In this document: piece by piece, positions 1 to 31,842 of the stretch
Position numbering within the stretch: the first letter of the stretch is position 1
Layout: every line of letters begins with the position of its first letter
Virus record (IMG/VR): IMGVR_UViG_3300021976_000054
Span: 1-31,842 of that record
From: a virus
DNA length: 31,842 bases
Reading direction: 5' to 3' (one strand)
The notes under the pieces: model-generated
The model's database searches: none
Told to the model about the DNA's origin: nothing
What the model saw: the letters and a program-made list of their open reading frames with translations, nothing else
Translations under genes and position numbers: made by a program

Positions 1-945
1 CAACCCGTCATCAGCGAGCTTCAGCATGCCGAAGCCGACTCGCGTTTGGCTCTGCTTCTGCTTACGGCTTTTTGTCGTCACAATCGCCTTGTGCGACTCG
101 TCCAGGACGATCGCCTGCCAGTCCGGCCCAAACAGCCCCGGGTAACTCGGCTCGGCAACTTGCTTGTGCCGCTTCGCGTACAGGCACCCGACGTACTCGC
201 CATCGCAGGGGTCTCCATCCCCTTTCCCGATGAGCGTTTTGAATTCCTTGTCGGTCGGCCCGGGGCAATGCGCGGAAAACTTCACGCGCAACATCTCGAT
301 ATTGCCAATCAGCCAGGTGCGTCGGTCGGTCGGGACGTCGGCAAGCGACGCGAGCGTAGCGAGACGCCGACTTCGGTCACCGACGCATGGCAGGATGTTG
401 TCGTTCGGCAGCCAGCGAGCGATCTCGCGTGCCCAGGTTGAGTCGATCGCAACCGTCGGGCAGAGCACGAACACGACCCCCGTTTCGATACCGGCTTCGA
501 CTACCGCACCGAACGTCTCAAGCGTCTTGCCGAGCCCGGGGTCATCCCCATTCAGCCAGTAGCGAGACTTCGCCGCTACGGCTGCTTGCAACTTCTGGTA
601 GGGGCGGTTCTCGAACGCGGTCCATAGCCGGGGCTCCTGCGTCCGTACGCGCGGGCAATCGACTTCGCCCTGCTCGAGGGCAGTTGCGATCTCGTCGGCC
701 CGTACGCGCTCGCTTTGCGCCCACTTCCAAAGCTCAGGGCCGATCTCGAGCGCTGTGCCGAACACCTGCCGTAGCTCGACACAGGTCGAATATTCGAGCG
801 GGTAGGACCAGAGCTTCTTGCTCGAAGACCAGGATGCCCCCGACACCTTCTTGCACAGACGCGGGATATCAGGGGAGTAGGGCGTGCGCAGGTAGATGCG
901 GTTCCGCTTGCCGCTGTCACTGCGTTCGACCTGGACCTTGCGCAC
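1..945 (-). CDS. SNF2/DEAD-like helicase, N-terminal part (runs off the window)
   Basis: This frame is open from a GTG at 945 to base 1 with no stop, so 315 codons of a longer protein are visible. GGGAGG sits four bases before the GTG. The first ~75 residues form a basic region. Helicase motif I (DDPGLGKT) follows near residue 140, a motif Ia-like stretch (VLCPTVAIDSTW) near 160, and a DESH Walker B motif (IVLDESHKAI) near 285. These are the first RecA-like lobe of a superfamily 2 SNF2-type ATPase; lobe 2 lies outside the window. Phage SNF2-like proteins are usually placed in DNA replication, recombination or remodelling, but the exact role here is not shown. It follows a terminator hairpin (963-993), so it probably begins a new transcription unit or depends on read-through. 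Family assignment is good; role uncertain. Confidence 0.85.
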   Translation of the reverse strand, partial: MRKVQVERSDSGKRNRIYLRTPYSPDIPRLCKKVSGASWSSSKKLWSYPLEYSTCVELRQVFGTALEIGPELWKWAQSERVRADEIATALEQGEVDCPRVRTQEPRLWTAFENRPYQKLQAAVAAKSRYWLNGDDPGLGKTLETFGAVVEAGIETGVVFVLCPTVAIDSTWAREIARWLPNDNILPCVGDRSRRLATLASLADVPTDRRTWLIGNIEMLRVKFSAHCPGPTDKEFKTLIGKGDGDPCDGEYVGCLYAKRHKQVAEPSYPGLFGPDWQAIVLDESHKAIVTTKSRKQKQSQTRVGFGMLKLADDGL

Positions 946-962
946 GTCGCCTCCCTGAGTAG

Positions 963-993
963 AGAAAACCGGCCCGGAGGAGTCGGGCCGGTT
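963..993 (-). terminator. Rho-independent terminator
   Basis: A perfect 10-bp inverted repeat (967-976 with 984-993, 7-nt loop) reads on the minus strand as a GC-rich stem followed by TTTTCTCT. It sits between the small gene ending at 1038 and the helicase start at 945. The CCGGTT(C) arm recurs in the hairpin at 4544-4577. Confidence 0.75.
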
Positions 994-1037
994 CGAAGTT
1001 AGAACGTCCCGTTCGCTTCGTCTTGCGCGTCGCCCCC

Positions 1038-1238
1038 TTAAGACTCGTTGAGGAACGGAGCCTCGTCGATGACTAGTCCGTGCCTCCAAGCAGCAGCGAA
1101 CATCTCTCCGTCTGCATCCTGGAACAGCAACATGTCATCTTCATGCACCCGAACGTACTTCGACGGGGCCGGAGCCTCGACCGCCTGATCGTTCCGCCGT
1201 ACAGCCGCACACACTCGCCGAAAGTACCTGTCATCCAT
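1038..1238 (-). CDS. Small acidic protein, unknown function
   Basis: A 66-residue protein beginning MDDRYFRRVC. I chose the ATG at 1238 because AAGGAG lies five bases upstream. An in-frame ATG at 1298 would give 86 residues and pack against the upstream gene (stop at 1304), but it has no visible Shine-Dalgarno sequence. The protein is mixed-charge with one aromatic-rich C-terminal segment, no membrane helix and no motif I recognise. It is the last gene before the terminator at 963-993 and so closes the unit of small genes that starts near 3500 or 4517. Confidence 0.6.
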   Translation of the reverse strand: MDDRYFRRVCAAVRRNDQAVEAPAPSKYVRVHEDDMLLFQDADGEMFAAAWRHGLVIDEAPFLNES

Positions 1239-1303
1239 GTCCGCTCCTTCGTTCGTGTAGCCGCCAGCATACTCCAACTTGGAGAAATGCGCAACCATGG
1301 AGT

Positions 1304-1702
1304 CTACCAGACGAGAGGGTTGTCTTCGTCCTCGAGGACGTACTTCATGGCCGCCTGTCGATCCGGACCGAACAAGATGTCTACCGCGTCGCCTACGGGC
1401 ACCTCTTCGGCATGGTTCCACTGTCGACCGTCGTACTCGTTGCGGCGGTTGTAGACGCGAACCCCCTTCTTTCCGTCCCGATCAAGCGCCCAGCCCCTCC
1501 CGTTAACGAGGTAGATCGACATTCCCGTGCCCGTGAACGCGTCTGCCGGGCCGATCCGGTCAGCGACATAGCGGAGGATCTCCGCGAAGCTGCGCCGGAA
1601 TCCCGGCTTCGGCGCCCACCAGTACGGCATCCGAATCGTCGGGTCCATGATCCTGCGTAGCGCCGAACCGACGTCGCGGAGTCCCTGCATTGCTTTGCTC
1701 AT
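1304..1702 (-). CDS. Hypothetical protein, 132 residues
   Basis: ATG at 1702 overlaps the stop of the upstream gene in a TAATG junction, which indicates translational coupling. The product is soluble, rich in Trp, Arg and Asp, with a central segment MSIYLVNGRGWALDRDGKKG that looks like beta-strand and turn. I do not recognise a family. It belongs to a string of small coupled early genes between 3500 and 1038. Reality of the gene is well supported by the overlap and by the long uninterrupted frame; function unknown. Confidence 0.75.
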   Translation of the reverse strand: MSKAMQGLRDVGSALRRIMDPTIRMPYWWAPKPGFRRSFAEILRYVADRIGPADAFTGTGMSIYLVNGRGWALDRDGKKGVRVYNRRNEYDGRQWNHAEEVPVGDAVDILFGPDRQAAMKYVLEDEDNPLVW

Positions 1703-1953
1703 TATTTCGAATCCTTCCAGCTATCGTCGTACATTGGACCTGAGTAGTCATCGACGTCCCGAATTTGCTTTCCCTTTGGAATCCTAATTACAGGCTCTCG
1801 AACTTCAACGGGCGCATTTGAATACTCAATGTCAACATTGAATAAGCCCAATCCGATGCATCCGAACTTCTGCCCGTTAACCGGATTCCGCCCGAAATGC
1901 CATCCGAAAATAAAGCTAGAGGGGAAAACCCACTTAGGCTTTTTGAGTTTCAT
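1702..1953 (-). CDS. Hypothetical protein, 83 residues
   Basis: ATG at 1953 shares a base with the upstream TAA (TAATG), and its own TAA is shared with the next start at 1702, so it is locked into a translationally coupled chain. The basic N-terminus (MKLKKPKW) is followed by an aromatic/glycine-rich segment (FIFGWHFGRNP) and a more acidic C-terminus. There is no obvious membrane helix or known domain. Base composition here is locally more AT-rich than in flanking genes, which may reflect recent acquisition, but this is only an impression. Confidence 0.75.
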   Translation of the reverse strand: MKLKKPKWVFPSSFIFGWHFGRNPVNGQKFGCIGLGLFNVDIEYSNAPVEVREPVIRIPKGKQIRDVDDYSGPMYDDSWKDSK

Positions 1954-2738
1954 TATTTCACCTGCACCAAATCTTCTAAGGCGACTGAGCGGAATCCTTC
2001 GGGCGATATGAAAGTGAGGATCGCTCTGCCAGCGCTTCCAGTTTCTATTTTGTTGTGCTTCACCCCGGCTACCCGGGTCGTTTCGTAACTCTCAGAAATG
2101 TTGTTCCACCAGGTTAACCGTCTTCCGCGCACTGCGTTGAGAATCTCGTCGTCGTACGCCTCTTCGATATCAAACGGCAACTTGACCTTGAGCGTGCGCC
2201 GAATCGGCTCCTCTCGTTTTACCTTATGCGTCTCTGCTGGCTGCATGTGCGGTTGCGGTGCCGGCTGCTCAAGCATTCGTCGGGCGTCCGATTCGTTGCG
2301 CAGGTTGTTGAACGTCCCACCGTCAATCCCGTACTGCGGAACGTGCAGGATCTTTTTGCCCTCCCAGGCAATCTCGACTACCTCCGTCCCGCGCATCGCC
2401 TTGACGACAACCGCGCCATCCTCTTCGAAGAACTCGATATCCCAGCCAGCCTGCTCGGCCGCGTCCATAAACGCGTCGGCCCGCTCGTTCCCGCTCGAAT
2501 CCTCCTCTGAGAACAACTCGTCTGTGCAAGCGCGGAAGACGGTCATCTCCGCGAAGGCGTCAAGTTCTTCCTCCGTGGTTGGCTCGAACTCTTCCCAGAT
2601 GGTCACGAGCGCATCGTCTTCGTCTTCCACATCAATCTCGAAGACGAGTCCGGCCTCAAGCTGCGCCCGGAGACCCTCGCATCCCCGGGCGTGCACATGC
2701 ACGGTGCCGTCGGCCGCTTCCACGTAGTGCAGGATCAC
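1953..2738 (-). CDS. Hypothetical acidic protein, 261 residues
   Basis: I place the start at GTG 2738 (protein begins MILHYVEAADG) because it forms a GTGA overlap with the stop of the upstream gene and has GAGGG upstream. Farther upstream candidates read through the previous gene in a shifted, arginine-rich frame. The first half is very acidic (runs of D and E around residues 45-110). The second half has a basic linker and a predicted beta-rich C-terminal segment (residues ~190-260) ending SVALEDLVQVK. No catalytic motif is visible and I do not recognise the family. An acidic DNA-mimic or adaptor role is possible but unsupported. Confidence 0.75.
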   Translation of the reverse strand: MILHYVEAADGTVHVHARGCEGLRAQLEAGLVFEIDVEDEDDALVTIWEEFEPTTEEELDAFAEMTVFRACTDELFSEEDSSGNERADAFMDAAEQAGWDIEFFEEDGAVVVKAMRGTEVVEIAWEGKKILHVPQYGIDGGTFNNLRNESDARRMLEQPAPQPHMQPAETHKVKREEPIRRTLKVKLPFDIEEAYDDEILNAVRGRRLTWWNNISESYETTRVAGVKHNKIETGSAGRAILTFISPEGFRSVALEDLVQVK

Positions 2739-3031
2739 CCAGCACCCTCTTCCCAGCGCTGCATGGCTTGCTCGCGCACTGCCGGCACGTTCGGCGAGTA
2801 GGGGTCCGTGATCACAGCTATCGCGTACGCGACGCCTTGTGCTTGGCCTCGTAGCTCGCCCCACATCTTATATCCCTCGCATAGGACCCCAATTGCGATC
2901 GAAGGCAAGTCCTCTTTGGGTTTGTCCGGTTCATCCTCGCTCATGAGCTGGTCGATGATTGAGTCGAGTTCCTCCCAGAGGATCTCCAGGAGGCTACGCC
3001 CGGCGGTCAGCGTCTTCAGGACCTTCGGCAT
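2735..3031 (-). CDS. Hypothetical protein, 98 residues
   Basis: Start ATG at 3031 (MPKVLKTLTAGR) is set by GGAGGAG four bases upstream. The protein looks helical: an N-terminal amphipathic segment with acidic middle (WEELDSIIDQLMSEDEPD), then a hydrophobic segment and a helix ending VREQAMQRWEEGAG. Its 5' end overlaps the C-terminal coding part of the 43-residue membrane protein by 38 bases in another frame. Its stop joins the next gene by GTGA. No known family recognised. Confidence 0.75.
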   Translation of the reverse strand: MPKVLKTLTAGRSLLEILWEELDSIIDQLMSEDEPDKPKEDLPSIAIGVLCEGYKMWGELRGQAQGVAYAIAVITDPYSPNVPAVREQAMQRWEEGAG

Positions 3032-3125
3032 CGAACTCCTCCTTCCCGCTCGGCCAGCAGATTGCGCCAATCAGCGCGGCGATCACAGCGACAGCGATCC
3101 AGAAGGCTAGTTCGTATCCATCCAT
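2994..3125 (-). CDS. Single-pass membrane microprotein, 43 residues
   Basis: ATG at 3125 shares its A with the TAA of the preceding microprotein (TAATG). The sequence MDGYELAFWIAVAVIAALIG shows one hydrophobic helix (residues ~6-25), followed by a charged tail of about 20 residues, so an N-out/C-in inner membrane microprotein is likely. Its last 38 bases overlap the next gene's start, and the Shine-Dalgarno of that next gene (GGAGGAG) lies inside this frame. Function unknown. Paired membrane microproteins are common in phage early regions, where some alter the host envelope. Confidence 0.6.
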   Translation of the reverse strand: MDGYELAFWIAVAVIAALIGAICWPSGKEEFDAEGPEDADRRA

Positions 3126-3223
3126 TAGATAGCTCCAAAGTATCCGAGGAGGAAAAACAAGAAGGTTGCGATTGAGAGCAGAAGAACAAGACCCCGACCG
3201 ACGAGAACGAACAAGTCGAACAC
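3125..3223 (-). CDS. Membrane microprotein, 32 residues
   Basis: GTG at 3223 overlaps the upstream TAG (TAGTG) with AGGGGA just before it. The protein, MFDLFVLVGRGLVLLLSIAT followed by a phenylalanine- and leucine-rich segment, is almost entirely hydrophobic and fits one membrane helix. It ends by a TAATG junction with the next membrane microprotein. Junctions on both sides and the strong membrane character support a real gene despite its size. No function assigned. Confidence 0.6.
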   Translation of the reverse strand: MFDLFVLVGRGLVLLLSIATFLFFLLGYFGAI

Positions 3224-3495
3224 TAATTTCCCCTTTGGGCCTTGTCGATTTCTTCGAGCAGAAGCTTGCCGAGTCGACTAGTCGTCGGAGTGATGAAAAA
3301 TCCTATTTGGACACTCCCAAAGAATCCCCTAGGAGTTTCATGCTCTACCTCGTACTTGACAACTTCACGCTCGGGCCGGTTCTTATCGCGCACGACACAG
3401 GCGCCCTTGATTCGAAGATCAAGCCGAGTGAACTCCTCAGGCATTGAGGGAGGGTCCCAGTCTAGATCTTCCATATCGAAATCGTCGTCGCTCAT
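3223..3495 (-). CDS. Hypothetical protein, 90 residues
   Basis: ATG at 3495 overlaps the stop of the DUF2786-like gene (ATGA). The N-terminus is strongly acidic (MSDDDFDMEDLDWDPP); the rest looks like a compact beta-rich fold with hydrophobic strands near residues 27-75. It is flanked by coupled junctions on both sides, so translation probably follows the 341-residue gene. No family recognised. Confidence 0.75.
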   Translation of the reverse strand: MSDDDFDMEDLDWDPPSMPEEFTRLDLRIKGACVVRDKNRPEREVVKYEVEHETPRGFFGSVQIGFFITPTTSRLGKLLLEEIDKAQRGN

Positions 3496-4517
3496 GAGAT
3501 CTCCTTCTTCGTGCTGTCGGGGCTGACCTTCGTGGCTCCGAGGTCAACCTGTTGGGCCGCTGCGGAGCCGGCAGCTCGCCCGGCTGCGTCCTGTCGCTTC
3601 GCCTGCTCGCGCTCCCACCGAGCCGCGTTCTGCTCACGCTCGCGCTTCTCTCGACGTTCCTGTGCGGCACGCTGTGCGGGAGTCATCTTCTCGCGCAACG
3701 CTGCTTCGGCAGCATCTCGCTCGGCTTGCTCCACATCGGACATCGGACGGAGGTGCGGGAACATCTCGTAGTAAGCTTCATTGACATCGGCGAACCGATC
3801 CCGAAGTGCCACCGCGCTGCCAGCCGTATTCGAGACGACGTCTTCCGCTGCGGCGCTTTGGGCCGCAAGGCGGTAGCGGATCGTGCGCTGGAAACCCTCC
3901 GCGTAGGCCGCTCGGTAGGCCGCGTGCCGTTGTGTGTGTGGCTGGGGATCAACACCTTCGAGTTTGCATTGCCGACGGTACGCAGCCTTCAGCTTGCCGT
4001 CGTTCGGGGCGCAGGCGAAACCGTGCCCGTTCGCCTGGACAGCGATCTCGCCCCACTTGCGTCCGGCCTCTTTGAGGATCTTGATATTCTCGTCAGCCGG
4101 ACGGCTCGCGTCCCAGGACGGATCGAGCTTCGACACGAAGGCAAGATAAGTCGAGGTCCAGAGCAACCGGGCGTACTCGACGTCGGCCGGAAAACCGACA
4201 ACCGTCGCTTTACCGCCCCAGGCCCGAATAATGGCCTTGCAACGAGCATGTGAGACGATGGAAAAGAGCATAAATGAAAGGTCGTCTTCGAAAGCATGCT
4301 CTTCCGGAAACGCGATATCGACCGAGACCGGGGTTTCGCGCTCGTTCTTCGGCCGGCTCTGTTCCAGCAAAGCGGCGTCGATCGCGTACTTCACCATCAT
4401 CTTGTCAGCAAGCGCTAGTGCGGCGTCCGCGCTGCCGTGCTCCCCGTGTCGACGAAAGTCTTCGGCCTTCTCTACCAGCTTCGAGACCTTGTCGAGGATG
4501 TGCTTAGGCGTGTCCAT
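3492..4517 (-). CDS. DUF2786-like protein
   Basis: A 341-residue protein. The N-terminal ~45 residues (ILDKVSKLVEKAEDF, then an alanine-rich helix ending MMVKYAID) match the pattern of the DUF2786 domain, two short helices found in many phage and bacterial proteins of unknown role. A middle domain (residues ~60-225) contains conserved-looking Trp and Cys residues. The C-terminal ~90 residues are a long charged helix rich in Ala, Arg, Glu and Gln, probably coiled coil. The start ATG at 4517 lies directly after the GGGT-N3-ACCC element (4518-4528), and a hairpin (4544-4577) separates it from the previous gene. It leads a coupled run of small genes down to about 1038. Function unknown. Confidence 0.75.
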   Translation of the reverse strand: MDTPKHILDKVSKLVEKAEDFRRHGEHGSADAALALADKMMVKYAIDAALLEQSRPKNERETPVSVDIAFPEEHAFEDDLSFMLFSIVSHARCKAIIRAWGGKATVVGFPADVEYARLLWTSTYLAFVSKLDPSWDASRPADENIKILKEAGRKWGEIAVQANGHGFACAPNDGKLKAAYRRQCKLEGVDPQPHTQRHAAYRAAYAEGFQRTIRYRLAAQSAAAEDVVSNTAGSAVALRDRFADVNEAYYEMFPHLRPMSDVEQAERDAAEAALREKMTPAQRAAQERREKREREQNAARWEREQAKRQDAAGRAAGSAAAQQVDLGATKVSPDSTKKEIS

Positions 4518-4528
4518 GGGTTATACCC
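4518..4528 (-). promoter_or_regulatory. GGGT-N3-ACCC start-site element
   Basis: On the minus strand GGGTATAACCC abuts the ATG at 4517, preceded by AGAA. It is one of five copies just before early start codons (also 5040, 6639, 7360, 7727). The AAGGG part can act as Shine-Dalgarno sequence while also pairing in a 4-bp stem. Confidence 0.6.
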
Positions 4529-4543
4529 TTCTAGCGGAGGAGA

Positions 4544-4577
4544 GGAACCGGCCCTGTCGGGGAGACGAGCCGGTTCC
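4544..4577 (-). terminator. Hairpin, probable terminator
   Basis: A 9-bp perfect inverted repeat (4544-4552 with 4569-4577, 16-nt loop) lies between the zinc-finger gene ending at 4595 and the gene starting at 4517. The minus-strand tail is TTCCTCTCC, a weak U tract, so termination may be partial. The arm sequence resembles that of the terminator at 963-993. Confidence 0.5.
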
Positions 4578-4594
4578 CGAGTGCAGTGTAGCGT

Positions 4595-5038
4595 CTAGAA
4601 CTTCGAGGCACACACCGGCCCAATGCCCGCAGCAATACTGGTCTCCCGAGTAAGTGTGCGACCGCACACTACGCAGCTCCCGTACAACGCGCCGAACTCC
4701 TTCGCCTGCTCGAGCGAGAGCTTGTGCTCGGCCCGCAGCTCGAACACGAAACCCGGCGCGTAGTCAAACCGGAACTTCGGCTTGCCGGTCTTCGGGTCGT
4801 TCGCGAGCACCTGCACGAGGCGCTTCGCGTAGTTGCGGCCAGAGCCGTGCACGGCCTTCTGCACCTTGTAGATCGTCCCCGACTTGCGGTACATACCCTC
4901 GTCAGCCCGCTTCTTCGTCGGAACCGCAGCCGCCTCGCGCTCTCCGGCGGAGGTCCGGGACTGCTTCGGAGCCGCACAAGCCCGCACATCATCGACGCTG
5001 AAGTGGGTGTTTCCGCAGTGTCCGCAGGTGATGCTCAT
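4595..5038 (-). CDS. DUF6011-like zinc-finger protein
   Basis: A 147-residue protein starting MSITCGHCGNTHFS at ATG 5038. An N-terminal CxxC pair (residues 5 and 8) with a later Cys suggests a zinc ribbon. The C-terminus carries CVVCGRTLT, then SIAAGIGPVC, the signature of the DUF6011-type zinc finger common in actinobacteriophage early regions. The middle is basic. A nucleic-acid-binding or small regulatory role is likely by family habit, not shown here. The start is chosen because it follows the GGGTTCAACCC element by one base; the upstream extension of the frame would run through the promoter at 5077-5105. It is the first gene behind that promoter. Confidence 0.75.
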   Translation of the reverse strand: MSITCGHCGNTHFSVDDVRACAAPKQSRTSAGEREAAAVPTKKRADEGMYRKSGTIYKVQKAVHGSGRNYAKRLVQVLANDPKTGKPKFRFDYAPGFVFELRAEHKLSLEQAKEFGALYGSCVVCGRTLTRETSIAAGIGPVCASKF

Positions 5039-5039
5039 C

Positions 5040-5050
5040 GGGTTGAACCC
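5040..5050 (-). promoter_or_regulatory. GGGT-N3-ACCC start-site element
   Basis: Minus-strand GGGTTCAACCC, preceded by AGAA and one base before the ATG at 5038. The loop bases differ from the copies at 4518, 6639 and 7360 while the GGGT and ACCC arms are kept. Confidence 0.6.
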
Positions 5051-5076
5051 TTCTGTGTTCCGCTCTGGCCTGCGCC

Positions 5077-5105
5077 AGTCTACCTGAGTTCTCCAGATTT
5101 GGCAA
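5077..5105 (-). promoter_or_regulatory. Sigma70-type promoter, copy A
   Basis: On the minus strand TTGCCA (5105-5100) and TAGACT (5082-5077) are separated by exactly 17 bases. TAGACT continues as TAGACTGGCG, as in the copies at 9167-9195 and (TAGACTGGTG) 7768-7796. The -35 box lies just past the stop of the GH76-like gene (5109). Transcription would begin near 5070, about 30 bases before the zinc-finger gene start. Confidence 0.8.
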
Positions 5106-5108
5106 GTT

Positions 5109-6284
5109 TCAGATTTGAAGGAGTAACGCCGCCAAGCTAGCCATGTGCAGCTGTGACGATCGGAATCCATACGGGGCTATCTCGACCGGGGATTCTAACA
5201 GTGCGGCGTGGTGCTTCGTGTGCGCGAGGATGGTCTCATGGATGGAGGCGCGAAGCCCTTCGTCGATAGTCATGTTCCGGAACTCATACAGTCGGTCGAA
5301 GTAGACCGCAACGAACATCTGGTCGGATCGCCCCAGATGCTCTGGATTGTAGAACCGCAACGCGGCAACCGCTGTCCTCTCGGCCTCAGCAAGGTAGAGG
5401 GGCTGTCTAGTGGCCTCATGCAACAACCCACCAACGTGGATCATAACCCCCTGCACATATGGATACTTGCTGCGGTTAACTTCACCGTTGGCGTGAATAC
5501 CCTCGCGGTAAAGGTTGTCCTCGTCGCGCATCGACCGGCGGAGCCCATCATAGGCCTCCATGGCGAAATCTAGGTTATCCCTGTATCGCTCTCCAGGTGA
5601 AATTCGATTAATCATCAATGCAAGTTCGATAGCGGTAACGGCCGCAACGGTGCTGAGACTGTGGTTGCGGGTTTCGAGCTCTTTCTTCGCTTCCTGGCGC
5701 TGATCTTTCCAAAACACCAATCCAGTTTTCGGATCGTAGTTTCTAGTCGCAATATCCAACATTGCCTGCGCCTCTGCTGGTGCGGTCTCGTCTGGAACAT
5801 CCCCAGAGCGGCCCTGGTGTTCATACTGGAGCATTCGCAACTCCGCAGCCCACATGCCATCATCAATGTACCGCGACGTCCAGGGGTGGTCCTTGTCTCC
5901 AAGCGATGCTGCGTATCCCAGCGACTCCTCGTCAGCATCCCAATAAGCCCCAACCAAGACCGCAATCTGCTCAGAATCCAGGCCATTCTCAGCACCAGGA
6001 GCGAGTTGGTTGAAACGGTCGTGAGCCATTCCTGCTAGGCTGGCACCCCACGAAGCAGAGGCCAATGGACTACCTTCTGTCCGTTCTACCCAAACCCGAC
6101 CATCGGTCTCGAAGCGCATATGCCCTGCGAGATTCGCGGCGGCAATTTCCGCCATTGCCTGGTAATTCGTATCAATGACGGGAGGTGCGATTTTCATCGT
6201 CGCACTTCCTACGTTGACAGACCCAATAGAAATCCCTGAAAGAAGGATGGAAATGAAGAGCATCCCTCCCATAAATCTCTTCAT
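5109..6284 (-). CDS. Secreted GH76-like glycoside hydrolase (alpha-1,6-mannanase family)
   Basis: A 391-residue protein. Start ATG 6284 (MKRFMGGMLF) has AAGGA eight bases upstream and begins with a signal peptide: basic n-region and hydrophobic core at residues 9-20, with cleavage likely near 28. The rest looks like an (alpha/alpha)6 barrel with GH76 hallmarks: YIDDGMWAAELRML (paired Asp 141-142, the position of the catalytic aspartates in GH76 endo-alpha-1,6-mannanases), YDPKTGLVFWKD near 183, and YPYVQGVMIHVGGLLHEATR (274-293), matching the family's Y-x-Q-G-V motif. GH76 enzymes cut alpha-1,6-mannan backbones. In a mycolic-acid host the substrate could be lipomannan or a related polymer. 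It follows a coupled set of secreted and membrane microproteins, unlike a tail enzyme. Another six-hairpin glycosidase family is the main alternative. Confidence 0.7.
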   Translation of the reverse strand: MKRFMGGMLFISILLSGISIGSVNVGSATMKIAPPVIDTNYQAMAEIAAANLAGHMRFETDGRVWVERTEGSPLASASWGASLAGMAHDRFNQLAPGAENGLDSEQIAVLVGAYWDADEESLGYAASLGDKDHPWTSRYIDDGMWAAELRMLQYEHQGRSGDVPDETAPAEAQAMLDIATRNYDPKTGLVFWKDQRQEAKKELETRNHSLSTVAAVTAIELALMINRISPGERYRDNLDFAMEAYDGLRRSMRDEDNLYREGIHANGEVNRSKYPYVQGVMIHVGGLLHEATRQPLYLAEAERTAVAALRFYNPEHLGRSDQMFVAVYFDRLYEFRNMTIDEGLRASIHETILAHTKHHAALLESPVEIAPYGFRSSQLHMASLAALLLQI

Positions 6285-6285
6285 G

Positions 6286-6636
6286 TCATTTTCCTTCAAT
6301 CTGCTTGCGGGCCTTGGCCGCCTTGCTACGGACGTTGGAGGCAACTTTCTTGTTGCCTTCGATCTTCTTGAGAGCACTGATGGTGTTCTTGCGCTGGCGC
6401 TTGTTCTTCGCCACCTTTTGGATCTTGTTCGCCTTGATGCCTAGGAAGCCGTAGAACTCGTTCACGAACTCCGCGTCTTCCGCTGTGCCCTCTTCAATCT
6501 CGCGGGCAACGGCCTCGTGGCGAATCTTGTCGTTGTACGCCTGCTGGCGCGTCGCCTTCTGCACCTTGGCGATGTCCGCACGGTCCCTCGCGGCCTGGGA
6601 CTTCTTGGCCGGATCGCTCCAGTTGAATATCGGCAT
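6286..6636 (-). CDS. Small basic helical protein, 116 residues
   Basis: ATG at 6636 follows the GGGTATAACCC element by two bases. The protein is rich in Lys, Arg, Ala and Gln with almost no predicted strands (KKSQAARDRADIAKVQKATR), and ends in a strongly basic tail (KAAKARKQIEGK). That composition suggests nucleic-acid binding or a charged coiled coil. Only one short hydrophobic stretch (NEFYGFLGIKAN) is seen. Its stop lies one base before the GH76-like start, so the two are probably co-translated. No family recognised. Confidence 0.75.
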   Translation of the reverse strand: MPIFNWSDPAKKSQAARDRADIAKVQKATRQQAYNDKIRHEAVAREIEEGTAEDAEFVNEFYGFLGIKANKIQKVAKNKRQRKNTISALKKIEGNKKVASNVRSKAAKARKQIEGK

Positions 6637-6638
6637 TT

Positions 6639-6649
6639 GGGTTATACCC
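6639..6649 (-). promoter_or_regulatory. GGGT-N3-ACCC start-site element
   Basis: Minus-strand GGGTATAACCC preceded by AAAGAAA and two bases before the ATG at 6636; identical in its 11 bases to the copies at 4518-4528 and 7360-7370. Confidence 0.6.
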
Positions 6650-6654
6650 TTTCT

Positions 6655-6789
6655 TTAGTCGACTGTCGCTCGGATGAGAGTTTGCTCTTGCTCGGACCAG
6701 GTAATCATTTTCGCCCCGAGCAAGTTCGCAAACACTGAAGTCAGGTAGCCGGCATAGAAACACATCGCCCCGAAGAAGACGCTCTTCAC
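6655..6789 (-). CDS. Membrane microprotein, 44 residues
   Basis: I place the start at GTG 6789, which overlaps the previous stop as GTGA. The longer frame up to 6843 would overlap the whole end of the previous gene. The product MKSVFFGAMCFYAGYLTSVF continues as one hydrophobic helix (residues ~3-25) and ends with a short polar tail rich in Thr and Gln. It is the last of three consecutive GTGA-linked small genes downstream of the secreted 109-residue protein. Function unknown. Confidence 0.65.
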   Translation of the reverse strand: MKSVFFGAMCFYAGYLTSVFANLLGAKMITWSEQEQTLIRATVD

Positions 6790-6944
6790 GACTGCTTCTT
6801 CGAACGCCCGTTGATCCAATTCCAGTAGTCGAGGGTCACCCACGCGTTATCCATGATTGACCACACATGCACCACTCCATCGATAACCTTCTCGTTCCCG
6901 TAGGTCCGGACCTTGGACCCTTGGTCGATTCGCTCGCTCTTCAC
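6786..6944 (-). CDS. Small soluble protein, 52 residues
   Basis: GTG at 6944 overlaps the previous stop (GTGA) with GAGG upstream. The protein begins MKSERIDQGSKVRTYGNE and contains aromatic residues (WSIMDNAWVTLDYWNW), consistent with a small beta fold. It ends in a basic tail and joins the next gene by another GTGA. No family recognised, but the coupled junctions on both sides make it likely to be translated. Confidence 0.65.
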   Translation of the reverse strand: MKSERIDQGSKVRTYGNEKVIDGVVHVWSIMDNAWVTLDYWNWINGRSKKQS

Positions 6945-7033
6945 AGGACTACCTCGACAATCGTGTAGATGGATAGAAGGAGGATGAAGAGCAGGACGAC
7001 GCAACCGCCCCCGAACGGGGTCTGCGCCTTCAC
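6941..7033 (-). CDS. Membrane microprotein, 30 residues
   Basis: GTG at 7033 lies inside the stop region of the secreted protein (GTGA) and its own TGA overlaps the next GTG. The sequence begins MKAQTPFGGGCVVLLFILLL and is one short hydrophobic helix with a basic start. It could be a lone membrane helix or an uncleaved signal-like peptide. Evidence for translation is positional (coupled junctions on both sides) plus the strong membrane character. Confidence 0.6.
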   Translation of the reverse strand: MKAQTPFGGGCVVLLFILLLSIYTIVEVVL

Positions 7034-7359
7034 TTGCGGACGAGGTTCGAGTACCACTCGGCGGACCACTTCGCCCCGGCGACCTCGTTCGCGTCCTTGC
7101 AGGCATCGTACGCAGCGGACCAGTCGAGCTGGGCAGCGGTGCCCCTGTTGGCCTCGAACCAGACGATGTACTCCTGGTCGCCACTCGGGATATCGCGGGC
7201 CTCGCGCTCTGTCTGGAAGCACACCTTGCGAGCCTGCTGAACGCTCACCGGGTACTCGTAGTGGTTCGAGGTCGATGCAGCGGAAGCCGCAACAGCGGGG
7301 ACCGAGACCGAGACGAAGGTGAGGGAAAGCAGGGCAACGAAAGCGTTTCGGATCTTCAT
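7030..7359 (-). CDS. Small secreted protein with two cysteines
   Basis: A 109-residue protein beginning MKIRNAFVALLSLTFVSVSV: short basic n-region, hydrophobic core to about residue 20, and alanine-rich cleavage region (AVAASAAS), so a Sec signal peptide cut near residues 25-28. The mature ~82 residues contain exactly two cysteines (47 and 87), placed to form one disulfide outside the cell, and several Trp/Tyr. The start follows the GGGTATAACCC element directly. It leads a chain of GTGA-coupled microproteins and lies upstream of the GH76-like enzyme. A host-surface role, such as superinfection exclusion, is possible but is inference only. No family recognised. Confidence 0.75.
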   Translation of the reverse strand: MKIRNAFVALLSLTFVSVSVPAVAASAASTSNHYEYPVSVQQARKVCFQTEREARDIPSGDQEYIVWFEANRGTAAQLDWSAAYDACKDANEVAGAKWSAEWYSNLVRK

Positions 7360-7370
7360 GGGTTATACCC
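7360..7370 (-). promoter_or_regulatory. GGGT-N3-ACCC start-site element
   Basis: Minus-strand GGGTATAACCC preceded by TAGAAA and abutting the ATG at 7359. Same arrangement as at 4518-4528. Confidence 0.6.
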
Positions 7371-7412
7371 TTTCTAGGTAGTGCGCCTATCGTACTAGTC
7401 GCATTCGGAAGC

Positions 7413-7432
7413 CGGTTCGTTACGTCGAACCG
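7413..7432 (-). terminator. Weak hairpin between early units
   Basis: A 7-bp inverted repeat (7413-7419 with 7426-7432, 6-nt loop) lies between the basic SAP-like gene (ends 7447) and the secreted-protein gene (starts 7359). No U tract follows on the minus strand, so termination is doubtful; it may mark RNA structure only. Confidence 0.3.
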
Positions 7433-7446
7433 ACAACCGGAAACGG

Positions 7447-7725
7447 CTAGGCCGCCTTGCCGGGCCGGTAGTGCACGTTCCTCGGGTCCTGCTTGTTCGA
7501 GCGCGCCTTCGTGCCGAACCGACGCCCGACGCGGGAACCCTTCTCGCGGATCCTGCGCTCCTTGTTCGCCTTCGGCGCCCGACGCTTGCTCGCGGCGCGA
7601 TCGCGGTCGAGCTTCTCGAGCAGGTCGACGAGTTCAGCCTTCCGCATCTTGCTGGTGCCGACGGAGTAGGAGCGATCGGCAGCAGTCTCCCGAAGCTGCG
7701 AGACAGTGGAGGCGTTGTAGTCCAT
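7447..7725 (-). CDS. Small basic protein with SAP/Rho-N-like motif
   Basis: A 92-residue protein. Residues ~6-40 (STVSQLRETA, then MRKAELVDLLEKL) have the helix-turn-helix spacing of SAP or Rho N-terminal (HeH) domains, which bind nucleic acid. The rest is very basic and rich in Arg and Lys. A nucleic-acid-binding role is therefore likely. ATG at 7725 sits one base after the GGGTGCAACCC element and is the first gene downstream of promoter copy B (7768-7796). A hairpin follows it. Confidence 0.75.
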   Translation of the reverse strand: MDYNASTVSQLRETAADRSYSVGTSKMRKAELVDLLEKLDRDRAASKRRAPKANKERRIREKGSRVGRRFGTKARSNKQDPRNVHYRPGKAA

Positions 7726-7726
7726 C

Positions 7727-7737
7727 GGGTTGCACCC
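7727..7737 (-). promoter_or_regulatory. GGGT-N3-ACCC start-site element
   Basis: Minus-strand GGGTGCAACCC preceded by CGAGA and one base before the ATG at 7725; loop bases differ from other copies while the arms are conserved. Confidence 0.55.
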
Positions 7738-7767
7738 TCTCGGTAGTTCGCTTCCTGGTGTGACACC

Positions 7768-7796
7768 AGTCTACGGCAATTGCCAAAATTTGGCAA
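7768..7796 (-). promoter_or_regulatory. Sigma70-type promoter, copy B
   Basis: On the minus strand TTGCCA (7796-7791) and TAGACT (7773-7768) are 17 bases apart. TAGACT is followed by GGTG. It lies in the gap between the 124-residue gene (ends 7818) and the SAP-like gene (starts 7725), with a leader of about 35 bases. Confidence 0.8.
7780..7796. promoter_or_regulatory. Palindrome over the -35 box, possible operator
   Basis: TTGCCAAA-N-TTTGGCAA forms a perfect 8-bp inverted repeat around one central base, covering the -35 box and part of the spacer of promoter copy B. Copies A and C have only the TTGCCAA half. This fits a repressor or activator dimer site, but it could arise by chance from the -35 sequence. 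Confidence 0.45.
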
Positions 7797-7817
7797 CTAC
7801 TTCTTTCAAACTGGAAG

Positions 7818-8192
7818 TTATCCCTGGTCGTTGGGCAGATCCCCGACCTTCGGGAACATCTGTGTGGCGTCTGCCGGCTGCGCCTCGGCACTCTCGGGCG
7901 TGTTCTGCTCGAGCCAGTAACGCTGGAAGACGTAGAGCAGAAGAGCCCCGTCGACCGCGTACCGTTCGGCCAACAGCCGGAACCGGTCGAGCTTCTCGGG
8001 CGTCATGACCTGCCAATCCTGCGCCCACGCGTAGGCGAGGTTTGACATCTCCCAGAGTTCCATCACCTCCGAGATCGTCGGCCGCACGTCCCCCTCGTCC
8101 CCATCCTGGTTCGGGTAGTCGATCACATCACCCTGCATTTCCCCTGCTCCCTGTAGTTCCTGTAGCTTCGGCTGAATCTTCCTACGCGGCAT
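7818..8192 (-). CDS. Hypothetical protein, 124 residues
   Basis: ATG at 8192 shares its A with the upstream TGA (TGATG). The N-terminus is basic (MPRRKIQPKL), followed by an acidic stretch and then predicted helices (residues ~38-100) rich in Trp, Leu and Tyr, ending in a Gln/Ala/Pro-rich tail. The WEMSNLAYAW segment superficially resembles the WEMWNLAKAY segment of the tail chaperone extension at 21110, but the rest does not align. No family recognised. It is the last gene before promoter B. Confidence 0.7.
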   Translation of the reverse strand: MPRRKIQPKLQELQGAGEMQGDVIDYPNQDGDEGDVRPTISEVMELWEMSNLAYAWAQDWQVMTPEKLDRFRLLAERYAVDGALLLYVFQRYWLEQNTPESAEAQPADATQMFPKVGDLPNDQG

Positions 8193-8368
8193 CAGTGGTC
8201 CCCGAACTCTCGGTTTGCGGCAACCGCGTACAGCGGCGCAATGTATTGCAGGAGCACACTCGGGAAGTTATCGTCCTGATCACCGATCCAGTCGACGATC
8301 TCTTTCGCCTCTGCTGGAGTGATTTCGATCTCGACTGTCCTTGTCACCGAACTAACCTTTGATAGCAC
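8192..8368 (-). CDS. Small protein, 58 residues
   Basis: GTG at 8368 has GGAGG seven bases upstream; the stop overlaps the next start as TGATG. The product begins MLSKVSSVTRTVEIEITPAE and continues with a helix-rich C-terminal part ending NREFGDH. The strong ribosome-binding site, position in a gap that would otherwise be empty, and coupled junction support it. Unknown function. Confidence 0.7.
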   Translation of the reverse strand: MLSKVSSVTRTVEIEITPAEAKEIVDWIGDQDDNFPSVLLQYIAPLYAVAANREFGDH

Positions 8369-8391
8369 TTCTCTTCCTCCGTTGGGTGGTG

Positions 8392-8430
8392 CCGGCCGGT
8401 CGACCGCAGCAAGGCAGATCGACCGACCGG
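8392..8430 (-). terminator. GC-rich hairpin, possible terminator
   Basis: A 12-bp stem (8392-8403 with 8419-8430, 15-nt loop) with one G-U pair immediately follows the stop of the 189-residue gene (8434). The minus-strand tail is CACCACCC, with no U tract, so it may slow rather than stop transcription, or stabilise the mRNA end. Confidence 0.45.
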
Positions 8431-8433
8431 AGT

Positions 8434-9003
8434 CTAGTGGGTCGTCTTCCGCCGTGTTACGGCGAACACCGTTTGCGCGGAAAACGTCCAGTCCTTGCGC
8501 TTCCCGATCTTGTCTGAGTCGTGGTCATATTTGAGGTATCGGACCTTCGCCTTGCGCGTCCTCCCCTGATCACCGATCGCCTCAATCCTCCAGGCAATGC
8601 CGCTGTGGAAATGCACAATGTCGAGCTGCTTGAGGGCGGCGCCACGAATACGAAGCAACTCCCTCGGCCCGACTACCGCCGACTCGAACGCGTCCTCGTC
8701 ACGATAGGCGTTCGAGGCTGGATGCACGTACTCGATCCGGAACCCGAGCCGCTCAGCTGCACGACGGAATCCATGGTACTTCCGGACCCCGGCAATCAGC
8801 AACGGCTCGCGGAGATCCCCGAACAGCGACACCGTGCCGTCCCGAGCCGCTTTCAGATTCACCAACTTCGGGAACATGAGGATAAGCTGCCGTGCATCTT
8901 CGGCCGGAACCTTCGTCGTCACATTGAAGTGGGTTGGGACGCCACGATCCTTCACGTCGAAGAACGCGGATAACTTGAACAATACCTTCGTCTGGTCCAG
9001 CAC
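8434..9003 (-). CDS. Hypothetical protein, 189 residues
   Basis: First gene downstream of promoter copy C, starting ATG 9003 with GGAGGAAG upstream. The N-terminus MLDQTKVLFKLSAFFDVKD is followed by a mixed alpha/beta protein with several basic segments, including an RKYHGFRRAAERLGFR helix near residue 80 that could contact nucleic acid. The C-terminus is basic (TRRKTTH). I do not recognise a family. Its position behind an early-type promoter, next to the late terminator, is where phages often keep regulatory or immunity genes, but nothing in the sequence proves this. Confidence 0.7.
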   Translation of the reverse strand: MLDQTKVLFKLSAFFDVKDRGVPTHFNVTTKVPAEDARQLILMFPKLVNLKAARDGTVSLFGDLREPLLIAGVRKYHGFRRAAERLGFRIEYVHPASNAYRDEDAFESAVVGPRELLRIRGAALKQLDIVHFHSGIAWRIEAIGDQGRTRKAKVRYLKYDHDSDKIGKRKDWTFSAQTVFAVTRRKTTH

Positions 9004-9026
9004 GGCTTCCTCCGTAACCGGACCGA

Positions 9027-9058
9027 CCCTCCCGTCTGGTGCCTGGTGTACGGGAGGG
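9027..9058 (-). other. Leader hairpin upstream of the 189-residue gene
   Basis: CCCTCCCGT (9027-9035) and its exact complement (9050-9058) flank a 14-nt loop in the ~160-base leader between promoter C and the start at 9003. No U tract follows, so a leader RNA structure (attenuation or processing) is as likely as termination. Confidence 0.4.
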
Positions 9059-9166
9059 CCGGCCAGCGATGCCCAGGTCTAGGTTTTCTGGTCTCTCTGG
9101 GCCTGAGACCGGCAACTTCTGGCCAACGACTACCGATCCCTGCCGACGCCCTGAAGTTGTAGCGCC

Positions 9167-9195
9167 AGTCTACTCGACTTCCTCCAGATTGGCAA
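9167..9195 (-). promoter_or_regulatory. Sigma70-type promoter, copy C
   Basis: TTGCCA (9195-9190) and TAGACT (9172-9167) are 17 bases apart on the minus strand. The spacer shares CTGGAG with copy A and the downstream GGCGC is identical. It lies just past the late-region terminator and would drive the 189-residue gene at 9003 and those after it. Confidence 0.8.
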
Positions 9196-9210
9196 CAGGG
9201 GCCTACCAGC

Positions 9211-9255
9211 AAAAAGCCGCACCCCGGGACGGAGGAAGTGTCGCCCGGGGTGCGG
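9211..9255 (-). terminator. Strong rho-independent terminator after lysis genes
   Basis: A perfect 12-bp GC-rich stem (9217-9228 with 9244-9255, 15-nt loop) followed on the minus strand by CTTTTT. It lies just after the holin stop at 9266 and separates the late operon from promoter C. Confidence 0.9.
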
Positions 9256-9265
9256 TACTCGCAGT

Positions 9266-9595
9266 CTACGCGACAGCAACCGACTTGCCGGCCGGCACGA
9301 CGTACACGCCGGCTGTCGTAAGCACGAGGATCGCGGCCGTGAGCCACTCGTTGCCCGTAAGGCCATTGTCCGCGACCGTAGCGAGCAGGGCCGTGGCGGT
9401 ACCGATCGCGTTCACCCAAGTCTTCGCGGCGTTCAAGATCGGCGTGTTCGGTACCAGCCAAGTACCAACTGTTGAAAACAGCACTGCGCCAACAGCGATT
9501 CTCTCGACCAACGAGAAGTCGCCATCGGAAAGGCCAGTCTGCACCCCGAGGAGAATGGTGCCGAGTAATGACCAGAGCAGCTTGTTGATGTTCAT
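9266..9595 (-). CDS. Holin
   Basis: A 109-residue membrane protein starting MNINKLLWSLLGTILLGVQT. A hydrophobic/amphipathic N-terminal helix, a second helix (IAVGAVLFSTVGTWLVP) and a C-terminal hydrophobic segment (LTAAILVLTTAGVYVVPAG) fit actinophage holins of the r1t-like kind, and the N-terminal pattern (MNI, then LLG, LLGVQTGLSDG) is typical of them. It sits directly after the endolysin and before the terminator, the usual place. Holins form membrane lesions that let the endolysin reach the wall and set lysis timing. Confidence 0.75.
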   Translation of the reverse strand: MNINKLLWSLLGTILLGVQTGLSDGDFSLVERIAVGAVLFSTVGTWLVPNTPILNAAKTWVNAIGTATALLATVADNGLTGNEWLTAAILVLTTAGVYVVPAGKSVAVA

Positions 9596-9611
9596 AAATT
9601 TCCTTTCGTTG

Positions 9612-10505
9612 TTAAGGAGTCCCAGGGACGGGTCCGCCCGTTACCCAAGGATCGAGACCAGGCTGGGCGCCCCAGGGAATACTATCGACGAACCTCTGGG
9701 GCCGCTCGTGCGCCTTCGCGCCGTCTGCCGCGAGACATGCCCATTCGTCAGGATGCATGTGCCGACGACGCGTCCCGTCCGCATCAGAGACGCACATAAA
9801 CAATGCATCCCCATAGTTGTAGTTCTTACCAGGAACCTTCGTGGTGCTGTCCCCATGAACGAAGAAAACCTTCGCCATTTCTTCCTCCTCTGACATTGGG
9901 GTTGTTGGTGCGTTACTAGGCATAAATGAAATTGCCAGATCCATCAGGAAGCCGCCCGGGTCCCAATGCTCGTCTCCGTCCGTCAGCAACGCGCCGTTGT
10001 CCGCGAGGCCTGGAACATGCTGATGTCCGATCCAACCCGAGTAGTTCCGGAGCGACGTCGGCCGCAACCGGATTGGCGAACGCTTCGAGGCGAGCACGAT
10101 TCCTTCGTTGGACCGGTAGAACCGCAAGTGCTGACGGGGGATTCCGACAAGATCTTCGAGCGGCTTGAGCACGTCTTCCGCGATGTATCGATAGTACGCG
10201 TTCGGCCACAGATGAGAGCGTCCCGCAAACCCTACTAACTCAACTTGGATAATGTACTCATCGTCGGACTCACCACTACGGAACGCATACGAGCACCGAT
10301 TTAATGCGACGTATTGGTGCTTCGTGCGTTTGGCCGGATCATACCCGAGGTGCGGCGGATAACGCCCGTACGCGGCTTCCGCGCCTGCGAGTGTTGATCC
10401 TTCGGTCGTGTGTATGCACCCCTTCGGATGCTTCACCTCATCGAACGTACCGCCGTCTGGCCCGAGATCTTTCCGGGTCCAGCCCGGAATCCAGATATCT
10501 GCCAT
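9612..10505 (-). CDS. Endolysin, N-acetylmuramoyl-L-alanine amidase type
   Basis: A 297-residue protein. Amidase_2-like motifs are clear: CIHTTEGST (zinc ligand His 32), HQYVALN (63-69), IQVELVGFAG (86-95), and GHQHVPG (160-166) followed by HWDPGGF (180-186), giving the second His and the zinc-binding Asp 182. These enzymes cut the bond between MurNAc and L-Ala in peptidoglycan. Residues ~210-297 form a separate C-terminal part with Trp, His and Cys (MHPDEWACLAADG), perhaps a wall-binding domain, not a known LysM or SH3 repeat. There is no signal peptide, so export depends on the holin that follows. ATG at 10505 overlaps the stop of the collagen-like gene. Confidence 0.85.
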   Translation of the reverse strand: MADIWIPGWTRKDLGPDGGTFDEVKHPKGCIHTTEGSTLAGAEAAYGRYPPHLGYDPAKRTKHQYVALNRCSYAFRSGESDDEYIIQVELVGFAGRSHLWPNAYYRYIAEDVLKPLEDLVGIPRQHLRFYRSNEGIVLASKRSPIRLRPTSLRNYSGWIGHQHVPGLADNGALLTDGDEHWDPGGFLMDLAISFMPSNAPTTPMSEEEEMAKVFFVHGDSTTKVPGKNYNYGDALFMCVSDADGTRRRHMHPDEWACLAADGAKAHERPQRFVDSIPWGAQPGLDPWVTGGPVPGTP

Positions 10506-11155
10506 TACCCAACCTTCTTACAGAGAAGCCAGTCTTCCTCATCGCCCGTACCGTCAATTGCGTCCGGACCAAAGTAATGGAACTCCTGCGCCGTGTAGCC
10601 GTCTCGGCATTCCGGCCCTGGCGGCCCTGGTTCACCCTGGGCACCTGGGACTCCGGTTTCGCCTTGGGGTCCCTGGACGCCCTGCTCTCCAGCCGGCCCC
10701 TGTTCGCCTTGGGGACCGAAATCACCTGTTAGCCCTGGCTCGCCGATCGTCCCAGGGAGACCTGCGAGCCCCGGTTCACCTTGCTCGCCCGGTTCGCCCT
10801 GTTCCCCCTGTTCGCCTTGGGCCCCGGTTTCGCCTTGCTCGCCCCTTTCACCCGCTGGTCCGGGGACACTATCGACTCTCTCGGGAATCTCATTGTTGGC
10901 GGCGGCAATGCAGTCTGCCTGCACGCTGGCAGCTAGGGTTTCTACCGGGGCCGCATCACAAGTCGCGTTAAGGGAATCCTGAATATCGACGAGGATCTGA
11001 CGATTGGCGCTAGCGGCATTAGAGGAGTCTGTCCAGAGAATAACAGCGACAGCCATAACCGAAGCGATACCGATTACCATGATGCCGTTTAGAAACCTCT
11101 GGCTGATTCGCTGCCTTTGAAGACTGAGCAGCTTTTGTCCTTCCTCACTCATCAT
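10505..11155 (-). CDS. Membrane-anchored collagen-like protein
   Basis: A 216-residue protein with three parts: a cytosolic N-terminus and one membrane helix (residues ~21-43, FLNGIMVIGIASVMAVAVIL), a spacer with two cysteines, then about 28 uninterrupted Gly-X-Y triplets (residues ~98-183, rich in GEQ and GEP), and a C-terminal ~34 residues with two more cysteines. Gly-X-Y tracts form collagen triple helices; in phages they are usually tail-fibre parts. Here the membrane anchor and place between a membrane coiled-coil protein and the endolysin suggest an envelope protein in the lysis region. Start is one of two adjacent ATGs (11155 or 11152). Whether it enters virions or acts at lysis is unknown. 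Confidence 0.8.
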   Translation of the reverse strand: MMSEEGQKLLSLQRQRISQRFLNGIMVIGIASVMAVAVILWTDSSNAASANRQILVDIQDSLNATCDAAPVETLAASVQADCIAAANNEIPERVDSVPGPAGERGEQGETGAQGEQGEQGEPGEQGEPGLAGLPGTIGEPGLTGDFGPQGEQGPAGEQGVQGPQGETGVPGAQGEPGPPGPECRDGYTAQEFHYFGPDAIDGTGDEEDWLLCKKVG

Positions 11156-11465
11156 CTTTTCCCAATTCTGGGGGTTCTATCCCATTGTCGATCAGAACTC
11201 GTCGCAGTCGTGCGACCTGTTCCCGAGCTGTGTCCCGTTGCTTACGATACCGGTCCGCATCCTTATCCGCTGCGTCTGCCCGGTTTTCCGCTGCGCTTGC
11301 CCGTTCAGATTGCTTTGCGTTATTGGTGTCCAATCTCTTGATCAAGGTCTCTTCGCTCTCGATCTTTCCCTGTCTCAGGACCCGAACTAGGCTGAGAATT
11401 CCAGAGAAAGCGCCAGCTCCACCTGCGCCGAAGAGAGCGACGAGAATGAACTCAAGATTTCCCAT
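11145..11465 (-). CDS. Membrane protein with coiled coil, 106 residues
   Basis: Start ATG 11465 (MGNLEFILVALFGAGGAGAF) is set by GGGAGG six bases upstream. One membrane helix at residues ~5-27 is followed by a charged helical domain (KQSERASAAENRADAADKDA) likely to form a coiled coil. Anchored coiled-coil proteins in lysis cassettes may act as holin partners or spanin-like proteins. In a Gram-positive host a classical spanin is not needed, so the role is open. It overlaps both neighbours slightly and is probably translated with them. Confidence 0.75.
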   Translation of the reverse strand: MGNLEFILVALFGAGGAGAFSGILSLVRVLRQGKIESEETLIKRLDTNNAKQSERASAAENRADAADKDADRYRKQRDTAREQVARLRRVLIDNGIEPPELGKDDE

Positions 11466-11853
11466 CCCGAGCCTCCCGGGCAATCTTCAGGATCGCTTTC
11501 ATTTCAAACCATCTACCGAGCAAACCAAAACCTATACCCCAGAATATACAGCCAATCGCGTACGCAGCGGGCGAACTCCCGTACGCGAGCAAGGCCGTCC
11601 CAAAGATAGCGTTTGCTGTAGCAAGCAGCGGAAGACCAATTATCTCGCCAGAGTATCTATCCCGCAATGCTCCATATAGCGAAAGAACGCTACCAAGGAA
11701 TAGAAAGGAAGACCAGAGATAAACCAAGTAAGTCTGCAGTGCGTCTAGAATCGCTCGGGTCGGATAGATAAATGCGAGTACTCCGGCAACCACGAAGAAA
11801 CCATACATCAAAATGTATGGCCATTTAGCCTTAATTCGTTTTCTCCAAGGCAC
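11452..11853 (-). CDS. Multi-pass membrane protein
   Basis: A 133-residue protein, GTG start at 11853 with AAAGG upstream. Four hydrophobic segments are visible (near residues 12-30, 42-60, 72-90 and 94-113), with basic ends (MPWRKRIKAKW). This is a four-helix membrane protein of unknown family, at the head of the lysis region. It may work with the later holin or alter the membrane. Confidence 0.75.
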   Translation of the reverse strand: MPWRKRIKAKWPYILMYGFFVVAGVLAFIYPTRAILDALQTYLVYLWSSFLFLGSVLSLYGALRDRYSGEIIGLPLLATANAIFGTALLAYGSSPAAYAIGCIFWGIGFGLLGRWFEMKAILKIAREARDGKS

Positions 11854-11871
11854 CGGATAACCTTTCCCAAA

Positions 11872-12429
11872 TCAGATAATTGAGAGCAATCTATCTGCTA
11901 GAAGTTGATGGCCGATGTCATTATATAAAATAGTTTGCCCAGTAGCATAATACAATTCCAAATTATCCTCCAGCATTTCCAAGGAGTAAAACGGCCGAAC
12001 GAAGTAGTCTGACTGGAACCCAGAAAGAATCCCTTTATAGGTGTCCCACAACGCCAGTTGATTGGCAGCTGCAGTACGGGGGCGCCAACCTCTCAGGAAA
12101 TAAATCTGAGCGATAGGGTTGTACTGCCTCAACAACTCGAACAGCGCCTGGCAGTTGGATTTGAATGTCACAGAAGGCGTCGTGCTGAGCCACAGATTAA
12201 TCCCGAGCTGTAGAATAATCAAATCCTGATTGCTCGGAAGCACACTCCCTACGTCGCTAGCCCAATCGTCGACGTCACTATTCACCTCTGGGAATACCGA
12301 GAAGTTGTCGTTCGGGCGAGCGGCCTGAACTATCTCGTGATAAATCTTGTCTGTGGAAGAGGCCCCCAGCCCAACCGTATTGCTGTCCCCCACAATCAGG
12401 ATATCTCTAGACTCGCTAAGGAAAGGCAT
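11872..12429 (-). CDS. SGNH/GDSL-type hydrolase
   Basis: A 185-residue enzyme. The blocks of the SGNH family are present: ILIVGDSNTVGLG with nucleophile Ser 16, LQLGINLW with Gly 76 and Asn 78, and YNDIGHQLLADRLL with the Asp 171-x-x-His 174 pair. Such enzymes remove acyl groups from sugars or lipids. Placed after tail-tip genes, it may deacetylate or de-esterify the host surface during adsorption, either as a virion part or a free enzyme. I use ATG 12429 (AGGA five bases upstream). The longer frame from 12483 adds 18 residues but overlaps the previous gene. Confidence 0.8.
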   Translation of the reverse strand: MPFLSESRDILIVGDSNTVGLGASSTDKIYHEIVQAARPNDNFSVFPEVNSDVDDWASDVGSVLPSNQDLIILQLGINLWLSTTPSVTFKSNCQALFELLRQYNPIAQIYFLRGWRPRTAAANQLALWDTYKGILSGFQSDYFVRPFYSLEMLEDNLELYYATGQTILYNDIGHQLLADRLLSII

Positions 12430-12439
12430 TTCATTCCTG

Positions 12440-13219
12440 TCAGATAGGCTGGACGACGAGTTTCTTAGCGGCAACTGTCCCATTTGTTGCTCCGAAAGCC
12501 TTGACGTCCATCCGGGTGTTGTATGAATTCCCCGGAGTCAATCCGGGAATAACCATGCTGGCCCCAAGTCGATTCGTGAAGACACTGCCAGCACATTGCA
12601 CCGCGTCATTATCCGTACCGACGAGGAAATCTGTGCCAGATCCAACGACCCCACCGTTACGGGTCCGGGGCGTGTAATACAACGTGGCCGCTGCTGTCGC
12701 CGCCCCACAGGTCAGTGCCGCTGAGTAATGGATCAGCACTTCGCCAGAAGGAGGACCGATGAATGCGATCCCGGGCATCGTACCGCCTGATCCCTGGCTG
12801 TAGCTCGTGCCGTTAGTCGTCGTCGTATCGTTGGCCGTGCTACGAAGTGTCTGACCCCCGAGCCGCACGATCCAGCCGCTGTTAGCCGAGTTGCGCATTA
12901 TGAGGTATTGAGTGTCTGTCTCGTAGGCGAGCATGCCGGCATGGGTGCTTGTCGGTCGCGTCACCGAGGTGCATGTGACGACAGTCGTGGAAAGCAACCA
13001 AGCGGAGTTCGCGCCATTCCGAACAATCATTAATCCGGTGTCGGTCTCTAACGCGATCATGCCGGCATACGTCGTGGTCGGACGAGTGCTGGATGTGCAG
13101 ATGATTAACCCGCCGAGATCACCATCCAAGATCGTCATATTGCTATTGTGGATTACGATGTCATAATCTTCGGGTCCAGCGGGAAGCTCCAAATTCAGCC
13201 GTGATGTGAAGGTGGCCAT
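12440..13219 (-). CDS. Tail-tip protein with duplicated knob module
   Basis: A 259-residue protein. After a short N-terminal segment (MATFTSRLNLELPAGPEDYD) it carries a ~38-residue module twice: CTSSTRPTTTYAGMIALETD, then VRNGANSAW, and again CTSVTRPTSTHAGMLAYETD, then MRNSANSGW (residues ~41-120). The C-terminal ~140 residues are beta-rich and Gly/Thr-rich. Modules of the form TRPxxxxAGMxAYETDT recur in actinophage tail-fibre and receptor-binding proteins. Position just after the 958-residue tail protein supports a receptor-binding or fibre role. Confidence 0.75.
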   Translation of the reverse strand: MATFTSRLNLELPAGPEDYDIVIHNSNMTILDGDLGGLIICTSSTRPTTTYAGMIALETDTGLMIVRNGANSAWLLSTTVVTCTSVTRPTSTHAGMLAYETDTQYLIMRNSANSGWIVRLGGQTLRSTANDTTTTNGTSYSQGSGGTMPGIAFIGPPSGEVLIHYSAALTCGAATAAATLYYTPRTRNGGVVGSGTDFLVGTDNDAVQCAGSVFTNRLGASMVIPGLTPGNSYNTRMDVKAFGATNGTVAAKKLVVQPI

Positions 13220-13220
13220 G

Positions 13221-13409
13221 TTATTCAGCCTCTTTTCTGAGCCGTGGAGGCTTCAGGATTTCTAATTCCAGATCCGTTTTCTCTACGTTCCGAACCTCGA
13301 CACCTCTATTTAACAGTAGAGCCCAATCAAAGTCATCGATGAGTGTTCGATGGGTTTGCCCATTTTCGATGTACCTCGCAAAATACAAATTACTGTGAGC
13401 CTCGTACAT
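13221..13409 (-). CDS. Small protein between tail genes, 62 residues
   Basis: ATG at 13409 has a strong GAGGAGGGGG upstream and fits exactly between the large tail gene (ends 13419) and the next tail-tip gene (starts 13219). The product begins MYEAHSNLYFARYIENGQTH and is mixed alpha/beta with an acidic stretch and a basic end. It may be a minor tail component or chaperone for the neighbouring protein; no family recognised. Confidence 0.75.
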   Translation of the reverse strand: MYEAHSNLYFARYIENGQTHRTLIDDFDWALLLNRGVEVRNVEKTDLELEILKPPRLRKEAE

Positions 13410-13418
13410 GCCCCCTCC

Positions 13419-16295
13419 TCAGTAAGGAATTGCGATGATGTGTCGGTCGTAGAACTGAGTGGTAGTTCCGGCCCCTCCGAAATTCCAACGAACCATCTGA
13501 AATGTGTAATCCCCGGGGGTTGGAAGATCTACCTTGAACGCCTTGCTTGCTCCGATAGATACATCCCCGCCCAGAACCATAAGCGACCTTGTTTCCGTAG
13601 CCCCTAAGAAATAACTGGAGGGGCCGAACGTATTAAACGACGCCATTCCACCAGTAGAGGGGGTCAGAGGGTTTATGTTACATCCAATGATGACAATGGC
13701 GGTCAGAGTATCTCCGACGGTCACCGTGGCCGTCGGACCAATGCCGCCAGCGGCAAAGTTTTGGAATCCTGCGGAGTAAGCTGCGTTCTCTATGCTCGTG
13801 ATGGTTTGGGATTGAACCCCAAAAGCCATTGTGTTGGCGCGAACCAATTTTCCGGCATCGCTAACGAATTCAATTCCATCTCCGCCCGGAGATTCAAGCT
13901 CCCCGATACGGGCAACGCGGAGACCATTGTCTTTGTAAACCTGCAAGCCGTGCCGGCCATCCGAACATTCCCCCAACTCCACGATAACGTTGCCGTTGGC
14001 GTTCTTAACGACTACCGCGCCGTCGGTAATCTCGACGTTCCCGCCGCCAGTAACCTTTATTCCAGCGTCGCCAAGCACATGCAGAAGTCCATTCTCAGTC
14101 TTCCAGTCTAGACCAAGAGTGTTGTCTTCCTTGTAGCCCTGAATCCCTGTGTGGCTGAGCTGCACACGAGGTCCGGTCTCGGCCGTCATAATCCTACCAG
14201 CCATTAATACCTCAGCTGTCATTCTACCAGCTGTGATCTTGCTCGCCGTAAGGTCCGAGACATATTGGCTGCTGATCAGTTCTGCCGAGGATTCCACTGC
14301 TGCCGAAGGGAGCGACTTGTTGCCCGCCTCATCGACTGCAATCACCTTGAAAAACATGGGCAAAGTATCTGTCGCCTGGACCGCTCCAGGATCTGGATTT
14401 GGAGGGCGAGGAGTTCCCGTAATCTGGAAACTAGCTACGGCCGGAATATTCCCGGTGATCATCCCCCAGTTAGCCATCATCTTGCCGATAAGGGTTTCAT
14501 CAACTGGATGGAACAGGGGCTCGCTACCCCCGTGGACTTCGAGATGATGCAAGTCTCGATCCAAATTAAATGCGCCACCGGCCGAGACTCCGAGCCTATG
14601 CACAATCTGGACCGACAGCAAGTTTGCTGCGACCTCTGGCGAAGCTGGCGTAGCAGGAGCGATATTGTCGTTGGTGGTCTGGAACTCCGCGAGCGTAGAC
14701 CAGGCCCCGTAGTTCGATGGGTTCGCCAAGTCAACGGCGCGGATCTGGATTTCATACGGCATCGAAGGGACGAGATCAAGAAGTCTAAATTGATTCAGGT
14801 CAAAAGCTGCCGCCGTGTAATGCCACTCGGTAGCGGGGAACGTAATCGGCTGATCAAAGGTGCCGTCTACCGCGAGTTGGTCATGCGTGAAAGCACTCAT
14901 CATCGTATGCGTCGTAGGAACAAGCGGGGTCGTGGCAGTACGATATCGGATATCGTAGTGCGATCCATCCGTTATGGGAGATCCGCCAATGTTCAAAGGT
15001 GTCAGCCAGGATAGCAGCGCGTCTCCCCGTGCCTCGCCAGTAACGGGACTCTGGTAGACGCCCTGCCGGAATGGCTCAACCCAAACCGTAATGTCCGGGA
15101 CAGTCGTGTCGATCTCAGGCGGAGTAACCGGGAAAGTACCCGAGCCCCCTTCTGTGAGCGACCGGTTATAGCCACCAACGACGATCGTTGTATCGCCAGA
15201 CTCAGGCTCGAAATAGTCCGTTAGGTCGAACCAGCTGCCGTTACCATCTCGATAACAGACTGACATTCCCTTTGTGATTGGCCAAGTGGTCTCGGTGAAT
15301 TTTAGCTTGAGAGGATAGATCCGTTGCCCTCGGAACATCACTTCATTAGCGACGTCCACCAATTCCATCTCTGGATCCCAAACCCAAAGATAGTCGCCAA
15401 CTTCAGCCTCGCCTTTGATGTCATAATACTTTGTAGACAAACTCAGCGCGTCGCGAGTGCTGCTGAATCGGTTGAGCTGCAACTGTGCACGGGCATCCGC
15501 ATTGTCCGGGTCGGTCTCGGACTCCTGCACGATCCTTGTCATCTTGATAGCGTTGCCATAAAGATCCTTGTACGGATTTAGGCCAGGGTCGATATCCGCT
15601 GTTGCGCTTGCGAAGGACCCATTAGAACCCTGCGCCATAAGTACGACCCGAGTCGAGAAGTCTTCAGTGTCCGATTCAGTTTCGAGATTTCCATCGAAAC
15701 CACGAACGAACATGTCGAGTTCGCTGCCGGTGAGCGAGAGCGCGTGGGATGGCTTGCGCTGCACTACCACATTTGGATTGACTCTGAATAGATCGCTCTC
15801 CAGCCCAGCGTCTAGCGTTCCATCGCCATTAACTCGCCACACCGCTCCGACCGTCTGGCAGATATAGTCGATCACTTCGCGCCGGGATTGAAACTGGTGC
15901 GACCCTGTCCAGGTCTCGGCGATATTGAAAATTGCTCCGGCAGTTACCGATCCGGATGGCGGCAAGAGTGCAGTTATGACGTCTTGGAAATCTTCCCCCG
16001 TGAAAGAAACCAGGGTTTCGATAATGTCGCCTTTGTTATCGGGATCTCCTAGCCACATGGCCATCCCGAGACCGCCGATAGTCTTCTTCTCCCCCTGCTC
16101 GCTCCTAGCCCGCAGGACCCCAGTGTAACGCGATGTCTTAAGCAGTGAGTCTCCCGCGACGCGGGGATCGACCTTGCCGACGTGCACGACGATATGCCCG
16201 AAATAACCAATCTTGTCCCAGATGCTGGCAGGCATGTCCTCGCGCAATTTGAGATTCCAATTGCCCAATGCTCGCAAAGTTTCAGTTACCGACAT
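13419..16295 (-). CDS. Large tail-tip protein with FN3-like domains
   Basis: A 958-residue protein. The first ~400 residues resemble the baseplate/tail-associated proteins of actinophages of the ReqiPepy6-Gp37 kind. Residues ~410-535 hold an FN3-like beta-sandwich (ALLSWLTPLNIGGSP, later MPYEIQIRAVD) and a second related domain follows to ~665. A helical linker (SDLTASKITAGRMTAE) near residue 695 precedes a beta-rich C-terminal part, perhaps a trimeric fibre-like tip. Position after tape measure and Dit-like genes fits a tail-associated protein that links the tail tube to receptor-binding parts. ATG at 16295 overlaps the Dit-like stop (TAATG). Confidence 0.85.
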   Translation of the reverse strand: MSVTETLRALGNWNLKLREDMPASIWDKIGYFGHIVVHVGKVDPRVAGDSLLKTSRYTGVLRARSEQGEKKTIGGLGMAMWLGDPDNKGDIIETLVSFTGEDFQDVITALLPPSGSVTAGAIFNIAETWTGSHQFQSRREVIDYICQTVGAVWRVNGDGTLDAGLESDLFRVNPNVVVQRKPSHALSLTGSELDMFVRGFDGNLETESDTEDFSTRVVLMAQGSNGSFASATADIDPGLNPYKDLYGNAIKMTRIVQESETDPDNADARAQLQLNRFSSTRDALSLSTKYYDIKGEAEVGDYLWVWDPEMELVDVANEVMFRGQRIYPLKLKFTETTWPITKGMSVCYRDGNGSWFDLTDYFEPESGDTTIVVGGYNRSLTEGGSGTFPVTPPEIDTTVPDITVWVEPFRQGVYQSPVTGEARGDALLSWLTPLNIGGSPITDGSHYDIRYRTATTPLVPTTHTMMSAFTHDQLAVDGTFDQPITFPATEWHYTAAAFDLNQFRLLDLVPSMPYEIQIRAVDLANPSNYGAWSTLAEFQTTNDNIAPATPASPEVAANLLSVQIVHRLGVSAGGAFNLDRDLHHLEVHGGSEPLFHPVDETLIGKMMANWGMITGNIPAVASFQITGTPRPPNPDPGAVQATDTLPMFFKVIAVDEAGNKSLPSAAVESSAELISSQYVSDLTASKITAGRMTAEVLMAGRIMTAETGPRVQLSHTGIQGYKEDNTLGLDWKTENGLLHVLGDAGIKVTGGGNVEITDGAVVVKNANGNVIVELGECSDGRHGLQVYKDNGLRVARIGELESPGGDGIEFVSDAGKLVRANTMAFGVQSQTITSIENAAYSAGFQNFAAGGIGPTATVTVGDTLTAIVIIGCNINPLTPSTGGMASFNTFGPSSYFLGATETRSLMVLGGDVSIGASKAFKVDLPTPGDYTFQMVRWNFGGAGTTTQFYDRHIIAIPY

Positions 16296-17482
16296 TATCG
16301 TCTCACCGCCTGTACCAATTCCGAAGGTGCTCCAACATATTGCTTCTGCAAGTCGGCTGCCTGGTCTCCGACTACGGCACCCGTGCCTCCGGCAATTACC
16401 CCGACATATGCATCCAGGGTTACAGTCGAAGCCTTCTCAATCGCCCCATTCACGATATCTGGTGTGAATGCCTTGGCCGACCCGAGGATGTACTTGTTGG
16501 TGTCCCCATCGTTGACATTAGCTACTACTGCCCCCGTCAATGCACTCGTACCAGCTTCGATCGTCCCACGCGCGATCCGGAGCGTCGCAGCGAACTCAGA
16601 TTGGATATAAATCTCGAGAAGACGACTTCCTCGTCGAAGCGTGAGGTCTACAAAGGTCCGGCCAGTTGTTTGCGCCTTCGTAAGCCGGACAGTCGCGGAC
16701 TCATATCTATTGTCAATCAACGTGCAGTACGTGAAAGGGGAAAGTCCGACCCCGCCTGCCAGCAAGTTCCAAACCTTAGGCTTCCAAGACCCTCCGGTCC
16801 AGGCAGACACTTCGAGTGCCGTTCCGGGGCGGACTCGGACAAGGCCGTTCGACAGCTCCCAGGCTACCGGGTCACAGAGCAGGGCGATTCCCGCGCGCTC
16901 GGCGCTGTTCGAGTCGAGGAACCGAACCCGGCCCCCGGCATACCCTCCCGGGGCTACCGCCCACCGGGGACTCACGTCGGCCCCAAGTCCCCGGTACAAC
17001 TTGACGGCTCCGTCTTCCGCCGTACGGGTGAGAACCGAGGAGACCGTGGCGTTTGACCAGTAGGCGTTGTGCCCGATCGCCGGAGCGTGGGTGCGCTCGC
17101 CGACAACCGAGAAAACGTTCACTCGGGTAATCGATCCGCTGAGTCGAGATTCGATGTCTACTTCGGACACGGTGCCGAGCCGGACCAACGTGCAGGTCCA
17201 GCGGAAGACTCGGATAGCTCCGTCATCCCAATCTTCGATTGTGCCCGATGCGGTCTCGACTTGGTAAAAACCATCGAGGTAGCTCTTGTCTGTAAAAAGG
17301 ACAGGCACCATCTGCCCGTCCATCGAGAGGAAGTCTTCGCGGCGAGCTATGACCTGGGCAGGGGAAAGACGGGGGACCGACTCCTGCCCACTCAGCGTCA
17401 TGATTCGGGTGTCGCCATTCTCGGCAACGGATAAATCTTCCCGCATCACCATGCGTCCTATAGAGACTGTTGGCCTAGACAT
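16295..17482 (-). CDS. Distal tail (Dit)-like protein
   Basis: A 395-residue protein right after the tape measure, where siphophages encode the distal tail or minor tail protein. It is beta-rich with many Trp and Gly, as expected for Dit or galectin-like tail adaptors (WAVAPGGYAGGRVRFLDSNS, later VWNLLAGGVGL). The start overlaps the end of the tape measure gene by eight bases. Identification rests mainly on gene order and length, so minor tail protein is the safe description. Confidence 0.75.
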   Translation of the reverse strand: MSRPTVSIGRMVMREDLSVAENGDTRIMTLSGQESVPRLSPAQVIARREDFLSMDGQMVPVLFTDKSYLDGFYQVETASGTIEDWDDGAIRVFRWTCTLVRLGTVSEVDIESRLSGSITRVNVFSVVGERTHAPAIGHNAYWSNATVSSVLTRTAEDGAVKLYRGLGADVSPRWAVAPGGYAGGRVRFLDSNSAERAGIALLCDPVAWELSNGLVRVRPGTALEVSAWTGGSWKPKVWNLLAGGVGLSPFTYCTLIDNRYESATVRLTKAQTTGRTFVDLTLRRGSRLLEIYIQSEFAATLRIARGTIEAGTSALTGAVVANVNDGDTNKYILGSAKAFTPDIVNGAIEKASTVTLDAYVGVIAGGTGAVVGDQAADLQKQYVGAPSELVQAVRR

Positions 17483-20400
17483 AGTCCCTGTCCACCTGCC
17501 TGATTCCGTCCTTGATGCCTACCATGGCCCTGCGCCAGGCGACCGGGTCTGTCGGGTCGAGGTTGCCTGTTACCTGCAAGGTGAGGTGCCCGATACTGAT
17601 CGAGGCCGCACCTCCGCTCGTTGCTGCTGCTGCGCTGCCCGCTGTCGGGCGACGTGCCGCGCTTCCGAGTCCGACCGGCTCCTGCGTCGCTCCGGTCATC
17701 GCGAACACCATGCCGCTCGGGGAGGTCAAGTCGAGTCCGGGGATCGGCACGCTCGCCGCGCTGGCCATGCTGAGAGCTGCTTTCTCGACGTTCGAACGCA
17801 TCCCTTCGAGACCCTTGATAAAGCCCTCGCCAAGCATCTCACCAGCAAACTGCATGAGCTTCGAAGGCGAGGCAATACCAAAGAAATTCCTAACGGCATC
17901 CCAGGCATCCTGTGCAAGCCGCTTAAGTTCATTGCCGATCTTACTACCAATGCTGCCGATGCCACGCAAAATCCCGTTGATAATATCCTTGCCCAGGTTA
18001 ACCATCATCCCAGGCAGCGACTTGATAAAGTTCCCAATCTTGCCTGGCAACCCCTGGAACAGCTGACCGACCTTGCCGAGCCCGTTGGTAACGAAGTTCC
18101 CGATATTGTCCATCATCCCGGAGATCTTATCTCCGATCCAGTTCCAAGCATCTTCTACGCCGCCCATGATTAGATCATGGCTGGACTTGAAGAAATTGTT
18201 AATCCCTTCTAGGCCACTAGTGATGAAATTCCAGGTCCGCTGCAACGGCTCGATGATAGCGTTTTCGATAGCGGTCCATGTCGTTTCGGCCGCTGTCTTA
18301 ATCCAATCCCAGGCAGCCTTGATCTTCGGGCCGATAACATCCCAGTTCTCAATAATAAGAATGACGAGAGCCGCGATAAGTGAGCCAATGAGAACAAACG
18401 GGTTTGCTTTCATCACCCCATTTAGAGCAGCCCACGCGGCCTTCGCGAGATTGACAGCCGTATTCATTGCGTAGATGCTACCAATGAACGGGCCTAGGAA
18501 TGGCGAGGCCCAGGCAAGGAACTCCGCGAATGGCTTGAGTACTTCGCCAAGAACCTGGAATGCCCCAGCTAACAATCCCCCAGCCGCATCAGCGACGCCA
18601 ACAATCAGCGGCTCGAGAATCACCAGTAGATCAGCAGCTGATTCGAGAAGGGTAAGGAATACCTTGCCCCATGCGCCACCGATAGACCGCAGGATCGCGC
18701 CCAGCGACTGAAGTGCCTCCTGACCCTCCGCCGTCTTGAGGAACTCGGCAACCTTGCCGGTCAGTTCCGTGAGAGTGCCGAGAGCTCCCCCGCCAGCCTG
18801 GTCCAATCCGGTGAATACGCTCGCGATGATCGACCCAAGGTTCTTGAGAAGTTGCCAAAGCTCCTTTGCCGCATCAATACCGCCTTGCATCCACTCCTTG
18901 AGTTTCCCGCTCTCGCGAGCAGCGGCGATAAATTCTCGGAACCGAGCGGCGGCATTCGATGCCCCAGTTGCCATGTCGGGCAAGAAGTCTGATCCGACGG
19001 CCGCGATATCTAGGAACGCGGCGAGCAGATCTCGAACAACAGTCTTCAGGTTTCCGACCGCGAGGCCAGTGTTGTCGAAGATCTGCCGAACGTTGCTGAT
19101 TGCTTCGGCGGATTTGAGGAATCCAACAGCTTCTTTAATCATACCATTCAGGCCGTCAGCAATACCACCCGCGCCCTCTTGCAACAACGGGAAGTAAATT
19201 TCCGCGAGGGGCTTGATCTCCTTCGCTAGACCAGCGAACAGCCGGTCCTGAATCGCGAACTTGACCTGTTTCCAAGCTCCAGCCTGATCCAGGATCGCCC
19301 CGACGAACTCGCGAGCGACCGGCGAGATATTCTTCATCGCCTCGCTAACCTGCGAGGCCGCTCCGGTCCCCGCGTCCGCCGCGCTTAGGTAAGCGTCTTC
19401 CAGGGCCTGCTGGGCCTCTACGATCCCCTGGACCGCATCGCGGATATCTCGACCGGCCTGCACCTGTTGCAGGCGTGCGGACTCGCCCGCGTCTGCGAAG
19501 GATTGCTGTGCATCGGCAACGCTCTGGTTCGCGGCGCGGACATCGTCTTGCGCGGCCACAACCGATTCGGAGCCGGCAACTCCCTTGGCAGCGGCAACTG
19601 TCGCATCGTCCCCAAGCCGCTGATTAGCGAGTCGAGTCTGTTCCAGCGCGAGACGTTGCTTCTCGAGATTTAGGATCGCCTGTGCACGATCGTTCTCGGT
19701 CGAGGTCGGGTCGGCAAGAACCTTGTTGAGATCTTCCTGGGCTCGCGCGATATCTAGGATCGCCTGGCGTTCGTCGAGCGCTCCACCCGTGAGCGCGAGC
19801 CGCATATCTTCGAGCTGCCGAGTCGCGTCCTGCCGAGCCTTCGTCAGGTTGCTCTGTGCCCGTTGCGCATCCCGCTGAGCATTGACGAGATCCCGCTCAG
19901 CCGACAGGATCGCTCGGGCAGCCTGGATCGCACCGCGTGCGGCTTCTTCCCGAGTCTGCTGCAAGTTCTCGTAAGCGCTAGCGAGACTTCGCTGGGCCGA
20001 CTCGATCGCCTGGGCAGCCGACCGCTGAGCCTTCGCACTGCTCGCCGCTCCCGAGCCAGCCGACTTCGCATCGGCCCCGGCGGCCTTAAAAACCGCCCCG
20101 ATCCCGCTCATGCCGATGGCTAGCGTGCCCGCTACGGCTCCGAGAGCAGCAAGAGCACCTGCCGCCACCCCGGCGAGCCCGGCGAGCGCTACGAGCGATA
20201 CGCCGAGTCCTGCGACGTGCGGTACGGCGATCGCCACCCCGCCAACCATAATCTTGAGCCGGTTGCTGAACAGGTTCAGGCCGCTTGCCGCTGACTTTGT
20301 GTTCCTATCAATATTCTTGAGACGGCTGGAAGCCGCATCCATGCCGCTCGAATCGACATTGACGTCGGATGCGGAAGCCGGTGTGTTCGCGAGCTTCTGC

Positions 20401-20813
20401 CGAGCAATCTGCAACGCCCGTGTCGACGACGCGAGTCGTTCCGAAGTGGAAGCGGACTGCGTCTGCGCTCGCTGCAATGCCCTCTCGGCGTTCGTAATAT
20501 CCTTCGCCGCTGCCCCAGACTTAGCGCGTACGGCAGCGAGCGATTCCTCAGCAGCCTGAATTCGAGCCTTTGCTGAGGTTTCCGCTGCGGTGTGCCGAGA
20601 CACGTCGGTCGTAAGCTGCTTAACGGCACGCGAGATGTTGTCGTACGCTGCCTGCATTTGCTCCGCTGCGCCTTGAACCTGGTCGCCCGACGCAGCGGAG
20701 TCTCTGCCAACATTCTTTATGTCCTGCTGGGCTTCCTTGACGCGCTTACCATCGTAATCGATACGAATAGTCCCGTGCGCTCTGCCAAGGTTGTAGTCGG
20801 CGATCGGACCCAC
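17475..20813 (-). CDS. Tape measure protein
   Basis: At 1112 residues this is the longest gene, in the usual place after the frameshifted tail chaperones. It has long helical/coiled-coil stretches rich in Ala, Gln, Arg and Asp (residues ~20-190 and ~245-480), hydrophobic segments that may cross the host membrane (~187-240 and ~800-825), and a C-terminal part with ASPSKLMQFAGEMLGEGF, typical of tape measure proteins. The length sets tail length; by the usual ~0.15 nm per residue rule it would be near 165 nm. Start is GTG 20813, directly after the stop of the chaperone extension. No zinc-peptidase or lysozyme motif was seen. Confidence 0.95.
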   Translation of the reverse strand: MGPIADYNLGRAHGTIRIDYDGKRVKEAQQDIKNVGRDSAASGDQVQGAAEQMQAAYDNISRAVKQLTTDVSRHTAAETSAKARIQAAEESLAAVRAKSGAAAKDITNAERALQRAQTQSASTSERLASSTRALQIARQKLANTPASASDVNVDSSGMDAASSRLKNIDRNTKSAASGLNLFSNRLKIMVGGVAIAVPHVAGLGVSLVALAGLAGVAAGALAALGAVAGTLAIGMSGIGAVFKAAGADAKSAGSGAASSAKAQRSAAQAIESAQRSLASAYENLQQTREEAARGAIQAARAILSAERDLVNAQRDAQRAQSNLTKARQDATRQLEDMRLALTGGALDERQAILDIARAQEDLNKVLADPTSTENDRAQAILNLEKQRLALEQTRLANQRLGDDATVAAAKGVAGSESVVAAQDDVRAANQSVADAQQSFADAGESARLQQVQAGRDIRDAVQGIVEAQQALEDAYLSAADAGTGAASQVSEAMKNISPVAREFVGAILDQAGAWKQVKFAIQDRLFAGLAKEIKPLAEIYFPLLQEGAGGIADGLNGMIKEAVGFLKSAEAISNVRQIFDNTGLAVGNLKTVVRDLLAAFLDIAAVGSDFLPDMATGASNAAARFREFIAAARESGKLKEWMQGGIDAAKELWQLLKNLGSIIASVFTGLDQAGGGALGTLTELTGKVAEFLKTAEGQEALQSLGAILRSIGGAWGKVFLTLLESAADLLVILEPLIVGVADAAGGLLAGAFQVLGEVLKPFAEFLAWASPFLGPFIGSIYAMNTAVNLAKAAWAALNGVMKANPFVLIGSLIAALVILIIENWDVIGPKIKAAWDWIKTAAETTWTAIENAIIEPLQRTWNFITSGLEGINNFFKSSHDLIMGGVEDAWNWIGDKISGMMDNIGNFVTNGLGKVGQLFQGLPGKIGNFIKSLPGMMVNLGKDIINGILRGIGSIGSKIGNELKRLAQDAWDAVRNFFGIASPSKLMQFAGEMLGEGFIKGLEGMRSNVEKAALSMASAASVPIPGLDLTSPSGMVFAMTGATQEPVGLGSAARRPTAGSAAAATSGGAASISIGHLTLQVTGNLDPTDPVAWRRAMVGIKDGIRQVDRDYV

Positions 20814-21110
20814 CTACCCCTTCAGCTTAGCCATAGGATCTCGGTAACGCTTCTTTTCCTTAGTCCCAAGCCAGCGAGTTAATGTCTCCTGGATCTTCTG
20901 GTTCCGCATCGCCGCGCTAAGCGGTTTCTTTCTCTTGCCCTGCTCGGTTGCCTTTTCCAATGCTTCGTCGAGTTGGGTTCCGAAATGCATAACCGCTCGG
21001 TCCAGGTGGTAAGCCGATACCTTGTCTGGAAGCCCGAGGAGATCAGAGGGGCGGCTCTGATACGCCTTCGCTAGATTCCACATCTCCCACAGGTTCGTCG
21101 GCGTCCTCAC
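20814..21110 (-). CDS. Tail assembly chaperone extension (frameshift product)
   Basis: This 98-codon frame overlaps the end of the upstream chaperone in the +1 frame and ends immediately before the tape measure. Its sequence (LWEMWNLAKAYQSRPSDLLG, then YHLDRAVMHFGTQLDEALE) matches the second part of actinophage tail chaperones (lambda GT equivalent). The GTG at 21110 lacks a good Shine-Dalgarno site. Shifting +1 at TTT-CGT (21114-21109) would join the first 156 residues of the upstream protein to these 98, giving a ~254-residue fusion. Such fusions bind the tape measure while the short form supports tail-tube assembly. Confidence 0.8.
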   Translation of the reverse strand: MRTPTNLWEMWNLAKAYQSRPSDLLGLPDKVSAYHLDRAVMHFGTQLDEALEKATEQGKRKKPLSAAMRNQKIQETLTRWLGTKEKKRYRDPMAKLKG

Positions 21111-21579
21111 GAAATTTTTCGAGATCCCCGCTGTTCCCGAGTGCGTAGTTGAAGATGAACATCTTGTCTGTGAAGTTGATCGAATCGGTATAAACTAGAC
21201 CATCAACTTTCCTCGCCTCGTCGATCTTGCCATTCGCGTCGCGAGGCGGCACAGAAAGAGCCGGTTTGACAACGGTGTAGGCGACCACAGTCTCAACAAC
21301 CTGGCCGAATTCCTTCATCTGCTCCGGCTTGTCGAGAAGGGTCCTCATCGCCTTAGCATCAACCGCATCGGCGATCTTCGGGGTCGGACCGGCATTCGGA
21401 ACGAGTTCCTCCGAGACGATGCTCGTAAGGAAATCGACCTTGTTAAGAATTCCCTCGGCAAGCAGATCTACCATATCAACCTTGCGCACGAGACAGACCT
21501 GCCCAGAAGGACAGGTCAAATCCTCGCCCGTATTTCCCCAAGCCGTAGCGGCATACTTATCTTCAGTGGTGGATGGCAT
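21043..21579 (-). CDS. Tail assembly chaperone (lambda G equivalent)
   Basis: A 178-residue protein (MPSTTEDKYAATAWGNTGED) placed between major tail protein and tape measure. AGGAGAG precedes the ATG. The C-terminal ~22 residues after the putative shift site are acidic and Ser/Glu-rich, as is common for the unshifted form. Its last 68 bases overlap the downstream frame that encodes the extension. Role: keep the tape measure in solution and guide tail-tube polymerisation; not found in the mature virion in studied phages. Confidence 0.85.
   Translation of the reverse strand: MPSTTEDKYAATAWGNTGEDLTCPSGQVCLVRKVDMVDLLAEGILNKVDFLTSIVSEELVPNAGPTPKIADAVDAKAMRTLLDKPEQMKEFGQVVETVVAYTVVKPALSVPPRDANGKIDEARKVDGLVYTDSINFTDKMFIFNYALGNSGDLEKFREDADEPVGDVESSEGVSEPPL
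21108..21120 (-). promoter_or_regulatory. Putative programmed +1 frameshift site
   Basis: Minus-strand zero-frame codons GAA AAA TTT CGT. A P-site Phe tRNA on TTT can re-pair with TTC after a +1 slip, entering the frame GTG AGG ACG. TTT-CGT is the same slip pair as in the influenza PA-X +1 site. A -2 slip on the A-run is an alternative. Confidence 0.6.
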
Positions 21580-21621
21580 CTCCGTGCTCTCCTAAATTCC
21601 AGTTTTGCTAACGAGTTCTAT

Positions 21622-22506
21622 CTATGCGGTTGTCTGGCCTGCGACGTCAACAGCCCAGTCAGAAGGTCCATTTGCTGAAGTGACTGCCCGTACGCGGAAC
21701 TGGTACAAAGTTAGCGTAACCAGGCCGGTAACTGTTGCGGTAGTCGTCGTCGGGGCTGGCGATACTGCCTTGGTGGAATCAGTCCATTCCCCAAATGCCG
21801 TGCGATGCTGAATAAGGTACTCGCTGGCCGTAGGCACTACCCCTGTGGCAGCCACCCAGGTCAAGTTGACCATCGTTGCAGCGGTCGGAGTTCCTGCCGC
21901 CGACGTAAGCGCCGAAGGGGCGCCCTGCAACGTCGGGTTGGGGTCAGGAGTAGTTCCCGGGATCGCAACTGCGGTCTCGTTAACGACAAGATCGTAGAGC
22001 AAGTCAAATGCCTCGTCCAGCATCGGGAGACCCTGGCCAGAAGCAGAGGTGATGAAGAACTCGCCATCCGCGAACTCGCCTTCGACCGTGTCGTTCGCGC
22101 GAGCCCGATAGATAATCGCGTGCACATCTCCACCACTATCGGAAATCGCGCGCCCCTCTGCCCGGAAGTACGGCCGAGCATCCGTCGCCCGCTTGCGGAG
22201 CGTCCACTTGCGGTTCGGCGCGACCCCGGAAAGGATCACATTTCCGCCAGTCAGGATCTCCCAGGCGCGGAAGTCGATACCACCTGCCTCGAGCTCCCAC
22301 TCGACGAGAGCACCCTGGCCCCGGATCGCGATGACCCGATCGTCACCCCGAAGTTCGGTGTACTCCTCCGCCTCCGAGAACGAGAGCGTCTGCATGTTTG
22401 GCAAATCCACAGTGGTGCTTCCGAGAATAGAGCCGCTCGCATCGCTGTACTCGGTAAGCTTGACATCTCGCATTCCATATGGAAGAGCTGTGCCAGGATA
22501 AGTCAT
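21622..22506 (-). CDS. Major tail protein with C-terminal FN3 domain
   Basis: A 294-residue protein. Residues 1-190 fit a tail-tube protein: MRDVKLTEYSDASGSILGST, then strands such as LRGDDRVIAIRGQGALVEWE and FFITSASGQGLPML. Residues ~195-294 form an FN3-like domain (VNLTWVAATG, YLIQHRTAFGEW, LYQFRVRAVT), a decoration often seen on actinophage tail tubes that probably contacts the host surface. ATG 22506 has AGGAGA upstream and overlaps the preceding small gene's stop as ATGA. Next come the tail chaperones, the usual order. Confidence 0.85.
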   Translation of the reverse strand: MTYPGTALPYGMRDVKLTEYSDASGSILGSTTVDLPNMQTLSFSEAEEYTELRGDDRVIAIRGQGALVEWELEAGGIDFRAWEILTGGNVILSGVAPNRKWTLRKRATDARPYFRAEGRAISDSGGDVHAIIYRARANDTVEGEFADGEFFITSASGQGLPMLDEAFDLLYDLVVNETAVAIPGTTPDPNPTLQGAPSALTSAAGTPTAATMVNLTWVAATGVVPTASEYLIQHRTAFGEWTDSTKAVSPAPTTTTATVTGLVTLTLYQFRVRAVTSANGPSDWAVDVAGQTTA

Positions 22507-22637
22507 CGCATTCTCCTATCTGGATTTTTATAGAATTTGTCTTCAGTTGTTTGGCCCGTTGACAAATCAAATAGGTGCAATACGACCACACCTCTTCCTG
22601 CCCCGCATCTTCTATCTGGACACTTGACTTCTAAGAT
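22503..22637 (-). CDS. Small CxxxxC protein before the major tail gene, start unresolved
   Basis: In this frame a conserved-looking segment EVKCPDRRCGAGRGVVVLHL continues to a stop that overlaps the major tail start (ATGA). From memory, small phage proteins with the pattern EVKCxxxxCG followed by GVVVxHxFD occur in this position; no search was run. The frame is open upstream to 22847 but has no ATG, GTG or TTG close before the conserved part; the upstream extension reads through the previous gene. GGAGAAGG lies directly before an ATC codon at 22637, which I give as a provisional start (44 residues). The two Cys could bind metal in a dimer. Alternatives: a rare start (ATC or an upstream ATA) or a sequencing error. 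Confidence 0.5.
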   Translation of the reverse strand: MLEVKCPDRRCGAGRGVVVLHLFDLSTGQTTEDKFYKNPDRRMR

Positions 22638-22702
22638 TCCTTCTCCGGGTCCTATTAGGATTCCATGAAGCCTGAAACTGGGGCAGCGAAGTTCTACTCG
22701 GC

Positions 22703-23029
22703 CTACTCTGAGCGGGTGATGCGGAACTCGCCGGTTCCCGCCAACACTGTCAGCGCCTGCTCGTTGAAGTCCGAGATCGGGAGGACCTTGCCGGTCGACT
22801 TCGTCCACACCGCACCCTCCTGATCGGACACCCCAGCCTGCACCCACTCCTCCCTCGTGATCCGACGTTCGGAGAAGACTCCCAGATATAACACCGAGTT
22901 AGCCTCTGGAACCTCCTCAGGCTCCTCGACGAGATCAGCCGCTTTGCCGATCGAATCTTCGTCGATCGTCACATTGTCCTTTTCGGACGGAGTCTCCTCC
23001 GGGACCGGCTCATTCCGATTCCTAGCCAC
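22703..23029 (-). CDS. Hypothetical acidic protein, 108 residues
   Basis: GTG start at 23029 behind GGAGG. The N-terminal ~45 residues are acidic and Pro/Glu-rich and likely disordered; residues ~46-100 (VLYLGVFSERRITREEWVQA, then a segment with Trp) look folded. Small proteins of this type commonly lie between tail terminator and major tail genes in actinophages, but I cannot name a family. Probably a head-tail joining or tail assembly accessory. Confidence 0.75.
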   Translation of the reverse strand: MARNRNEPVPEETPSEKDNVTIDEDSIGKAADLVEEPEEVPEANSVLYLGVFSERRITREEWVQAGVSDQEGAVWTKSTGKVLPISDFNEQALTVLAGTGEFRITRSE

Positions 23030-23040
23030 GTTTCCTCCAG

Positions 23041-23457
23041 CTAATCGAGATTCCTTACGGCACAGCGGTACGTCGAATACCTAGTCAATGTATTGTACCC
23101 GTCGTCGAAGAGATCGCCCGAATCTCCGTCCCAGGTAGGAGCGGTTAGCCGCCACCCGTCCGCGCCGTCACGATGCTCGACGGAATGCATCAACTCCTTC
23201 GCCCGCAACATAAGCAAGTCAATCTTCCCATAGTCCTGCTCTTTCTCTTTTGGAACATGGAACCAGATTGCCACTCGGCTGGCCCCAATGCCCTTAAAAG
23301 ATCGAGCTGCTTCCTCAAATCTGATTACGAGGAACATTCGAGTCCTATCAGGACTGTCCGTCGCGTTCGAGGCGAAGATAACCGTCTCGTCAATATCCAG
23401 CATGTTCATCTGGCTATCTGTCCCGAGTAGACTCGCGATAGCCGCCCGTGCGCTCAT
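23041..23457 (-). CDS. Tail terminator-like protein
   Basis: A 138-residue protein directly before the major tail gene block, where the tail terminator is usually found. Mixed alpha/beta with a long helix around residues 78-95 (YGKIDLLMLRAKELMHSVEH) and strands on both sides, consistent with tail-terminator folds of the lambda gpU type. ATG at 23457 with GAAGGG upstream. The assignment is by position and fold pattern; a neck connector is the alternative. Confidence 0.65.
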   Translation of the reverse strand: MSARAAIASLLGTDSQMNMLDIDETVIFASNATDSPDRTRMFLVIRFEEAARSFKGIGASRVAIWFHVPKEKEQDYGKIDLLMLRAKELMHSVEHRDGADGWRLTAPTWDGDSGDLFDDGYNTLTRYSTYRCAVRNLD

Positions 23458-23459
23458 GG

Positions 23460-23825
23460 CTAGCCCTTCGGCAGATTCTTCATGATCTTCGAGATCAGAG
23501 CTTTCAATTCGGCAGCAGCGATCGGGATCGTCGGCCGGACGATCGCGTAACGACCGGAGAACCGCACCTCTAGCCAGATCCCATAAGACATCCCGTGCGA
23601 CAGCACCATCTCATGCACAGTGCCTTCGTGCTTCGTCGCCGTGAAGAGGCTGCCTCGGGCGTTGCCCGTTCGGTCAGTCCACCGCGCATTCGTCTTCATC
23701 GATATCTCGCTACGAGTTGCCTGGTAATCCATAGCAGCGGCAACACCTTTATTCATTCGGTCGTTGAATGAACCAAGTTCTCTATCGAGTTCTCGGGTGT
23801 TGATGCGGAAACCTCCCCTAGGCAT
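23460..23825 (-). CDS. HK97 gp10-like connector/tail completion protein
   Basis: A 121-residue protein starting MPRGGFRINTRELDRELGSF at ATG 23825, with AAGGAG eight bases upstream. The segment with NARWTDRTGNARGSLFTATK is a signature of the HK97-gp10_like family, which completes the head-tail joint. It overlaps the previous connector gene by eight bases and is followed by the tail terminator-like gene, the standard order. The N-terminal extension up to 23843 is not needed. Confidence 0.8.
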   Translation of the reverse strand: MPRGGFRINTRELDRELGSFNDRMNKGVAAAMDYQATRSEISMKTNARWTDRTGNARGSLFTATKHEGTVHEMVLSHGMSYGIWLEVRFSGRYAIVRPTIPIAAAELKALISKIMKNLPKG

Positions 23826-24990
23826 GGTCCGGGCTCCTTCCATACGAGATCACGAGACCTTTGCGCTCGTATCCATTGTAGGACACCATGTTCTCGATTA
23901 CTAGTCGTTGGCCGTCTTCGGTCTCCCACTCGTCGCCAACTTGCATTGTCGAATCCCACTCGCCCAGGAGTGTGTAGTCGTACCGACGCTGCACTCCGGA
24001 GTCCGACGTGGCAGCGGCCGACGTCGACATGCGCGGCTCTTCGGTGTGGCTCCTAGGGATGAGTCGGAGCATCTGTTGCGGTCGAGGCACACCTTCGTCG
24101 AGCGCGTAGCCGCCAGAAGGCTGCCGCACCCGTACGTTCGGAATCAAGGCGATGTAAATTGGGTTCGACGCGATAAATTCCCGGGTCAACGCCCGTTGCT
24201 GATCTAGTTCCATGGCTGGCCCCCTATTCCTAGTCATGACGAATCTCGGCAGGATGATAATTAGCTCGCCTGCGAGATCGAGGTCTACTCCCCCAAATAC
24301 CAACATTTCCATGCCTGGCATCGCACCCGTGAGGATACCCGATCCAGAGCCAACCGCGATAATTCCAGAGCCCATTACTGGCAAGGCAGCGGACAACGTC
24401 CCGCTCGATCGGGCAACGGCGCCCAAGTCGCTCGTAAACTCAGGCATTATGGCAAAGAAGTTGTCGTTCGTCTCGACTGTCCCGAGTAGACCAGCGCCCA
24501 TAATCGGCAGCAGAGCAACTAACTCGCCCGTACCTTCGCCAACCCCATTAAATAGCGCGCCCATAACAGGCATACTTGCCGACAACAGTCCGCTCGAAGT
24601 CCCGACACCTGAAAGCCCAGAAAGCATCATAGGCATATCGGCAACGAGTTGTCCGCTGGCTTGGACGAGACCGTCTAAATCCGCTGTGAACTCAGGTAAG
24701 GAAGCCCCGACTTCCGCCGTGGCTCTGGCGACCCCGATAAAGCCGGCCGTGAACGCGAACATCGTGACTTCGAGATCGCCCGATGCCGTACCGACGCCGT
24801 CAAGATCAGAAACGAATTCGGGCATCGTGGCGGCGATGCCGCCGCTCGTCTTTGCGGTCGCGGCAAGCCCAGACGTGAACTCAGGCATGTCAGCCACAAG
24901 AGCGCCAGAGTTAACGGTCGCTGTTTTCGACAGCACCCGCCTACGCGGCCTGATATACGCGTAGGTGGTGTCTACTCGAAACAGCCCCAT
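23818..24990 (-). CDS. Connector protein with N-terminal 21-residue tandem repeats
   Basis: A 390-residue protein in two parts. Residues 29-240 are ten tandem repeats, nine of exactly 21 residues and one of 23, of the form G-x-L-x-A-x-M-P-x-F-x-S-x-L-x-G-V-x-x-x-S (for example GQLVADMPMMLSGLSGVGTS), with an eleventh partial copy. Alternating hydrophobic residues suggest a beta-solenoid or beta-hairpin array. Residues ~260-390 are a connector-like domain: MELDQQRALTREFIASNPIY, then YDYTLLGEWD and LVIENMVSYNGYERKG. An internal ATG at 24213 has AGGGGG seven bases upstream, so a 131-residue connector might also be made alone. Start ATG 24990 has AGGAGG seven bases upstream. The repeats may project from the neck as fibres. 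Confidence 0.75.
   Translation of the reverse strand: MGLFRVDTTYAYIRPRRRVLSKTATVNSGALVADMPEFTSGLAATAKTSGGIAATMPEFVSDLDGVGTASGDLEVTMFAFTAGFIGVARATAEVGASLPEFTADLDGLVQASGQLVADMPMMLSGLSGVGTSSGLLSASMPVMGALFNGVGEGTGELVALLPIMGAGLLGTVETNDNFFAIMPEFTSDLGAVARSSGTLSAALPVMGSGIIAVGSGSGILTGAMPGMEMLVFGGVDLDLAGELIIILPRFVMTRNRGPAMELDQQRALTREFIASNPIYIALIPNVRVRQPSGGYALDEGVPRPQQMLRLIPRSHTEEPRMSTSAAATSDSGVQRRYDYTLLGEWDSTMQVGDEWETEDGQRLVIENMVSYNGYERKGLVISYGRSPDHA
24271..24906 (-). repeat. Array of ten 63-69-bp coding repeats
   Basis: Nine units of 63 bp and one of 69 bp encode the 21-residue repeat of the connector protein. DNA copies have diverged while MP-x-(F/M), L and G positions are kept, so the array is old and under protein-level selection rather than a recent expansion. 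Confidence 0.85.
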
Positions 24991-24992
24991 GG

Positions 24993-25472
24993 TCAGACCT
25001 CCTGAACCCAGACAGTGCCACTCATGGTCAGGTCGTCAGCAACAGCAGTCTTCAACCGCACGCACATTCTGGTGTCTCCAGAATTGCATCGCGGACGCAT
25101 GATTTCGGGCAGCACCAACATCAGGCCAGCGCGAACGTTGAATGTGTCGGAGAACATAATTACTTCAGTGCCAGTCGTTGCGACCGTGGCATTTACCGTC
25201 TCTGCCGTGAAGCCAGGCGCGGGATCGGCAGAGTTGAGAGGAACCAAGGCTGCCGGTGACGCTCCGCCACTGCCAGACGTTGCATATCCTCGACAAATTG
25301 AGTACGAAATCATCTCATCTTGCGCATCGCCGATCTCGCTCTTGTTCCCTAGCGACAATGCGACGATCTCGATAGGTCGGTTTGAAGCTGGGGTAAGTTC
25401 GAAAAGATCATAATCGCCCGATGCTGCCGCAACGGTTTGCTCGAAGAAGCTAACCGCGTAAATTCTTGGCAT
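24993..25472 (-). CDS. Probable virion protein, 159 residues
   Basis: ATG at 25472 follows GAGGAAAG. The protein is beta-rich with one Cys pair region (RPRCNSGDTRMCVRLK) and reads as a small jelly-roll-like structural protein: IEIVALSLGNKSEIGDAQDE, later LMLVLPEIM. Position between the LamG protein and the repeat-connector suggests a decoration or minor virion protein. No family recognised with confidence. Confidence 0.65.
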   Translation of the reverse strand: MPRIYAVSFFEQTVAAASGDYDLFELTPASNRPIEIVALSLGNKSEIGDAQDEMISYSICRGYATSGSGGASPAALVPLNSADPAPGFTAETVNATVATTGTEVIMFSDTFNVRAGLMLVLPEIMRPRCNSGDTRMCVRLKTAVADDLTMSGTVWVQEV

Positions 25473-25478
25473 CTTTCC

Positions 25479-26183
25479 TCACATTTGGAGTAGGGCGCCG
25501 AGGCGCATTTGCTTGTCGCGCTTGAGCGCGTCGGAAAGGACCGCACCACCAAGCGACGGATCAGTTTCAGCCGAAAGTGCGGTCGACCCCGCTGTGAGAT
25601 TCCGGCCGTTGCCTGAGCTGTCGGTCAAGCCCGCGCTAGAGAATCTCCAGTCAGCCCAAAGGTTCGTAACCCGAACCGGAGTAGCCGACTGGCTTTCTGC
25701 GGCTATCTCAACATCGGAAAGTACCGCAGTCCAAATTCGCTCATAAGCAAGAGCTCCGGCTAGCCACTCAGAACCGTCCGCAGCTGACCTGGCAAACCAG
25801 GCCAATCGGTCGGCAGTCCCGGCAGCGGCAACTGTTCCCGTTACCTTAGACAGGGTGCCTGGAACAGTTCCATAGAGAAGTTGCGCCGCTCCAGCGTTGA
25901 GAGTAGCGGCGACGTACACCCATGTCGCTAACGCCTGCTCTGGCGCGACGATGCCTGAAGTGTTCGAAGGCGAATAGACACTAGGGGTCCGACCATTCGT
26001 TCCTTTGAATCCCACGATCCAACTAGACGCGTCTCCAGAGTTAACCGATAACCGGATAATCGGGTTGAAGCTACCGAGTCCAGCCGAATCGATCCTTGCC
26101 CACCCGGCGATCGTCAACGCTGCGGTCGCCGGGGCAGAGCCCAAACTGACGCGGTCAGTTGCAGCATCCGAACGCGCGGCCAT
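25479..26183 (-). CDS. LamG/concanavalin-like domain protein
   Basis: A 234-residue protein starting MAARSDAATDRVSLGSAPAT. The pattern LTIAGWARID, then WVYVAATLNAGAAQLLYGTV, then ALAYERIWTAVLSDVEIAAE is that of LamG-type concanavalin A-like domains, which bind carbohydrates. This domain in the connector region rather than in tail fibres suggests a virion surface protein that may bind sugars of the host or environment. ATG 26183 follows the previous stop by a few bases; GGGAG lies about eleven bases upstream. Confidence 0.75.
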   Translation of the reverse strand: MAARSDAATDRVSLGSAPATAALTIAGWARIDSAGLGSFNPIIRLSVNSGDASSWIVGFKGTNGRTPSVYSPSNTSGIVAPEQALATWVYVAATLNAGAAQLLYGTVPGTLSKVTGTVAAAGTADRLAWFARSAADGSEWLAGALAYERIWTAVLSDVEIAAESQSATPVRVTNLWADWRFSSAGLTDSSGNGRNLTAGSTALSAETDPSLGGAVLSDALKRDKQMRLGALLQM

Positions 26184-26186
26184 TAG

Positions 26187-26612
26187 TTACGCAGCTCCCA
26201 AAGGCATCGTGATTGTGCCGCCGGTGATCGAGAGAGCGAGGCCGACCGAAATAGTCGTGGTGTTGAGTTCAAGGTTCCCGCCTCCTGCTGTCGCACTGAC
26301 CGTTCCGTCAAAAACGGGCGCCCCTGCGCTATCTGCTGCCCGGAACCATGCCGCTGCACCAGCAGCTACGCCTACGGTGTCGAGCGTCGGGCTCGCATCG
26401 ATCGTCTTGACACCGACAAGGGCGGCACTGAAAGCCGGGTCTGCCAACGTGAACGTCGCGAGCAGCGTTACCGCGCCGATCGCCGTATCTGGGTTGGTCG
26501 GCTGTGCTCCGGTGTAGATCTTTATAGTGCCAGCCGTGCCGACGTCCAACAAGTCAATAGCCGCGTTAGCCGCTGCATTGCGCGCGGCTACCGCAAGTCG
26601 AAATCCTGCCAT
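26187..26612 (-). CDS. Probable virion protein, 141 residues
   Basis: I choose ATG 26612 (MAGFRLAVAARNAAANAAID) because AGGAGAG lies eight bases upstream; an in-frame upstream extension overlaps the previous gene. The protein is beta-rich: AGTIKIYTGAQPTNPDTAIG, then ATFTLADPAFSAAL, then AAWFRAADSAGAPVFDGTVS. Proteins of this pattern occur widely in phage structural regions without assigned function. It is probably a decoration or minor head/neck protein. Confidence 0.7.
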   Translation of the reverse strand: MAGFRLAVAARNAAANAAIDLLDVGTAGTIKIYTGAQPTNPDTAIGAVTLLATFTLADPAFSAALVGVKTIDASPTLDTVGVAAGAAAWFRAADSAGAPVFDGTVSATAGGGNLELNTTTISVGLALSITGGTITMPLGAA

Positions 26613-26613
26613 A

Positions 26614-26937
26614 TTACACTCTCCTAATCGGACGGCTGAACGAAGTTGCACCAGGCTGGTTCTCGGGGTTCTCGGCTTCGGACGCGCCCCGGTAGTACGC
26701 GGCGAGCGCTTTCGCGTTCTCGAAGATCTGGGAAAGCTTGCGCGAGCTGCCCGATTCGGAAACGTCTGCCATTGTCGAAGATCTGCTCATTCGATATTCC
26801 CAATACCTACGAGCGATCTCATTAGGCGTGTCTCCGTCGTCCAGAGCCGCGCCGATTTTCTCGTTCGTCCATCCTGACTCGGCGGCATCTGGCCCGAGCA
26901 TGTCCAGGACTTCCTGGATATCTTCCGGGGCGGCCAT
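26614..26937 (-). CDS. Small helical protein in connector region, 107 residues
   Basis: First gene after the internal terminator; ATG 26937 follows AAAGGAAC. Helix-rich: EDIQEVLDMLGPDAAESGWT, then IARRYWEYRMSRSSTMADVS, then FENAKALAAYYRGASEAE. This layout (short helical protein with a WxYR segment, directly after the capsid genes) resembles small head-tail connector-region proteins, but I cannot name the family with confidence. Confidence 0.7.
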   Translation of the reverse strand: MAAPEDIQEVLDMLGPDAAESGWTNEKIGAALDDGDTPNEIARRYWEYRMSRSSTMADVSESGSSRKLSQIFENAKALAAYYRGASEAENPENQPGATSFSRPIRRV

Positions 26938-27010
26938 TAGGCGTTCCTTTCGTCGCTAATAGACTACCTCGCGACGCACTTTCCTTGTTCGCTTTCTCTT
27001 GCCGGCAAAC

Positions 27011-27054
27011 GAAACGGGGCCGACCGTATGCGCTGGGTTGGTCGGCCCCGTTTC
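27011..27054 (-). terminator. Strong hairpin terminator inside the virion gene region
   Basis: A perfect 15-bp stem (27011-27025 with 27040-27054, 14-nt loop) whose minus-strand continuation is GTTTCGTTTGC, a short T-rich tail (the stem itself ends GTTTC). It stands in the 141-base gap between the SAP-domain gene and the connector genes and divides capsid from connector and tail transcription. No clear promoter is visible downstream, so partial read-through is likely. Confidence 0.8.
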
Positions 27055-27078
27055 ACCCGTGCTGGCGGCAGCGGGTCT

Positions 27079-27420
27079 CTACTCGTCGTCCTCCTCGAGA
27101 AGAGCTTCCTCGAGGCGTTCAGCGAGTTCGTCACGGTTCCCGCTCACGGCGAGATTCCGCTTCTTCAGCTCCTCCTTGAACATCGGAACCGTAGCGGTCT
27201 CGAACCACGTCTCAGAACCGAACTCGGGGGCCTGGTCCGACCCACTAGCTCCACCGCTCCCGGCCGAACCCGTCTCGGAGGCCTCCTCGTACCCCTCGAC
27301 CACCGACGTAGCTCCTGCGAGCGCGTCGGCCTGCTCGATCTCATGCATCCGACCTCGCGTTTCGAGGTACTTTCGATCCTCGTCCGAAAGCGACTTCGTA
27401 AGATCGATATTCCTACTCAT
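27079..27420 (-). CDS. SAP-domain protein in the head operon
   Basis: A 113-residue protein. The N-terminal half is charged and low complexity (Gly/Ser/Glu-rich middle). Residues ~78-108 carry VPMFKEELKKRNLAVSGNRD followed by ELAERLEEALLEE, a SAP motif (helix-extended loop-helix) that binds DNA or RNA. ATG 27420 overlaps the previous stop as ATGA, with GAGGAGG upstream. A DNA-binding protein right after the capsid gene may link packaged DNA to the head or neck; such SAP or Rho-N proteins are common in actinophage head modules. Confidence 0.75.
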   Translation of the reverse strand: MSRNIDLTKSLSDEDRKYLETRGRMHEIEQADALAGATSVVEGYEEASETGSAGSGGASGSDQAPEFGSETWFETATVPMFKEELKKRNLAVSGNRDELAERLEEALLEEDDE

Positions 27421-27662
27421 GGCGTCACCTCCTCAACCGTGATGGTATACGACTTGCCGATTTCGAAGAGAGGCATCTCCGGTTCGTCATTGTTGTAGCC
27501 GATACTGAAATTCGCCGAAACAGTGTGATCGATGTAGTTGCCGGGAATCGAGATCCGACGTTTCCCACTGAGTTGGGCGACAGCGTGATGATCCGTGCTG
27601 GGAAGCGGATCATCTTGAGTTGCCGAGGAGTCCAAGTGCGCGCATCGCATCTGAAATTCCAT
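27417..27662 (-). CDS. Small head-region protein, 81 residues
   Basis: ATG 27662 shares its A with the major capsid stop (TGATG) and its own stop overlaps the next start (ATGA). The product (MEFQMRCAHLDSSATQDDPL, later VSANFSIGYNNDEPEMPLFE) is beta-rich with an acidic end. Coupling to the capsid gene suggests a capsid-associated accessory; no family recognised. Confidence 0.7.
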   Translation of the reverse strand: MEFQMRCAHLDSSATQDDPLPSTDHHAVAQLSGKRRISIPGNYIDHTVSANFSIGYNNDEPEMPLFEIGKSYTITVEEVTP

Positions 27663-28978
27663 CAGCCGTTTCCACCGCCACGCTTGTACTGAGCCGGAGC
27701 CGTGTACGCGGTATCACCCGATGCCGTGATCTTCGCGACTACCGCGCCTGCGCGCTGGCGGACACCCGTACCGAAGGAGCGCGAGTAGAACGACTCGACG
27801 AGGGGATAGCCCTGCTGGTTGCCCGGCAGGAGACGCAGACCTCGATACGCCGCGTTGGCGTGCTCGCGGATACCCACCAGGTTCTGGAGGTTCTGCGTAC
27901 CACCGGTCGCGAACATCAGCATGTACTTGGGCGGAATGTAATCCTCCTCGATGATGAGAATTCCCATGTACGAACCGATGACCTGGAGCCCACTCCAGGT
28001 TGACGGCGGGATGTTCCCGATCAGTCCGGTTGCGTTCGGCGTAATGATCGTCGGCGAGTTCGCGGATGGGATGAAGTCGTAGTTTGAAGTGACGCCATTC
28101 GTTGCGACACCCTGTCGGAACTTCCGAATATCCTTGGCTTCGATGCGATTAACCAACACCACGAACGTGGTTCCAGTCTCCGCACCATAGCCATGCTCCG
28201 CGATCAGTTCGTACATTTCTTCGAGATCGCCAGAGTCGACGAGTGCGCTTCCGGCATGCTGGGTCGCGATGTAGTGATCGTGGTTCCCGTCGAACGGCGT
28301 GCCCTTGTACGTAGGCGGCACCGTACCGTCGCCATTATACAGCGGGTAGACAGGGACGTTGTCCCCGCCGATTTCCGCTGTGCGTGCGGAGTCGTCGAAA
28401 ATCGCCTCCATGACGCGACGGAACAAAAGGCGATTGTCAGCTTCGAGAATCGCGTTATGCACGGCCTGCACCGCACGGGCATCGTGATCCCGGAGGTACT
28501 TCCAGGTGAACCGAGTGGCAATGTCATAATCGCGGAAGTCGTACCCGAGCGAGAGGTACGTCTGGACGAGGCGAACGCCCTTCGGCACACCGAACTCCGA
28601 AGCGTCCTCGAACTCGACGCTGCCGACCTGCGGCACGCGCTCGATCAGCGCGGTGACCGGGTAGCTCAGCAGCGAGACGAGAGCGTTGCGCCGATCGTTG
28701 AAGATCTCCAGTGTCGCCTGGAACTCTGCCCAGAGCGCGTTGAGATCGACGTTGTCACTCGTCTGCGTGACGAGCGCGTCGGCCTGCGTGTGGTAGCCGG
28801 TCTCGGAACCGACGATCTTGTTGAAAATCCCGAGTTCCGAAAGGTTGACTAGTTCCCGACCCTGGCTCGGCTGCCGAGCGATCGGGGCGTTGAGGAACAT
28901 CGGGTTGACCATGCGCGGCGCGTCCCAGAAGTCCGCGAAAGACTCCTTCGTCGGCCGGTCGATCGTTGTGGTCGTCAT
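27662..28978 (-). CDS. Major capsid protein
   Basis: A 438-residue protein downstream of scaffold and decoration-like genes. I use ATG 28978 (MTTTTIDRPTKESFADFWDA), which overlaps the previous stop (TGATG) and has GGAGAG eight bases upstream. Long helix near residues 78-105 (LWAEFQATLEIFNDRRNALV), and later VFVEE/IIEEDYIPPKYMLMF-type strands fit an HK97-fold capsid protein. Residues ~110-210 include FTWKYLRDHDARAVQAVHNA. There is no obvious N-terminal prohead protease domain; scaffolding is encoded separately at 29724-30512. Confidence 0.85.
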   Translation of the reverse strand: MTTTTIDRPTKESFADFWDAPRMVNPMFLNAPIARQPSQGRELVNLSELGIFNKIVGSETGYHTQADALVTQTSDNVDLNALWAEFQATLEIFNDRRNALVSLLSYPVTALIERVPQVGSVEFEDASEFGVPKGVRLVQTYLSLGYDFRDYDIATRFTWKYLRDHDARAVQAVHNAILEADNRLLFRRVMEAIFDDSARTAEIGGDNVPVYPLYNGDGTVPPTYKGTPFDGNHDHYIATQHAGSALVDSGDLEEMYELIAEHGYGAETGTTFVVLVNRIEAKDIRKFRQGVATNGVTSNYDFIPSANSPTIITPNATGLIGNIPPSTWSGLQVIGSYMGILIIEEDYIPPKYMLMFATGGTQNLQNLVGIREHANAAYRGLRLLPGNQQGYPLVESFYSRSFGTGVRQRAGAVVAKITASGDTAYTAPAQYKRGGGNG

Positions 28979-29262
28979 CACGCACACTCTCCCATCTCAG
29001 CGGCAGTAGCGGAAATTACCACCTTGTCACCAGAGGAAAAGTTGCCTGCGGCAACCCCTTTGATCCTCCATCCGTCTCCATCATCTACCAGGCCATTGAC
29101 ATATACGTGAAGTTCTACATCTGCGCCAATGGCATCAAAACCTCCGCCCAAGATTTTCTTTCCTGAAGGAGCCTCCACAGTCTCGTCAATGGGAAAATAC
29201 GATCCAGGGGAAGGAAGAGGCACATCTACGCTGACCACCTCATAATTTCCAACAGCACCCAT
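28978..29262 (-). CDS. Small head protein with GGG-type beta motif
   Basis: A 94-residue protein starting MGAVGNYEVVSVDVPLPSPG at ATG 29262 (AGGA ten bases upstream); the extension to 29286 uses a TTG. The segment KKILGGGFDAIG followed by VNGLVDDGDGWRIKGVAAGN fits a beta-sandwich pattern seen in small exported and virion-surface proteins. Located just before the major capsid gene and coupled to it by TGATG. Probably a capsid decoration or head fibre; a second one beside the 144-residue protein. Confidence 0.6.
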   Translation of the reverse strand: MGAVGNYEVVSVDVPLPSPGSYFPIDETVEAPSGKKILGGGFDAIGADVELHVYVNGLVDDGDGWRIKGVAAGNFSSGDKVVISATAAEMGECA

Positions 29263-29264
29263 AA

Positions 29265-29699
29265 TCAGACCGTCCTCATCATGCAACGAACGATCAGACG
29301 GGTGGACTCGACCATGCGACCGATGTAGAAGCCGTTCGCCGCGAACGTGGTCGTGGGAACTCCCGTGGCAAGCGCAGGATCACTGTAAATCGCGAGACCT
29401 GCCCCCAAAGAAGCTCCACCCACTTCAGCGTCAACGAGATCGGTGATCTCACCATCGGTCATGACATCGATCATATCACCGGCTGCCATCGGGCTAGTGA
29501 GGATCAGGACGCCTGCAAAAGGAGCCGCTGCACCAGCAGCGAGTGGAAGAACCTTGCCGGCCGTGTTGATGCCGACTGCCAAAAGCTTCCCGAGGTCTGC
29601 GTGCTTCCGGTCGGGCAAGGATGCCGTGTAGCCGAAGTTTGCCAACAACGGCGCACGGAATCCTCCCGTCATCGGGTCATATTTATCGTAGCGCGACAT
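29265..29699 (-). CDS. Probable capsid decoration protein
   Basis: A 144-residue protein, Ala/Gly-rich and beta-rich (AGKVLPLAAGAAAPFAGVLI, then AGDMIDVMTDGEITDLVDAE). This matches the small decoration or DUF2190-like proteins that bind HK97-fold capsids and are usually encoded between scaffold and capsid genes, as here. ATG 29699 with AAAGG upstream. Confidence 0.7.
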   Translation of the reverse strand: MSRYDKYDPMTGGFRAPLLANFGYTASLPDRKHADLGKLLAVGINTAGKVLPLAAGAAAPFAGVLILTSPMAAGDMIDVMTDGEITDLVDAEVGGASLGAGLAIYSDPALATGVPTTTFAANGFYIGRMVESTRLIVRCMMRTV

Positions 29700-29723
29700 G
29701 GAGGAAATACCTTTCGTAGAGGG

Positions 29724-30512
29724 CTAGTTCTCGATCATGTGGGCCAGAGTTGGGTACTTCTTCTCCAGGCTTGCACGATCCGAGGTTCGGTCTCCTGTAC
29801 TTCCGTTGCCGACCGCCGCTCCTGTCTTGCCGGTACCCGCGTCCTTTGTCGACGCCTTGCCGTTGCTCTTCCCCTTGTCGTCCTCGTCCTTATCGGACTT
29901 CGACGCGAGGAAGTGCGGCTTCCGCTTCGCAAGATCTTTGAGTGCGTCTTCAACCCCGGAAATGTCCCCATCGTCATTGATCTCGATCGCCTTGCGAACG
30001 CTTCGATCGTTCAGGACGTCTTCGATATCGTTCCAGTCGTACTTCTTCCCACGACTCGATACCTTGATGATCTCCAGCTCGACGATTGCCTCGTTGTGCC
30101 GTTCCCGAAGGCCATCCCGCTCCTTAGCGGCGTCCTCCTTCTCGGCAGAGAGGCGTTCGATCTCGGGCTTGTCAGCCAGCTCGCGGTCGCGCTCCTTCTT
30201 CTCCTGCGCCGCTTTCTCGCGCTTGAGAGCGTTCAGCTCGCGACGCATTGTCGCGAACTCGCCATTGCGCTTACCGCTCTGCCGAGTCCTGCCCGAGTCC
30301 TTAGAGGACTTACTTTCGTCCTCTTCGGAATCGTCGCTTTCCTCATCGTCCTCGGAACTATCGGTGTCGTCCGCGTTCTCTTCTCCTCCGCCGTCAGCGT
30401 CGTTTTCCGCGCCGCGCAACGGGTAGATAGGCCGACCGTCGACCACCCCAATGGGGGAAAGGTCCATGAGCCTCTTTCCGCTCACCGACCCAAGAATGAG
30501 CGCTCTGCTCAT
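29724..30512 (-). CDS. Scaffolding protein
   Basis: A 262-residue, highly charged protein. Residues ~30-75 are very acidic (NDADGGGEENADDTDSSEDD), and residues ~95-150 form a coiled coil (LNALKREKAAQEKKERDREL). Then come alternating acidic and basic segments and a basic/serine-rich C-terminus. This layout (acidic coiled-coil protein between MuF and capsid genes) is that of phage scaffolds that template the prohead and leave before maturation. ATG 30512 follows GGAGGAAACACC. Confidence 0.8.
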   Translation of the reverse strand: MSRALILGSVSGKRLMDLSPIGVVDGRPIYPLRGAENDADGGGEENADDTDSSEDDEESDDSEEDESKSSKDSGRTRQSGKRNGEFATMRRELNALKREKAAQEKKERDRELADKPEIERLSAEKEDAAKERDGLRERHNEAIVELEIIKVSSRGKKYDWNDIEDVLNDRSVRKAIEINDDGDISGVEDALKDLAKRKPHFLASKSDKDEDDKGKSNGKASTKDAGTGKTGAAVGNGSTGDRTSDRASLEKKYPTLAHMIEN

Positions 30513-30557
30513 GGTGTTTCCTCCGATTGTTCGGGATACTCAGCCAACTATACCCGC

Positions 30558-31457
30558 TCAGCGCCCCAGGTAGCTATCATACGTACCCGCGAGGAGGTCC
30601 CGGACGAAATCGTCCTCTTCCTGCAACTTCGGCACCACAAAACAAAAACATTGGGGGTGCGGCTTATCTGGGACTTTGTTCTTTGGGAATATCCCGTTTC
30701 CCAATCCCCATTTGTCCTTGCCGGCCAGCTCGTCGCAGATGTCTTTCTTCGCGTGCGACCCAGAAAGATGCCACTCCATAGCCTGAGCCCAGGGCTTGTC
30801 CGCGTTCGCCACAATAGCCGATGTGTGGAACGAGTTGTTCAGTTCCGTCCGTCCTAATCGGAGTGCCGCATAGGACACTCCGCCCGCTGTGTTCGGCCGG
30901 ATGCTGCTCCGCACCTCGCGAGCGATCTCCCGAGCAGTAAGGCCACGACCGATCGACGTGTTCACGACCCGATCAACCCAACCCTGGGATAGTTGCTTCG
31001 TCTTATAAACCTGCTTGCTCAACGCTATCTGTTCCGTGTTGTAGCGACGCAACATCAGGTCTACGTTTCGTTCGGTCGTAGCGATCGCTCCAGCACGCAA
31101 CATCTCGCGCTCAGCGGTCGACAGCCCAGCTTCCTTTAACAGCGGCTCGCTCCAGTCGAACGCGGCCTCTCTCGCGGCCTGTGCCGCGTCGGTCCGCCCC
31201 GCCTTGACTGTCTCGCCAACATCAGCGAACAGGAGACCGAGCGTACCACGGAGCGCCTGCAACGCCCCGGACATCTGGCCCCGTCGGACGACGTTGCCGG
31301 ATGGCGAGAGGCGCACGAGGTCAGACTCCGCCGCGCTCGCTGCCTTGTTGAGGAGGCGCCGGATCTCGAGGTCAGTCCTCTCGACGATCCGGAGCAGCGG
31401 ATGCAACCAGGCCCGTACTATCCGGGCGGTTCCAAGTTCTCTCAATGGGCGGGTCAT
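30558..31457 (-). CDS. MuF/SPP1 gp7-like head morphogenesis protein
   Basis: A 299-residue protein. N-terminal helices (MTRPLRELGTARIVRAWLHP, ERTDLEIRRLLNKAAS) lead to the conserved C-terminal block: AALRLGRTELNNSFHTSAIV, AMEWHLSGSHAKKDICDELA, and the hallmark HPQCFCF near residue 267. MuF-like proteins are minor head proteins that bind the portal and may travel with DNA. Start ATG 31457 overlaps the 3' end of the MPN peptidase gene by 86 bases in another frame. Confidence 0.85.
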   Translation of the reverse strand: MTRPLRELGTARIVRAWLHPLLRIVERTDLEIRRLLNKAASAAESDLVRLSPSGNVVRRGQMSGALQALRGTLGLLFADVGETVKAGRTDAAQAAREAAFDWSEPLLKEAGLSTAEREMLRAGAIATTERNVDLMLRRYNTEQIALSKQVYKTKQLSQGWVDRVVNTSIGRGLTAREIAREVRSSIRPNTAGGVSYAALRLGRTELNNSFHTSAIVANADKPWAQAMEWHLSGSHAKKDICDELAGKDKWGLGNGIFPKNKVPDKPHPQCFCFVVPKLQEEDDFVRDLLAGTYDSYLGR

Positions 31458-31800
31458 AGTCCATATCCCATTCTATTACTTCGGTCGGAGTAATGATCCA
31501 ATAGCGCAATCCGTACGGCGCGTATTCAATGTCTGAATTAGACGGAGTACGTCTGCCAGCCGGATGGCTGTGGAAAATCCCGGCCAACCGAGTCCCGTAT
31601 TCCGTATATACCTGAACCTGGACCTCGTCAGATACCTCGAACAGGTCCGGATCTTCCGCGACATTTGGCACAAATACCAAATCCCAGGACGCCACGACGT
31701 AGCCGACAACCTCGCGGGGTGCGTGGTCGCGGGCTGACGCGATAAGCCGAGCCTGCACGTCAACCGGCATGCCTTCCCTTGCGCTGCTAATTACCACCAT
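31372..31800 (-). CDS. JAMM/MPN metallopeptidase
   Basis: A 142-residue protein. The JAMM zinc motif is present: Glu 30, then FHSHPAGRRTPSNSD with His 77, His 79, Ser 87 and Asp 90. JAB1/MPN/Mov34 peptidases hydrolyse isopeptide or peptide bonds; in phages they are found as tail assembly proteins or near head genes. Here it lies between portal end and MuF, so a role in head maturation is possible. I use ATG 31800 (AAGG nearby); an in-frame TTG at 31812 would add four residues. Confidence 0.8.
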   Translation of the reverse strand: MVVISSAREGMPVDVQARLIASARDHAPREVVGYVVASWDLVFVPNVAEDPDLFEVSDEVQVQVYTEYGTRLAGIFHSHPAGRRTPSNSDIEYAPYGLRYWIITPTEVIEWDMDYDPPIERTWNRPDSTGLVASAAPDRRED

Positions 31801-31808
31801 CGCGCCTT

Positions 31809-31842
31809 TCAATCCGGGTCTCGATGCACATCCCTCTCCAGG
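31809..31842 (-). CDS. 3' end of upstream gene, probably portal (partial)
   Basis: Only the last ten codons and TGA are in the window (encoding LERDVHRDPD). By gene order in head modules, the gene before MPN/MuF is usually the portal, but ten residues cannot prove this. Confidence 0.3.
   Translation of the reverse strand, partial: LERDVHRDPD

Follow-up and report, generated by a model that had tools for sequence, protein, structure and literature searches.

In-frame fusion of a 21-residue repeat array to a head-to-tail stopper, with a putative nested start, in an uncultured siphovirus-like phage

The window studied here is the whole of the IMG/VR virus fragment IMGVR_UViG_3300021976_000054, 31,842 nt (31.8 kb) in length. 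Its minus strand carries, in order, genes for a head morphogenesis protein, a scaffold, a phrog_5042 protein, the major head protein, several unknowns, a phrog_5274 protein, a phrog_3758 virion protein, a LamG protein, a 159-aa protein and an ORF in which an array of repeats runs into a stopper domain. A Neck1-like protein, a tail terminator, a major tail protein with Fn3, chaperones and the tape measure follow, and the phage is siphovirus-like. The features around the array-stopper ORF are collected in Table 1. Further along, in the tail region upstream of the tape measure, two overlapping ORFs (20814-21579, minus strand), one of 178 aa and one of 98 aa that matches the phrog_6778 tail assembly chaperone, carry GAAAAATTTCG in their overlap, which probably marks a programmed frameshift like those known from tail assembly chaperones.

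Table 1. Features of the array-stopper locus and its neighbours in the window
Feature	Position	Strand	Basis or remark
Probable head-tail adaptor gene	26614-26937	-	phrog_5274, which has no name in PHROGs; assigned from gene position
Cassette member, phrog_3758 virion structural protein	26187-26651	-	Also in L151, and beside LamG+array genes in L141
Cassette member, LamG-like lectin-fold protein	25479-26183	-	C-terminal part resembles the array-fused LamG domain of L141
Cassette member, 159-aa protein of no recognised family	24993-25472	-	
Array-stopper long product, 390 aa: cap at the N-terminus, then the 21-aa repeats, then the head-to-tail stopper	23818-24990	-	
N-terminal cap, residues 1-26 (MGLFRVDTTYAYIRPRRR...)	24913-24990	-	Kept in L001 and L128
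Repeat units 1-10 (residues 27-238), all of 21 aa apart from one of 23 aa	24277-24912	-	Anchor spacing
Degenerate eleventh unit, residues 239-259 (LAGELIIILPRFVMTRNRGPA), running into stopper	24214-24276	-	Anchor spacing, alignments
Putative internal Shine-Dalgarno AGGGGG, 6 nt ahead of internal ATG (24213)	24220-24225	-	-11.6 kcal/mol
Head-to-tail stopper domain, residues 259-389; proposed separate 131-aa short product from internal ATG at 24213	23818-24213	-	phrog_4904, Foldseek, homologue starts
Tail completion / Neck1-like protein, start overlapping the stopper's end	23460-23843	-	phrog_5 (E 3e-4), synteny
Probable tail terminator	23041-23457	-	phrog_4995, named by synteny

Residues 259-389 of the long product are a head-to-tail stopper. 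They match phrog_4904 with an E-value of 4e-29, and a tblastn search returned 143 phage records in which, among the matches listed, the C-terminal third alone was covered; many of these matches, in Gordonia and Microbacterium phages, are named head-to-tail stopper, with E-values for named stoppers as low as 6e-13. The AF2 model of this part has pLDDT values of 80-92 for most of residues 258-386, except 315-334, and its best PDB match in Foldseek was phiCD508 (E 1.2e-4), with the T1 stopper, SPP1 gp16, Douge, a gene transfer agent, FCWL1, Bxb1 and lambda also recovered. The domain thus shares its sequence family and fold (phrog_4904) with SPP1 gp16, the phage T1 stopper and the phiCD508 neck protein, and its gene occupies the position of known stoppers, between the adaptor and the Neck1/tail terminator pair and ahead of the major tail protein. 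The homologues found in phages are free-standing genes of ~120-135 aa, likewise placed between an adaptor-like gene and the Neck1/tail-terminator pair. These lack the 258-residue N-terminal extension of the window's protein, in which array and stopper share one frame with a putative nested start. The original prediction of a connector protein with an N-terminal addition is therefore borne out, and the connector can be named more specifically as a stopper. No relative of the stopper was found in the bacterial genomes searched.

The extension is highly periodic in length. Eleven [ML]-[PF]-x-[FM] anchors occur in the 390-aa ORF (residues 35, 56, 77, ... 224, 247), separated by 21 residues nine times and then by 23. 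Repeat identity reaches 0.27 at a lag of 21 and 0.34 at a lag of 63, whereas the maximum at any lag in 2000 shuffles was 0.19. The earlier description of nine exact 21-residue repeats plus one of 23 consequently holds for length and not for sequence, the units being only ~27% identical to one another. Tandem Repeats Finder reported no DNA-level repeat at the array, on which ground a recent DNA-level duplication was rejected as its origin. Neither Pfam nor PHROG searches over residues 1-258, nor a PDB sequence search with the array, gave a match, which agrees with the earlier view that no named domain has this repeat.

Whether these units adopt a regular fold was assessed by modelling, and the outcome depended on the alignment supplied. 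With the full-length protein and a shallow alignment of eleven sequences, AF2 left the array unfolded (pLDDT ~30). With 24 arrays aligned in phase, a set that takes in possibly convergent repeats, the mean pLDDT was 70.7, rising to 75-81 in the middle units, with a pTM of 0.55 for the monomer, and a pattern of strand(7)-turn-strand(4)-turn-bridge recurred every 21 residues. The array is predicted from this model, with moderate confidence, to be beta-solenoid-like with one coil per repeat, so that the beta-solenoid first suggested for it is recovered with the deeper alignment and not with the shallow one. Such an arrangement would resemble the stacked short strands of parallel beta-helix and beta-solenoid proteins such as tailspikes and beta-helical antifreeze proteins, which also have one coil per repeat, but the array shows no sequence match to proteins of the PDB and no significant structural one (best E 1.0). 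Viral fold libraries also gave no significant match, the best-looking being an uncharacterised protein of an uncultured phage (A0A6J5NPS6, TM 0.56, E 0.04). Since the modelling covered the monomer alone, the array may possibly form a homo-oligomeric fibre. It is very improbable, in our judgement, that the periodicity is simply low-complexity sequence with neither structure nor function: the array is rich in Ala, Gly and Ser and predicted with low confidence in the full-length model, but the shuffle test, the regular prediction obtained with the deep alignment and the fixed phase seen across other loci (below) all speak against this.

The array also occurs well beyond the window. A first DNA pattern, comprising four TGCC...T units, was swamped by antisense collagen-like sequence, and loci were retained only with support from an iterated profile HMM of array units. 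Applied to the fetched loci, this profile showed that arrays with the 21-residue phase recur in over 20 viral loci; 230 of the 302 anchor spacings were exactly 21, the others being 19-24. A second DNA pattern gave 41 matches in bacterial genomes, for which the HMM passed solely contigs from Nonomuraea, Streptomyces and Micromonospora, including those of the actinobacteria Nonomuraea indica, N. basaltis, Streptomyces solincola and Micromonospora craterilacus. Many of the arrays in other loci are preceded by N-terminal LamG or beta-rich domains. Neighbouring genes, examined for a subset of loci, place several arrays between head and neck genes. The array gene of L091 is flanked by the major head protein gene and by one that weakly matches a head-tail adaptor; with the latter it has an ATGA overlap, and this locus appears to be the split state, the array gene not being fused to the next gene. 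Arrays also lie between an Ad1 adaptor gene and a DUF6093 gene (L083), between a head protein gene and a DUF6093 gene (L039) and downstream of a head-closure Hc3 gene (L022). L055 has, on the minus strand, an array joined in frame to another neck protein, the head-tail adaptor (phrog_783, E 8e-57), and an in-frame ATG marks where the two meet. The neck location is not universal, however, given that the arrays of L144, L079 and L062 lie near terminase or tail genes (upstream of terminase in L144, beside baseplate-type genes in L062). Judged by sequence, and going beyond the original prediction, the array appears to be a widespread phage module without a name that is not limited to connectors, although the similarity among arrays could be partly convergence, given that the repeats are Ala- and Gly-rich. 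tblastn searches of annotated phages with repeat-only queries gave no match, probably through the low-complexity filter.

Fusion of the array to a stopper was found in five loci, namely the window, L001, L128, L127 and L151, of which four are clearly diverged. L001 is 83% identical to the window overall. In the stopper part alone, identity to the window is 54% for L128, 64% for L127 and, over residues 6-130, 56% for L151. The four relatives come from other metagenomes and share the architecture, and an assembly artefact was rejected as the source of the fusion for this reason. Repeat number, which the original prediction had proposed comparing among related phages, does vary, with L001 carrying one unit more than the window. 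The N-terminal part varies more widely still: the cap is ~26 aa in the window, L001 and L128, whereas L127 and L151 have in its place a beta-rich domain of ~200 aa that is lectin-like by eye. A relative of the L151 cap domain is found in a large hypothetical protein of mycobacteriophage Thibault, beside minor tail and lysis genes.

Where the array is missing, as in L129 and Troll4, the phrog_5274 gene lies directly next to the stopper gene, and the L129 product is 40% identical over 89 residues to that of the window. In the window, a cassette of ~2.4 kb (phrog_3758, LamG, the 159-aa protein and the array) splits this gene from the stopper. L141, another array locus, has phrog_3758 as well as LamG domains that join directly onto arrays, its LamG domain being 36% identical over 75 residues to the window's, and phrog_3758 is also present in the adaptor-stopper interval of L151. 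In L152 the stopper is free, and phrog_2647, a head-decoration protein, occupies the same interval together with a large ORF. From these comparisons of gene order the adaptor-stopper interval looks like an exchange site for decoration genes. This cassette, with a LamG gene, around the array-stopper gene is a further point that the original prediction did not include. The large ORF of L152 (609 aa; 2139-3965, plus strand), just upstream of the free-standing stopper, looks to be of BNR/sialidase type by eye, and an ORF of 443 aa from the same interval of L151 (1261-2589, plus strand) combines a Thr/Pro-rich linker with beta-helix-like-looking sequence; neither has a PHROG match.

An in-frame start is present at the homologous domain boundary, where free-standing stoppers begin, in all five fusions (a TTG codon in L001), and it is preceded by a very strong putative ribosome-binding site that is conserved in the relatives. 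Shine-Dalgarno strength, taken as the duplex energy with the 16S anti-Shine-Dalgarno, is -11.6 kcal/mol for this start in the window and in L001, -13.8 in L128, -10.9 in L127 and -10.8 in L151. In the window, where real gene starts average -7.0, a signal of this strength precedes only 1.1% of the 366 in-frame internal start codons; the corresponding figure in the other fusion loci is 0-1.6% of internal starts per locus. The boundary start of the L055 adaptor fusion has a moderate signal of -6.6. The longest run of identical codons between the window and L001 comprises 15 (codons 245-259; permutation P 0.02 for such a run anywhere in 300 codons) and reaches right up to the internal start. A protein-level constraint on the Arg/Gly-rich linker is an alternative cause of this run, although the three versions of the sequence (RNRGPA, SGRGIRR and STRRYRD) differ in their residues. 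Shine-Dalgarno energies are no proof of initiation and the start is putative, yet it probably releases a free stopper, which is again a point beyond the original prediction.

Such a gene would have precedent in phages, as lambda C/Nu3 and lambda S107/S105 are in-frame nested genes in which one frame with two starts likewise gives long and short products with a common C-terminus. To our knowledge there is no such example for a head-tail stopper, and the open-licence full texts searched describe neither a nested stopper start nor a 21-residue repeat on a stopper, although such absence is weak evidence. The start signals could also be read differently. If the array were carried by every stopper subunit, giving the virion a full set of whiskers, the internal start would be a relic of a once separate stopper gene. 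This reading would suit the long frame, unbroken in all five loci, and the first start, whose own Shine-Dalgarno (AGGAGGT, -11.5 kcal/mol) is likewise very strong. A relic signal would be expected to decay, however, and this one is kept among stoppers 54-64% identical to the window's and falls, in the window and L001, at their longest stretch of unchanged codons; we therefore regard this reading as possible but rather unlikely. Less likely again is that the array is a separate virion protein freed by proteolysis, or the long form a minor by-product, with the short stopper alone mattering in the neck. Whilst this would fit the strong internal start and the related array proteins encoded as separate genes, a stop-less in-frame fusion in five of five array-stopper loci, together with the adaptor case of L055, is hard to explain if it were useless.

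Taken together, these data lead us to favour a two-product neck gene, making both a plain stopper and a stopper with an N-terminal solenoid whisker that would assemble into a mixed ring for glycan-binding display, and we would put the probability of this model at roughly 0.55. The array would be the last gene of the cassette which, having no stop codon, would read in frame into the stopper gene, the latter retaining its own ribosome-binding site and start. Initiation at the first start would give the 390-aa whisker-bearing stopper and initiation at 24213 the plain 131-aa form. Stopper rings of long-tailed phages are hexamers, and long and short stoppers may co-assemble in one ring with few rods per ring; only some subunits would then bear a whisker and the channel would be uncrowded. 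Since the array continues directly into the predicted N-terminal helix of the stopper (258-275), it would leave the ring at this helix, close to where adaptor and stopper meet, as a stiff beta-solenoid-like rod whose coils would each take up 21 residues. This rod would probably serve as a spacer displaying the cap, or its large beta-rich counterpart in L127 and L151, and possibly the neighbouring LamG protein. The displayed parts may weakly bind a host-surface or environmental glycan, and such a use, whether in spacing or in binding, is the least supported step.

Comparison with known necks offers parallels in place and role. Fibres project from the neck in T4 (fibritin) and in A-1(L), whose gp82-gp81-gp80 fibre ends in a carbohydrate-binding module, to which the proposed whisker may be likened, and the N-terminal helix of a hexameric A-1(L) neck protein hooks the ring above (PMC10966104). 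However, these fibres are separate proteins (trimeric in A-1(L)) on a collar ring and do not form part of the stopper chain, they are not reported to contain a 21-aa repeat, and no homology to them was found, whether by Pfam and PHROG over residues 1-258 or by PDB sequence and fold searches with the array. In phage 812, decoration proteins on the outside of the neck contact the N- and C-termini of the stopper and touch a putative whisker density which could not be assigned, a position like that proposed for the array, but they are separate globular dimers, whereas in the window the repeats are fused to the stopper (PMC12886913). A reinforcing role at neck interfaces is suggested for these proteins (PMC12886913), and the array might similarly be no free whisker but act as a brace against the neck, the portal vertex or the tail, strengthening the joint or recruiting cassette proteins during assembly. 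The stable unit length and mildly hydrophobic character of the array are in keeping with a brace; the wide variation in cap (26 aa as opposed to ~200 aa) and repeat sequence is a better fit to an exposed display rod, and the module also occurs in unrelated proteins, so we consider a brace unlikely.

Extending the two-product model to other phages, the 21-residue beta-solenoid repeat may be a modular rod inserted in the head-neck region and fused to a stopper or adaptor, with the nested start setting the number of fibre-bearing subunits per neck ring. This wider scheme is tentative, and we would give it somewhat less than an even chance. Neck whiskers and decorations are common on phages but seldom tied to genes, and a repeat covalently fused to a stopper or adaptor may provide a sequence signature for neck appendages in uncultured phages. 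The nested start would suggest a simple genetic route by which a symmetric ring could combine plain subunits with ones that carry a fibre.

Two other proteins of the window, both encoded on the minus strand, were noted during this analysis. A 216-aa protein (10505-11155) has a hydrophobic N-terminal segment and a collagen-like GxY stretch (GEQGEPGEQGEPG...), within which lie the sole tandem repeats that Tandem Repeats Finder reported (10761-10852). A 422-aa protein (5109-6377) weakly matches glycosyl hydrolase family 76 in Pfam (E 4.6e-5, narrowly short of the cut-off) and is possibly a tail-associated glycan-degrading enzyme.
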